Shown here: positions 1 to 64,000 of the stretch, piece after piece
Position numbering within the stretch: the stretch's first letter is position 1
Layout of the letters: every line of letters starts with the position of its first letter
Source: Marchantia polymorpha subsp. ruderalis
Lineage: Eukaryota > Streptophyta > Marchantiopsida > Marchantiales > Marchantiaceae
Reading direction: 5' to 3'
Length of the DNA: 64,000 nt
Assembly: GCA_037833965.1 (NCBI GenBank)
Contig: AP031351.1
Coordinates: 446,501 to 510,500, forward strand
Notes under the pieces: model-generated
The model's input: the letters and a program-made list of their open reading frames with translations, nothing else
Told to the model about the DNA's origin: nothing
Databases searched by the model: none
Position numbers and translations under genes: made by a program

Positions 1-3000
1 GAGGTGAAGTAAGCATATCCATGTTTATTTTGGCGTGAAAAGGGCCATGTTAAGAAGGAATTTCGACAACAAAAAGTTAGAAAACACTGCAGGAGGAGGA
101 AAAATATTAACAAACATAATCAGCTGAAAGGAAGAGGTAGGAGCAAGTGAAATGGAAACAGGTGACAAGACAAGGATTTTGCAAGAGCAACACCGAAAAC
201 GTGTAAGGGAGAGAGCAGAACGAGGAGGAACAATTCTTGTTCCTCCTTGTTCTTCTCGTGCAGATATGGAACCCGTTTTCAGTGTGAATGGATGAGGCCA
301 ACGAAGCACACTAGTTGAGTCTGGAGGGAAAACGAACCGAGGAAGTGTCATGGCCAAATCTATCGAGGCCAGATCGGTCAATAATTCAGTAGAGGGGAAA
401 GGAAATTTTTAAATTAGTAGCAGTGTAGGGGATCCAGCCGGATTTTTTTTTGTCCGAGCAGAATGGATAGTTTATCACATGAGGAGAGATGAGAAGAGAA
501 ATGATATATGGCTTTTTCCTACAAGGGGAAGCGTTGCATAGGAAGACGTTTTGACCTATATGCAAAGTAGGTGACGGTGAAGGAGCGTGACCCAGGTTCA
601 GCTAAACGAGTGGAGATAGGGAATCCTACGGCAGATTTAGAGCATATTAATAAAAATGAAAAGGAGGAGGAGGAGGAGCAAGTGCAGAGAAATCACGCAA
701 GAAGCAGCCTCGCCTAACGAGACAGAAGTAACAATCTCGTCCTGGATTCAGCAGGACTCGGAAGAAGAGAAAGTTAAGAAATGGGTACAAGAGCAGAATC
801 ACGTGGAGGCAATTTGATGGTTCAAGACAAGAGGATAGGGGAAGGAAAATCAACATCAGATCCGTTAAAAGGGAAGGTACGTAGTCGACAGCACAGCCCT
901 GCTGTGCTAATGCTTGATGACTAACTGGAAGACGGCTCATTTGCTTGGCTTACAGCAGATTTCGTTAACGGGCCCCAAACAGTTCACAAGAAAGCATATT
1001 CATGGGAATGATTAGATACAGAGACGGGTGGCTACTCAGAGGTGACTCGAACTTAGTCATCTCTGCGGCTGATAGTTTGGATCGACAAACCTTAGTCAAG
1101 GTTTTAAATGGCGAGAATGGATCTAGCAGCTTATGGACAACATGTGGTGGAAAGTAGTTTGTCCAAACAAGTCGTTTGGATAGAACAGACGTGTCCCAAC
1201 AAGAAGAGACTCGTTTGGGGAATTATGGTGACTAAGCACGAAGGGGCTTCAACAAACTCGGATCAATTTCCGGGGATAACGAGGATCTCAGATTGAGCTG
1301 GGGGACTGAATTGCAGGATTGCTTCTTACTGTAACCTCAATCCTTACTCAATCGAAGTAACCTGCAACACTAGGAGTGATAAAGGCTCGGAAGGCATGAA
1401 TTTGGTGAAAAATATAATGGTTATTTATTGTCTTGATGAAGTGAATAAGAAATGATACACGATATTAAGAAGGTGAGTACATAAATATCAATTTGATTAT
1501 TCAAAGAACAGCACGTATGAAAGAAACTCCATTAGGATCATTTTTTATTTCAACAAAGATGAAGATTTACACAGATCAAGACGTTTGGTGTTGATGCCAG
1601 TACATCTAAGTATTGAATGTTATATAGTCAAATGCATGTGTGATGAGACTGATTGTTGAAATGAAGTGTTTCTTGATAACAAAAAAAATTAACCATATGA
1701 ATCTGAATATTTAATGTTAGATTTATGATTTTTATTAATAGCTCTTAAAAATATTTTTACTAATTGGGTTTTTATGTAGTAGGCAATGAAGAATGCAAGT
1801 TTTAAAATTTATTTTAATAAAATTTAAGATAATACATTAAAAATAGATTCAAAATCTTGAGTCAATATAGTGAATTCAGCATGAATATTTATAAGATATT
1901 AAACATTTTAAACTTATCATTTCATCCAAGTATCTAGCATGAAATTATTTGTAAGAATAAAAATCTTGCCTTGAACATGAATTGTAAAAAAAATACAATC
2001 AGTGTTATTTTTATTTTTACAATATCTCATGAAAACTTATATAAAATTATAATCTATCTTAAAAAAAATTGTAAGTCTTTAAAAATTTGTAAGAAAAATT
2101 ATGATACAATTATATAATTTAAGGCTTGGGATGGTAGTATTTGATAATAACATTCAATAAAAACAGAATTAAAATAATGATTTCATAGTTTACATGTGAA
2201 TTCACATTACAATAAATAGAAAAAATGATAACAATGTGAAAAGCTATAAAGTAATACCAAAAGTTTTGTATATTTTATTTATGCATTATCAAAATAATTT
2301 GCTATATTTATTTACTACTTTTGCATCAGATTATGAAGAATATAATATCATGAAAGTTTTCAAAATATGGCATATATAAATGATATCTTTATAGATATCA
2401 TTTTTGCTAATTTTTATGTTTAATCTAGGCTTGGTCCCTATGCATTTAACAATTAAGAGAAAAAGTTAAATCTATTAACTCATTAATCCGTCCATTCAAA
2501 ACTTTTGGAAAAACAGTTATGCATGCCAAGTTTATCATTTTTGAGAAGCTTGCTCTTAGAATAACCAGTTCCAACTTTTCAATTTCATCATCATCTCGAT
2601 GTTTTCATTTGATAATTTTGTTTGATTTGGACAAACAAATACATCACTTTCCAAAAACGTGCATTCAGATGTCACAAAAGAAACTTGAATCATCAATGTG
2701 TACCAGGTCATACTAGATAAAATCAAAAAGTTGTTGCAATGTTGTTTCCACTATAGCAATATGTTAGACACATTATGATTTGTTTTCATCGTGAGCATGG
2801 AAAAGTCATCGACTTCAACAGTTATGATGCGTGTTCAGTGACATGATTCCCTCTCCGGTAAATAGATTGAATACACCGAAAGTTAAAAGTGGCCGCTTGT
2901 CCGATCACAAGCCATAATTCACTGTTCAAATAGATCAAATCAGGTATTTGAGTTCCGTCATTTCAATGTACGCATTGTTGGATTGAAGATTAAGAAGCAA

Positions 3001-3289
3001 AGCAATTTTGGCGGCTTGACAATTCAGATTGGCATTATATTTTTAGCAACTTGAGCTCCATGGCAGCAATAACCTTCTTGAGGTTAGGAGTAATGAATCT
3101 AGTGTCTAATTGTCAAGAACTGTTTTTTTTTTGCACAAAGTAAGAAGATGTTTGGAGATCAAGAGTTGGATAGAGAGTGAAACGTAGCCACGTTTCACTC
3201 TCTATCAATCGAAAATGCAATGGTATGCAAATTGCAAATAGTGATTTGAAAACACATTAGTCCATGTTGAACAAAACCATATTGGTCAA
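1..3289. other. Intergenic, no gene recognised
   Basis: No reading frame here resembles a known protein. Positions 1-1400 are of mixed composition with purine-rich tracts, and about 1400-2520 is strongly AT-rich. Small inverted repeats occur at 2378-2403 (11-nt arms, 4-nt loop) and 3169-3206 (listed separately). The right end may hold the unrecognisable 3' part of the hAT relic that follows. Confidence 0.5.
3169..3206. repeat. Perfect short-loop inverted repeat
   Basis: Arms 3169-3185 and 3190-3206 are exact reverse complements (17 nt) separated by the 4-nt loop AGCC. The arm reads GATAGAGAGTGAAACGT. It lies just beyond the recognisable part of the hAT relic and is not at an obvious element end. 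Confidence 0.9.
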
Positions 3290-4540
3290 TGGATCATAGA
3301 ATTCTTTGGAATTGCAGAGTGCTAAAAATACATTACAATACTGAAAGAACATGTCGATCATGATGAACATGAAATTCCACTGCGTTTTCACATTTTAGAT
3401 TGTAACTTCAACACAATCTTTGGTAACACAATAGTCAATTTTAAAAACTTGATGCAGATAGCAACACATCCACAAATAACCTTGAGTATTTGACAGAGCA
3501 ATTGCACTTACTTTTTGATGAAATATGTAGCATCACATACAACACGATTGATGACGTGACTAACGCTTTGGATATGAAATTTGTTCTTCAAACGAAGGAA
3601 GTATTGATTATTCAGATTATGTGGCACAATGATCATGGCGACTAACAAATCTGCGCCGATGTTCGATGCAATTGCCTTGATCTTGGTAGACATGTTGAAA
3701 TACTTCAAAAAAAAAGTATCAAGTTCAACACAAATGCGCTAATAGTGTGAAAAGTACATAATTCCAACACAACTATTAAAGTTTTTTCTCTTGATCAATC
3801 CAATGCATGGTGTTCGTCATATAGTCACGCATCACGAAAAAATGCCAACAATCCATAGTGAGAGCAATTGTTTCTTTGATTGAATATATAATTGAACAAA
3901 ATGTCAACAATGATCATTCAAAATGATCACATAATGAGCATGTTAGAGTTTACCGCGATGGTAGTGAGTAATGAGAATTGAGGCGTCAGCAAAACAATTG
4001 GAACGTCTCGTTCTCGACAAGGTTGAATGAATGTTCGTGATCTACCACAAGAGCAACCATGTCATTCAAAATGGCTTTTTTGAACTCATTATTCAACTCA
4101 TACAGATCTTGAAGTTCATCATTTGCTCCAAAAAGTGTATGTAGAGTATTGGCCAATTCTTGACCTTTCGACATCTTGTGTTTTACCAGCAGATGACGAG
4201 ACAATGTGCTTGTTCCAATCTTGGTCAAGAATGGTGCATTACATAGACCGTTATGAACGTGTGAATTCCAGGCAAATGATCTTGGATTGATTAGAATCTT
4301 TCATCAATTTAAAATGATTTCAAACCCAACTTGCAGACAATTTTGCCTTTCGCTTTCGCCCGGTGGATGTTGACGCTGTTTGACTAGAGACTACGAAAAA
4401 CTCTCCCTCTGTACTACGCGATGAAAATGATTTCAAATTGATAATGGGATCGGTCATGCTGCTGTTGTTTGATTGCTCAACAGACGACAACGACGGATGA
4501 AAATTGTGATTTGTGACAACTTGACATACTTGCGACAACC
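3290..4540 (-). mobile_element. Decayed hAT-family transposase relic
   Basis: Read on the minus strand, fragments follow the order of hAT transposases. First comes a Ser/Thr-rich N-terminus ending in a BED-finger-like start (4320-4538; residues SASWV, then a stop where a Trp is expected). Next is a stretch with GTSTLSRHLLVKHK and the hAT-like segment NEFKKAILNDMVALVVDHEH (3986-4228). An ALTMDCW segment lies near 3850-3880, matching the family's L-T-x-D-x-W region. An H-x-x-S-V-S-H-V-I-N-R-V segment (3508-3708) resembles the family's H-x-x-N-L-x-V region, and TQWNFMF near 3340-3380 resembles the R-W-N-S-T motif. The fragments lie in different frames with several stops, so no active enzyme is encoded. 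Terminal repeats and an 8-bp target duplication were not found. The assignment rests on motif order recalled from the family; confidence is good for hAT and poor for the borders. Confidence 0.7.
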
Positions 4541-5371
4541 CGTCGCAAATAAGAAAAATATTAGCGATGGATGCTCAAAAATCTTGATTTGCCATCTCAG
4601 CGTTAACGTTCTAGAAATGATGAAAGATAACTATTGGTTATTCTTTAGTTCGAGAACATTATTGTTGATAGTAACATTAACGCTGAGTTAAGGCAATATG
4701 GTTACTAACCATATTGAGTCAGCTCAACCTACTCTCTTAGCTCAAGACAATCATAACTCGATTGTCTTCATAATGAAAACGGTGAACTACTCTAAGATGA
4801 AACACATCCGCAATACTATACATTTGTAAAAACACTCTCAATCATTTATGAAATGTACATTAGTCTCGATGACGAAATGGATAAATTAGTCTCGGATGAC
4901 AAAATGAGTACCGACTAAAGGATTGTAGGGAAAATTGAGATTGGTTAAACCAGACCGACGGTTAAGCGATTAATCATCAATCCTGACAGAACCGTGGCTA
5001 AGCCTAGCTTAATCTACTACATTTTTTTGAGAAATTGAACATAACACATCTTGCTGAATTTTCCTCGTGGAAGTAATGTGAACTTATTAATGACATTTCC
5101 AATATCACAAATATTAGATGCGTATTTATCATCTCCATTGAAACCTCTGAGAAATAACTGTCCATATAAGGTACACATCCGATTAAGGAGAGAAATTTTT
5201 GTAGAAAAAATAATCCCGTCTACTCATAATAAAAAACTCTTTATAAGAAGTGCACCTCGGTTAGTTACTATAAGTATAGCATGAGAGGGCCACGGAGTAT
5301 CCATGCAAGTCTATATTAGGTACATTTCTTCTATCTCATTGGTTTTGAATCATGGAGTTTGAAGAACCCGA
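4541..5371. other. Intergenic with small foldbacks, no gene recognised
   Basis: No coding sequence is recognised. A short foldback has arms 4597-4611 and 4675-4689 (CTCAGCGTTAACGTT, one mismatch). The imperfectly paired CAATATGGTT / AACCATATTG lies just after it (4694-4716). These could be remnants of a small non-autonomous DNA element or the left end of the neighbouring hAT relic. Confidence 0.4.
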
Positions 5372-5584
5372 GGAAAAAAGCGCAAGTTTGTCAATGTAAA
5401 GACAAAACTATCCATCTTCAAGCATCTTGATGAAGGTTACAACATCCAGGCAACTGCAACAAAGTTCAATTTGTTGAAAGTAACAGTTCAAGCCGCTAAA
5501 CAAAACATAGAGCTGTTGTTCAAGAAGGGAAAAAGCAATCTCTGGGAATGGATGGCATCAACCAAAAGTCTCTCAAAACATTAA
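5372..5584 (+). pseudogene. pogo/CENP-B-type DNA-binding domain fragment
   Basis: An open frame of about 70 codons begins GKKRKFVNVKTKLSIFKHLD and continues with NIQATATKFNLLKVTVQAAK. This matches the psq-type helix-turn-helix at the N-terminus of pogo-class transposases and CENP-B-like proteins: a basic start, K-x-x-I/L-x-x-L-D-E-G, A-x-x-F, then T-V-x-x-x-K. It stops at 5582-5584, and no CENP-B middle domain or DDE domain is seen downstream. No in-frame ATG lies close upstream, so this is most likely a transposase fragment rather than a gene. A similar domain opens the transposase of the pogo-type element at 51.7-55.6 kb, so a family link is possible. Confidence 0.65.
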
Positions 5585-6238
5585 ATATGCAAAAATGTCA
5601 CCCTTTTGTTAATCTAGACATGGGTTATATATTGCTGTAGACTCCCACTTATATTGGAAAGGGAACCCCAAAATCTACCATACCATGAGACATGGTTATC
5701 AGTTTTTGTAGGCAGGACACGCCCATTACACAATCAGGATGTGGCAACCAACGGATTCGCAACAATTCTTTATATGCTAAACGTACATAGCTTGATTTAA
5801 AAAAGATTGATATCCTGGATGCGATAGTATATACTATCCATTGTGATGCACTTGGTGCCTAAATCCATCTCGCATCGCAATTTCAGACTCATACGACGTG
5901 AAGAGGTATTGCCATCGTGTTTGCTATCAAACTCACTCTTAAGAAATAGAATCTCACAAACATACTAGGAGTTAAAATCTATGCGGTGTATCACACAGGG
6001 AAGTGTTTGTACCGTTGCTGGTGCTCGAGGATTTCCGGTCTCTGCTCTAATCCACGGGGAAGCTCCCGTTTGGTGAGAAGGTTCCAGGCGAACGCTGGCA
6101 AGTGGGAGAAAATGGAGCAGTGGTCTAGTCATCGAAGAGGAGGCAAACTCGGGCCCTGAACGAGTCACTCACGAAGAACAATATCCAAAGGACAGGACTG
6201 AACGAATTGTGGTGCCGTAAATGCTTGAGCGTCCTTGC
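5585..6238. other. Intergenic, upstream of the flavodiiron gene
   Basis: No coding sequence is recognised. Composition shifts from AT-rich to GC-richer near 5980, which probably marks the start of the promoter region of the flavodiiron gene. Confidence 0.4.
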
Positions 6239-6248
6239 GACACGTGTC
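6239..6248. promoter_or_regulatory. Palindromic G-box (predicted)
   Basis: The 10-bp perfect palindrome GACACGTGTC contains the CACGTG core bound by plant bZIP and bHLH factors (light and ABA responses). It lies about 270 bp upstream of the flavodiiron start codon, a sensible place for a light-regulated chloroplast gene. The site is seen directly; its function is inferred. Confidence 0.45.
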
Positions 6249-6457
6249 CAAAAGGGAGGCTGACGAGGGAGTCGAGAAGATTTTCTCGTCGTCGTGACGA
6301 GCACAGGACGAAGAAAATCAGCAGAAGCAGAGGAAAAACGCTCTCGAGTCTCTGCTGTCAGCGGAATATGAGTTAGTGTCTGTCTGTATGTGAGGGCGAT
6401 TCGCTCCTGCTTCCATCTTCCACTTTGCTCCCGTGATGTCTGAGACTGAGTTCGGTG

Positions 6458-6463
6458 TATAAA
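6458..6463 (+). promoter_or_regulatory. Possible TATA box of the flavodiiron gene
   Basis: TATAAA lies 52 bp upstream of the ATG at 6515, which would imply a short 5' leader of about 20-25 nt. An upstream start with a longer leader is equally possible. Confidence 0.3.
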
Positions 6464-6514
6464 CGAGTTGAATAATACAGTCTTCCTTTTGAACTTCTTC
6501 GTAGACTAACGACG

Positions 6515-9500
6515 ATGATGGCCTTGGACGCTGCTGTTGCCGCGGTCGGATTGTCCCCTGCTGCTGCTGCGCTCTCGTCTGTTTGTTCTGCTCCCTCTTG
6601 TGCGAAATTCGGCTCGGCTAGTACCAGTACTTTCATTCGTGGAAGTAGTTCCGTTTTGAATAGGCTGTGCCTGGAATCTCCCCCTCCTCTTGCTCCTCGT
6701 CGTCGTGAGCATGGTGTAGCTGCGCGTGCCCAGAGCGGAAGGGTAAATGCGGCTGTGGTGGTGGCCGAACCTCCGAAGTTGTCGAAGGTTGAGAAGTGGA
6801 ACGGATCGAAAAGGCTCCAGACACAAGTGGCACCCGTAGCGCAGGATGTTAAAACCATTCGCTCTCTCGACTGGGACCGCGATCGTTTTGATATGTGAGC
6901 CCTCCTCTGCTTTAAGGGAATAAAAAAAATTCTGACTGTCTCTTCTGTAGTTCGTTGCAGTCTCTGGTCCGAGATTATGTTCTGTTATTTCATATGCGGG
7001 GTTGGGGTTGGGGTTGGGGTTGAACATGAGTTGAACGAGTGATCGTCTTCTTGCAGTGAGTTCGGACTTTCGGACGGTACCACTTACAACTCTTACATCA
7101 TCGAAGGCGATAAGTTGGCAATTGTGGACGCTTCTCACGAGAAATTCAGGGATCTCTATCTGTCAACAATTAAAGATCAGATCGATGTGAGCACCATAGA
7201 TTATATTATAGCGAATCACACAGAACCTGATCACAGTGGACTGATTCCGGATCTGCTGGAGTTGGCTCCCAATGCCAAGGTGGTTGGCTCGAAAGTGTGT
7301 ATCCAGTTTCTACAGAACCTCGTCCTTCGGCCCTTCGAAAGCATCGTCATGAAGGTACGCTCATCGTCATGCGGTTTCTTCCCATACCAGAATTCGATTC
7401 TCGTCCGCTCGATCGTTTGAAGTCTGCTGAAACAGTTGCTTCTTTCCGATTGTAGGGAGGAGACACGCTTGATCTGGGCAAAGGTCATGTGCTCGAGTTT
7501 GTCATGGCACCCAACCTGCACTGGCCAGACACCATGTTCACCTTTGACAGGGGAGCAGGAATTCTCTTCACCTGCGATGCCTTCGGAATGCACTACTGCT
7601 CGGAAGCGGTACCGCCCTCTCAGCCCTACTTCAATAACTGCTTTGTAGACGTGCTTCCACAATCCTGAAGAAGAAGAAGAAGAGGAAGTATCATCTGAAG
7701 GATGATTCTTCTTCTGCTTCTTCTTCTTTTCTCTATAGATGTTGTTTATTGTTTCACTGATCTTTCGTAGAGTTTGGTTGAATGCAGGTGTACGACGAGG
7801 AGGTCCTCAACCTGGTGCCCCACTACAGGTTCTATTACGACTGTCTGATGCGACCGAACGCAAGGTCGGTCATCCAAGCCTTGAAACGAGTGGGATCCAT
7901 GGACTTCGGGATCATCGCAACCGGACATGGACCTCTCCTCCGATACAACGTTCCCGACATGGTGAGCAAGTATGAGGGATGGAGCAGGCAGGCGTTGGAA
8001 AAGCAGCTGGCTAGTGTTGCAGTACTTTACGTGTCCGATTACGGTTTCAGCGATCGACTTTCGCAGGTGAGGGTCCAGGTTCTTTTGCTCTAACGATGAA
8101 ATGATGACAGTGTGCTTCAGGCTTGTTCTTCTCTCCTCCTCCTTCTCTGAACCACGATTCGTGTGAATTTTCTCACATTGTCATAAACCTCTTCATCCTT
8201 CAACTTGCATTATTCTCCTTCGTTTGTAATCTGAGTTTTTCAACATCATAAGCGCGCTTGGCGACGACAACACCCTGCTGGTAAGGAGTTGTCATGTCTC
8301 ATTTTCAGACTAGTAAGAAACTTCTCTCAAGGATATGTAAGTTGCCACTTTGGAGGAGACCCAGAGGAAGTGCAGAGCAAATTGTCAGTAAAGTGAACAG
8401 ATTGAGGAAAGTGTTGTGAGGAAGTTTGTCTTCCCTACGGCGTTGTCTGTAGGCTCGAGAATGTAACAAACCTGTGAAAGGGCTTAGCCATCCATGCAGA
8501 TGGCTGGCTATTAAGCCATTCTCGTCGGTTAGATCTTTTATGAGAGACTAGAATTTCGCGTTGGCGAACAGGAGCTCCTGACTGACTTGAGATCCAATTA
8601 AGAATACTATTCTTCTCTATTGATGCTGTGTGTATTATATATGGATTCAAACATAGGAAGTGTGGAGAAGCGGCCCTTTCGAAAATGTCAGCTTCTCATG
8701 AAAAGTAAATCTGCACGACAATTAAGTTACCGCAACCACTAAAAGTCCTGAGACTACTCCTTTGGTCGGTCACGCGGTTGAAGCTCTTGAAACACTAAAG
8801 TCTTGAAGTTTTGAATTCGTTGGAGAATGTTCGGAGATCAGGTGCCGATTCCATACCAGCTCCAAAGTCTGTGTCTTGATTTCTGACCGCTGAACATGGC
8901 AGGCTCTTGCAAGAGGCTTGACGAAGACAAACTGCGGAGTGGAGATGATGGACTTAAATCACGCAGATTCACAGGAGCTGATAGAATGCGTTGGGAGAAG
9001 CGGTGCAGTTGTGATCATGGCTCCTCCGAGTTCTGGCCCTGCGAACAAGTCCGTGACTACGCTTTTTGCTGCCGTTAAGCCTGGGAAGCAGGTACCATGA
9101 TTTGTGGTCGATCAGTGTCTATTGTGCTGGTTTGCTTTGCATATGCAGCTGCCTGCCCACTGCCTCCCGATGAACCTACTGACACTCATTAAGTGCAGCC
9201 TCTTTTGATCGCTGAAAGTTACGGTGGTGACGACGAGCCTGTCGACACTATATTCCAGCGCTTCTTGGCTCTTGGTGTCAGTGCTCCTCTCCCTCCCTTG
9301 CGGGTCAAAGGAGAGCCAACAGAGGCAACGTAAGACACATCACAGCCGCAACCTTGTTCTCGAAACTTTTGGACGTTCAAAGTTTACGATGCGCAGGCGA
9401 AGTTTGCCCAGCGGAGTATTCCAGAGCAACGGTGTTTGTCATTAGCCCCGTTTATCCGTTGGCCAGCTTACATTTTCAGTTGCTCCAACATGTGCAGGTA

Positions 9501-10469
9501 CCAGTTTTATGAGGAAGCAGGCACGGATTTGGGTCAACTCTTGACACAAAAGAAGGCAATCGCCGAGAAAAAAGCCAACTTACCCATGGACGTGGCTACA
9601 GCCATAGCTCGTGTGTCAGGCGGTCTCTACGTCGTCACTGCTTTCAAGGGAGCATCACGAGGTGCTATGATTGCCTCTTGGGTGTCCCAGGTATGCACAT
9701 GTCCCTAACCAGGTAGTCCAGTGTTTGTTGTTGCACAAGCCCAGGTCAGCATAGACACACACACTCACTCACTCAAAGTTGTGCAAGTCCAATGTGAATC
9801 TGATATCTGGACACTCATTCGTAGTCCTTATCCATGTCCTTGCAGGCGAGTTTCAAGCCCCTCGGTATCACCATCGCAGTGGCGAAAGATCGTGCCATCG
9901 AATCGCTCATGCAGGTGAGTGAGTTCAGCATTTCCGTTGGGCCAAGCCTTTAAGGGACGCTACACAGGCTTCAGCGCTTGTCGATCTGTGTGAGAAGTGC
10001 CATGCTGACAGGGCGACGCAATCGGTGCTTACAGGTCGGCGACTCGTTCGTGCTGAATTGTCTAGAGGAAGGAAACTTTGCGCCTCTGATGAAGCATTTT
10101 CTGAAGCGGTTCCCGCCAGGAGGTACGTGCACCGTGAGAACCACGTGGCTCTCACCTTGTCGAGGAGTGACTGATGTGTCCGGAATGTCGTCGAGTTTCT
10201 GTGTCCTGTGAATTGTCCGTCCTCATACTGAAGTCGATTGGACTCGTTGCTGTTCCACAGCTGACAGGTTTGAAGGTGTCGACTGGACACCGGCAACGAA
10301 TGGTTCTCCGGTACTCAAGAACGGCATCGCGTACATGGAGTGCACGGTACAAAGCCGCATGGAGACACCGGATCACTGGATCACCTACGCCGAAGTCACC
10401 AACGGCAACGTTCTCAAGCCCGAAGGGAAAACCGCTGCACACCATCGCAAAGTAGGAAATTACTACTAG
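6515..10469 (+). CDS. FLVB: Chloroplast flavodiiron protein, FLVB (Flv3) type
   Basis: Ten exons join in frame into a 662-residue protein: 6515-6894, 7057-7354, 7456-7608, 7788-8066, 8903-9091, 9199-9329, 9498-9690, 9846-9914, 10035-10122 and 10261-10469. All introns are GT-AG. Roughly the first 75-100 residues are Ala/Ser/Arg-rich and look like a chloroplast transit peptide. The metallo-beta-lactamase-like diiron domain follows, with all expected ligands: H181-x-E183-x-D185-H186, H248, D267 and H324. A flavodoxin domain starts near residue 350 (SDYGFSDR loop), and a flavin-reductase-like domain covers about 490-610, as in cyanobacterial and plant class C enzymes. With a partner FLVA, such proteins reduce O2 to water in the stroma using electrons from photosystem I, protecting it under changing light. 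The canonical ligand set favours FLVB/Flv3 over FLVA/Flv1, in which ligands are substituted. No FLVA gene is in the window. Retaining intron 3 would add a stop after about 22 codons. Confidence 0.93.
6998..7021 (+). repeat. (GGGGTT)4 in intron 1 of the flavodiiron gene
   Basis: Four perfect GGGGTT units lie on the sense strand, 36 bp before the 3' splice site. Four G4 runs with TT loops are a strong G-quadruplex-forming pattern in the pre-mRNA. The unit equals the Tetrahymena telomere repeat, but this is almost certainly coincidence. Confidence 0.9.
7667..7733. repeat. GAA/TTC hairpin in intron 3
   Basis: A (GAA)n purine tract ending in ATCATC (7667-7695) is followed after a 5-nt loop by GATGAT and a (TTC)n tract (7701-7733). 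The two halves can pair as an imperfect stem of about 30 bp just upstream of the 3' splice site of intron 3. Confidence 0.75.
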
Positions 10470-13400
10470 TGTAAATCCAGACAAGCTGTAATTGTACTTC
10501 TGCAATCCTGCACTCATCCCGATCCGTGTACCCGACCTGGAAGTGCAACATTGTGTGTAAATTTCGCGTAGTTCTCAGATCTAAATGTTTCTCCTTTTCT
10601 CCCCATTTCGTCTCACAATGGCTGCGTTGTCCGCTCACAGAGTCTGGCACTGCTTACTTCATTGAGCAGTGTGGCAGTCCACTTGGCACTATGAAGGCTG
10701 ACGTGCCGTCCAGGTGCTAGGCCGGCGTCATATTCACATTCTGCCAAGAAGTCATGTTCGGCTGAAAATTGTGCGCTGGGTTGACTCTCAACGCCCTGTC
10801 AGTTGGACATATTGTAATTTTACATTGTGAGCATATGATTATCAAGTCGGATGTGGCCTAACTCTTAAGCGTAATGAATCAAACCGTGAGTAATGATGCT
10901 GTCAAATATTACTTTTATTTGTGGGAATGTTGTCAAGACTCTTATTACATGTATTTCACTTCAAAACTGAGTATTATGTATTAATTTATTCTTGTAACAA
11001 ATATGTAGGTAATTTAAAGGTATTCCAGGTTGACTACTAGTCAAAGCAAATACCAGATGATCATGTCATTGCAAAATGAATACCACAAAGAAGATGCAAT
11101 AGACATGAGTGTGCGGGGTGGGGTGGGGTGGGGTGGGGTGGGGGGAGGGGTGCATTTTATATCTGTTATAGTAAGATTCCATTATCCACTGTAGAAACTG
11201 TTGATTTTGAGTGGAAGGCTACTGAGTACAAGTCAAGGGGCATGCAAGCAGATTGACATCTGTGTAGGTTGTACATAGCTATGTATACCGTTTAGACAGT
11301 AGAAGTAAAATCGAGGCCTCTCCAAACACCTTCCTGGGCAGGTTGGATGAAGTTGTCAGATTCTGTTGATCACGGGCATGGCTTCTATAAACAATGTGAA
11401 GATGACGACAACGTCTTTATCTGCAAAGGCGAAACAGATTCATTTTTCCTGATAAAACTGTGTGGCATTTTCTTGGCGAGATCATCACATGAAGACCAAA
11501 GTTGCCGTCTTCCAAATATTTGCATCTGACAATTTCACATGATTCTTCAAAGCCTGAAGAACGGATTGCAACCTTGAAGACGACCAGAAGGTAGGGTCAA
11601 CGTAAATCGCGACTGGGGAAAGTGACTTTTATGGATGGACATGATTACTTAATTTTGACAGTCTGTACATATCCCTCTTTTGCTATACTTGGATGGAAAT
11701 TTTCGACATTTTTAGCGCGAAGCATATCCTATAGGCATTGGACACTGTGTGATCAACTGATTTAGATTTGTTTCAGTTTAGATTTTAGTTTCCTTGGGAA
11801 TTCCGAGTAGTTCGATTGTAAATTCATACCAAAAACAAGATACTCGTTGAAAGGTAACATCTATTTCAAAGTTCTGTTGAAGATTGTATCATATACTGAC
11901 CAAAGATCAATGAGTAGCTTTGTGACATATATGATGCAGTGATATATGATTAATAGTAATCATATAAACATTGATTATATTCAGTAGTGCGTTACAGCAC
12001 ACTACTCTATGAGACCTGATCTGACGTGAAATTTACTTTTTCACCCTTGTAGATAAAAAATTCTGGTGAATTATTCGTAATTGGAATACTTATAGTATTT
12101 TCAGACGATAACCTCGACCATAGTTATTTTAGGGGTCACATAAATTACGGTGATTACTTTGCTGATCATTTCGCGTAGATCGATGGGACTGTGTGAATGA
12201 GTCGCATTCCAATCGAAACTTCTTATGATACTTTCCAATAGTATATTATCATGTTCACATTGATTCCATTATTTTACCAGTGAGGTTTATGAGAAGACTA
12301 GGCATAGACAAGACATGCTTTCAATTTAAAATCTAAACTGCACGCACATCAAAAGGAATCTCACTGATGAGCCTACTGATGATCCTATAGATGCGCTAGC
12401 TTGCTTTTTTATTCACTACTTACACAATGTTGTAATTTGACAACAACACTGAAAAAATCATAACTAGGCTGTGTCAATCAATCAATCACAAAGGCTAAAC
12501 GATGTTAGATTTGGGAGATTATAAGCATGTGTTAATTGGACTGCAATAGGAGTTTTTAAAATCTACACATGAATATATTTAGACACATGCATACACTTTT
12601 TCATCGTTGAGCGTGACTCTTAACGTTCAATCACGTGATATGTAAGCATAGAAGAAGCTGGGTGGGATTGTGAACACCCTCACACCCTCAAGAAACTATC
12701 CACTCTTTACATATTTCACACCTGTCATGACTTCACTGAATTATCATACGTAAAGCATTTGTCTCAAGATGAAATTTTCTATTTCCAATCAGCCAACTGT
12801 TAAATGTTAGTCGGTTTGCTCTTGTGATTTGTTCGCTCCATCTAATCTATAAAGTATTATTTAATAATATATAAGTGTGAACACTTATTTCTTTGTAGTC
12901 ACTCTCAATACCTCACCTATCCTCCAAATGTTATGACCGGTCTACCATTGAGATACATATGAATGAAATGAATGGAAGGAAATTTCACTTACATAAACTA
13001 TTCCAACATATGGGAGATAAATTTTCCATAAGATTCCAGATAAGCTTTACTCCCATCCATTGGAATAAGTACATTAAATATATCCTGAAGTACAGACAAT
13101 TTAAACTTTGCTATTTCTATACATGGACGTGATCTATTTATTTTTACTATGGGAGCTCTTGCTATTTTTGGGTGGAAAAGGTGAAAGCTTGTGAATCTTA
13201 TCTTAACCAAACATTCCAACTTTCTGATTCGAACCAATCTAATTCTTAATCAACCATTTTCCATCCCTTGACTTGATCCACTCATGGAAGAGTTTAAACC
13301 ATATTGTTGTAGACGATCAACGTCTCAAATGTCGAGATACTAGCTAGGTACAGATTGTACTTTGAGCTCGGGTAACATGTCCCATTCCCTAGAACAAGAT

Positions 13401-15095
13401 GCAATTTCAATCAGGACAAATATGTGATGCACTTTTTCGCACGAATGCAGTTGTGTGCTTGTTCAAACCACGCAGTCGAAAACCGTCTGCTTAAGTATAC
13501 TTACCCGTGTTTATCTACATGGTGCACAAAGAACAGACTCTTTTCGAATCAACATTGATGACAGTGAAATTTGCATGATAGGATATTAAACTCAACATGA
13601 CTTCTCCGATCTTTGTTAGTATATCTTCAAGTTCCTTGACTCTTACCCTCTTTCATGAAAGCCACCGATGTAGACAAAACATGACCTTCAGTTGATGGAA
13701 TTCCCGTCTGCCCCGATTCAACTTGTCACGTAACATGCGTAAGACCCATTCAGGCAGGTAACGGCGACTTGTCCATACAGGACAATCGAACTCATTTCAT
13801 CCAACCGCTGGATACAAATTCTCATGTGACTATATTATATTGTTTATGGCTGGCTCTCCACGTGGCCAGAACATTTAGCTGCGGAAAGTTTCAGGAGCAT
13901 GATCGATCCCATGTAAGATGGACAAAAGTGCAAAAAGCAAAAAGCCTGCATGTTGCTGGTGCCCAACAAGTTAGCTTATGTCGAGTGCTTTCCACGGCTG
14001 CAACCAAACACAAAAAAAAAGACTTTGACTAGCAACTGGTGACCAGCGACGGTATGACCTTCACTCAGCGTGTGTAAACACGCCAGATCCATCTTCAATC
14101 AATATGTCGACCATGTCAACTGACTGTTCATGGCAACACTCGAAAGAGAGATCAATCACCTGTCGCGATCCGACCCCTAAGACAGCAGATCTGTGCAGTC
14201 TTCCTGAGGACAACAGCACAAGTCATCTTTGTGTGAAAAGTAAAAGTGCAAGATAACTGCGGGATGCAAATCGTACACGCATCTCCAGTCTGTAATTCCT
14301 TCTATAGCTACTTAAATTTTGTGTACTGCCTCTCATAGACCTCGCTATTTACAGCAAATCAGGACTTTGATACAGCTAAAATGACTACTACAGAACAAAG
14401 CCATAAAGAAGCGAATATATCAAAAATCGTTCCAATTTTACAATCTGCGTGAAATGATACGAGAGAAACAATAAGTTTCGATACAAAAACAAATCTTAGG
14501 GCATCCACAACTGGATGTATCCAAAGAGAACGTGAAAATGTTTCTGCTTCAGAATCCATGACAGAGGAACTGTACAGACAATTACAGCGTGATACAGAGT
14601 AGTAAGGTAGCAAAAGATCCTACGCGCTGGTGTCACTTGATAGTTTGCAAACCTATGGGTTTCACTATTCACGATCAAACGAAATATAATCTCCTTCTGT
14701 GACTGGACAACGATCCAATGTGGACCGTTCCCATGCTTAGCTATTAGCTACAACAATGATGAGTGTGATTTCAGCCTATCGAGATACATGCATGAAGAAT
14801 TGAGGGTCACATGACCAGAATGCTGCTGCTGATGCAGTCATAAAATCAATGATCGCTCTTTGCTTGTCTTTAGATGAAACTCACCCAATCTAGACTTGTG
14901 GAATCAGAAGTTGATTATACCTGGCTCATGTTCGATGTGCTTAGTGTGTAGAAGAATGCTCACTTTCAAGTCATGAAGCGACGAAAGACGACTCTACATT
15001 GAAATATGAACAAATAAGACTTGGGTGGTATCTGGCTCGAGTTTAGTAAGGAATAATTGGAGCGAAACAGGTTGGGTACAACTGGATCGGTCATG
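10470..15095. other. Intergenic, no gene recognised
   Basis: The first few hundred bases are probably the 3' UTR of the flavodiiron gene, and the last few hundred the 3' UTR of the CYP710A gene. In between only short open frames with no recognisable domain were seen. A G-rich array lies at 11114-11150. Most of the stretch is AT-rich. Confidence 0.5.
11114..11150 (+). repeat. (GGGGT)n array, G-quadruplex-prone
   Basis: Five or more GGGGT units run into a GGGGGGAGGGG tract in the gap downstream of the flavodiiron gene. This is a simple-sequence repeat with high potential to form G-quadruplexes on the plus strand. No gene is attached to it. Confidence 0.9.
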
Positions 15096-16616
15096 CTATG
15101 AAACAACACGCGCAGTCATCCGGCACATGAGCTCGTCCTTTGGGGATATAGTAGGGGTGTAGAGCAAATCATCGCAGCCAGGAGTCCGCAGGCGCTCCAT
15201 ATCGACGAGAGTAGTAAACAACGCGACGAAGAGAGTGAGATGATTCAATGCGTAGCGTTGCCCCACGCACTGATGAGGGCCGGCTCCGAACAGCAGCCAG
15301 TTGCGCTTGTACAGCACATCCTCCTGTCTTTCAAGCGAGAACCTATCAGGATCGAATTTGTAGGGATCCGTGAAGCCTTGAAACGACGATTCCAACAACG
15401 ATGGAAACACAATAGTGCCCTTGGGAACCTTGTAGGTGTCAGTGATGGCAAAGTCCGTGCTCGCAATGTGCGGGACCATTGGAGCAGGAGGTCGAATCCT
15501 CAACACCTCTTTGACAACCATTGTCGTGAATTCCATCTCCTTCAGCATCTCCGGGGTAACGGGAGCCGTGACATCTGGCCTGACGCGTCTCTGCTCATCC
15601 CTCACTCTCTGCAGAATTTCCGGATGCGAGTCTAAAAACGCGCAGGACCACGCCAAAGACGAAGTGGAGGCATCTTGAGCAGCGAAAAGGAAGTCGAAAA
15701 TGAGGGCGCCTATTTCCCAGTCGCTGCTGTGTCCAGGAGGAGGTCCTCCAGCAGCCTCCGCCTCCTGAATCTCCCTCAGAGTTTCCTGTACAAGAAAGTC
15801 TATGAGGCAAGAAGGCTCTTCTCCCTGTATCATCCTCTCTCTGCTCATGCGAGAACAGTTGGACAAGGCTTTGATAAGGCGCGGGACTGCTTTGGTAGCT
15901 TCGTGGTATGCAAAGCCAGGAAGATTCACGGGGAAGCTCATCAGCCCTGTATTGAAAAAATTGTAATCCTTTTTGAATTGCACGCGCGCCGCTTCATCCA
16001 GGTAAGGCCCGACGAAGGTAGCCTGTGATGTCTCCAAGTTGAGGTCTCTAAGAAGTAGCCGCATGGTCATTGGACCGGCCTTGTGCATCTCTAACCATTG
16101 CGCGATGTGCTTTCGAATCATGCGCTCTTGAATGGACACATATACGCCGAGAGCTTTGTAAGTAAAATTGGGAGCTAGCCTGCGTCGCAAGTCGCGGTGC
16201 TCATCGCCAAACATAAATATCAGATTGTCCTCGCCAAATAGCTTCTTCCCGAACGGATGCCCGACTAGATGGAATACATCGGGTTTCACGTTAGCGAAGA
16301 TTTTCTGTGACATCTCCGAATCTCTCACAAAAAGCACGAATCTGCCAAATAGAACGTTCCATGAGAGCCCGACTTTAGTGGCGGCCTTCGCCTGGTCATC
16401 CCAGAACTTAGTCGGATCTTTGACCATTCGAAATACATCTCCCAGAAACGGTACCACAAACTTGGGTCCCGGCAGGTGTTTTCCTTTCCATATGTATGAC
16501 AGCTGCTCGTATACCAACCAAATCGCCAAGGCCACCCCTACTACGAGCTGCCATTCTGCCCACCAGCTGCTACTTGCCCTCGGGGCCCCGAATTCCATCC
16601 CTCCCGTCTCCATCAC
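15096..16616 (-). CDS. CYP710A: Cytochrome P450, sterol C-22 desaturase (CYP710A)
   Basis: An intact, intronless frame of 506 residues, close to the usual family length of about 500. An N-terminal membrane anchor (about residues 22-43, VVGVALAIWLVYEQLSYI) is followed by the Pro-rich hinge HLPGPKFVVPFLGD. The I-helix carries AAQDAST (312-318), the ExxR motif is E370-V-L-R373, and the heme loop FGAGPHQCVGQR has the axial ligand C450. The segments SLLESSFQGFTDP and FGAGPHQCVGQRYALNH are characteristic of CYP710A, a plant family related to fungal CYP61/ERG5. These ER-bound enzymes add the C-22 double bond to sitosterol or epi-campesterol, giving stigmasterol or brassicasterol. Lack of introns is normal for the family. 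A second Met follows the first, so either could be the start. No pathway neighbours are present, as expected for a plant genome. Confidence 0.93.
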   Translation of the reverse strand: MMETGGMEFGAPRASSSWWAEWQLVVGVALAIWLVYEQLSYIWKGKHLPGPKFVVPFLGDVFRMVKDPTKFWDDQAKAATKVGLSWNVLFGRFVLFVRDSEMSQKIFANVKPDVFHLVGHPFGKKLFGEDNLIFMFGDEHRDLRRRLAPNFTYKALGVYVSIQERMIRKHIAQWLEMHKAGPMTMRLLLRDLNLETSQATFVGPYLDEAARVQFKKDYNFFNTGLMSFPVNLPGFAYHEATKAVPRLIKALSNCSRMSRERMIQGEEPSCLIDFLVQETLREIQEAEAAGGPPPGHSSDWEIGALIFDFLFAAQDASTSSLAWSCAFLDSHPEILQRVRDEQRRVRPDVTAPVTPEMLKEMEFTTMVVKEVLRIRPPAPMVPHIASTDFAITDTYKVPKGTIVFPSLLESSFQGFTDPYKFDPDRFSLERQEDVLYKRNWLLFGAGPHQCVGQRYALNHLTLFVALFTTLVDMERLRTPGCDDLLYTPTISPKDELMCRMTARVVS

Positions 16617-18070
16617 CTCCCTCCGAACCGCTGTCTAGTCAATCGTTGTCCTTCTTTCTTTTCTACCTCTCAATCTCTTGAGCCAGCCCGCCTGATGTCG
16701 TCGAAGGTTAAGCTTCGGAGCGAGGCAGAAGTTGCCACTTGCTCGCTCGCTCGCTCGCGTGACCAGGGCATAGCAAAGAGTCGCTGCTGATCCTCGCAGA
16801 CAGACGAGGACCTGAACGAGCGAGGGACTTATTTAAGGGCCGGGCTGCGATTCCCACAGCCAGCGCTGCTCGAGAGGCGTCTCCGGCCCTGCTCCGCAGC
16901 GGGTGGCGCTCCGCGAGTCTGCGATGGACGGGCGCACGCGAGCGAAAATTTAAAGAGCGAGAGCCCGCCCGCCACAGCGCTCGGGGACCGGAAGGCTGGG
17001 GAGGATGACGCAGGCGCCCTCTGGCGCCGAGGTGGCTGTCGGACGCTGACGATGCAGAATGTGAATGTGCACTGGCCGGAGAAGAAGCGCGGCTGCATTG
17101 TTAGCTGGATAGAAGCCGAGAGAAGGAATCGTGGACCCTCGGGCCCGAGCCGAGCTCTGAGAATGTGCGCTCTCGCCTACAGCTCAGACGGAGCTCAGGC
17201 GCGCTGGAGCAAAAGCTGGCGCCAAACCTCGTCGCCCCGACCCTCCGGTAAATTTAGGCGAGGGCCAGCCCCGGCCCACCTCCAGCTCCTTCTAGACTCG
17301 CTGACTGTGTACGCCTCCTCCGTCCATGTTCGCCAGGGGACGTTGCTGCTCTCTCTCCGCTCGACAGCGGTGCACTTCCGTCTTTCTCTGTCACCATCCG
17401 ACCCTGGCGCGCCAGGAAGCCTCCAGAAGCAGCCCGCTCCATGCGCTGGGAGACTGAAGCAGCAGCAGGAGCGCTGTAAGAAGGAGCGAACGGGGCGGGA
17501 CGAATTCCGCTAAACTCCAAGCGCGTCTTCCGTCGCGTCGCTGCTGCATGCGCTCCTTCCGTCGTCCCTTGCCGTGGTGGACTGTCCAGTGGACCGACCG
17601 CGAACCGTGTCGGGATCGAACGGAAGGCGCTGGCCTTTTCCTATTGCCAGTTTGGCTACTGCCCGGTTGCAACCCGTCGAGCGAAGAAGCATGCGCCTCT
17701 TCCTCGCTTCGGAGTCCGGTCCGCTCTACGCCCTCGATGGTCGCCGCTACCTCGACCTGCGGCTGACTCGCTCGTCCATCGAGTCAGAAGCCGACGACCG
17801 CTGACGTTCTCACATTGCTCGTTCGCCTACCCACGTTTAAAAAGGCAAATCCTGTGTCCGCTTGTGGCGAGAGCAGCAGTGTGCAGTCAAGTAATTGTGG
17901 ACTCTCAACCTTCTGTGCCCTTCCTTCCTTCCTGTCTGCCATTCTCCACATTTCCGATCTCCACTTTGCGAGTAGTCTCCGAATCCACCCGATGGCGGCC
18001 GTAGGACGCGTGTCAGAATTTTCTCAATTTGGCTTCTTCGGTTGGCTCTGGGATCTCTGTTGGTGAGATA
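16617..18070. other. GC-rich promoter and upstream region of CYP710A
   Basis: This GC-rich island stands out from the AT-rich DNA beyond 18.1 kb. It holds GCTC tandem repeats (about 16738-16758) and Pro/Arg/Ser-rich open frames on both strands that look like GC-driven chance frames. It probably contains the 5' UTR and promoter of the minus-strand CYP710A gene. A divergent plus-strand transcript cannot be excluded. Confidence 0.5.
16829..16836 (-). promoter_or_regulatory. Possible TATA-like box of CYP710A
   Basis: TTAAATAA on the minus strand lies about 213 bp upstream of the CYP710A start codon, the only AT-rich patch in this GC-rich stretch. It would imply a 5' leader of about 180 nt. This is position-based inference only. 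Confidence 0.3.
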
Positions 18071-21000
18071 TGTCATTCATTGCTCATGCTTCCAGGGCGA
18101 TATTGCACTTTTTTGGCTATGAAAAGCTCCTAGTATTTTGGTTCTCATATTCACATCGTCTAACCTTTCTAAATTTAATTTCTATAATTTAAATATTCCA
18201 CTTTGACTTTTCATACATAGAAGACTTTCCATTACTCAAACGTGATAATTCGTTATATCTAGTGCCTGTTGAGGCTCAAAGCATGGATATCCATGATGAA
18301 CATAGACACATATGTTTGCTTGGAAAAAAGCGTTAGATGCTGTGTTATCAACTCGGGCTAAAGTACGCATATATTGAGTATATCGAAGAAATATTATCAC
18401 ATATATAACAAAAATGATTAATAAAATTTCTGTTCAATCAGATTGATGCTAATGGTGCCGCAACTAGTACAGAGATATCCTGAGTTATTTCTCCAGCCGA
18501 AAAATTCTACGGAGCCATAAACTCAGCTGCATAGATGAATGTTGTCATCTCATGACACTTTAGCATAATGTATATTTCAAGTATGCAATTCAAGTTTTTC
18601 ATGTGACTTCATGCACACACTTTAGAGTAAAAAACATAATTGTTAAGACAAAAGCCGGGACATGTGTTAACGCAGAGCAGCTAAAAACTAGGATCGAAGA
18701 AAGGATGTCACGCAAATTATCCACTAGTGCGATGTCTCATCGCCCCAAGCCTCAGCGACAGCTCAAAAAGCAAATGCCCGTCTGTAATTGATGGGATAGG
18801 ATCTTCTGATCTACACCGAAAGGTGGCAGACTTGAGCATGGGTGAGCTAGGTTAGAAAATCCTGAAATCCTAATATTGTCACTGGTTGCTTCTCTAAGAA
18901 CATATTTATTGACATGCCCTGATGAGAACAAGGTCAATTCTTTTTAATCCCCAAAAATTATGTTAAATCGTTGCTCAAGAATTTTCAAGAACACGATATG
19001 CCTATCGGGTCTTCGTGTGCGCCATAAAGCTATTTCCGGGCTTCGTACCCTGCAATGCCAAAAAAGCACCTCAAGTCCAGAAGAGTCCAAGTCTGGTCAT
19101 TGTCCGCCTTATTGATGTGCTTAAAATGCAATTTATTATGTAAGTGCAGTTTGTATCGCTAAAGCCATATATTAAACATAATCAGATTATACTTATATAT
19201 CTTACCTCCCTGACTCCTGTATTCTATCATACTATTCCCCTTTTCTCGTTGCTTTTACATATCATTAATACGAATTTATTTATTTTCCCTGGATTCATTA
19301 TGCTCAATTTCGTTAGATCTCCAATATTCAATGTTAGAACAAAACTGGAACTTACAGAGTTAACAGCTAAATATGTAACTGGTATCGCCATCGTATTAGA
19401 GGGTAACATTTTCCCTGCTTTGAAATATTTGTTTACAGCTTACGTGAGAAGATTACAAGTTTTCTAAAACTTCACCCAACCTTTTTTTCACAAGTTCATA
19501 AATCTAACAATTTGGCGTTTTAATAAATTATAAGTTGTGAGACGTGTAATCCCTCATGGTACTACCCCATTTTGTAATGTAAAAAATAGACTACAAACTT
19601 TTCCACGTTAAGTAATCATAACATCATAAACAGGCCATTTTTGTGAATATTTTTTGGAGTGTCGGTTCTTTTTTGAGGAACCCTATTGTAGCTTTTTTTG
19701 GTCTTCCGAGGGTATGAGCTAAACAAGAATGTCCGGCTAAATTTGAATTAACACTTTTGAAAGATTTATCCAACGAGGCAGGGGTTAGCAACATTTTCTA
19801 TGTATGAGAGTCGTTAGCTGATCACGAAGGCAACTGCAGTGACTGACGACCCGTACTCAATATGCACTCTTTAAGTACCGACCCGTAATCAAATACACCC
19901 CATTTAAATTTGATCCAGAACGTTCAAGATAACATTAAATTTTATCGAGAAATGAATATTAGATCTCTGGATGTGTTTGCTCTTAGTTTCTGATTAAGAT
20001 ATCTGTAAGTTGAAACCTAGATGAAAAAATCCAGTTAGTCATTCCACATACTCAAAACATATAATTTTTGACATCTAGATAAGTATTTTTTTCAAATGAG
20101 GTGTTTCAAATCAGACCTACAATCACATACATAACTTACACAAAAATATTCAAGATATTTGATTGAATCGATTAGGAGCATGCAATATCTCAAAAAACAT
20201 AACGCGCACGACTTAATATACAACTGGCATTAGACATTTTTAGTTATAACAGTTTTTGAATGTTATTTATCAAATTTTGTCAAATTTGATGTAACTTGAA
20301 TAAAAAGAAAAGCATAGATGAAAACTGCGGTCAGTAAGTCCATGCTTAATTCTCCAACTTTTATGCTCCAAGAGACTTAGTTGAACATGTCCACATATAC
20401 AAACCTACCCTGATATAAGCTGTATGTATTTAACTTATGACAATATCACTAAATTATTGTGTCGTATGGAGGCAGCGCTCCCAGAGCACCGCAAACCTAG
20501 ACTCTTCACCTCCTAGCACAATTCTTGTTCAGTTTCACACATGTTTGGACATCTATTTTGCCTAAGAGTGTAACATCCTATGACGACTCTTGGTCTAACC
20601 CGGGAATTTGTCCATGAGCAAAAATCTCTTAAATGTTGCTCTAGACTTAATGTGAAATTATTTTTCACATTTCTTTTGAACTTTTGTCGGTTAGATAGTT
20701 TTTTTGTTTACTGGTTTCTCTTCAATCTTCAACTGTGAAGGGGGGCCAATTAAAACGCAAAACTGATTGTTCTGCAATACTTTTGATATGCACATTGCAG
20801 TACGCCCGTAAATTTTCTTGCTGCCGATAACACCTCTAGATACAGATGTTAATATCATTTTCCACGTTTTTCTTCACCAAAAACAAAGTTTTTATGTTAT
20901 CCCACGATTTTCTTCACATCCGATAATCTAATTTACAATAGTTGTTTGTCATTACGCGTTGTTTTTGCAATTCACTTTTTCTTTCTTATTACAGTGATTA

Positions 21001-24000
21001 CTCCACTATTTCAGTTATAGTAAAGCGCACTCACTCACTAACAGTATGAGATTGTTCGCATAGGTTGCCAAATCCTCAACTATAAATTAATAGATTAATA
21101 TTCTTGGACATTTGTGAAAAAATTCGTAGAATATGAACATATATCGCGACAATATGAAGTCTTTGATGAGTTGGCATCAACTTCCGCTACAGTTTTGAGT
21201 GCCTTATCATTTCATCCCATTGGAAGACTTGTAAACACATGGAGCCAATAGAATTGTCAGAATTTGGAAATTTAATGGTAAGGGTTATGAAACCAAGGGG
21301 TTCAACCATGAAAATTGGGATAATTGCAATAATTTCTACGACTGAGGAATGTCTCTAGAAAGTGCAAAGAAAGTACAAAATCAGCAGGATTTGTTGTCTA
21401 TAAAATATGGTCAGTACATTGGATGTTTTTGGATGCTAATGATGCGACGAGCTTGTATAAGCATCATGTGTAAATGAAACTAGTGTAGCTTGGATGTGTG
21501 TATTTGCATTCATGATCTCAAATTGCAACGCTATTTTGATTTTTGAAAGACCATTAAGGTATCTTAGTTGAAACTTGGATTCAATCATTCCATTGAGTCC
21601 AAATTTCTTCAATGGAATAATTGAGTCCAAGTTTACCTTCGCTGTTCACACCACTACTGACCGAATATCCTGGAAGTCTAAGATTGCTACAGGACTGTAA
21701 ATCATAGTTCTTCAAATCGCCTGCTATTTCAATCATCAATTTTAGGCATTATATTCTTCATAGATACGGTGGTCAGTTTGCTGACCAGAATCAGTCTTTC
21801 GTCTTATGATTGGACAAGAGAAATCGATTGCCATAACCCTTATAAATGATACATGGCATGGCACTCGATTTGGTGTGTTATTGTAAATCATTGGCGCTTG
21901 TAGTTAGTTCAATAAGAAAGTTCTTGAAAATAAAGCTTGTCTATTTCCGGGAAAAACAATTGTCACCGTTTCTTAAAACACTATTGCACTTTGAACTCCT
22001 CGTTTTTTGCCCGGGAACCGATAAAATAATCACCTGGCAGTCGGTATAACTCCAGTTATTATGATCAAGTAAGGGGCTGCTTTAAGCTTCTGATGAAGTC
22101 TATTCAATCTTCTTAGCAACCAGGAAAGCTCCAGCAGAGCGCTGTTATATAGTGGTTCAATTTCCTGATGAGGAAAATATGCACAACTAGATTCTCAAGA
22201 TTTCAGCATCGTAGTGAGACGAACTCGATACAATAATAAATAATACAATGATTTATCAATTCATTAAAAAAAAAGGTACACACCCCAATTTTTCAATGCA
22301 TTAATATTATTTTTAATTTTAAAATTATTATTTACACATTGAAAATACTTCTTTTTAGCCATTCAAATCATTTTGATAATATTGCACAACCCAAATTTTG
22401 GAATATTGTGAAATCGACTATAAGTTGAATACTGTACATTACAAAGTCTGGGTTCAGCTAATCACACGTTCTTGTATGTTGATAAGATAGTTTACATAGA
22501 CTGCAACCCCTTCCTCGACATAGCAAGACTTGCCAACACTCTTATTCTTTCCTTTCTATATTTCGCTTCGCTTCTCATCGTTCCCACTATCAGGTTTAGA
22601 ATCATTCTCCACCTTAACTTTTCTTGCTCTCTACTGCAAGATGGCCGCTATGTATACAATTGTGTTACTGTTTTATGCGTAGAATGTACTCAGAGGAGGA
22701 AAGGGTCAAAATGTGCCGAATCGTTAAGTCTATGACAATTCAGCACAACGTGACACTGCAGCATTTGAGACGACTTGTCGTCAGAAGAGGACAAAGGCAC
22801 GCTCAGCTGAAGTTGAAAACGAATTCCATCAGCTCATCTTCCTCTGAACGTCAAACGATCCCCCGAAGCGACAGGATATGGTACACACTTAGAGTGCATA
22901 ATCTAAGCATTCACATTGCATGGCAAATTACTCTTTCCTTACACCCTACACATCCGTAGTCCTTTTTTGGGCCATGCAGCACAGGAGTCTAGTCTTCCAC
23001 AGTTCTAAACTTTTGACAATGACCAATCAAGAGGGACGATATCACGTCCGTGTCAACTCATTTTGTCGATACATATAAATGAAAACAATATTCGAGTTGA
23101 TTTGTTTGATTCGAGCTTCACATCCTTCGTTATCTTTTCGTCTTCGAAAAGTGGCAACTGCTTAAATTAGGGCTCAACAAACAATGGTGAAAATTACAGC
23201 TGACGTAAACTGGTGAAGTACAACAGGGTAATTTGGAGTCGGGGTGTAAATTGAAGCCTGAGGCTGCATGATATGTGCACAGTGTTGCACATGAGCTTGT
23301 CCTGTATGCTCATGTTACATTAAAAAAAATTAAAAAATGGGGAACACCCAATGAATAGATGAGTGAAATCATAAGGATAGATTGGGCCTAGTCTCAAAGG
23401 CATCGCCATGGGCAGTATATATGTCTTACCTCACTTCACCTGACATCTTTCTAATTATTTGGGTGAAATCATTACATACTCCATGACCATACAAAGAACC
23501 ACAATCCAATAATCTGAAATGATTTCTCAACTATGGATAATAACAACTACTTTTCTTCATAGACAGACTGCCACTCGTTCAATCTAGTTTAATGAGATTG
23601 ATCTCTCGCGAAGATGTCGGTGACCATAGTTGCATGGAGCTCCGAAGTGAGCCCTCTACCTACATACCCTCTAAATTTTAGCACTTGGCAACTATCGTCC
23701 ACGGGAGAGGAGTACGGGTACCATCACATGTAAGATCTGACACAAATGAAAACCAGTAACATCATGGACTTTGGCCATTGCATAAAGCAATATAACCGCA
23801 AAGCATCAAGCTGTACCCAACTACTCGGCCCTGCATTGTACACGGATGTGGGACAGATTACCAAATCGTCTAAAGTTGGTCTCTCTGCATCAAAAACATG
23901 TATATCTTTATGGATAGAAAAAGTATACCGTATCCTGAACTGCGTACTGGCGAGCTGTACATACGGCACTTTTATACATATTGGCTAGATCTCCATAAAA

Positions 24001-24200
24001 CCGAGGTCGTCGATCCCTGTAATCTACGACGTAAAAGCTCGATACCACGTACTATCGGTAGTACTTCGTACGTCTGAGCTCACGTCACGCGTAGACTTAG
24101 CGTACAGATAGAGTTCCAAGCTTCCTGACAACTGTCGACAAATCGCACATGAAATGCTTCACCTTCGGATCGAAACATGTCTCTTGGGATTTGACTGTCA
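18071..24200. other. Gene-poor AT-rich interval
   Basis: No coding sequence is recognised on either strand. Open frames such as 19144-19467 (plus) and 22624-22959 (plus) have no familiar domain and no convincing splice partners. The only clear structure is the near-perfect hairpin at 21571-21634. The interval is probably old transposon sequence too decayed to name. Confidence 0.45.
21571..21634. repeat. Near-perfect hairpin, 26-nt arms
   Basis: Arms 21571-21596 and 21609-21634 pair with two mismatches (24 of 26), separated by a 12-nt loop. It lies in gene-free AT-rich DNA. Stem and loop sizes are below typical plant miRNA precursors but would suit a small foldback element or a young hairpin RNA. 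Confidence 0.85.
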
Positions 24201-27200
24201 TGTGCGTCGGCATGCGCCTCTTGAAGTGAGGCAAAGGTGGATCGCTCAACATGGGTGAGTTAACGTAACTTTATTGATTGCCCGTACGACAGTAGTCAGT
24301 CTATATGGGACATCAATCGGGTTCATGCAACAACCCATGAACCATCGATGGTATTTTGTTGGATCCTCGTGCACAATCTTCGTCTGATGTTAATTTGAAT
24401 CTGGTCTGTCTTAGAGGTCTGTCTGGTCGGTCTCATGGAGGAAGGAAGGAAATAAGCAGGGACAGTGAATGAAAGGAACAGAGCGCCAGTCTCGAATGAG
24501 GATGCCGTTGTTGCAGTTGTTGGATGCAGCTGTCATTGTGCCTCTGTCTGATGTTGTTTGGGTTTCCTGCCGGCTGGCCGTCCTGCCGGGTTGGAAGAAT
24601 CCCAAGTTCGGTACATTTCCCTGCTTCAAGCCGACCAATGTCTCCTCTAAATCTCAACTCGAGTTTGTGATGAGTAGATTTCTTTCGTCGACCGTAAGCG
24701 GAAGGAACCGTGTTGCGATGGAGACCTGGCTGTTGCAGGAGAGTCCTGGTGTAGGTGGACTCGTGGGAGAGCTGGGTTGGTTGGGTTTTGTGACGAGTGA
24801 AACGAGGCCAACTAGACGCAATTTGAAGTTCAGCTGCAACTGGATACTAGGAGGACGATGAAGGTGGGATATTGTGCGACTGCACGTTTCTCTCGGGGCA
24901 ATGGAATTGCTCGTGGGACTCGAGTGTTCCAGAAGTTTAACCTCTGGGGGCCTCTGACATCCGCACTGTGAAGCTGGAGACTGATTTATTCGATGTATGC
25001 GATCGAGAAAGAAACATCAATCATCCTTTCATAGATTACATGTCTCCGAGATCCTTCGACCCTCTTTGCCGTTCCCCAATTTCCGAAATGAAATGTCCAA
25101 ATAGAATGAAGCTAGGAGAAGGGCGGCTGAAGAAGAATCATATGGGTATGATAATTTAAGATAAATTCAATGCAAAGTACCGTTTCATTCACCGTCGATT
25201 TCATCAGCCTTGTAACACAAGGCTGATGAAATCGACGACAGGGAAGGGATTGACCTTGTGGTGTGGAAGTGCTCGCTCCAAGATGACGAACCACACAGTA
25301 CCAGTCCATAGCTCACGTTTAATCTCAGCAAAAGACTGTAAATTCTAGAAAGGATCTAGTAGCATGGGCATAGTACATGGGAAGAATCATGAGAAATAAC
25401 TTTTTTTCCTAGTACCACGGCTTTCATTTTCGCTCGAAGCAATCACCAGCTCACGAGACTCTGGTTCCATTCCTTTGACCCAGATGATCATCTTTCTCTA
25501 TCTAGTCCCTCGTTGACCTCACTCCGAGCTGACAACGATGTCCCAGCTGTCCGGTTTCAAACCAGATGAAAAAGGTCTGTGCATCAATCTAATTTCACTG
25601 TGGCCGGGCGGTAGAGAGACTTCCGGGTCATTTTCCTCACAATGAGCTTGTCAATTCTCGTCATCCAGAATACTGTTTCGTTTCATTACGTTTCATAGCT
25701 GCTAAATTATTGACGCTGTGACCACATCCTCCCCCTCATCTTTTCGAACAAAAATCAACCCGGAGCTTCCGGATTTCGAGGCGGAAGTCACTGGTTTTTT
25801 CCATTAAGTTCATTTAGAGTGAAATAATAAGACGAAGAGCGTTTAAGGTCCTTCGGCAAGTTTCTTCGTGCACTCGGACCTTTGAGGTTCTGACGACAGG
25901 TTTCTTGTCGCTTAGTATCACAAATCGTGGTTAACGAGATCTGCACTTCAAACGTTATGGCGAACTCGCCGTGGCCAACAATACTCGACAGTCAACAGCA
26001 TGTTAAAGAGCGGTCGCGTAGTCTTCTGATTTCTGAAGCGGGAGCTCGTGAAGGAGGACATTGCAGGTGCATCAGTGCAGGGTAAGGTCAATCTTCATTT
26101 GATCCCTGTCGTAGATCGTCTGCAGATCGTCTTGTGTTCTTATTAACATTCCATGCGTCGCCCTTTTTCCTCATCGTCGGAGTAGACTGCATCTACTTAC
26201 TACATCTCGATTTCACAACCGCTGTATCCGTGGATCGACATCATCCAATCTTGCACCATTCGAGATATCTTTCAAGATAACCATGATCCCAATACCAGTA
26301 GCTATCATGATTTTGCAAGCCACACACTTGTAGCTTGCTGGCTGGCTGGCTGCCCTTTTGCTGCCTGAATTCACTGCAATCCACTTCACCATCCACATCC
26401 TGATTTCACTGCAATCCACATCCGAAAGTTGATATTCGGATATTCACTACCATCGCAATTCTCTTGTTCAAAAGTAAGGATGCAAAGCCCCAAAAGCCAA
26501 AGGGCTGCTGTACTTGACATTCTACGTGCTGGTTCACTTCCTGCCTAGAAATCCATTTCTCGAACACATGATAGTACGAATGAAGCACGTTCTGTTCTTG
26601 GAGATATTGCACGTGCCGTACTTTTAGTCAAAACCGTTCAGTGATCCCGGTTTATCATCGCGATGAAAGACTGAGGGGGAATTCAAAGTCATTCATTAGA
26701 TCGGTTGAAAAGCGATTGCATTATTGCATAGCACGATACTGTGCATTACATACGACTTTATGCGATGGTCTGATTCTGATTCTGCTCCAGTGAGATGAGT
26801 GCATCCATCGCTTTCTCACTACCACTCACCACTCCCTCCACGCACTCTAATGCGGATTCGCTTGGCTGAGGACGCCGACGATGTTGCAGCTTCGCGATCG
26901 AAATCCCCGATACAACGCACCGACAGGATATCACGATCTCGTCCTTGTGCATCGCGCACCGACGTGAGCACCGTAAACGTCCATTTGGCGAGCGGTCCTT
27001 GGGGCCAGTACTCGCGTACTCGAAGTACAACCGGAAGAAATCTAGCCTGAACTACGATCGCCCCATGTGAACAACGTAACCTTCCCAGAAACCCCTCGAC
27101 GGCACATGGAGCAGCTCAATCCTCCTGAGCAAAGCACGAGGAGAATAATCAGGTTTCCGCTATTGTGACGCATAGAAATAGTCGGTTGTGAGGCCAGGTT

Positions 27201-28874
27201 CCTACAGTAGAAGTAACGTACACGCTTCGAATAAAACGAGTGGCGAGATCCAACCACATCCAAATGGAAAAGGGGGCCGGATGAATATGGAAAATGTATT
27301 TTGATGCAAAACTGTTTCAGTACCCTAGCAAGTTTTTATGCGTAGTGAGTGTATGCATTGCACCCTCACGAAAAACTTTGGGCGAAGAAGTTTTTTTCAC
27401 TTTTACATACAACATTACATACTTGTAAAACGACACACCATTTAATTAAAATTCAATAAGATTAAAACAAGTAAAGAGCTAATTGGAGATTACTTTTACC
27501 CTTTAAATTAAGAATGAATAGTCTAAACTGCAGAATCTTAAGGGAATTTTCTAAATTTTTTGTTATCAAGAATATAATAAGAGCACAAAAAAATATGGAG
27601 TAATTCTGTGCGCCCAGTTATAGTATTGTGAAAATCGTGAAAACACGATAATAAGACCCCATCAAGCACCAAAGAAACCAGGAGATAGCCCCAATCCCGT
27701 GGTGATAAAAAATATATATATAAACCCCACAGTATACGCCCTATCAGATTTGTTGGAGTTAATTTAGGGTTGTGCAACAGCAAAGCAGCTACAACTCTCT
27801 AGCCACTGCAGTCAATATATTGCATATGAAATATCATGAATATATCATCTCAAGCACCACTTCAGTGACTCATTAGCAAAACGCTGATGACTCACTATCT
27901 TCCATGGCAAATAAAATCCATGACTAAAAAATTAATGAGCATTTGAGTACGATGGGGCCTAAAAGACCCTCATGTGACTCTTACTGCCATGAACTCTATC
28001 ATCACAACAATCATGAAAAAATCCATGTATCCAATTTTTGCCAGCTGAGTGATGAGAATACGTTCGTGACACTTTTAGAGTGAGATATGATCAACGTTTG
28101 AGGTACAAATGAATACTATTGAACATGCCACTTGACGGTCTAGCCAGTGTTTTAAATCATCTATCATGCAAAAGATCATCCAACAAGTATAATAAATTAT
28201 CCACGTGAAAAAGATCACGACATAGTCAAGAAAGTGTATCAGAACACCATTAATCACCAATAACACTACCAAAATCTTAGGTCCACATAGAGTAAAGAAG
28301 AGTTCTGCGAAAACTGAACATCATTGGTTTTCTCTTTTATACAATCAAAAGGGGAACCAATCTTTCTCTTTGATACCTTGACCTTACCCACAAGAACTAG
28401 CTAGGTCACAAGGTGATCAAAAGCAATCGTAGTCACTTAAAGGCACGACAATATGTGTGCCATCTGTCAAAGATGAAGAAACTCAACTAGATGCTCCGGA
28501 AATGGTGTCTAAAGAGCCCAATAGTGCGTCATAGCAACTAACCTCGTAAAGTATGAGCCTAGCGCACGTTAGTCGTTGATAATGGCTCGTTCTTCAGTGG
28601 TGCATGCTCCATATAATAATAATACAATAATATGATGTACTGAACGAACTCGCGAGTGGTCCTCATGTTACTCCCAGTGATAATTGAATGTGACATATGT
28701 TTGTAAAGTACACAGAAGTGTCTTAGTCATAAACTACAACCGTCAAAACTCTAAACATATGAGGAGAAAGATGATCTGAAGAAGGTACACGAAGCTAAAA
28801 TTAAAAAGGTACAACAAAGGGCAAAAAGTAACTCTCTATTAGTAATGGATTGACTCTCCCAGTAGGTTGATGGG
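24201..28874. other. Intergenic, no gene recognised
   Basis: Roughly 24200-27250 is of intermediate GC content and holds a 130-codon open frame (24469-24861, plus) without a recognisable domain. A perfect hairpin lies at 25193-25237. From 27300 to 28874 the DNA is AT-rich with only short frames. No convincing exon chain was found. Confidence 0.45.
25193..25237. repeat. Perfect inverted repeat, 21-nt arms, 3-nt loop
   Basis: Arms 25193-25213 and 25217-25237 are exact reverse complements with only AAC between them. No repeat of the arm was noticed elsewhere in the window. Such tight perfect foldbacks usually arise by template switching during repair or replication. Confidence 0.93.
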
Positions 28875-29364
28875 CTTGCTACGGTATCCCTACCATGGCC
28901 AATCACTTTTCTAGATTGGAATTTAAGACTCATGGTAAAACAGACTAGGCTTTGTACAATATACGAGAAATTGACGGTGCGATAGACGACTTATCTTGGA
29001 GAGGAAGAGTACTTCTATTGTTATTACTTCATAAGCTTATCTTCGCTTTTCCTAAGTTGCTGTGGCATAGTAACACATTGTTTTTAATAATGATACATTA
29101 TGATGGAATCCTTATTTCAATTAGAATTAGGTAGAATAAGCTTGAAAAATTAGTATTTGAAATTTTGAAACTATATCAGCGTTATGAGCTCCCCAAAAAA
29201 ATATGAATATATAGTGAAGAGAAAGGTTTATGGTTCTGTTATTTTTCCCCTCATGTTAGGACTTTGATTTCTGCAATATCTGGTGCAATGCATCAATTTC
29301 TAGTGCCAACTCAAGTTCTGGAAGCCAAATTTTGCCATGGATTTAGCATTTTGGTAGTGTCATA

Positions 29365-30506
29365 CAGAGTTAAACCTCCCAATAGTGTCAACTCTTTTGA
29401 ATGACATTCTCCCATTAGTGACATGAAAGTGTGGAACCATTAGTTTCTAACGTATAAATTTGTTCAATAAGAACCGTACGTCACTATTGACAATAGTGAC
29501 ATGAGAAGATTGAACAGTGACATGATGGAGCTTTAATGACTATCATAATTATCGAAAGTATCCGTTCATAACTTTTGGATTTAGAATTCTATTTTTTTTC
29601 TATGCTTCCATTGAGGTTGAATCATGATTGTAACTATATTATGAGAATATTGAATGCGCCAAATGTTAACTGCTCTTGTTATCATCTGCTAAATTTCTTT
29701 CATAAACGTCAAATATATGTCTAACAAGACAGGTCTCAAAAATACGTTGATGTTCTGATTTTATTCTCGGAGCATAAGTTAAGTAAGTGTGCTCTGAATT
29801 TCGCGATGAAACATATCTTATCGAAATTGATATCATTTTGCACATCATTTGTACAAAGGTTAATACAGGGTGGCATTAGTGCTAAATTTGATCCAAAAAC
29901 TTTGCATTGAGATAGTCCGAGTCATATAAGGGACAAATTGAAAAATAAAATTTCGATTAGAATCTTGTGCTCTTCAACCAGCTCAAATTTCTAAGTTAAG
30001 TGAAAAATGGAAAAATTCAATTTTGACAATTGATATTCATGTTGATTATAACCACCATTGTAATCTAGAGAGTTTTGCAAAATTTTGCAAAATTTACCAA
30101 GAAGAATTGGTTACTAATATTTCTTAAACGAGAAAAATTGCTTCTTGATTGAGCCATGTAATTCTTTGAGTAGTAAAAAATTTCTATATACAGTAAAGTA
30201 CAAAAATCTTAAAAATCTTATATAGTAGAAATTGCTGATATACAGGCAAGTACAAAAATCTTATGTATTGAAAATCTTCTCATCGTGAACATCGAATAAC
30301 TCTAATTTCAATTATCATTGTTGATATAAGTTCAAATTCGAACCGCCAAATGATCCGCTAAATATTTAGCGGATCTGCTAAACATGCAATAAGAATGTCT
30401 CCACATGATACACTAAATGTTATCCAACCTCGTGTGAGTGACACCTCCCAATAGTGACATAAAACTAAAGAACCGATGTATATCACTATTGGGAGGTTTA
30501 ACTCTG
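29365..30506. mobile_element. Non-autonomous pogo-type MITE, copy 1
   Basis: An 1142-bp element with perfect 23-bp terminal inverted repeats (start CAGAGTTAAACCTCCCAATA) flanked by TA on both sides (29363-29364 and 30507-30508), as expected of Tc1/mariner/pogo insertions. The right end repeats the CCTCCCAATAGTG motif internally and can fold back on itself. No transposase is encoded. Terminal and subterminal motifs match the larger element at 51736-55621, so that family probably mobilised it. A 24-bp perfect palindrome lies inside (30352-30375). Confidence 0.88.
30352..30375. repeat. 24-bp perfect palindrome in the MITE
   Basis: GATCCGCTAAAT followed directly by its reverse complement. The matching site in the second MITE copy is 43700-43723, where the half-site ATCCGCTAAA occurs once more immediately after it. 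Confidence 0.9.
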
Positions 30507-30682
30507 TATAAGGATCTAAGTAATTGGTCAACTCTAGCACGTTTTATTCGCTTAGACTTGTGACAATAGATTTTAAGTAATAAAATTATGAGTACTATTA
30601 TGTTTAGACTGAATTTCCCCTCTAACTACTAGTCCAGAAAGTAGGTTCAGATGTTAGTACATTCACTCGACCTACGACTCGC

Positions 30683-30879
30683 TTAGTTGCACAAACTTTT
30701 ACAAACGGCCGTACTGCCAGGTGTCAGGGTTCCCAATTTCTTTCTCCTCTTTCTTTCTTTCTTCATCCTCCCTTCGGGCTGCCCCGGATCAGCCGGATTT
30801 TATCTCAGTTTTGGGAACGGGGAGGCGGGGCACTTTGCGGGGAGGGAACGGGGAGGGCACTTTGCGGCAACCATGTAGA
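30683..30879 (+). repeat. Left end of the 11.5-kb block, inverted match to 41913-42211
   Basis: Three short blocks occur here and again, reverse-complemented and in the same outer-to-inner order, at the other end of the interval. They are 30683-30703 (19 of 21 matching 42191-42211), CACTTTGCGGGGAGGG at 30831-30846 (exact match to 41938-41953) and CGGCAACCATGTAGA at 30865-30879 (exact match to 41913-41927). Spacing differs between the ends (148 versus about 258 nt for the first gap), so these would be degenerate terminal inverted repeats of 200-300 bp. The region also holds a short direct repeat of CACTTTGCGG. Confidence 0.6.
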
Positions 30880-31237
30880 GGCCGCAACGTTGTATCTAGT
30901 GCGTTGCAATGATCTACGCCGTAACAATGATCGCAGTCGTGTCGTGGAACGTTGCGGAAAAAAGAACTAAAACTGAACTGCAAGAGGGATAGCTCAGATG
31001 GAATCCCTAATGTTCAGACTGTAATATTTGTAATGAAACGGTGATAACAAATTGAGGCGACGAAATTTTAAGCGGCAAAGATTAGGGTTTTTGAAAATAG
31101 AATCACATCAATATTCTCCAGCTCGTCGTTTCGACGTCGCTTTTGGGTGCCAGTGTCAGTGCTTTGAGGAGCTCGTGCCAGAGCTCGTGCTTGTACTTTT
31201 CTTGTCATTTCAGGTGCTTTTGCAGGTGTGGTGCAGC

Positions 31238-32537
31238 ATGGAGGCAGGATGGATTGTGCAGGACCCACCTTATGAAGGCCCTTTCAATTCGTTAATGTTG
31301 AATTGGTCAAATGGGACGGCCTACATCAAAAGCTCGAGGCTTAACGATTTTGTTTCGGGAGAGGGATCTTGTCATAGTGATGCGAAGACAGAATTTGTGA
31401 CACGTTGCTCATACAAGGGTGGAGGTACTAGGCACAATTGGGAATCGTATGCAATGTATTATTGCAAGTATGGTACTCCAGAAAGGGGCAAGAAGAGTAT
31501 GCTTTCCTCGAATTTTATTCAAGATCCATCAACAAAGGCAAAATTTGGTCCTGGCAGCAGGGATAGACTAGATCATGATTCGCATCACAAGGGCTGTCAG
31601 TGCAGGTTTAGTGCCATTAAACTGCTGTCTAATGATCACATTCCACCAGGAATCACAAAATTGATATACAAGCATAGAAGACACGTAAATGCTGCAGGTG
31701 TAGCTTGTCATGGCACATCGTGTTCGGATAGTGTTGGCTTGCCATCTCAAATGGCGCGCAATTTATCCTCTGAATGCAGGTAACGGCATATTTGTTACAT
31801 TTTCAATATATTTGTTTATCGTTCACAGTCAATCTCCCGTCATATTTGTAATATCTACAATAAGTTTGTTGTTATTACAGTTTGTAAAACTTTGACACTA
31901 AGCAAGCACGTTGTCTAATATTTTTTACGTTCTTATGCCAGGCTGTAACAGGCTGTAACAGGCTGATGTTTTTATCATCAGGCTTCCATGATTATGTATA
32001 TTCTACCTTACTATTTGCAATCTCTGCAAGATTTTTGGAAAAATGACGGTTTGGAGCTCTAACCAATCCTGTAAGAGATTATTGAACGTCTCAATGTGTG
32101 ATCAAAAAGCATCAAAGAAAAGACCAAGCGTGTTTTTCATACTCAATTGGTATGGCTAAAGGACTTTTTTGATGAAAATCCTAGTATGCTGAAAGTGGGA
32201 GAGCTAGAGCTCCGGCATTGCATTGGACGTATCAAGGAGTCTCACCAAGCATGGAGTACTGGTAGAATACTTCCTGTTGCAGACATGTGGCGTACATCCA
32301 TGCTAGATAAGGAAATTGAGTTGGCTTGAAAAATTAGCAGGCATTAAATGTCCTAAGCCACAGAGATTATTTGAAACAGGAGAAAGATTTAGAGCCCCTA
32401 CCGCAGATTTAGGAAAGGTAGAAGAAGGAGCTTTACAGCTCAGACTTCGAAAGTGCAGGCAGAAGGCCAAAAGAACTCGAAGTCTGATCAAGCAATTCCA
32501 TCAGGCAAGTGCAAATAGAGAAAAACGCAAAGAGTAA
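31238..32537 (+). pseudogene. Broken gene with Cys/His-rich domain, possibly transposase-derived
   Basis: The first exon-like part (ATG at 31238 to a GT donor after about 31780) encodes roughly 180 residues with paired Cys and His. It includes CSYKGG...HNW, YYCKYG and GCQCRFSAIKLL, then YKHRRHVNAAG..CHG. The spacing is loosely reminiscent of FAR1/MULE-type zinc-binding DNA-binding domains, but the match is weak. A second coding-like stretch (about 32040-32325) reads KSIKEKTKRVFHTQ and VWLKDFFDENPSML but carries three in-frame stops at its start. A third stretch in a shifted frame (32316-32537) is Lys/Arg-rich. The stops and frame change suggest a decayed gene, unless an unusual splice pattern rescues it. 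It sits just inside the left inverted repeat of the block. The family was not recognised with certainty. Confidence 0.45.
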
Positions 32538-34405
32538 CAAGCTAGAATTCTAGGAGAGACGATCGACTTGACTCTTTCTCCCTAAGTTGTTTGCTTGTGA
32601 TGCATAAATGTTGTTTCAATTTCATAGTAAAATGAAACCATTTTGTCCAATTCCACATTTAGCTGATTTGCATGCGCTGATTACAGTTTGGAAATTTACC
32701 ATGAACTCACGGTACACAAATTATTTGTTCAATGATGACAGTCAATGTTGCTAAGATGACGTTTCAAAATTAAGAAACTTGATTCTGCGTATTTTGATAT
32801 TATTGAGATCCAACTTTTGATATATTAATGAATGTATCTAAGTGCTACTCAAGTTATATTAAAGGTGTGTTGGAAGAGACGTCTCTATGTAAGGTCTTTC
32901 TTGTTGGAGCTTGTTGGATTGCAAGAAGACGCGCCATCAGCTTGGATATAACAGCTTGATATTCTTTAGTCAAAAGTCTTTGGAATTCCATGAGCTGGAG
33001 TCAGTGAAATGTGCAAGGATGAGAAGTAACTTACAGCACCAGTTAGATCTTGCAAGACTTGAGCTTAGAATGTGTGATCTTGCTTGAATATTGACCCTCA
33101 GAACTTTACTTGTTCATTGCATATAGATTTACTTAAATAATGGGAAAAAAAACTCCTGTTTGAAGTTGAGGAATTAATCCTATCCATATTTGGACATGCA
33201 CTTCACGTCTATATTCAATGACTGACCACAATAGTCTATTAGACTATAGAATAGTCTATATAGTCTATTGGACCATAGAATTTTTGGGTACACTTGTTAT
33301 GATGAGGTTCAGAGCATTGCACGTAAGTAGCGATGACATTCATTCGTTGCATCTTTCAAAAAATACAAACTTTTTTGAAAAAAAAGTCACGTACACAGTA
33401 AAATCCCACATGTTGTATTGCCAATATGTTGAAGTTGGAGATAAATTCATTCGATACCTGTCATGGTTGTATCTCTTAAAACTTTGATGTTCATTATTAG
33501 ACTGTATTGTGTATATTCATCTCATATGCTTCAATTCCGGCAAAAGTAAGTAAAACATTTTTTAAAGACAAAGGTGGGTATGGAATCACAATTGATGATA
33601 TTTCAGATGATAAAGAAGTTGTTAATATTTTGGCAATCGGACCTATTTTGACAAGTATGATATAATATCCTATTTTGAGAATAGGATATTTTTTCAAAAC
33701 TACCATATATGTAAAGCTAGGACTGAAATCGTAGATTTGACTATGAAACTCATGAAGCTAATATAAACCCATGAATTTGAATCCATGACTCTTTTTTTTT
33801 AGGTTTGAAATGAGAAAAATGTCGATTAGCCTGTCGAGCAACGAGTAGCCTGTCGAGCGTCTGCAATGCGCAAGTTGCATAAGGTTTGGTTACCTTTCAG
33901 CTCTCCTCTCGGTCGCCTTACGAGTGAGAAAGGAACATCCGGTGCCTTTACGAGAGAAAGTGAGTGAAAAAGTTCAGTTCGATATCGATATCATAAACAT
34001 ATTAATACGTGGATGTAATTGTAAAGCGCGTTTAGTGTCGGTCGTTTAGTGATGTAGTGTCGGTCGTTTAGTGTAAAGCTCTTTCATGCTCACGGTAGAA
34101 TTTCAAGCTTTTTAGTTTTTCTCTGTTCTCTTCTCTGCTCTTCCCCGTCTGAAAGTGCTTTTCATGTTTCGCAGGACTTCACAAAGAAGAAAATCGTTCT
34201 ATTGTGTCGATTTGTGTTGAAAGGGTTGGAAGGCGGTGGACAGCCCGAGCTTTTGCAGGTGGGTCACAGTTCTAGTACTGAGGTTTTTTTCCCATTCAAT
34301 TTACTAAAGGAAGTCAAACGATACTTATGCTCTTCAAGATTGCCTCGTTAGCATTCGCCGAATCATTCCATGATATTTACATTTTGAAACTTTATAAGTT
34401 CGCAG
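32538..34405. other. Intergenic, no gene recognised
   Basis: AT-rich with only short frames. Palindromic TAGTCTAT units cluster at 33230-33275. A short tandem repeat of GTGTCGGTCGTTTAGTG occurs at about 34033-34076. The CT-rich stretch at 34100-34160, followed by short exon-like sequence to 34260, could be the leader of the leucine-rich-repeat gene, but no signal peptide or N-terminal cap was found. Confidence 0.4.
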
Positions 34406-36560
34406 AGATCTAAGCTCAAACGGCTTAAACGGCAGCATTCCTGCCGAGCTTGGAGATCTAACCAGCTTGACGAACTTGTAAGTTTCAAGTATTGCCCGAT
34501 AGCAGCTGTGCCCATTACTTCCGTTTGATATGTTAGCGAAGCTAGAATAAAATCTTATGAGAATAATTGAGAGTAATCGAGAATAAACTCTTCAGCTTAT
34601 ACTGTCACATGCTGAGGTCGTTTCTCCAGATACCTATTTCAGTAAGCTCATGAATGTAGTTTCAGAGGCCTCCTGTGCTGAAGTGTCGTGGACTTTCGTC
34701 TGATTTCGAGTCAATCGAGAAAAGTGTAAGTGACTGTACTTAATGCGCAGAGATTTGGATACAAATTCCATCGAAGGGCCTATACCACCCAAGCTTGGAA
34801 GTCTTCTGAATTTTACACTCATGTAAGCAACTTCTTTCTTGAAACGATCTGAGAAACGACTTGAGTATGGCAAGCATTTCATTCCACAAATTTAACTACT
34901 GCGCTGTAGTAACTCACAGATGTTCGTGTTTGTTCATTTCACTGAGTGATGAATATAATCATAATAGCATGATTGGCATGTTTGTCAAAGATTCTCTTTG
35001 GAAAGTCCTTGTACACTTGGTACTGTATAGTATTGATGCTTTCAATTTTTAAAACGAGCAGATGATAGTTCAGAGACAGTGTGTGGACGAAACCATGGTC
35101 TGGGTTAACGTTCCCGCATACACGTCTGTTTTGGCAGAGTTTTGAGTAAAAACGACCTGACCGGAGAGATTCCTGATTCTCTTGGCAATCTTACAAAACT
35201 TTTAACGCTGTAAGTTGCTATACACCACACACTTATATTTCGTGAATATCTGTGCATTCTGAAAGAATAAAGTTCATTGTGGATTATAGGCATACGCAAT
35301 GTGTGTGCCGTCCTTTGCTCTGCAAAATGCAAAAGCATGTATGTGTAGGATCACTGAAAGAATAAGCCGCCCAAAGTAATATTTGATCAATGGTCCTTAT
35401 CTTTCAGCAAATATGAATACCTGTACTCTTTTGGTCGTTGTGAGCACAATCTGAACTGTCAGGATGTTTTAATGCAGTTCCCTTGACGACAATTTCCTAA
35501 CTGGTGATATACCAGCCAACATCTTCTCGCTTCCAGAGCTGGTTATACTGTGAGATTCTCTCCCATCCTTTTAAGATAGATGATTATGTTGTAATTTATT
35601 CTTAGAGTCAGACCATAGAAGTAAATCAGAACAGAAAATTGTAAATTGGATTGACGGTTTATTATAGTTGGTAATAAATAATTTGATCTAGGTTTCCTTT
35701 GTGGATAACGAGTCACAAACCATTACTGTTTAGGGTTTGTGTGTCCAGACTCAAAGTTCCGCCTGATAGTATAAGTCGATGTTCAGTTAGTAAACAATTA
35801 GGTAAGAGAGCACTCCTTGCAACTTATCAGTCTTTCAAGTACTTGTTCACACCTTTGGGGCTGTTGGATTACTGAGATGTCGGGGTGGGGATAGCAATCT
35901 AGTTAAATTTGAGTTGGAGCTTGAAGAGCATTCAAGGTAATGAGTGCTACACTGAAAGTTGTGACCTCAAGAGGATTGCTTAGTATCTACCTGAAGGTTA
36001 AATTGAGTGTAGGCAAGTTATGGCAAGTTTAACAGATTTCTGCTGCACTAGAGACATATCTCGAAGTGACCTATTTGGATCCTTTCAAATAATTATTTTC
36101 TAAATATAAAAGAGTTGTTATCAGAGACTTAAAACAGATTTTGAACGCAGGAAAGGGAAAACAAGGACTACAAGACCAAGACTGACTAATCTTCAGAACA
36201 AATTTTTAGAGATAGAGTGAACTCGAACTCATGCCGGAATCTACTGGACACAGATTCCTGCATATGGTTAAAGTCGCGTGCTAATTTGCGTTTGTGTGCT
36301 CTGCCAACAGAAAGCTCGACAATAATTGCCTGAACGGAACTACTCCACCCACTCTAAATAATTCTGGCACAATAGAGTAAGTGAATTATAGATCTGATTA
36401 CAATAGTATTGTCCTTCTAAGTGCGTCTATTGCAAACTTTGCCCTTGTAAGTTAACTACTATGTAAGACAAAGGTTTTAAATCCGAGTTTTGTCTTCTTA
36501 GATCCACTTATACCGGCAACTGCTTCAGTGACAGCAATACATCGCAGTCTTGCAAATGCG
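34406..36560 (+). pseudogene. Leucine-rich-repeat receptor-like exons, truncated
   Basis: Six exons join in phase: 34406-34477, 34751-34822, 35138-35209, 35478-35549 (each 72 nt, one 24-residue repeat), 36311-36376 and 36502-36560. Repeats read like L-D-L-S-S-N-G-L-N-G-S-I-P-A-E-L-G-D-L-T, the plant extracellular LRR consensus. One repeat per exon with phase-2 joints is the classic layout of plant LRR receptor kinases. The end, GNCFSDSNTSQSCKC, resembles the Cys pair that closes such LRR domains. No signal peptide, LRR N-terminal cap, transmembrane helix or kinase domain was found within 2 kb either side, so this is a gene fragment or an LRR-only protein. The repeats themselves have no stops and keep their splice sites. 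Capture into the surrounding repeat-bounded block is one explanation. Confidence 0.75.
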
Positions 36561-37119
36561 GTACGATTCATGTTTCTCTTCCAGCCATGAGCTTCTGTCT
36601 GACTATTAAAAGCACATATGATTTTAAAGTTTCTGTGAAATAGCTACAAAATCAGTTCGCTCTCCAAGTGACACTTGTCGTGGACGTCGAAGCCAGTTCA
36701 GATCAAAAGGGATCAATTTTTAAAAGACCAAGAGCCTCTGATTAAGAAATTTGAAACACCCGATATGTCTTGCCACTTTTCAGCTCAGTTGGCCCTGTGT
36801 GTGGGATCTGAGTGCAAGCTGTAAAGAGTGTACTTGTGTGTGTCCGAGCATATTTATCTGCATTGTTAGTTTCAACTTAGAAGCTTGAGAAGTTTGGAAG
36901 GGAGGTGATCTCATCTTATGGACTTTGTTCTAGGCCATTAGGAAAATGTGATTTCATGTGGATATATTTTATAATAAGCCTAACCGTTTCCATATCTCCA
37001 GCTGCTACAAGCTTGTGAGTGGATCCTCACCATGACAAGAAACCCATGTTAGAACTACAAAGTATTGTGCTGGATTCTACTAGAGAGTTCAAACTGAATA
37101 TACAGGGAAATGCAGGCGC
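36561..37119. other. Gap between the LRR exons and the C2H2 gene
   Basis: No coding sequence is recognised. It may hold the 3' end of the LRR transcript and the promoter or unrecognised first exons of the next gene. Confidence 0.4.
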
Positions 37120-39442
37120 ATGAGACGAGTACTTATGTCTGGTGTACTTACTGTACTGTATTGTTACTGTACTTACTTGGTGTACTTATGTCCTGAGCAG
37201 CAGAGCCAAGAGGAGGTTCAATTTTGGCGATCTGAATGGATGAAGGAAGCAAAATGGCGACTGGAGGACTACGACCACATGCAAAACACCATGTTTCTTC
37301 TGGAAAATGCCAAAGTAAGATTCTCCGACTCAAGATCAAACCTCATTTTAATCATGTGTTCATGGACATCCACCTAATTTGTAGCAAGGTACATACAATT
37401 TGTATCTCTTGTGATTTGCTCTATGTTCTTTGACATCAGATAATTGGAAGGCCGCCCTTAGTAGGAACATGAAGATTTTTATACAGTAATTATGGCACAA
37501 CACCAAGAGCACAGTTTGGGTGGAACTTCATTCAGTATCTTCAGGAATTTGTTGACTGAATACAATGCTTATTCGTATTGGTAGGTTGAACCTTGACACA
37601 AGACTCTTGTTGCGAGCCAGTGGTGTAGTGAGCGGTCATGGCGGAAGTATTTGGGGGCGAACTGGAATAGGCGATATTGGATAGGCACTATGCGAAGGTG
37701 CCACACGTCACCAAGGGCGGTAGACATAACTGGAAATGCCTACTGCAAGGTTGTCCTTTCCCAGGAACATTTTCCCAAAAAAATTATATCGAAAAGCATT
37801 GGAGGAAAGACCATGTGGACTGTCATCTCCAAATTACCCAGAAGCTTCCACCTGGACCAAAGACGACTGGAGTTTCCATGAAGGCTGACAAGAAAGAGTT
37901 GATTGACTCTTGTGACAAGCATTTTGGTAATTTCTGTCAACGTTGGATCAAGCACAAGCAAGATAAGTTGGACTTCTTTCGAGGCGAGGTATGCAATTCT
38001 TTTTTTGGCAAGTTTTTTTTTTCTATTTGCATTGTTTATTTCAAATTGAATTCAAGTAGACTTCCACAAATAATTTGAGATTTATTATGTTCAGATTGCA
38101 ATAACCGTATATATGTTGCAGAATTGACAGTTTGAGTTGTGTGTCTAGATTATTAAGGGGTATTTCGACCAAAAGATATATTCTCTAATGACGAGAGAGG
38201 ATATAGAAGAATTGGAGGAACCTCCAGTGATTTTGAGGGCTATGAGACTCGTATGCAAGAATTTCCTTCCAGGTTGGAACATGTTGAGAATTCCAGAGTT
38301 TTCAAATTTTGTCTTTGATCATCTTGACGAACTACTGGATCCCTGTAGGAGAAAGGCACAGTTCGTAGATTCTATTCAAGAGTGGGTGAAGGGAGAGCAG
38401 GCCAAAAACAGAAAGAGCAATCAACGGCGAGGTATGAAGAAGTCAGAGATTGACATTGACGAAGTTGAAGCCATGGAAGATCTTGTGGCAATCTTGAGTG
38501 CAGATGACAGTTGCAGCGATTTGAAAGCTGAGGCAAAAGAATGGATAGTATTCTGTGGTAAGTACAGTTGGATTGAACAATCCAACTGGAATCCATCTTT
38601 GGAATGTAATGAACAAATAATCTTGAAATTTCTAGATTATCTCTATAGTCCAACGGGCAGGAAAGCTAAACTTGATCTTGGAGAAACCGTTTTGAGAGGT
38701 GGAATGAAGCGCATGGCAGACTTGGGTATCATCGAAGATGAAGAGACAGCTCGGACAAAGGTCAGACATCCTTACTCCTGACGTAAAGATTTTCCAATTT
38801 GTAATGTTTATGTTACAATTACAGATATTGCAGTTTGGATATGATCTAAGAGTATTGTGCTTGTTATTTTTTTCAGGGTGAGATTTCAAAGTCAGCTCTT
38901 GATGAATCAGAGATGTATGGTTCCGTAGAGCACATACATCCATTTTTTATGTCTGTACATATATCACAGGAAGTTGAAAAGTGGGGAGCGAAGGTTGAAG
39001 TCAAGAGGATGGATGCAAAAAAACGAAATCTTCTCTTGGAGTGGGAAGCGAAGTATACGGCAGACGAACTTTATACGGCAGACGCCTCATATAAGATCCG
39101 TGTCAACACACTTGAAAACAAAGGGTCGGTAAAATGGGCTGTTGCTGCCAACAAGTGGTGGAATAAAGTTGAACTGTTTGCAACAGCGATGTCTCTTGTT
39201 AAGGATCTTAGCAAAGGACCAGAACGTGATCGCGGCGGGAAACGTGCAAGTAAGATCGTTCCCAAGCATTTTCTTTGAGCTTTAATTTTAACTGAAATAT
39301 GTTGTATCAAAATGATAATATCTGCGATTGGGTTGCTATTATTACAGATAGGAGAACTCGTTCTTCAGATGGTAACATGGATGTAAGCGTCAAGAGAAAG
39401 CCACCTGGTGAGAGGACACGACGTGCTAACATATGGCGATGA
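37120..39442 (+). CDS. Unknown multi-exon protein with C2H2-like zinc finger
   Basis: Five exons join cleanly in frame (37120-37314, 37671-37988, 38149-38760, 38877-39249, 39348-39442) into about 530 residues with GT-AG introns and no internal stop, so the gene looks intact. The start is uncertain: the first 27 or so residues may be upstream or intron sequence, and an acceptor near 37200 could join an earlier exon. Exon 2 encodes a single finger-like motif, W-K-C-x4-C-x5-F-x5-I-x2-H-x4-H, within about residues 75-110; it is two residues longer than the classical C2H2 spacing. The middle is acidic and helical-looking (EDIEELEEPP, DIDEVEAMEDLVAILSADD). The C-terminus is basic (NRRTRSSDG, VKRKPPGERTRRAN) and may be a nuclear localisation signal. 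A short internal duplication gives YTADELYTADA. The family was not recognised. A nucleic-acid-binding or transposon-encoded protein is plausible given the flanking repeats. Confidence 0.7.
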
Positions 39443-41912
39443 GTTGAAAGTCGTACGTGGACTTCGATACTGGTTAGTTTCACTTACAAAAGTCTTAAAT
39501 GGCAATTTTCATACTTGTTTTTTTTCCCACTCTACCTAGATAGGCTCCAATGTGGCTCAAAAGAAGTGGTATGGGGTTTTTTCTCCTCATTTCTTCCTTG
39601 TAGTTGGTGTACTTGTCCTACTTTCGAAGAGGAGGCGGATAATTATATGTATTTTCAATCGGTGTTTCAGATCGCTATGCTTTTGCTTCGGTAACCATGG
39701 TAGTGTAGTTGCTTCATTTTGGAACTCGAAATCTGCTGATGTCAGTCTGAACTGGATCCTTAACGTATGGTTATCCTTAACGTATTTATAAAATCACCGT
39801 TCTTGGATTCTGGGACGGTAGATCAGTATCTGATTATAATTTTGCTTTTTCTGATACAGCTTTTATGGTGCCAACGAAGGATGCAAGTGCGATGACAAGT
39901 CCTCATGCAACCCTTGCAATTGCAAATGAGAGAGAACAACTCCAATTTATGCTGTTTATATTCCACGAAGTCATCCTCAGTCGACTGAGGATGATGAGCT
40001 GTAGCGAAAGTTTTGCACATCATGTATGCAGTGGCTTTAGGACGCACTCATCACTTTCTGGAAGTTTGACTGTGCTTTCAGTTGACAGTTCACAGCTTTA
40101 GAGTTTTTGTATCGGAACAAAATTGGAATAGAGCTACATCGTGCACTACACATTAATTTTTCTGTACACTCGGATTTTTCTACCGTCTCAGACTTATTTG
40201 AATTATGAATTTGAAGCCTTGGAGGCTAATTTTGAATCTTTTTGTATTGTGAGATGTCAGCGTGGTTTTTAGTACCAGTTTGGTTCATGGAAGCTGTAAG
40301 TTAGGAGATAGTCAATCTACATGGTGGCACACAGGTCGAAAGCAAAAATATAGGGTCACATGAAAGGGAGAGAAACATACTCAACAAATCTAGCTCAATG
40401 ATAAGAGATACAAAGAAAAGGAATCGGGACTACCTTCTCCATAAAAAGTCATTTCTTGTTCAAACAATATCCCCCGCCTATTTCTGTGTGTTTATAAACG
40501 CAGAGATGTGAGATGTAATTGTGAAACATATAGCTCATTTTGTATTAACTGCTGTCGGATGAAGAAACTTACTGTATGTTCCGACCAATTTTAATTGATG
40601 TTTGAATTTTTTCATAGATTTGGATCAAACTTCGATTGCGATTCTGCTTTGTATCGCAATGTAACTTGATCATTGAACCTGACAACTGACAAAGGAAACA
40701 TGCATAGCTTGGTAAAACTCCTTAATATGTCACATTTTCATATCACTTGTAGGTGCTCTTCTTTCCGTCGTCGTGTGAAGGAAATGTATTTACCCTCCAT
40801 TCATTTAAAGGAGCAAGATCTGTTGCCCATATGAGGTCCAGGTAAATATCTGAACTTGTTACATCCGATTCCGTGTACGCTTGAAACGCTCATATACCCG
40901 AAATTGGAATCAATAGTTTAGATTCAACACTCGGTACTGTGGAATTTAATAGATGATCTATACTCTTGAGAGACGTGAAGTAGCACTTGTTCAGCCAGGG
41001 CGAGGAGTCTATGGTCTTCAGGTCATAGCAGGTTCATATCAACGGGTACAGTTTGTATAAATGTTACCATAGATCAGAAAAAGTGTCAGGAACTTAAAAG
41101 ATTGTCACTCTCTCTTATATCCATACATAAGAATAGACTAAGCTCAAACACGTCTCAGGCATCCTTTTAGTAAGAGTCTGGTTCACCGACATATCTCCCT
41201 TCCGTTCAGAAATTGAGCAAGAGACCTCGAAGATTATCAAAGAAGAAGAATTTTAATCAGATTTGGAACGTTGTTGTCAGGTCTCCATGTACCGTAATGT
41301 TGGACTTTACCTGTGACATAATTAATACTCTGCTGTAGATCATACTGAAACTGAAATGAATGTAACCAGATAGAGAGGACCCGTCAAGATATTAAATTCT
41401 GCACGCCTCCTTATTACCAGTTTTCTAGACAGAGTGTGACTAGCCCAGTAATACGTGTAGGGCATGAATCTCATATTTTTTCTGCTGTACATTTCACTCG
41501 GAATGATCTGATCCATCTGAGGTCCAAACTTTTGACCTCTCAAATAACCAGTTCTACAAACTCCTCGTATGCTCATAAATTATGGGCTTTGCAAGTTCTT
41601 CTTGGCAATGAAAATCTTCTTACAGAAGATACCCTCAATTCATGACTTACTGATCATGAGTGTTATGGACTTAACCAAGAATCTCAAGTGCGTTTTTTCT
41701 TTTGTAGCTTTAAGTACAGCACTTCAAGAATCGTCTCTTGTATATGCGAGTTGCTTTGGTTTGACCATCAGCCGGTCTTGATGTTGCTGGAGTGGAATCA
41801 AATATCGTCCTCTTCAGTGCATAAATTTGTTCTATACCAGTATACCGAGGAAGATAGTTTGCCCATTCCTGCCATTTTCAGATGAGTCATTCATTCCGTT
41901 GAGGGCATCCCA
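39443..41912. other. Intergenic, no gene recognised
   Basis: Probably the 3' UTR of the C2H2 gene, then AT-rich DNA with short frames lacking known domains. A 24-bp perfect palindrome lies at 39971-39994. Confidence 0.45.
39971..39994. repeat. 24-bp perfect palindrome
   Basis: TCATCCTCAGTC is followed directly by its reverse complement with no spacer. It lies about 530 bp downstream of the C2H2 gene stop codon, possibly within its 3' UTR. Confidence 0.92.
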
Positions 41913-42211
41913 TCTACATGGTTGCCGGGTCCGCCGACCCTCCCCGCAAAGTGTTCTTATAGTCCATCGTTAGATCCGTCTGCCGGAAAGCGGAGCGATC
42001 TAATTCAATCACTTTGATGCTCCACCGGAAAATTGAGTGCCAATGAAAAACCTGCCCGGTTAGCCTGCCCGCACAATCTTCCATCTTTGGTCCAAAAGAG
42101 GAGAGTCGCAGCGAAAAGAAGAACTTCCGTCACGGGTCACTGCATGATGACACACCTGCCTGGGTCTATGAAGGCCCTATATAGGAGCTATGTATAAGTT
42201 TGTGCAGCTAA
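41913..42211 (-). repeat. Right end of the 11.5-kb block, inverted match to 30683-30879
   Basis: Reverse-complement counterparts of the three left-end blocks: 42191-42211, 41938-41953 and 41913-41927. The end stops 8 bp before the second 1.79-kb repeat; on the left the gap is 17 bp. No 8-11 bp target duplication was found at these borders. Confidence 0.6.
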
Positions 42212-42219
42212 ACCCGTCC

Positions 42220-44013
42220 CTTGCTACGGTATTCCTACCATGGCCAATCACTTTTCTAGATTGGAATTTAAGACTCATGGTAAAACAGACTAGGCTTTGT
42301 ACAATATACGAGTAGAAATTGACGGTGAGATAGACGACTTATCTTGGAGAGTAAGAGTACTTCTATTGTTATTACTTCATAAGCTTATCTTCGCTTTTCC
42401 TAAGTTGCTGTGGCATAGTAACACATTGTTTTTAATAATGATACATTATGATGGAATCCTTATTTCAATTAGAATTAGGTAGAATAAGCTTGAAAAATTA
42501 GTATTTGAAATTTTGAAACTATATCAGCGTTATGAGCTCCCCAAAAAAATATGAATATATAGTGAAGAGAAAGGTTTATGGTTCTGTTATTTTTCCCCTC
42601 ATGTTAGGACTTTGATTTCTGCAATATCTGGTGCAATGCATCAATTTCTAGTGCCAACTCAAGTTCTGGAAGCCAAATTTTGCCATGGATTTAGCATTTT
42701 GGTAGTGTCATACAGAGTTAAACCTCCCAATAGTGTCAACTCTTTTGAATGACATTCTCCCATTAGTGACATGAAAGTGTGGAACCATTAGTTTCTAACG
42801 TATAAATTTGTTCAATAAGAACCGTACGTCACTATTGACAATAGTGACATGAGAAGATTGAACAGTGACATGATGGAGCTTTAATGACTATCATAATTAT
42901 CGAAAGTATCCGTTCATAACTTTTGGATTTAGAATTCTATTTTTTTTCTATGCTTCCATTGAGGTTGAATCATGATTGTAACTATATTATGAGAATATTG
43001 AATGCGCCAAATGTTAACTGCTCTTGTTATCATCTGCTAAATTTCTTTCATAAACGTCAAATATATGTCTAACAAGACAGGTCTCAAAAATACGTTGATG
43101 TTCTGATTTTATTCTCGGAGCATAAGTTAAGTAAGTGTGCTCTGAATTTCGCGATGAAACATATCTTATCGAAATTGATATCATTTTGCACATCATTTGT
43201 ACAAAGGTTAATACAGGGTGGCATTAGTGCTAAATTTGATCCAAAAACTTTGCATTGAGATAGTCCGAGTCATATAAGGGACAAATTGAAAAATTCAATT
43301 TCGATTAGAATCTTGTGCTCTTCAACCAGCTCAAATTTCTAAGTCAAGGGAAAAATGGAAAAATTCAATTTTGACAATTGATATTCATGTTGATTATAAC
43401 CACCATTGTAATCTAGAGAGTTTTGCAAAATTTTGCAAAATTTACCAAGAAGAATTGGTTACTAATATTTCTTAAACGAGAAAAATTGCTTCTTGATTGA
43501 GCCATGTAATTCTTTGAGTAGTAAAAAATTTCTATATACAGTAAAGTACAAAAATCTTAAAAATCTTATATAGTAGAAATTGCTGATATACAGGCAAGTA
43601 CAAAAATCTTATGTATTGAAAATCTTCTCATCGTGAACATCGAATAACTCTAATTTCACTTATCATTGTTGATATAAGTTCAAATTCGAACCGCCAAATG
43701 ATCCGCTAAATATTTAGCGGATCCGCTAAACATGCAATAAGGATGTCTCCACATGATACACTAAATGTTATCCAACCTCGTGTGAGTGACACCTCCCAAT
43801 AGTGACATAAAACTAAAGAACCGATGTATATCACTATTGGGAGGTTTAACTCTGTATAAGGATCTAAGTAATTGGTCAACTCTAGCACGTTTTATTCGCT
43901 TAGACTTGTGACAATAGATTTTAAGTAATAAAATTATGAGTACTATTATGTTTAGACTGAATTTCCCCTCTGACTACTAGTCCAAAAAGTAGGTTCAGAT
44001 GTTAGTACATTCA
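42220..44013 (+). repeat. 1.79-kb direct repeat, copy 2
   Basis: Same unit and orientation as 28875-30665, about 99% identical by eye. It is 3 bp longer owing to a GTA-type insertion near 42310. It abuts the right inverted repeat of the intervening block. Confidence 0.93.
42713..43854. mobile_element. Non-autonomous pogo-type MITE, copy 2
   Basis: Same 1142-bp length, same 23-bp terminal inverted repeats and same TA flanks (42711-42712 and 43855-43856) as the copy at 29365-30506. It occupies the identical site within the duplicated unit. Confidence 0.88.
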
Positions 44014-44394
44014 GTGTGCTGATACGTAATGCTGGATATCTTCCTATATGTACAATTACTGTAAATTAGATTGGTATCATACATTTTTTTTACTTGGATT
44101 GAAGGGTTGGAGATGGGAGTCTGATGATTATCTTCTCCTATCATATATACATATGTATATACATACATATTAAATGACACACATGTAATGTTTCATTCTA
44201 GAAAAATTACAAAATTAGCAAACATATATTTATCAAGTGTATCGGAAACTGAACTGTGTCAAATACAGTTCAAACTTTGTTCACTTTCCTTTGTACAATA
44301 AATATTTATTCCTTTTAACAAGAAAATGATTTAAAAGTGAAAAAGTACATTGACCGAGCATTGAATGAGTCCAAAGATATACACTTAAGTTGTT
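44014..44394. other. Intergenic, no gene recognised
   Basis: AT-rich, with a short ATAC/TATG palindromic tract near 44143-44168. Nothing coding was seen. Confidence 0.4.
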
Positions 44395-47300
44395 AAGTCC
44401 TACTTAAAAGTGTCATTTGATATTTTTGCCACGTTTTAGTTAATTGTGGCATCTAACATTTTTTTAAAGTGATATTTGTGCTGAAAAATTTCTGTGACTC
44501 TGTTGAAATCAAGAGATTGAGCTTTTTTCTTGAAATAAGCTCAATCTTGATTGCCAGAATCTTTGTGTAACAAAGTGAAATTTGTTAGTATTAATGTATT
44601 ACATTTTTGTATTTTAATTATCATAATTAAAAATTTTGAAACATCAAACTGCTACGCTTGCATGATGTTAGTAAGAGATAGATTGTGCAAATACATTGTT
44701 TATTGTATTTCTCTCATTTGATGAGATAATAGTGAAATTCGATCTAGCATGTCTTTTCAAGGATTGTTACTAGATCTTCATTGAAACTTCTCAACATTAC
44801 AAATCAGATGAAATAGTTTTTTTTAATTGATTTTATCACATCCCATGCATCATTGAAAGATGTATTCTTGTTGTAATTTTGAAGCGTCGTCTTCACGTCA
44901 TGTTCAATTTCTGACGCTTTGATTAATTCTTTGTGTTATTTTTTAATATGATCAACATACTCTTGAGACTAGTGTTTTTCAACCTGCGTTTGGAACCCAT
45001 TCAAAACTTCATTGATGAATTTTACGTCAATAACTTGTTAATGTTGGCAAGCATAATTTGCGAAGCTTCAAACTTGCGAGCATTGTTGTTTGAGTTGTGC
45101 TTCTCATAAATCATGGATGTTTGTATTATAATTAATAAAGCAAAATATCCAATTACTTTGATAATGTTGCTTTTGGTATTCTAATCTAGGAATGTGTAAC
45201 CATTTTTAGTTAGTAAAGACTAAAGTAAAGGTTACTTTAGATTTTGATATAGATACTTTAGAGTACACTAGTCGTAGTTGTCACGTCAGCGATCCGCGCG
45301 CTTGGTAGGTAGAGAGTAGGTGTACTAGTTGATAGCGTCACGTCAGCGATCCATGTGTTTATTAGGTAAGGATTGAGTGTCTTAGTTTGAAGCGTCACGT
45401 CAGCGATCCGTATGCTTATCAGGATTATTCGTCACGTCATCCATCTACTATGAGTGGTACGGATGATGGGGATAATATCTTGTTTCCTTGTATTTGTTGG
45501 TGAGAACTATATGAGGGAGTGGAGAATCATTGTTTATATATCTCATCTTCAGAGTTTACATTTCTATCTTCGAGTGAACTTCTTTATAAACCCTAGTGTT
45601 ACGCAATGATCTTGTATTCATGAAACCTCATCATCAATATGATGTCAAATTGAATCAAACAAAATGTCGTTGTTAAACAACATGAATTTCAAATTTTAAT
45701 TATTGACATCATTGTAGAAGTAAAACCGTTTTGAGCGAATATTAATTCCATATATATTGACGATCAATTTTTTTTAATTCAATACACTATCTTCGTTGAA
45801 TAACATGGATTTTTTCAAATCATGAAACTCAAAATCATTGAAAAAGTTGTATTGTTTCAAGGGTATACTGATTCCGCATATATTTGCCATCAAGTTGTCC
45901 AATTCAATATATTGCTACGAGATGATCATGTCACACGTCTGCAATGTCTTGAATGTGATTTGAATCATTGTTAAAAGCGGATTAAAGAATGCAGTAATGA
46001 TCCATCACTTATTGCACAACGATTGTTCAAGGCGCTTTTCCCAACTTGTTGACAAATTCATCGACAATTTTGTAAAATCTATTTGAATAGACAACCTAAT
46101 TTGATTTCTCATGTTATTGATCAGGTTAACTTGCGTCCCCTGATTAATCGAAAACACATGAACTGTCTTGTAAAATCATCATCTTGAATGTCATTGGTTG
46201 CTTGCATAACGACAAGATTCAATTGGTAAAGAGTATATCAAATGTGAAGAACTTTGTCTACACATCTTAATAAATTGTGTGACAATTCTTTTTAATTTGC
46301 CTTGTTATCATGTTTATGCCATCAAAGTTGATATAGATGATTTTGTTAATTCATATTGAATAAATCACGTTCAATAGCATGTTGATCAACTCCACGTAGT
46401 TCATCGCAATTTGATGATCCCAAATGGCATCAGTAATACATGCAATCTTATTAACCCATTATCAACACTCAAATTTGCTGATGCAACAATAATATCATTT
46501 AATGCATTTAATAATCAATAGCCAACTAGAAAGCACATGAACAAATTCCACACCTCTATCAAAATAAGTTGTAATGAAACCGCAAGCATGAACTTTACAA
46601 AATTGTCAATCATATTATAGATTATCACAACTAGTTTAGCGTTCTTGGTACAATTGCAATGTTGGGTATTAACCTTAGCAGTCTGTCTACACAATTTTGT
46701 GTGCTCAAAAGATAATCAAGATTGCAACAATTTTTTGATAATGACAATATATTTATCTACTTCCTTGTTGACTTGCAGTTTGAACAATTTCATAACGTTT
46801 GTCTTTGAAATCGGTTCCATTTCATTTTTGTAGTCATCTAGCTCTAGCTTGAGAAACAAATTGCCAACAAGATCATCGACTATTTTCACTTTAAAGATTT
46901 TGAAAGTGACACACTCCGATTTGCAATTTGTATATGAATGTATACAGTTGTTTAATTTGTCATCCAAATATTCCTTCTTGTTCTCCAGATATAAATGCGG
47001 ATATGTTGTTCAATTGTTTCCATGTTGAATCTCAAGGTGTTTTTTTATAGCTCGGATTATTTTTGGCCGTAGGCGATATATTTCACAATTTTGAGTCCAT
47101 ATTGAATCTTATTTATTTCCTCGAGTGGCGTTTCACATGACATCAAACCAGAGAAAATCGTGTGTAGAATCGCTACACACATGTTGCAATTATACTTCTC
47201 CAGGCCACCACTCACTTTGTAAAGCCTCAATTGCAGCCAAAAGTACCTATACGGCATGTATAAATTTTGAGATCCAAAGAGTCCCTATACGACATATATA

Positions 47301-47455
47301 ATCTTTGACATCGGTTCCATTTCATCTTCGAAAATGGTAGGTTCCGATTAGTGTCACCTACATTATAGTCACCCTTAATTGTGACGTAGATCCAATTTTA
47401 ATTGTGACAAAGGTGGCATTTAAAAAAATTGTCACTTTTAATGAGGCGTAAGTCT
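44395..47455. mobile_element. Possible DNA-transposon relic with degenerate terminal inverted repeats
   Basis: The left end (about 44395-44470) and the reverse complement of the right end (about 47380-47455) align loosely by eye. Both have T-T-A...CC-T...TTAAAAGTG-x-CA, then a T-rich tract and TGCCAC, roughly 70% matching. Inside, minus-strand fragments at 46716-46967 and 47057-47257 and a segment near 46380-46460 hint at a decayed coding region, but no motif is firm enough to name the superfamily. Target duplication was not resolved. Confidence 0.35.
45280..45448. repeat. 57-bp-period array of GTCACGTCAGCGATCC
   Basis: The 16-mer occurs exactly at 45280, 45337 and 45394 (57 bp apart). A shortened fourth copy, GTCACGTCAtCCATC, lies at 45431. 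Sequence between the cores is less conserved. The core contains ACGT and, on the other strand, TGACGTGAC, a bZIP-type site. A TATATA tract lies about 90 bp downstream at 45535-45540, so the array could be an enhancer of a transposon promoter. Confidence 0.85.
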
Positions 47456-49676
47456 TATGTGGCTCTCCCACGTTATAACTTAGATTAGAACATGATGATT
47501 GTGTGCTGCATAGCAGTCGGGATTGATCTTATTAGGTCCGGGAAGTGTTTTGACTTATGTGCCATCAAGTACTTTTGTCCAGTAACTCTGAATGTTACCT
47601 GACAACAGAAATTATTATGAGTAGAAAAAATAAAATTGCTTTCCAAGCATAGAAAAATCAGGCGACGAAACTTATAAGAAAACAGCCTGCCAAATTTTTA
47701 ATCTTACGAAGGTCCACGTTATGTCGACTACACACCTTAAGCTTTTGCTTGCGGCAACGCCACAATCCTTTCCTCTCATCTACTTCAATCTCAGTCCCGA
47801 AAATCAGATTGATCACACACAACTTCTTCATTTAAGAATCCTGTCTCAGGTTTTTCAGTACAATCAGTTTTCCATTCAGACTAAGTAATGATCTCAGAAA
47901 TTATCAGAATCCAGGTCTTTCAATATCAGTCACCTCTCCTGAAGGTTTCTACAACACCAACACAGGACTAGGCTACGAACGTTATTGGTGTCGCAAAAAT
48001 TTCAATGTGATGTAACTGCATACATTATGAGTGCCGTATACTCTACTACCTTACCATGATTGTAAAAACGTTTCACCTTTCGACATCTTGGAGTAACTTC
48101 TCTTCATTCGAAAATAATGTATGTTTAGGCTGGATCCCACGTTTTCGAGATCCGTTCAGTGCCACACTTCGCAATTCCGACCGGTAACTCCGCCCAGACA
48201 AGTAGGTCGAGAAACCAATGAACTCTATCCGTGATGCCCTTCAGCTGCTTGTTCGACCTCGTAGTTCAGTCTTAATAACGTCAATAGGAGACATTCCCAT
48301 GAAAGGTACCTTAGAAAGCCGTCAACTGATACCTTGCAGTTGTATTTATACACGTCCCTGCTATCCAGCTGCTACAGGTGGTCATTCAGACAAAAACATT
48401 CTAGTGTATATCGTGAACACGTATATCGTGCACATCCACAACATAGCAGGTCAATGAACCTAGTGCAGCAACTGTGTGTCTGCCTTAAAAACGATGAATT
48501 AGTAAGGCACATGGAGATATCCTTTCCGACACTTTAAAAGTTCTGGTACATACAATATGCACTGTAGATCACGGGACGCGCCACCGTGAAAACATGAATG
48601 AATGGACTCTGACAGTAGGTTGAGATGCACACGATGTTGAAACGTTGAGGCTTTAAACGGCATCGATTTTGACCATGTCGAGAAGGAAAGACAGTGCAAC
48701 CTCCAACATGACGTTGAGGGTGGACATTAAAACTTGACAAATCAACACTCTGAGCGAAAAACACCTCTGGTAGCACATTGAGGTCAGATCATATACGGCT
48801 AGCGATTTCTTGCAGCAACGAATGACCTATTTGTAGCTCAACGTAGATAATACAACAGCCCTTCCTTTTGGTTTTTTCAGTTGAAGAAGTCCTTCGCTTC
48901 TTCAAAGAGCGTCATGTGCCTTCCTTACGAACAGTCAGCTCAAAAAGTAGTCGCCGTTGTCCACCACACCCTTGACTTCACGGGTCAATTGTCACTATGG
49001 AAAAACCTGCGCTCTGTCAGCTCTTCTGTAATCTCCAGTTGCCTTCAATCATCCGCATTTTTCCTCTGGCCTTCATCATACTGTTCCCTATATGAATGTT
49101 TACAGCGGAGTATGCTGTAGTGAAAGCTTCTGTCACTCCTAGAAAATCCGGAATCTGCTCTTGAGAATTAGGTAGCACTGACCTGGCAATCCTTCTCGTT
49201 GACCGTCATTTATCTCAGAGTAATATGGCAAGTCCTCAAGATACAGGAGAGAGCTCGGGCAAATCTAGGTCAGAGGCAAACCACCCATTCCTATTGCAAC
49301 CTTTGAGATTCTTTTTTAAGGGTTGGCTCTCTACAGTGCAGGTCGATAGTGATCATCGCCATAGACCACATTTGGTTTCTGTACCGAGCCTTTGGACTTC
49401 ATGTACAAAGTGTACTCACTTCCACAAGTGGATCGATAGAGGAGCAGAAAAAATTAATCCAGGGACTTCGGATTTGCGAATGTATTGCTGACAGCGGTTT
49501 CATAAGGTAAAATCAACTGTACACACTAATTCCCAAGAGTATCTCCATGATTCACCTCTAGTTAAGACAAACGATTGTCAAAGCTAGAACATTCTACTAT
49601 AGTCGTTCTATGTATCATCAGAATCAGCATATGATACTTCGGTGTCTTTGTCCACATGCACACTAATTCACCGAGA
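47456..49676. other. Intergenic, no gene recognised
   Basis: Short frames only (for example 48218-48457 plus, 48534-48776 minus, 49225-49491 plus), none with a recognisable domain. The last few hundred bases probably hold the 3' UTR of the LSD1-like gene. Confidence 0.45.
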
Positions 49677-50036
49677 TCACGCATGCTTGGTTGTAATGCC
49701 AACAGCCACACTGCTAACAAGCTGTCCGCTATCGTCCAGTGTCATTGGATTTTCAACAATTACGGTTTGAGTTTGAGGGGCAAGACATGTAATGAATTGA
49801 CAAGAGGAACATTTGACTGCATGAGCCCCGGCAGGATACATGAGAAGGAGTCCACAGCTTCCGCAATTGAGATGAGCAGGCGCGTTCGTCACAAAACTGC
49901 AAAGAGCGCAACGAACGTGGTTCGAACCATACGGATACACGAGAAGTGTTCCACAACCACCACAATAGAGTTGGCATTGCTGATGCTGATGCTGCTGCTG
50001 CTGCTGAGTGGGGTAAGGGATCAACGTTCCGGACAT
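49677..50036 (-). CDS. LSD1-like zinc-finger protein
   Basis: A 119-residue intronless frame. After a Gln/His-rich start (residues 11-20) come two zf-LSD1 fingers. The first has C25-x2-C28, LLVYPYGS, then V-R-C43-x2-C46. The second has C58-x2-C61, LLLMYPAGA, then V-K-C76-x2-C79. The tail TQTVIVENPMTLDDSGQLVS (89-108) matches the conserved C-terminus of plant LSD1/LOL proteins, so the 3' end is complete. Arabidopsis LSD1 has three fingers and restrains runaway cell death and oxidative stress responses; LOL1-type relatives can act the opposite way, in nucleus and cytosol. This protein is short, with two fingers only 11 residues apart. An upstream exon carrying a third finger cannot be excluded but was not found. 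The single-exon structure could reflect a retrocopy or an intron-poor lineage. Confidence 0.87.
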   Translation of the reverse strand: MSGTLIPYPTQQQQQHQHQQCQLYCGGCGTLLVYPYGSNHVRCALCSFVTNAPAHLNCGSCGLLLMYPAGAHAVKCSSCQFITCLAPQTQTVIVENPMTLDDSGQLVSSVAVGITTKHA

Positions 50037-51733
50037 TGGCGCAGTCGCTGTTCTACCTTATATTGTGTCTCCGTAATTCTCCCCGCACGTCCCACGGATA
50101 GTCTGTTCTCACTGAATCTAGGTTTCCTGCCCGCCCGCCCGCAACCCTCAAAGCCTCCTCCTCCTCCTCGCCACGAAATCCCGTGGAACGTCAAATTCCT
50201 CTCCGCCGAAAAAACTCGACGAACCTACACATCCATCCCTGATGTAGTGAGATACGGATCACTACACCTGCGTCCGCCTAGCGACAGATGCTTTCACCGC
50301 TCATGAGTACAGACAGCGTCCCGTCTCAATCAATCAATCAATCTATCGATGGTTGCAATCAGGGTCAAGCCTGCAGGCAGTAGGAAGAGCGCCAACAGCC
50401 AAAATCTTCAATTCCTCCGCAACCTTGCGAAACAATTAACCGATCGACCACCCACGAGTCACGAGATCAGCCCCGTACTCATGGCTCGATTGACACTTCG
50501 ATGAATAGGTCTTTTTGCAACTTTGACACCGTTTCCTCTCCTCTGTTCGCCTCGCCTCGCCTCACCTCTCGCCGGGGCCGGAGCTGTAGATGCAGCCTAG
50601 GAAAAGCGAGGGGCGCATTTTGACTTCATGGCTCGCAACAGTCTCGATGGCATGAAAGTGCGTTAGTCGACCCCTCCGTCAGTCGCTCGGTCGGTCGGTC
50701 GGTCAATCTCGGCAGCGCCACATCTGCTGCCGCTCGCTTTCATCCGCCCGGCCGCGCACGAAGCCAACGTCCAGACGCTGCTCGACCTCGTCAAATCCAC
50801 TGGGACGGGGAGGAACGGAAGCGAGGGGAATCTTCTTACACGTGGACATCCCTGATTCGCTTCCATACCCTGGGTGTCTGACATGGAGGCTGACCTGTTT
50901 AAGAAGTGACGGAGCAACGTCAGAATCAATCATGACTTCAGTTGACTTCGTATACCGTATGCTCTGATTCCGCGAATAGGAATGCGCTCCCTTATTCCAA
51001 AATGAAGAATTCCAGTAACGGCCACGTGTTTGAGTGAGATTCCACCATGGGTTTCTCTTTTTACGTTCCTCTTTCCCGTTCACGTGAAGTCCTATAACGT
51101 ACTCCGTAGCTCCGATTCGTTGCTTGCTGTGACTACAGGATTAGAATGGATCAGATTCGGATCTCGGCACGTACAGTAATGTATTTACTGAAACAAGAGA
51201 TATGTCATACAGGGAAGTGCTGAACTTGAAAACTGTGGGACGAATATATTGAATGGAGTATATTATATCCTGTATATATATAGTTCCTGCAATTCCAAAT
51301 GTTACCGCCGCCGCCGCGAAGGAAAGACCGTTATGGGTTCACAAGCTGTGACAACAACCACTCGTAATTACAATTCCCCAATAGTAATCAAGTTGTAAGA
51401 TTTTGGTTTGAACTAGTGATTTGTCGATTCCTACCTGTAAGTGGAATGAGAAATATAAAGTCTTTTATTCTATGTTCTCTTCAACTTTAAAACATTACCA
51501 TCATTCACTTTGGTAAAATCTAGCTTTTGCATTAAAAAGTAGAGTTACTTACTTGATGGTACCCCATCTCAACCTAGATTGTTTCCTCATACTCTTTAAG
51601 TTTCGTTTTATCGTATGTGAATTACTCGAACGTACATGTCACGCACGTTCTAGTATCAACAAAAGCTGCAGACAATGAAACTATGTCGCGATCGCGATTC
51701 TCGACAACAACTTGGCAATTTGAAGAAAATGAC
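50037..51733. other. Promoter region of the LSD1-like gene and gap
   Basis: Positions 50037-51100 are GC-rich with CTC, CCGC, TCAA and GGTC simple repeats (TCAA units near 50329-50343, GGTC units near 50686-50703). They probably hold the 5' UTR and promoter of the minus-strand LSD1-like gene. Minus-strand frames of 88 and 126 codons here have no known domain. Beyond 51.2 kb the DNA is AT-rich. Confidence 0.45.
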
Positions 51734-51838
51734 TACAGAGTTTCACCTCCCAATAGTGTCAACTCTTAGGAGTGACAAATATTTGCCACGTGCTTCTACA
51801 TTTTCAACAAAATTATTCCAGTTCACCGACAGAGTTCA

Positions 51839-51970
51839 TAGTAAAACTTCGGAGCATTCTTCACAAGCGAGATGTCCTCACCGGAATACCTTGTAACAGA
51901 TTTCATAATAGAGTTTCATAGTAAAACTTCAGAGCATTCTTCACAAGCTAGATGTGCTTATCGGAAGATC
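51839..51970. repeat. Tandem duplication near the left end of the pogo element
   Basis: A unit of about 52 bp (CATAGTAAAACTTC...) at 51839-51890 recurs at 51919-51970 with a few changes, 80 bp apart. It lies about 100 bp inside the left terminal repeat and may act as a subterminal transposase-binding region. Confidence 0.75.
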
Positions 51971-52439
51971 TCGTGTCAGTGCGTCAGTTCAGAGCAAGAT
52001 GTTATGCTATCACATAACTCTATCTTTCTCTCTGTAGCAGCATGTAAATGTAAATGTTTCCTTGTACGTTCTGAAGCTTTCATGTCGGATTAGATTATGT
52101 TTGAAAATGTTTGAAATTCTTGAATGCCAAGGCTCACGAAGGGTTGTGAAATTTGTATTCATGAAGTTGTCTCGTCTGTTAGGGATGTCAACAGAGTTTC
52201 TATTCCGTCTGGTCGAGCTTCGGAAGGAAGAGAAGATATGTCCACAGGTTCTTTCGGGTGGAAAAATGATGGGATACGAAAGAAATTTAATGCTAACATG
52301 AATTCAGTGGTGCTAATCAGTTCATGAACGACGAAATCATGGCAATTAATCAAATTCAGATGTAGATCTCAACTTCTTAATAAATTTTTGACGCACTGTC
52401 GGTCAAGCGATTGAACTCACCAAACCTGGCAAGTATTTA

Positions 52440-53520
52440 AGTTTGCCATTGCGTTTACAAGCAAAATTAGTAACAAGAAATAAAAGCATCTGATTCGAGA
52501 ATGCCGCCAATCATTGTCATTGTATGGTCTTTGTTGGATAACATTCAAGACGGGCTGAATGGCGTCCAACAATACTAAAGTTCTTGCAAGAGCTTGTGTA
52601 GAACGAACAGCCTTTAGAGATGAACAACTAATTTCAAAAATGGAGATGAAGTGTCCAAATTCGCAAATCAATCTATACAGTCACAATCAATGATGATTAT
52701 TTTAATTTTTTAATTTAGATCTTGTATTATAATTTTGATAACGATGAAGTAAAGCTCGAACCGATACTCATACGTAAATTTTTTCTTTCTCTCTTACATC
52801 AAAAACTCTTTTGATCTCTCTTACGCACAAATTCTCAAGGAAATTGAAAAGATACATCAAATCAATTGACAAACAGTTTCAAATTTGCCATTGCGTTTAC
52901 AAGAAGAAGAAGAAACAATAAATAAAAGGTTCTAATCCAATCATTATCATCATCTAGTACTTGTTGGATTAAATTTAGTACGGGCTAAATGGCGTCGAAG
53001 AAACTTAAATTTCTTGCTTGAGCTTGTGAAGAACGAACGGTCTTTGTAATGAACAAGTGAAATTGAAACTGGAGATGCAGGATCTAAATTTGCGAATCAA
53101 TCTAAAACTTCACAATCGATGATCACTATTTTAATTGTTAAGTTTAGATCTCGTATTATAATTTTGATAACGATGGCCTAGAACTCAGACTGATACTCAT
53201 ACAAAAACTCTTTCTTCTCTCTTACATAAGAAACTCTTTACATCTCTCTTACGCATAAACTCTTGAGGAAATCAAAAAGATACATTGACGGATAGTTCGA
53301 AAACAAGATGTTGTGCCATCACGTAACTCTATCTCTTACATCTAGACCTGGTAGAAAAACCTTCTCAAGAAATCAAAAAAATACATCGAATCAATTGACA
53401 ATTCTAGATTTCATAGCAATATGTTATGCCATCACATAATTTTCTCTCTTACATCTAGAATTCGCATATCTTTTGAAAAAATCAAAAAGATACATCGAAT
53501 CAATTGACATACAGTTATAA
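52440..53520. repeat. Diverged tandem repeats inside the pogo element
   Basis: A unit of about 440 bp starting TTTGCCATTGCGTTTACAAG occurs at about 52440-52880 and again at 52880-53290. Partial units (GATACATCGAATCAATTGACA-like ends with CTCTTACATCTAGA) follow to 53520. Copies have diverged substantially, so the array predates recent activity. No protein was recognised in it. Confidence 0.75.
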
Positions 53521-56500
53521 ATTTCAAAGCAAGTAAACACCTTACAAATTATTATTCAGAGCCTATCAAGTGAGAATTGCAAATTTGATACAGTAATTAG
53601 AATTGCAAACAATCTAGATCAAATCTCATGTAGTTGTTTATAATTGTGAAAGTATAATTGCATAAATCAGTCACTGAAGTCAAATTAACATAATTTATTA
53701 TCATCAGAGTGTCTGGGAACCAATTCTCTCAAATTTTTATTGATGTATCAACGGACGACAAGCTCTTTGAAGATTAGAAATTGAATTATCTTGAAGATCT
53801 ATAGGTAAAGATGACTAAGTGGAGAAGAAGTTAATCAAATCAGTGATGGCTCTATTTGCTTGCTCAATTGTAACCGGAGTTGATAGTTGGACAATATCAT
53901 CATACTCTGAATGACTCGCACTTTGTAGTAGGTTGTGATCTTCAAGTACAGACTTGACGATGTCAATATTATCAATATTGTCATTGCCAATAGTATCAAG
54001 AGCATCTATTTCAATTAAATTCTTAGCAACTTCTTCAATACTTGCGTCATCAATACCAAGAGAACTTGAGAAAAAATCATCGAGTTGAATTTATTGCAAA
54101 ATTTCCACTAGATCATCTATCGCTTGATTTGAGCCTATAACAAATCTATCAAAATCTTGATTACAATTCACCTGAGAAATGACACAGAGACAATTGGCTT
54201 TCACAAAGCATCTTTGAACGGTATTCTCCTCGAAATTATCTAATGTTGACTTGATTCAACCAAGCACATTGCGAAAATATGTATGATCATTAATTAGAAA
54301 TTGACAATGAGGTGCAGGTTGAGTCGCGTGCTAGAGTTCATACTAAGACATCAAGTGGTTTTGTTGAGCAAGGCAAAAGTGCGCTTTGAAAGACCGAATG
54401 ATTCCTTGATTAAGAGTTTGACATTGGTTAGTAACATTCGGTGAAAAAAAATAATGCACAAGTTTTGAAATCGGAAAAAAGTTTCCTCTGATCTGATGGC
54501 TCCAAAATCTTCTACGCGCAAACATGAGATGAGCAATTATCTTGCAGTATATAGAAGACGATGTTTTGATTCTTGGCAATCTTGTTGTACTTGTGAAGTA
54601 GTCACATATAAGATGATGTATCTTGCCATGCTTTAGGTTCATGATCATAAATAATTCCAAAACTCTTACTAATATCTGGAATATGTTTCAAAGCCCGTGG
54701 ATGAGCACTCTTTGTTTAAACTTGAGTGATAAATGTCTCACTTGAAGCGCTTACTCCGAGCGTAACGGTGATTTTATCTTTGCTTTTCTTGACACCTCGA
54801 CCATTTGAATTGGCTGTGCAGTATGACTGTGGTGATGTTGTGCGATGTTGTAAAGCCGATTCATCAATGTTGATAATACATTCGAATGATACATCAATCA
54901 ACGCTTCACAAATTTCATGTAAACGTTTTTCAACCTGAATAAATTTGAAGTTGTTATGCTCTCCGCACTCCTTCACACTAGATGTTGAGACGCGTTTCAG
55001 ATATTTTTCCAGCCATGCATTTGAAGCAATAATTGGCTGAAGATGAACAATATTAGATGATTTCAAACATTCTTCAAAGTGATTCACAATCTTGTCTCAA
55101 AAAAACAAAACCTTGTTCTTTAACACCTTTCTAGTCACGTTCAGCGAGGGCGCATCAACCTCAACGCGCATATGTCATTGATGCACCATGTTCGTAAGAA
55201 TTTGCACTCGAGTTAATCTAAAAATCATTTTAACCCCATCTCTTTTTGATTCCAATGCCACCTGCTTGATAACTTCTCTTTGCATCCAAATTTTTGAAAG
55301 AGTTTGACGTGCTATCAACAATGCTAATGTTGCTTCATCTTGAGTGACTCCAAGTTTACTGAGAAAATTGAGCACCTCCAATTTTGTCTTGACATCCAAA
55401 CGCTTACCCTTAGACATTGCAAAATAGTCGTCAACCTTGAAAATGAGAAAGAACGCGTCAAACAATGAACTTGGAGAAGTTTGTGGCTCACGTGGATCAC
55501 TTTTACGTGTAACTCTACAGTTCAAACCCTGAACCTACGAAACCTCCTCTAAGTGACACCTCCAAGTAGTGACCATTAACTGTAGGACCGGTATGTGTCA
55601 CTACTGGAAGGTGAAACTCTGTAGCTCACTTTCTAATTGTAGTCCAAGCAAGGCATTGCATAGAATCTAGCCTTGTTCGATCTGTATCCAGTACCTGCAC
55701 TCGCTGCACCCTGGCATTTTTGAAGGATCCAGATCTATGAGTCTCACTACACAAATTTTTGGAACATTATGATACAAAATATCATTCAAATCAAATCAAC
55801 ATTAATTGATCATCATATAATATTATGGATTTGTACCCATCGGCATGACATTGATGTTGAATGCTGCAAGGCCCTTCATGCTAAGTAGTTTTGCCTGAAC
55901 GAGGCTAGGAAGCCGATATTAAGTTTGATGTATATTTGCAGTAACTTGTAGATCATACTAATCATAATGTTGTACATTAGGTGGTGCCATGGCTACATGT
56001 TTCATCCGTTAAAGCTTGATTTGAGACGGTCATCAATTGGATTAAGTACCTCGATAGCAGGAAATTTAGATCGTCATTAAATTCAAGATTGCAGAGATCC
56101 ATTAAAGCTCGCATCATATGTGTACACTTATGATAAAACACACGTTTTAGGACTTTGCGATCATGTGTAGTCGATGAGGTCCCATAGAGTAAAACAAAAA
56201 TTGATATGTCTCATCAAGCAATTTAGGTTCCGATTGAATTCCATCAAGTAAATACATTTAAAAAAATATCATCAATGTTGAAAACAGTTTGCCATAATTA
56301 CACTTATCATCTTATTTTTTTGAAATTGGATATGTCTTTCATTTCAATCTCACATCACAAATTATATCATTTGTTTATCTGATGTAATTTGTTTTGGATT
56401 TGTAAAATCCACTTAACAAGTAAATATGTTTATATGTAAAAACATGATTTCAGACGTATCTATTTTAAGTCCTTTAATCTCATTGATGTTTGTTGTATAT

Positions 56501-57698
56501 CCAATATACTCTCATATAAAATCTCATTGATGTACGTTAAAGAAATCCACATATTCGTTATATATGCAATATACTCTCATATATAATCTTATTGATGTAC
56601 GTTGAAGAAATCCACATATTTTTATCATCAACGTTTGAACAAAGGATACAGTATCATTGTGTGTCTTCTCTGAAATATCTTTTGTTATGTTTCATTGATA
56701 ATCAGTCATTTATAAGCTCATAATCACAACTTCAATTTGAAAAAAAAATTCATTACTTTTTGGAAAACATCATCAACTTTACATAGCTTCATCGTTGATT
56801 TAAAATTATTTGCTTTGCAATATGAAATAACAATTCAATATGTACAAAAAATATTTAAAAGCAAAATATAATATCTTGGAAAGGTTAGAATAATTTTCAC
56901 AATGTTTAATTTAAAATATTATTTTTATAGCATTAGTAAAATAACTTAGCTATTTCATTATGATATATCACTCTATGTTTCAGAATATCCTAACTACAAA
57001 CTGATGTCTCAGTCTGAATTGTACTTCTTTGTACTAATTTAACTGCGGTTCAAAAATCAATAATATCAATTAGCTCAGATGTATGTGTAATCAGATTTAC
57101 GTTAAAATTATGTATTATGTACTTACAATATAATTAAAAATTGTTACAATAGGAAGTCTCTTGATCAAGAATTCTCATTATTTATAAGAATTTTACATCC
57201 CCCATATAGCATGAAATTTTTTATGTACGAATAAACAGAGTTTAATTTCAACTTTCAACACCAAAATTAAAAAAAATTAATTATAAACAAAATTTTAAGT
57301 TCAAGCATAGATAAAGCATAATCGAACACATTCCTCGTACTCTTGTATATAGTCTCTATTTATGAAAGTGTTTTATACACGTTGCTTATTTGACAATCAA
57401 TCATAAATATTTGCAAGATTGAAGACATAATAATACTTTCTTATTATGCACACTATTTTCTTAAACTAGAATTTCTTTAACCATATAACTATAGAGATTA
57501 ATGTCATATGTGAAGTAAAGTCCAAACCAAAATATGTGTTTCACATTTTTAAAACTCATACTCAGAAGTTTACTTGCAACTTGCATGTGTATACGAACTG
57601 AATTAATCGATTAAGAAATAGCAGCCCAGAAATGTTTGCAAGTTTTACTATCTACTTATACATGTTTAGACCTGCAAATATTTATTTCACGTATGTAT

Positions 57699-57699
57699 G

Positions 57700-57732
<33 letters not shown>

Positions 57733-57792
57733 TATATATACATATATATTATATTTTATATATAATATATATAATTTTATATATATATATGA
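57699..57792. repeat. (TA)n microsatellite
   Basis: A nearly pure run of TA dinucleotides with occasional TAATAT and TTTTA interruptions. Confidence 0.95.
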
Positions 57793-58069
57793 TACTCATT
57801 CTTGATATAAGAAAAAAATGATAGTGCCACTTAGTATTTTGGATGGATAAATCATCACTTTTAATAATAAATTAAACTTGATATTGGCTTGGGTTTCGAG
57901 TGCCATATCACTAGCGAGGATTGAGTTCGACAAGGAATTTATGTCATAGACTTGAGTAAATTATTTAAAAGTATATCATCGTAACACAAAATATCTACTG
58001 GAATCATCAAGTTTTGTTTTACCCTATATGACCCTATAGATGGGACAACTTTGTCAAATTCTGAAACCT

Positions 58070-58120
58070 GTTTCTGTACATCTTGTACAGAAACATATAT
58101 GTACATCTTGTACATATATG
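58070..58120. repeat. Two adjacent perfect hairpins with the same apex
   Basis: 58070-58094 has 11-nt arms and 58094-58120 has 12-nt arms. Both are perfect, both have the 3-nt loop TCT, and both share the apex TGTACATCTTGTACA, while the outer stem sequences differ (GTTTC/GAAAC versus CATATA/TATATG). Confidence 0.92.
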
Positions 58121-58225
58121 ATGTGAGTTAAAGTGTGAGGGTTGATGGATGGGAGATATCGGTGTTGTGGCTAGATGTTAATTTGTCTTGGTTCCACTAA
58201 GCGAAAGCTCAATCTCACCTCGGAT

Positions 58226-58827
58226 TCAGGGTTCGTTAGGTTGATATTGAGTTACATTTCCTTGCCCGAGAATGAATTTTGGGCTGGATGTGAATCTTGG
58301 GCACGCAAGTTCGCATTCGTCAATCACAAAGTCGAGTTTTTGTGAGCGAGCTCCCATGGTTTTGAGTCCGAAAAGACTTCTATTCAATCTTTTTGAAGGT
58401 CGCTCTTGATCACTTCGAGCATTAGCTTGTTCATCATGTTCACGGGACTCTGCATGCAACATTGCAAGCAGTCCTGATGAGGTGGTCAAACTTGCTCGTC
58501 ACTCAAGATTTTCTTGTTGATATTGGTCATCCCGTAAGGTCCAAGATGACCATGTGTTCTGAGATAAAATGCTTCAAAAGATATCCACAACGCGAGGGAC
58601 AAGATACTGCCGGAACCATTTCTCGTCGACACATATGACTTGACACAATTAAAATTGCCTACACCTTCAATTGACGCGAGGGACAAGATACTGCCGGAAC
58701 CATTTCTCGTCGACACATATGACTTGACACAAGTAAAATTGCCTACACCTTCAATTGACACTAGAGCATAGATGACGTGTGCCATCGATGGGGTACCATC
58801 ACATAAAACAAAACTTGATAGGTACAA
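58226..58827 (-). other. Possible coding remnant, family unknown
   Basis: Two neighbouring minus-strand frames (58486-58827, 113 codons; 58226-58489, 87 codons) have plausible amino acid composition, but no family was recognised and they are in different frames. The first contains an in-frame 28-residue duplication from the tandem repeat at 58591-58758. This could be an exon pair, a transposon fragment or chance. Confidence 0.25.
58591..58758. repeat. 84-bp tandem duplication, in frame
   Basis: Unit 58591-58674 is repeated at 58675-58758 with one visible base difference (ACAATTAAA versus ACAAGTAAA). The period is 84 bp, exactly 28 codons, so the minus-strand frame through it stays open. The near identity indicates a recent event. 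Confidence 0.93.
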
Positions 58828-60930
58828 GTAAATAATTTATTTTAGAATGAGGTCCATGAAGTAATTACCACGTTAGACTTTGAAATTTAGTACATTACAA
58901 ATATATTATAACATTCTTACTTATATGGTGTACATTTTGATTTAGCATATTTTTTTATAACAACCAATATATCTTTGATTGTAAAGACAAAAACATGCAT
59001 CACATGTTTATGAAAAAGTACAATTGAAACAAACTTTTCAATTGAATTGCATAAAATTTCTAAAATATATAAGTATTTATGCACAATTCTCATCACCTCA
59101 TACAAAAGCTTTTTTACAAATTTTTAATATACTAAAAGAAATTCCCTTGGCAGTAATTTTATGTTACACTTTTAGCCTTGTTTTACTGTTTACACTCCCA
59201 TTGATCTTTTTTATTTTGGATATCCCACTTGCAACCAGAAGAATGTTTGAGGATTTATTCAATCGCCAATTTATTTATATCAGGATAGGATATAATGCCG
59301 CATAATTTGTTGGTCATCGACTTTTTCATGACTTATTTTAAAGTAGTGTGAATTTCTTCTCAACTTGATCAATTCTTGAGCAGAATATATCATGCTCTAA
59401 TTTTTTCATATCAACATTTGCATGATTTTCGAATTTATCGACACTTTTCATATCTTCTGTCAGTAGTCTATTATAGAGTTTATGTCCGTTGCAATACTTG
59501 GCAATACAATGAAATTTGTATACTAAGTTTTTCTACACATATTTTTTCAAAAGTACATCAAATTATGATATCTATATTGTAATTAATTACCATGGATACT
59601 TTTTCAAAAACTATTTATAAAAGATGAGCATGATCGTAAATAATATAGTGTTATTAGTTTAAAACTTAACAAGAGGCGGAAGTAAACTTTGTAAACCACT
59701 AACTTAGCCAAACTTGAGGTTATTGAATTTTGGGTTCTTAAGATCATTTGTACCTGTCGAAGAGTGAGATCTAACAAGGATTAACTAGAGTCGGAGGAAG
59801 GCTTTCGGCAGCTAAATATTACAGATGATACTCACCATAGCCGCATTCTTGTACAATTATGTGGCTGAGCTCTTGTAAGAACTACTACATCCTACGAGCC
59901 CTATGTCTCACAAATTACCTGTATTGCTATCCAGTAAATTGCACTAAATCTAATATTCCCCCTACACGCGCGCATCCAGATGTCTAGAAATGGATTTCAA
60001 TTAACAGTTACTATTAAGATATGGTGCCTTATTTTTGATCAACCTGACGAGACCTTGACGTGTGCACGTGAACAGATAAGAGCTGATTATACGTTGAGAG
60101 AACCTCTTGCCTACCTACTTTCAACGAAACTAGACTAACTTTGTCCAGCATCAGATGCGCAAAGTGTGGACATGTCGTTAAATACTTACGGTGCTCATAT
60201 GGACCGTAAGACAGGCTTGGGTGCATGTCCTCCCCAAAACTTCCATATGATCAAACTTTAGTAGAGGACACAGTCATAGCTTGCAGACGAATATCCAGGT
60301 CTGATCAGAAGAAAACTGATCAATGTCGTCTGTAGTGACTTCGTCCGGGATCCTTGGATAGAACATCGTTTCTCATCGGTGAGGGCAGGTGATAAATCGA
60401 GATTTCCGAAACTCTTATCATGTATAGGCATTTTAGACAGAAAACTCGAGCAGCCTTTAGGATCTTAACAAGGAAGCCCAAATTTCCCCGACAGACGTAC
60501 GAGTTACATCGTACGTCTTGAGCATATATTACAGAAGAACGAACAATATTCGACAAGAACAAAAGCGACTCGGTTATGAGCTTCGATGACCAGGTTCACG
60601 AAAAGCAGTATTCGACACAATCAGGATAAAATTCTTCGACGAAGAAAGGCTTGCTCAAGTGAAATTTTCATATGACCCAGATACAACTGTATCCTCGAGA
60701 TGAAGTGGAAAACACCCACTTCCCAACTCTGTGGCAATGCAGCCACCTACTCTCTGGTTGTAATGTGACTCTACCGCAGTTTGTGTACAATTCATCCAGC
60801 CCTTGTATACACGGTCTTCTAAGTCATCCTTCCTGTAAACCCTCTATTTGGCTACGAGTTTTCAGTCACCATGTATGCTACAAGTACTATGAGGATCACC
60901 AAAATCTCCACAGTATTCCATGTGGTTCCA
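58828..60930. other. Intergenic, no gene recognised
   Basis: AT-rich to about 59.7 kb, then mixed. Short frames only. A 9-nt-arm inverted repeat (GACGTACGA...TCGTACGTC) lies at about 60494-60517. The last few hundred bases probably include the 3' UTR of the MAC5-like gene. Confidence 0.45.
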
Positions 60931-63088
60931 CTAAAATTGAGGCCTATAATACTGTTGTGGCGGGGGAGGTGGGGGTCCTGAATGATAAGGAGGAAGGTAT
61001 GGGTAGGTCCGGGGACCAGCACCAGCTTGAGGATAGGGAGGGCGAAACGGAGGTTGTTGAAACTGAGAGTGAGGTCCTGGAGCATACCCGTAAGGTGGAG
61101 GAGCATGCGGAGCGCCATACTGTGAATTTTGCTGAGCCGAGTTTGTGCCAGGAGGACCACTTAGATTTGAGTTTTCTGTCTGACCAGAAGACGTCGCCTC
61201 CTGACCTGGTGCCACGGCACCCATCCTCTGAGGATCCATGGACGGATAGAAAGGTCTCTCAGAAGGTGGTGGAGGGGGAGGTATGTTGAAGTAATTCAGT
61301 GGAGGCTCTTCCTGCATTTGTTGACTGTGTTGTTGTTGCTGGGATATGACCGCTCGTGGGAGCATTCCTCCATGTGAAAGTATTCCTCCAACGTTGTGCT
61401 TGCCTGATTCGTCATCCCCGCCCTCTGTTTCAGGCTTGGGTAACTGAGGTTTACCCCACATTAGCTTCAACCTCAGCCCCTTGATCACCAACTTATTCGC
61501 AAGGTGATCAGCAGCCTTCTCCGCACCCTCACGGTTGGTGTAAGTGATGAAAGCACAAGCTCTTTGTGAGACCAATCTGATACTTTCGATCTCACCATAA
61601 GCATAAAACTGATCCTTGAGGTCTTCCTCACCAATCCGCTGGTCCAATCCCCCAACGTATAAGGTCTTGATGCTCTCGTCCTCAGGTGGAACAAGGGATG
61701 GCATTTCCCCTGCTTTCCTTAACAGTTTTGCAGCAACAGGATCATTCACACTGAGACAAACAATAAGACGGAAATGTGTCAGCATACCAACACCCGAACA
61801 TGCGAGAAACATCGGTGAAGTTTCTGGCATAATTGGCTGCGTTAATACCAGAGTTTACACCAAAGCCTAGTGAATTACAGCGTTATGAGGAGCTTGAAAC
61901 CTTTACAATGCCACCAAAAGCCCCTCTTACAACGGTATCATACACCGTGTAAATGTAGGTCAAATAAGTGCGCAAATATTCACACAAACCCTACTCTATC
62001 AATATCTATCTACATGGATGACTTTTAGCCCAGAGCTAAGTACTTCCATTCTCGAGAAGTTCCTTTAAGGAAGCACGAAAAGACGAACACAGACGTAAAA
62101 GTCGATCGAGATTCAATGATACGTAAAATGGGGGGAAAATACACACCCGTAATAACGATCCTTTATGTTTTGCTGAGAGAGTTCTCCAGTAACTGGCATT
62201 TCGTGTCTGTAAGGACACTCAGCTCCCCGAGTACATTCTCCTCGAACATAGAAACTACAAATGTGAGCTCGATTTCGTTTGTAATAAGGTGTCGTTCTTT
62301 GGAGTTTCAAAATTGTGTCATTCGGACGTGCCTTTCCGTAAGATGACTCGTAGTCCAACCCTGCTCTCGCCTGGAGTTTGCAAAACACCCACTTTAGGCT
62401 CATCTCAACATTCGACCTCACCAACAGCAGAAATATTAGGGTTCCCACGGGATAAGACAACAAAATAAAATCTCTTTATATTGATTGTACCTTACGATCT
62501 TGCTCTTCTGCAAAATACTCCCGATTGACGTCGCTCTTCGGGATGGCGTCACTCGTGCTTATACCGAGAGCAGTATCTCGAACTTGAACGGGCAATCCAT
62601 ACTCCAGGTCGAGCAAGCAAACTTGACAAACGTTCTTAAGTTTGCTACATGTCTGGCAAACCTCTGACTTCTTGTAACGAGCATCACGTCCAGGTCTCCA
62701 CCGAAAGACCGTAAATGGTCTGGTGCAAATTTTGCACTCTTTATCGAAATTGGCTTTAGTCTGCAATCAGAAATTATTTCAGCGGCTTCAAACCCACAAG
62801 CTACAAATGCGTAACCTCTTCATTACGACATGCAAAAATGGACGCTCCCCAGCTCTGGCAGATAAACTAAAGTCAGCTGCACGTTGAACCAATTCTTCCC
62901 ATCCAACATTCCTCTCTCACTCCAACCATCTAACGAACATTCTTAATCACTGAAACATTGCAAGTCAAGGCAGAAATCAGTACCATTCGAACGTATGGAT
63001 TATCCCCAAGACAAGATTCGCAGATGATGGGAAAGTCTGAGCGTTCCCATCCATCGGCCTCAACATCCCTGAGGAGCCGATGCGCCAT
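60931..63088 (-). CDS. MAC5: CCCH zinc-finger/RRM splicing factor (MAC5/RBM22/Cwc2 type)
   Basis: Four exons on the minus strand (63088-62984, 62760-62491, 62370-62147, 61750-60931) join in frame into 472 residues. The N-terminal zinc-binding region has C23-x2-C26, C44-x2-C47, C70-x2-C73 and C80-x2-C83. A CCCH finger follows, C163-x7-C171-x5-C177-x3-H181. The RRM (about 228-300) has RNP2 LYVGGL (230-235) and RNP1 RACAFITY (263-270). The tail has Gln-rich and Pro/Tyr/Gly-rich stretches and ends [14 protein letters not shown]. The opening [20 protein letters not shown] and the order of domains match plant MAC5A/B/C (AtC3H4, C3H25, C3H40), homologues of human RBM22 and yeast Cwc2. These contact U6 snRNA and help form the spliceosome active site as part of the NineTeen/MOS4-associated complex in the nucleus. 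An upstream in-frame Met (residues RPERRAVLG before MAHR) exists, but the MAHR start is conserved. Confidence 0.93.
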
Positions 63089-64000
63089 TCCGAGTACCGC
63101 ACGGCGTTCAGGTCGCAAGTCCGCCGAACCCTCGATGCACTTCCAGACTCTAGTACAGAGCCTCTACCTATTTTCTTCGCTGTACACTCCTCTGAACCCT
63201 ACGCACGAGCCCAAATTTTGCACTATCGCTCTCTCTTTCTCTCTCTCTCGCGTTTGCCCGTGAAAACGTCTCCCTGTGTCGGTCGGTCTGTGAACATGGC
63301 AATGCGCTCCGGATGCTGTGCACTGCGGATGCAATGCGCGGGTAGTCCTGTGCTGTACTACTCCCCACAGACGACGAGGCTGAAAGCGAGACCTGTGGGC
63401 TCCACTGCTCTCGCTCCCCACAGAGAGCGGGCTCTGAGCTCTGGCGTGCGATTCTTCGCCCGGAAGTCATCTGTCGCGTACCCTTCCCTCTCTTTGCAGC
63501 AGAAGCTTCGGCATTGAGCTCGGGCCCGAAGAAGTGTCCTTCGGTAGAAGAAGCGCCATCCCATTTCCCAGATCCCTCGGATTCGGACATGAAGTTTAAA
63601 ACCATATCAAGACCAAGAACTCAGCCCATGAACAAAAGTTTAGTTAAAAAATTTGATGGAAATAAAAACGTATAAAATTTTGCGACTCGTGACTAAAGTC
63701 ATTTTTAATTATTGAGTTGTCTTATTTAATTCCAAACAAAATCTTTAGATGTTTCTTACTATGTATTTATCTCATTCTTCATCCTTGACGTCCATTTTCT
63801 TAAATACAATTATACTAGTGTACTCATTTGCTTTCTTAGGCCGAGGTCTCCTGTTTATTTTCTTCCTTGTTATGCTTGATGGGTTTCTCTTTAAAGTTTT
63901 TATATCCATGTGCCCAAGTCTTCTTCTTATGTGAATTCTCCTTCTTAAGTAGTTTGAAACCTACTTCTTCTTTTGCATGAGAGCACTCTGTAATGTCTCC
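63089..64000. other. 5' UTR and promoter of the MAC5-like gene; right edge
   Basis: Positions 63089-63600 are GC-richer, with a CTCT-rich tract near 63225-63250, and probably hold the leader and promoter of the minus-strand MAC5-like gene. Overlapping frames on both strands have no known domain. From about 63640 the DNA is AT-rich and no gene is recognised to the window end. Confidence 0.45.

Follow-up and report, generated by a model that had tools for sequence, protein, structure and literature searches.

The window analysed here, a stretch of 64,000 nucleotides of Marchantia polymorpha subsp. ruderalis (contig AP031351.1), holds an 11,545-bp block framed by two direct repeats of 1.79 kb. 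Self-comparison of the window (the first-pass annotation of this DNA had proposed one of 28-45 kb) shows a single long direct pair around the block, 28875-30665 versus 42220-44013, with 99.16% identity over 1,794 columns (12 substitutions and a single 3-bp gap), and so bears out that annotation's description of two same-orientation copies about 99% identical. We refer to the repeat copies as U1 (28875-30665) and U2 (42220-44013), and to the sequence outside them as P and Q, respectively. The features of the locus are as follows, with the basis of each in brackets.

28875-30665, + strand: direct repeat copy 1 (U1), duplicated flank, whose first bases are t = CTTGCTACG (99.16% identity to 42220-44013)
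29362-30510, no strand given: a transposon of about 1.15 kb, older and unrelated, that ends in perfect 26-bp terminal inverted repeats and is nested in U1 and U2, edges approximate (genome copies matching unit positions 484-1642)
30666-30674, + strand: 9 bp CTCGACCTA that separate U1 from the element, taken to be the original target duplication d, and in a rival explanation filler (junction reading)
30675-42219, + strand: Mutator-like transposon copy of 11,545 bp, both termini intact (family ends, sister copies)
30683-30703, + strand: left terminal inverted repeat, with inner blocks at 30831-30846 and 30865-30879 (sequence alignment)
31238-31783, + strand: Cys/His-rich 5' exon of the transposase gene, with its ATG at 31238 (the same exon heads the gene in sister copies L031 and L025)
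32102-32537, + strand: remnant of the 3' exon or exons of the transposase gene (matches the reading of L031:594-1109)
33859-37005, + strand: cargo stretch carrying LRR-like exons (absent from both sister copies that were compared over their full length)
37638-39442, + strand: accessory (second) gene of the family, several exons, end approximate (translations of the window copy and L025)
42191-42211, - strand: right terminal inverted repeat, with inner blocks at 41938-41953 and 41913-41927 (sequence alignment)
42220-44013, + strand: direct repeat copy 2 (U2), with no gap after the right end of the element, then GTGTGCTGA (alignment to U1, junction reading)

The terminal inverted repeats consist of a 21-bp pair of 90% identity (BLAST E 9e-5) together with exact, colinear inner pairs of 16 and 15 bp, which confirms the three inverted, colinear short blocks described earlier at 30683-30879 and 41913-42211. 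The best local alignment of the inverted ends, which takes in the two inner blocks, has a score of 48, whereas 300 shuffles reached 38 at most. These repeats are short and patchy, and not of the long classical type.

Reading from the left, the sequence GATGGG is followed by U1, which runs CTTGCTACG...ATTCA, then by the 9 bp CTCGACCTA and by the element itself, CGACTCGCTT...AAACCCGTCC, the right end of which directly meets U2 (again CTTGCTACG...ATTCA). Block and left repeat are therefore 9 bp apart, and block and right repeat 0 bp, in place of the 17 and 8 bp given in the first-pass annotation, and the endpoint of the duplication falls exactly at the element end, with U2 beginning one base past it. 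The right-hand 9-mer t is also the first bases of U1, and CTCGACCTA, when looked for after U2, was absent there. The window copy has intact ends, yet its left and right flanking 9-mers are dissimilar, in agreement with the earlier remark that no short target duplication could be found. A second CTCGACCTA lies on the opposite strand of the window at 48203, which we take as chance, and a comparison by eye of the 9-bp stretch with the left end of the element gave nothing firm in the way of templated filler.

A multi-copy Mutator-like family and its genes

The block at 30675-42219 belongs to a multi-copy family of Mutator-like (MULE) DNA transposons, and its borders and length are placed where they are by the ends of sister copies and by their target duplications. 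In a search of the genome (241 Mb, 9 contigs), the left edge gave at least 39 other matches among the best 40 of 158 candidates, each beginning at query base 1 to 5, and the right edge at least 38 others among the best 40 of 131 candidates (self included); 39 of these 40 extend to query base 616 or beyond out of 620, and one ends at 290. A pattern search for the end motifs allowing at most one mismatch found 102 right and 140 left motifs, and none with reversed control patterns. The pairing of ends drew on 100 of the 102 right-motif places and on 95 left-motif places out of 100 listed (of 140 counted), five of the six in a cluster at C5:16637xxx having been omitted, and 37 of the 39 remaining pairs were checked for a target duplication, C7:22981932 and C7:19763593 being left out. 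The resulting tally covers 59 other copies, from three sets of 10, 12 and 37. Fifty of them carry a perfect 9-bp target duplication and four a near-perfect one (three at 8/9, one of 10 bp); one is partial (C6:30969738), one has a duplication of 36 bp (C7:22957260), and three have none (C4:10192318, C4:14153131 and C1:4700111).

Together with these 9-bp duplications and the terminal inverted repeats, the family has a MULE transposase domain in a sister copy: one exon of L031 (C2:11540253-11553364) matches the Pfam MULE domain PF10551 (E 2.5e-12, above the cut-off), and this exon has at least 150 matching stretches in the genome, distant and broken ones among them. The Mutator-like reading first proposed for the inner block stands, on the strength of sister ends, 9-bp duplications and MULE domain, and with its LRR-like cargo the block is a candidate Pack-MULE. 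The element represents a new family or subfamily within this known superfamily, and not a new kind of mobile element.

The window copy is non-autonomous. Relative to its sister copies it has two deletions, at 31942/31964 and 32102/32115, and it lacks the MULE-domain exon. The Cys/His-rich gene noted at first as broken is indeed broken, and can now be identified as the 5' exon of the transposase gene (31238-31783), which has no Pfam match of its own, with the MULE exon missing. What had been called an intact C2H2 gene is the accessory gene, and in the window copy it is not intact: a TAG stop occupies codon 11 (37668-37670), where L025 reads through. Both genes of the element are therefore broken here, the transposase by deletion of its core and the accessory gene by this stop. 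One exon of the accessory gene has 81 matching stretches in the genome, and the exons of this gene against Pfam gave a best E of 0.049 and no family match. This gene is kept in many copies of the family; we assume that it could be an accessory factor as in other MULEs.

The cargo stretch at 33859-37005 recurs elsewhere as large pieces at 97-100% identity and smaller ones at 89-96%. Its LRR-like part has a set of short matches elsewhere at 66-80%, and no near-identical parent outside the family came up in that comparison. The exons once described as truncated LRR exons are LRR-like in sequence, however their Pfam score falls under the cut-off (E 0.036).

Copies of the family fall into size classes of about 6.8 kb with the transposase exon, about 8.3 kb with the accessory gene only, and 12-13 kb with both. 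Two copies of 10,842 bp and two of 12,318 bp are equal in length, unlinked and flanked by different target duplications, which suggests a recent burst. One subfamily has a further left-end motif, oriented like the first, some hundreds of bases short of the right end (for example C5:28410003 beside the right end at C5:28410585), a recurrence that the window copy does not have. Two further copies are unusual. Inside L154 lies an inverted 685-bp copy, 99.3% identical, of that element's right end together with 122 bp of its right flank (C9:18091010-18091694 versus 18094248-18094930); 11 bp of element sequence recur on either edge of the inverted piece, which resembles a repair patch or the outcome of alternative transposition within the element. 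In the copy L086/L087 (C7:22917051 and 22957260), the one with the 36-bp target duplication, the ends lie 40 kb apart; its left end is clean, and its right end is 4 bp short.

The 1.79-kb unit and the age of the duplication

Among the best 40 of 524 candidates scored, the 1.79-kb unit has 72 genome matches, of which only U1 and U2 span the whole unit; the other 70 all lie inside unit positions 484-1642, and the outer parts of the unit are found at the window locus only. Since its outer parts occur nowhere else in this set, the repeat is flank and not element, and since matches elsewhere are confined to the nested transposon, the unit was a flank that already carried this older element when it was duplicated. 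The nested transposon has many copies in the genome and is probably TA-flanked, and fragments related to it lie elsewhere in the window at 51734-51777 and 55541-55623. Long repeats in the flanks of other family copies were found in none of ten with 9-bp duplications (3 kb examined on each side), except for one weak 62-bp match (73%), and in none of the three without a target duplication (1.5-2.5 kb examined).

On these grounds, namely outer parts seen at one locus only among the candidates scored and the lack of such flanks at the 13 other copies compared, we rejected both an LTR pair and the idea of an undescribed element ending in 1.79-kb repeats. The first-pass annotation had listed an LTR pair among its options and had seen in the block the best candidate for an undescribed type of large mobile element; neither survives the comparison, in which the repeats do not recur with the element. 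Its proposed genome-wide search with the unit gave a divided answer, the outer parts being found here only and the middle 1.15 kb being multi-copy.

U1 and U2 have diverged by 0.67%, or about 0.33% per copy. Over 5,706 compared columns the window element shows 31 changes private to it (27 in 4,458 columns against eight copies, 4 in 1,248 against nine), a count that is an upper bound on change since insertion because the nearest relatives are not in the compared set. On the right side, where L038 was left out owing to a deletion, the window copy has the most private changes of nine sequences (range 10-27). These dates are compatible with a single event, without showing one.

Origin of the flank duplication

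Considering that the ends are intact and that 54 of the 59 other copies have a 9-bp (or near) duplication, the dissimilar 9-mers of this clean copy are abnormal. At about even odds (a probability of roughly 0.5), we regard the flank duplication as the product of alternative transposition, in which a hybrid of two element ends takes the place of the two ends of one element. The element would have begun as an ordinary insertion at the right edge of a single 1.79-kb flank, P-t-b1-d-[element]-d-a with d = CTCGACCTA, and the ancestral single-U site would have read ...ATTCA-CTCGACCTA. A transposase supplied by a sister copy may then, in the course of replication or after it, have brought together the left end of one sister chromatid and the right end of the other, and the hybrid pair would have inserted at t (CTTGCTACG), 1.79 kb leftward on the re-joined chromatid. 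The chromatid gaining DNA would read P-t-b1-d-[element]-t-b1-scar-a, which is the observed order: t-b1 would be directly duplicated, the old d would stand beside the left end and the new t beside the right end, and d would have been lost at the excision scar after the second repeat copy. In the window t is present at the start of U1 and beside the right end, and d beside the left end only; the loss of d at U2/Q is an assumption of the model.

The reading starts from what the DNA displays directly (the borders, the family and its 9-bp rule, the non-matching 9-mers, the junction sequences and the rarity of the flank duplication); from these we infer the hybrid-end step, the chromatids involved, the order of events and the scar. 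In the hybrid insertion of P elements, a hybrid of two ends inserts close by and rearranges its flanks; the direct-duplication geometry given above is our own derivation, with a counterpart among P-element products. Exactly 9 bp, the length of the family's target duplications, separate U1 from the left end, and the excision joint of the model falls at U2/Q, where d is missing. Moreover, the copies at C4:10192318 and C1:4700111 combine intact ends and dissimilar 9-mers with no long repeat, as would be expected, judged by sequence, of putative reciprocal deletion products. The direct duplications with non-matching target duplications described for Ac and hAT elements (PMC3744419) and the alternative transposition proposed for the MULE VANDAL21 (PMC12312487) serve as precedents. 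A mirror-image hybrid insertion was rejected, as it predicts zero bases between U1 and the left end.

Against alternative transposition, direct duplications are assigned in the Ac/hAT work to reversed-ends transposition with two elements (PMC3744419), the scar must take away the 9 bp of d on the left side and nothing more, which is a coincidence of its own, and the oddities on C9 and C7 look more like repair products. The last point leads to one-ended insertion, a tentative and on balance unlikely account, in which transposase joins only the right end, at CTTGC, strand-displacement synthesis over 1.79 kb makes U1, and a 9-bp filler joins the left end, so that the repeats are an oversized target duplication and the ancestral site would read ...ATTCA-GTGTGCTG... 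without CTCGACCTA. It accounts for the clean right end, for the extra bases at the junction of U1 and left end and for their absence after U2, and the C7 copy with its 36-bp duplication, clean left end and trimmed right end gives it some support. The polarised differences between the repeats also lean this way: of seven sites, U1 carries the derived state at five and U2 at one, while the last is ambiguous, its change being private to U1. Such a balance of derived changes, 5-6 to 1, hints that U1 was made by error-prone synthesis and counts if anything for one-ended insertion. However, seven differences are too few to decide, the 6:1 split is not significant and adjacent changes may represent one event; the exact 9-bp length of the extra stretch would be chance, and within the literature that our search covered no 1.79-kb synthesis of this kind in DNA transposition was found. 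Alternative transposition and one-ended insertion thus each need one small length-9 coincidence. By a doubtful extension of the latter, MULE integration would proceed one end at a time, with the other end completed by long strand-displacement synthesis and end joining, and the 9-bp, 36-bp (C7) and 1.79-kb duplications of one family would come from this repair-coupled second route. An aside in the first-pass annotation, that the repeats might be a huge target duplication or repair-linked, comes close both to our best explanation and to this main rival.

Crossing over on homologues between allelic family insertions 1.79 kb apart, one at t and one at d, would also yield a recombinant flanked by duplicated U, with the P-U-element-U-Q layout and dissimilar 9-mers, and family copies are about 98-99% alike, which is sufficient for recombination. 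It predicts CTCGACCTA after U2 though, where it is absent, and would need an extra polymorphism or deletion exactly there, so that we think it improbable. The unit could instead have been duplicated in tandem beforehand by an unrelated route, with the element arriving later at the junction. Tandem duplications with short filler are common and the dates do not forbid this order, but an insertion exactly at the junction and the loss of a target duplication of the sort present in 54 of 59 other copies make it highly unlikely. Misassembly, to which long repeats and a multi-copy 11.5-kb element might give rise, seems more remote still, given that 12 substitutions and a 3-bp gap tell U1 from U2, that the contig spans 31.6 Mb and that both junctions fall at exact element ends.

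If the reading as alternative transposition is true, a flank duplication made by a MULE has been preserved in an assembled genome, and the MULE superfamily joins the P and Ac elements, for which the reaction is best known. With a family of this size and recent date, population genomes could show directly how often such products arise, and the same measurement would serve to choose between the two mechanisms.

Comparison with known systems

Similar to other MULEs, including Pack-MULEs and the short-TIR VANDAL type, the family has a MULE domain (in a sister copy), 9-bp duplications, cargo resembling gene fragments and a second gene beside the transposase; it differs in that its terminal inverted repeats are short and patchy and its second gene is without a Pfam match. 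Our literature search, of partial coverage, returned no account of this family or of a direct duplication made by a MULE, which is weak evidence of absence.

Ac and hAT elements form direct duplications with non-matching target duplications (three among 7,611 maize hAT insertions), assigned to reversed-ends transposition with two elements, and the products listed for sister-chromatid transposition in maize are inverted duplications and deletions (PMC3744419, which also names hybrid element insertion by P elements). The window copy resembles the Ac/hAT case in a direct duplication that abuts the element end and in a middle element without a matching target duplication on one side; however, Ac/hAT involves two reversed ends and each repeat is headed by an element, whereas in the window a single element stands between the two repeats and U1 has no element at its head. 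Hybrid insertion by P elements is alike in the nearby insertion of a two-end hybrid with rearranged flanks. The P element belongs to a different superfamily and is known from active genetics, whereas ours is a footprint in sequence.

Within the MULEs, alternative transposition has been proposed for VANDAL21 in Arabidopsis met1 plants, with the statement that VANDALs had not previously been linked to it (PMC12312487), and in citrus CitMule_ARR has dissimilar 9-bp flanks beside a 2-Mb deletion, for which its authors reject alternative transposition (PMC4334395). Both resemble the window copy in having MULE ends at rearrangements, and CitMule_ARR shares with it the dissimilar 9-bp flanks. VANDAL21 is a head-to-head pair with somatic changes and CitMule_ARR accompanies a 2-Mb deletion, in contrast to the window copy, which sits in a 1.79-kb direct duplication in an assembled genome.
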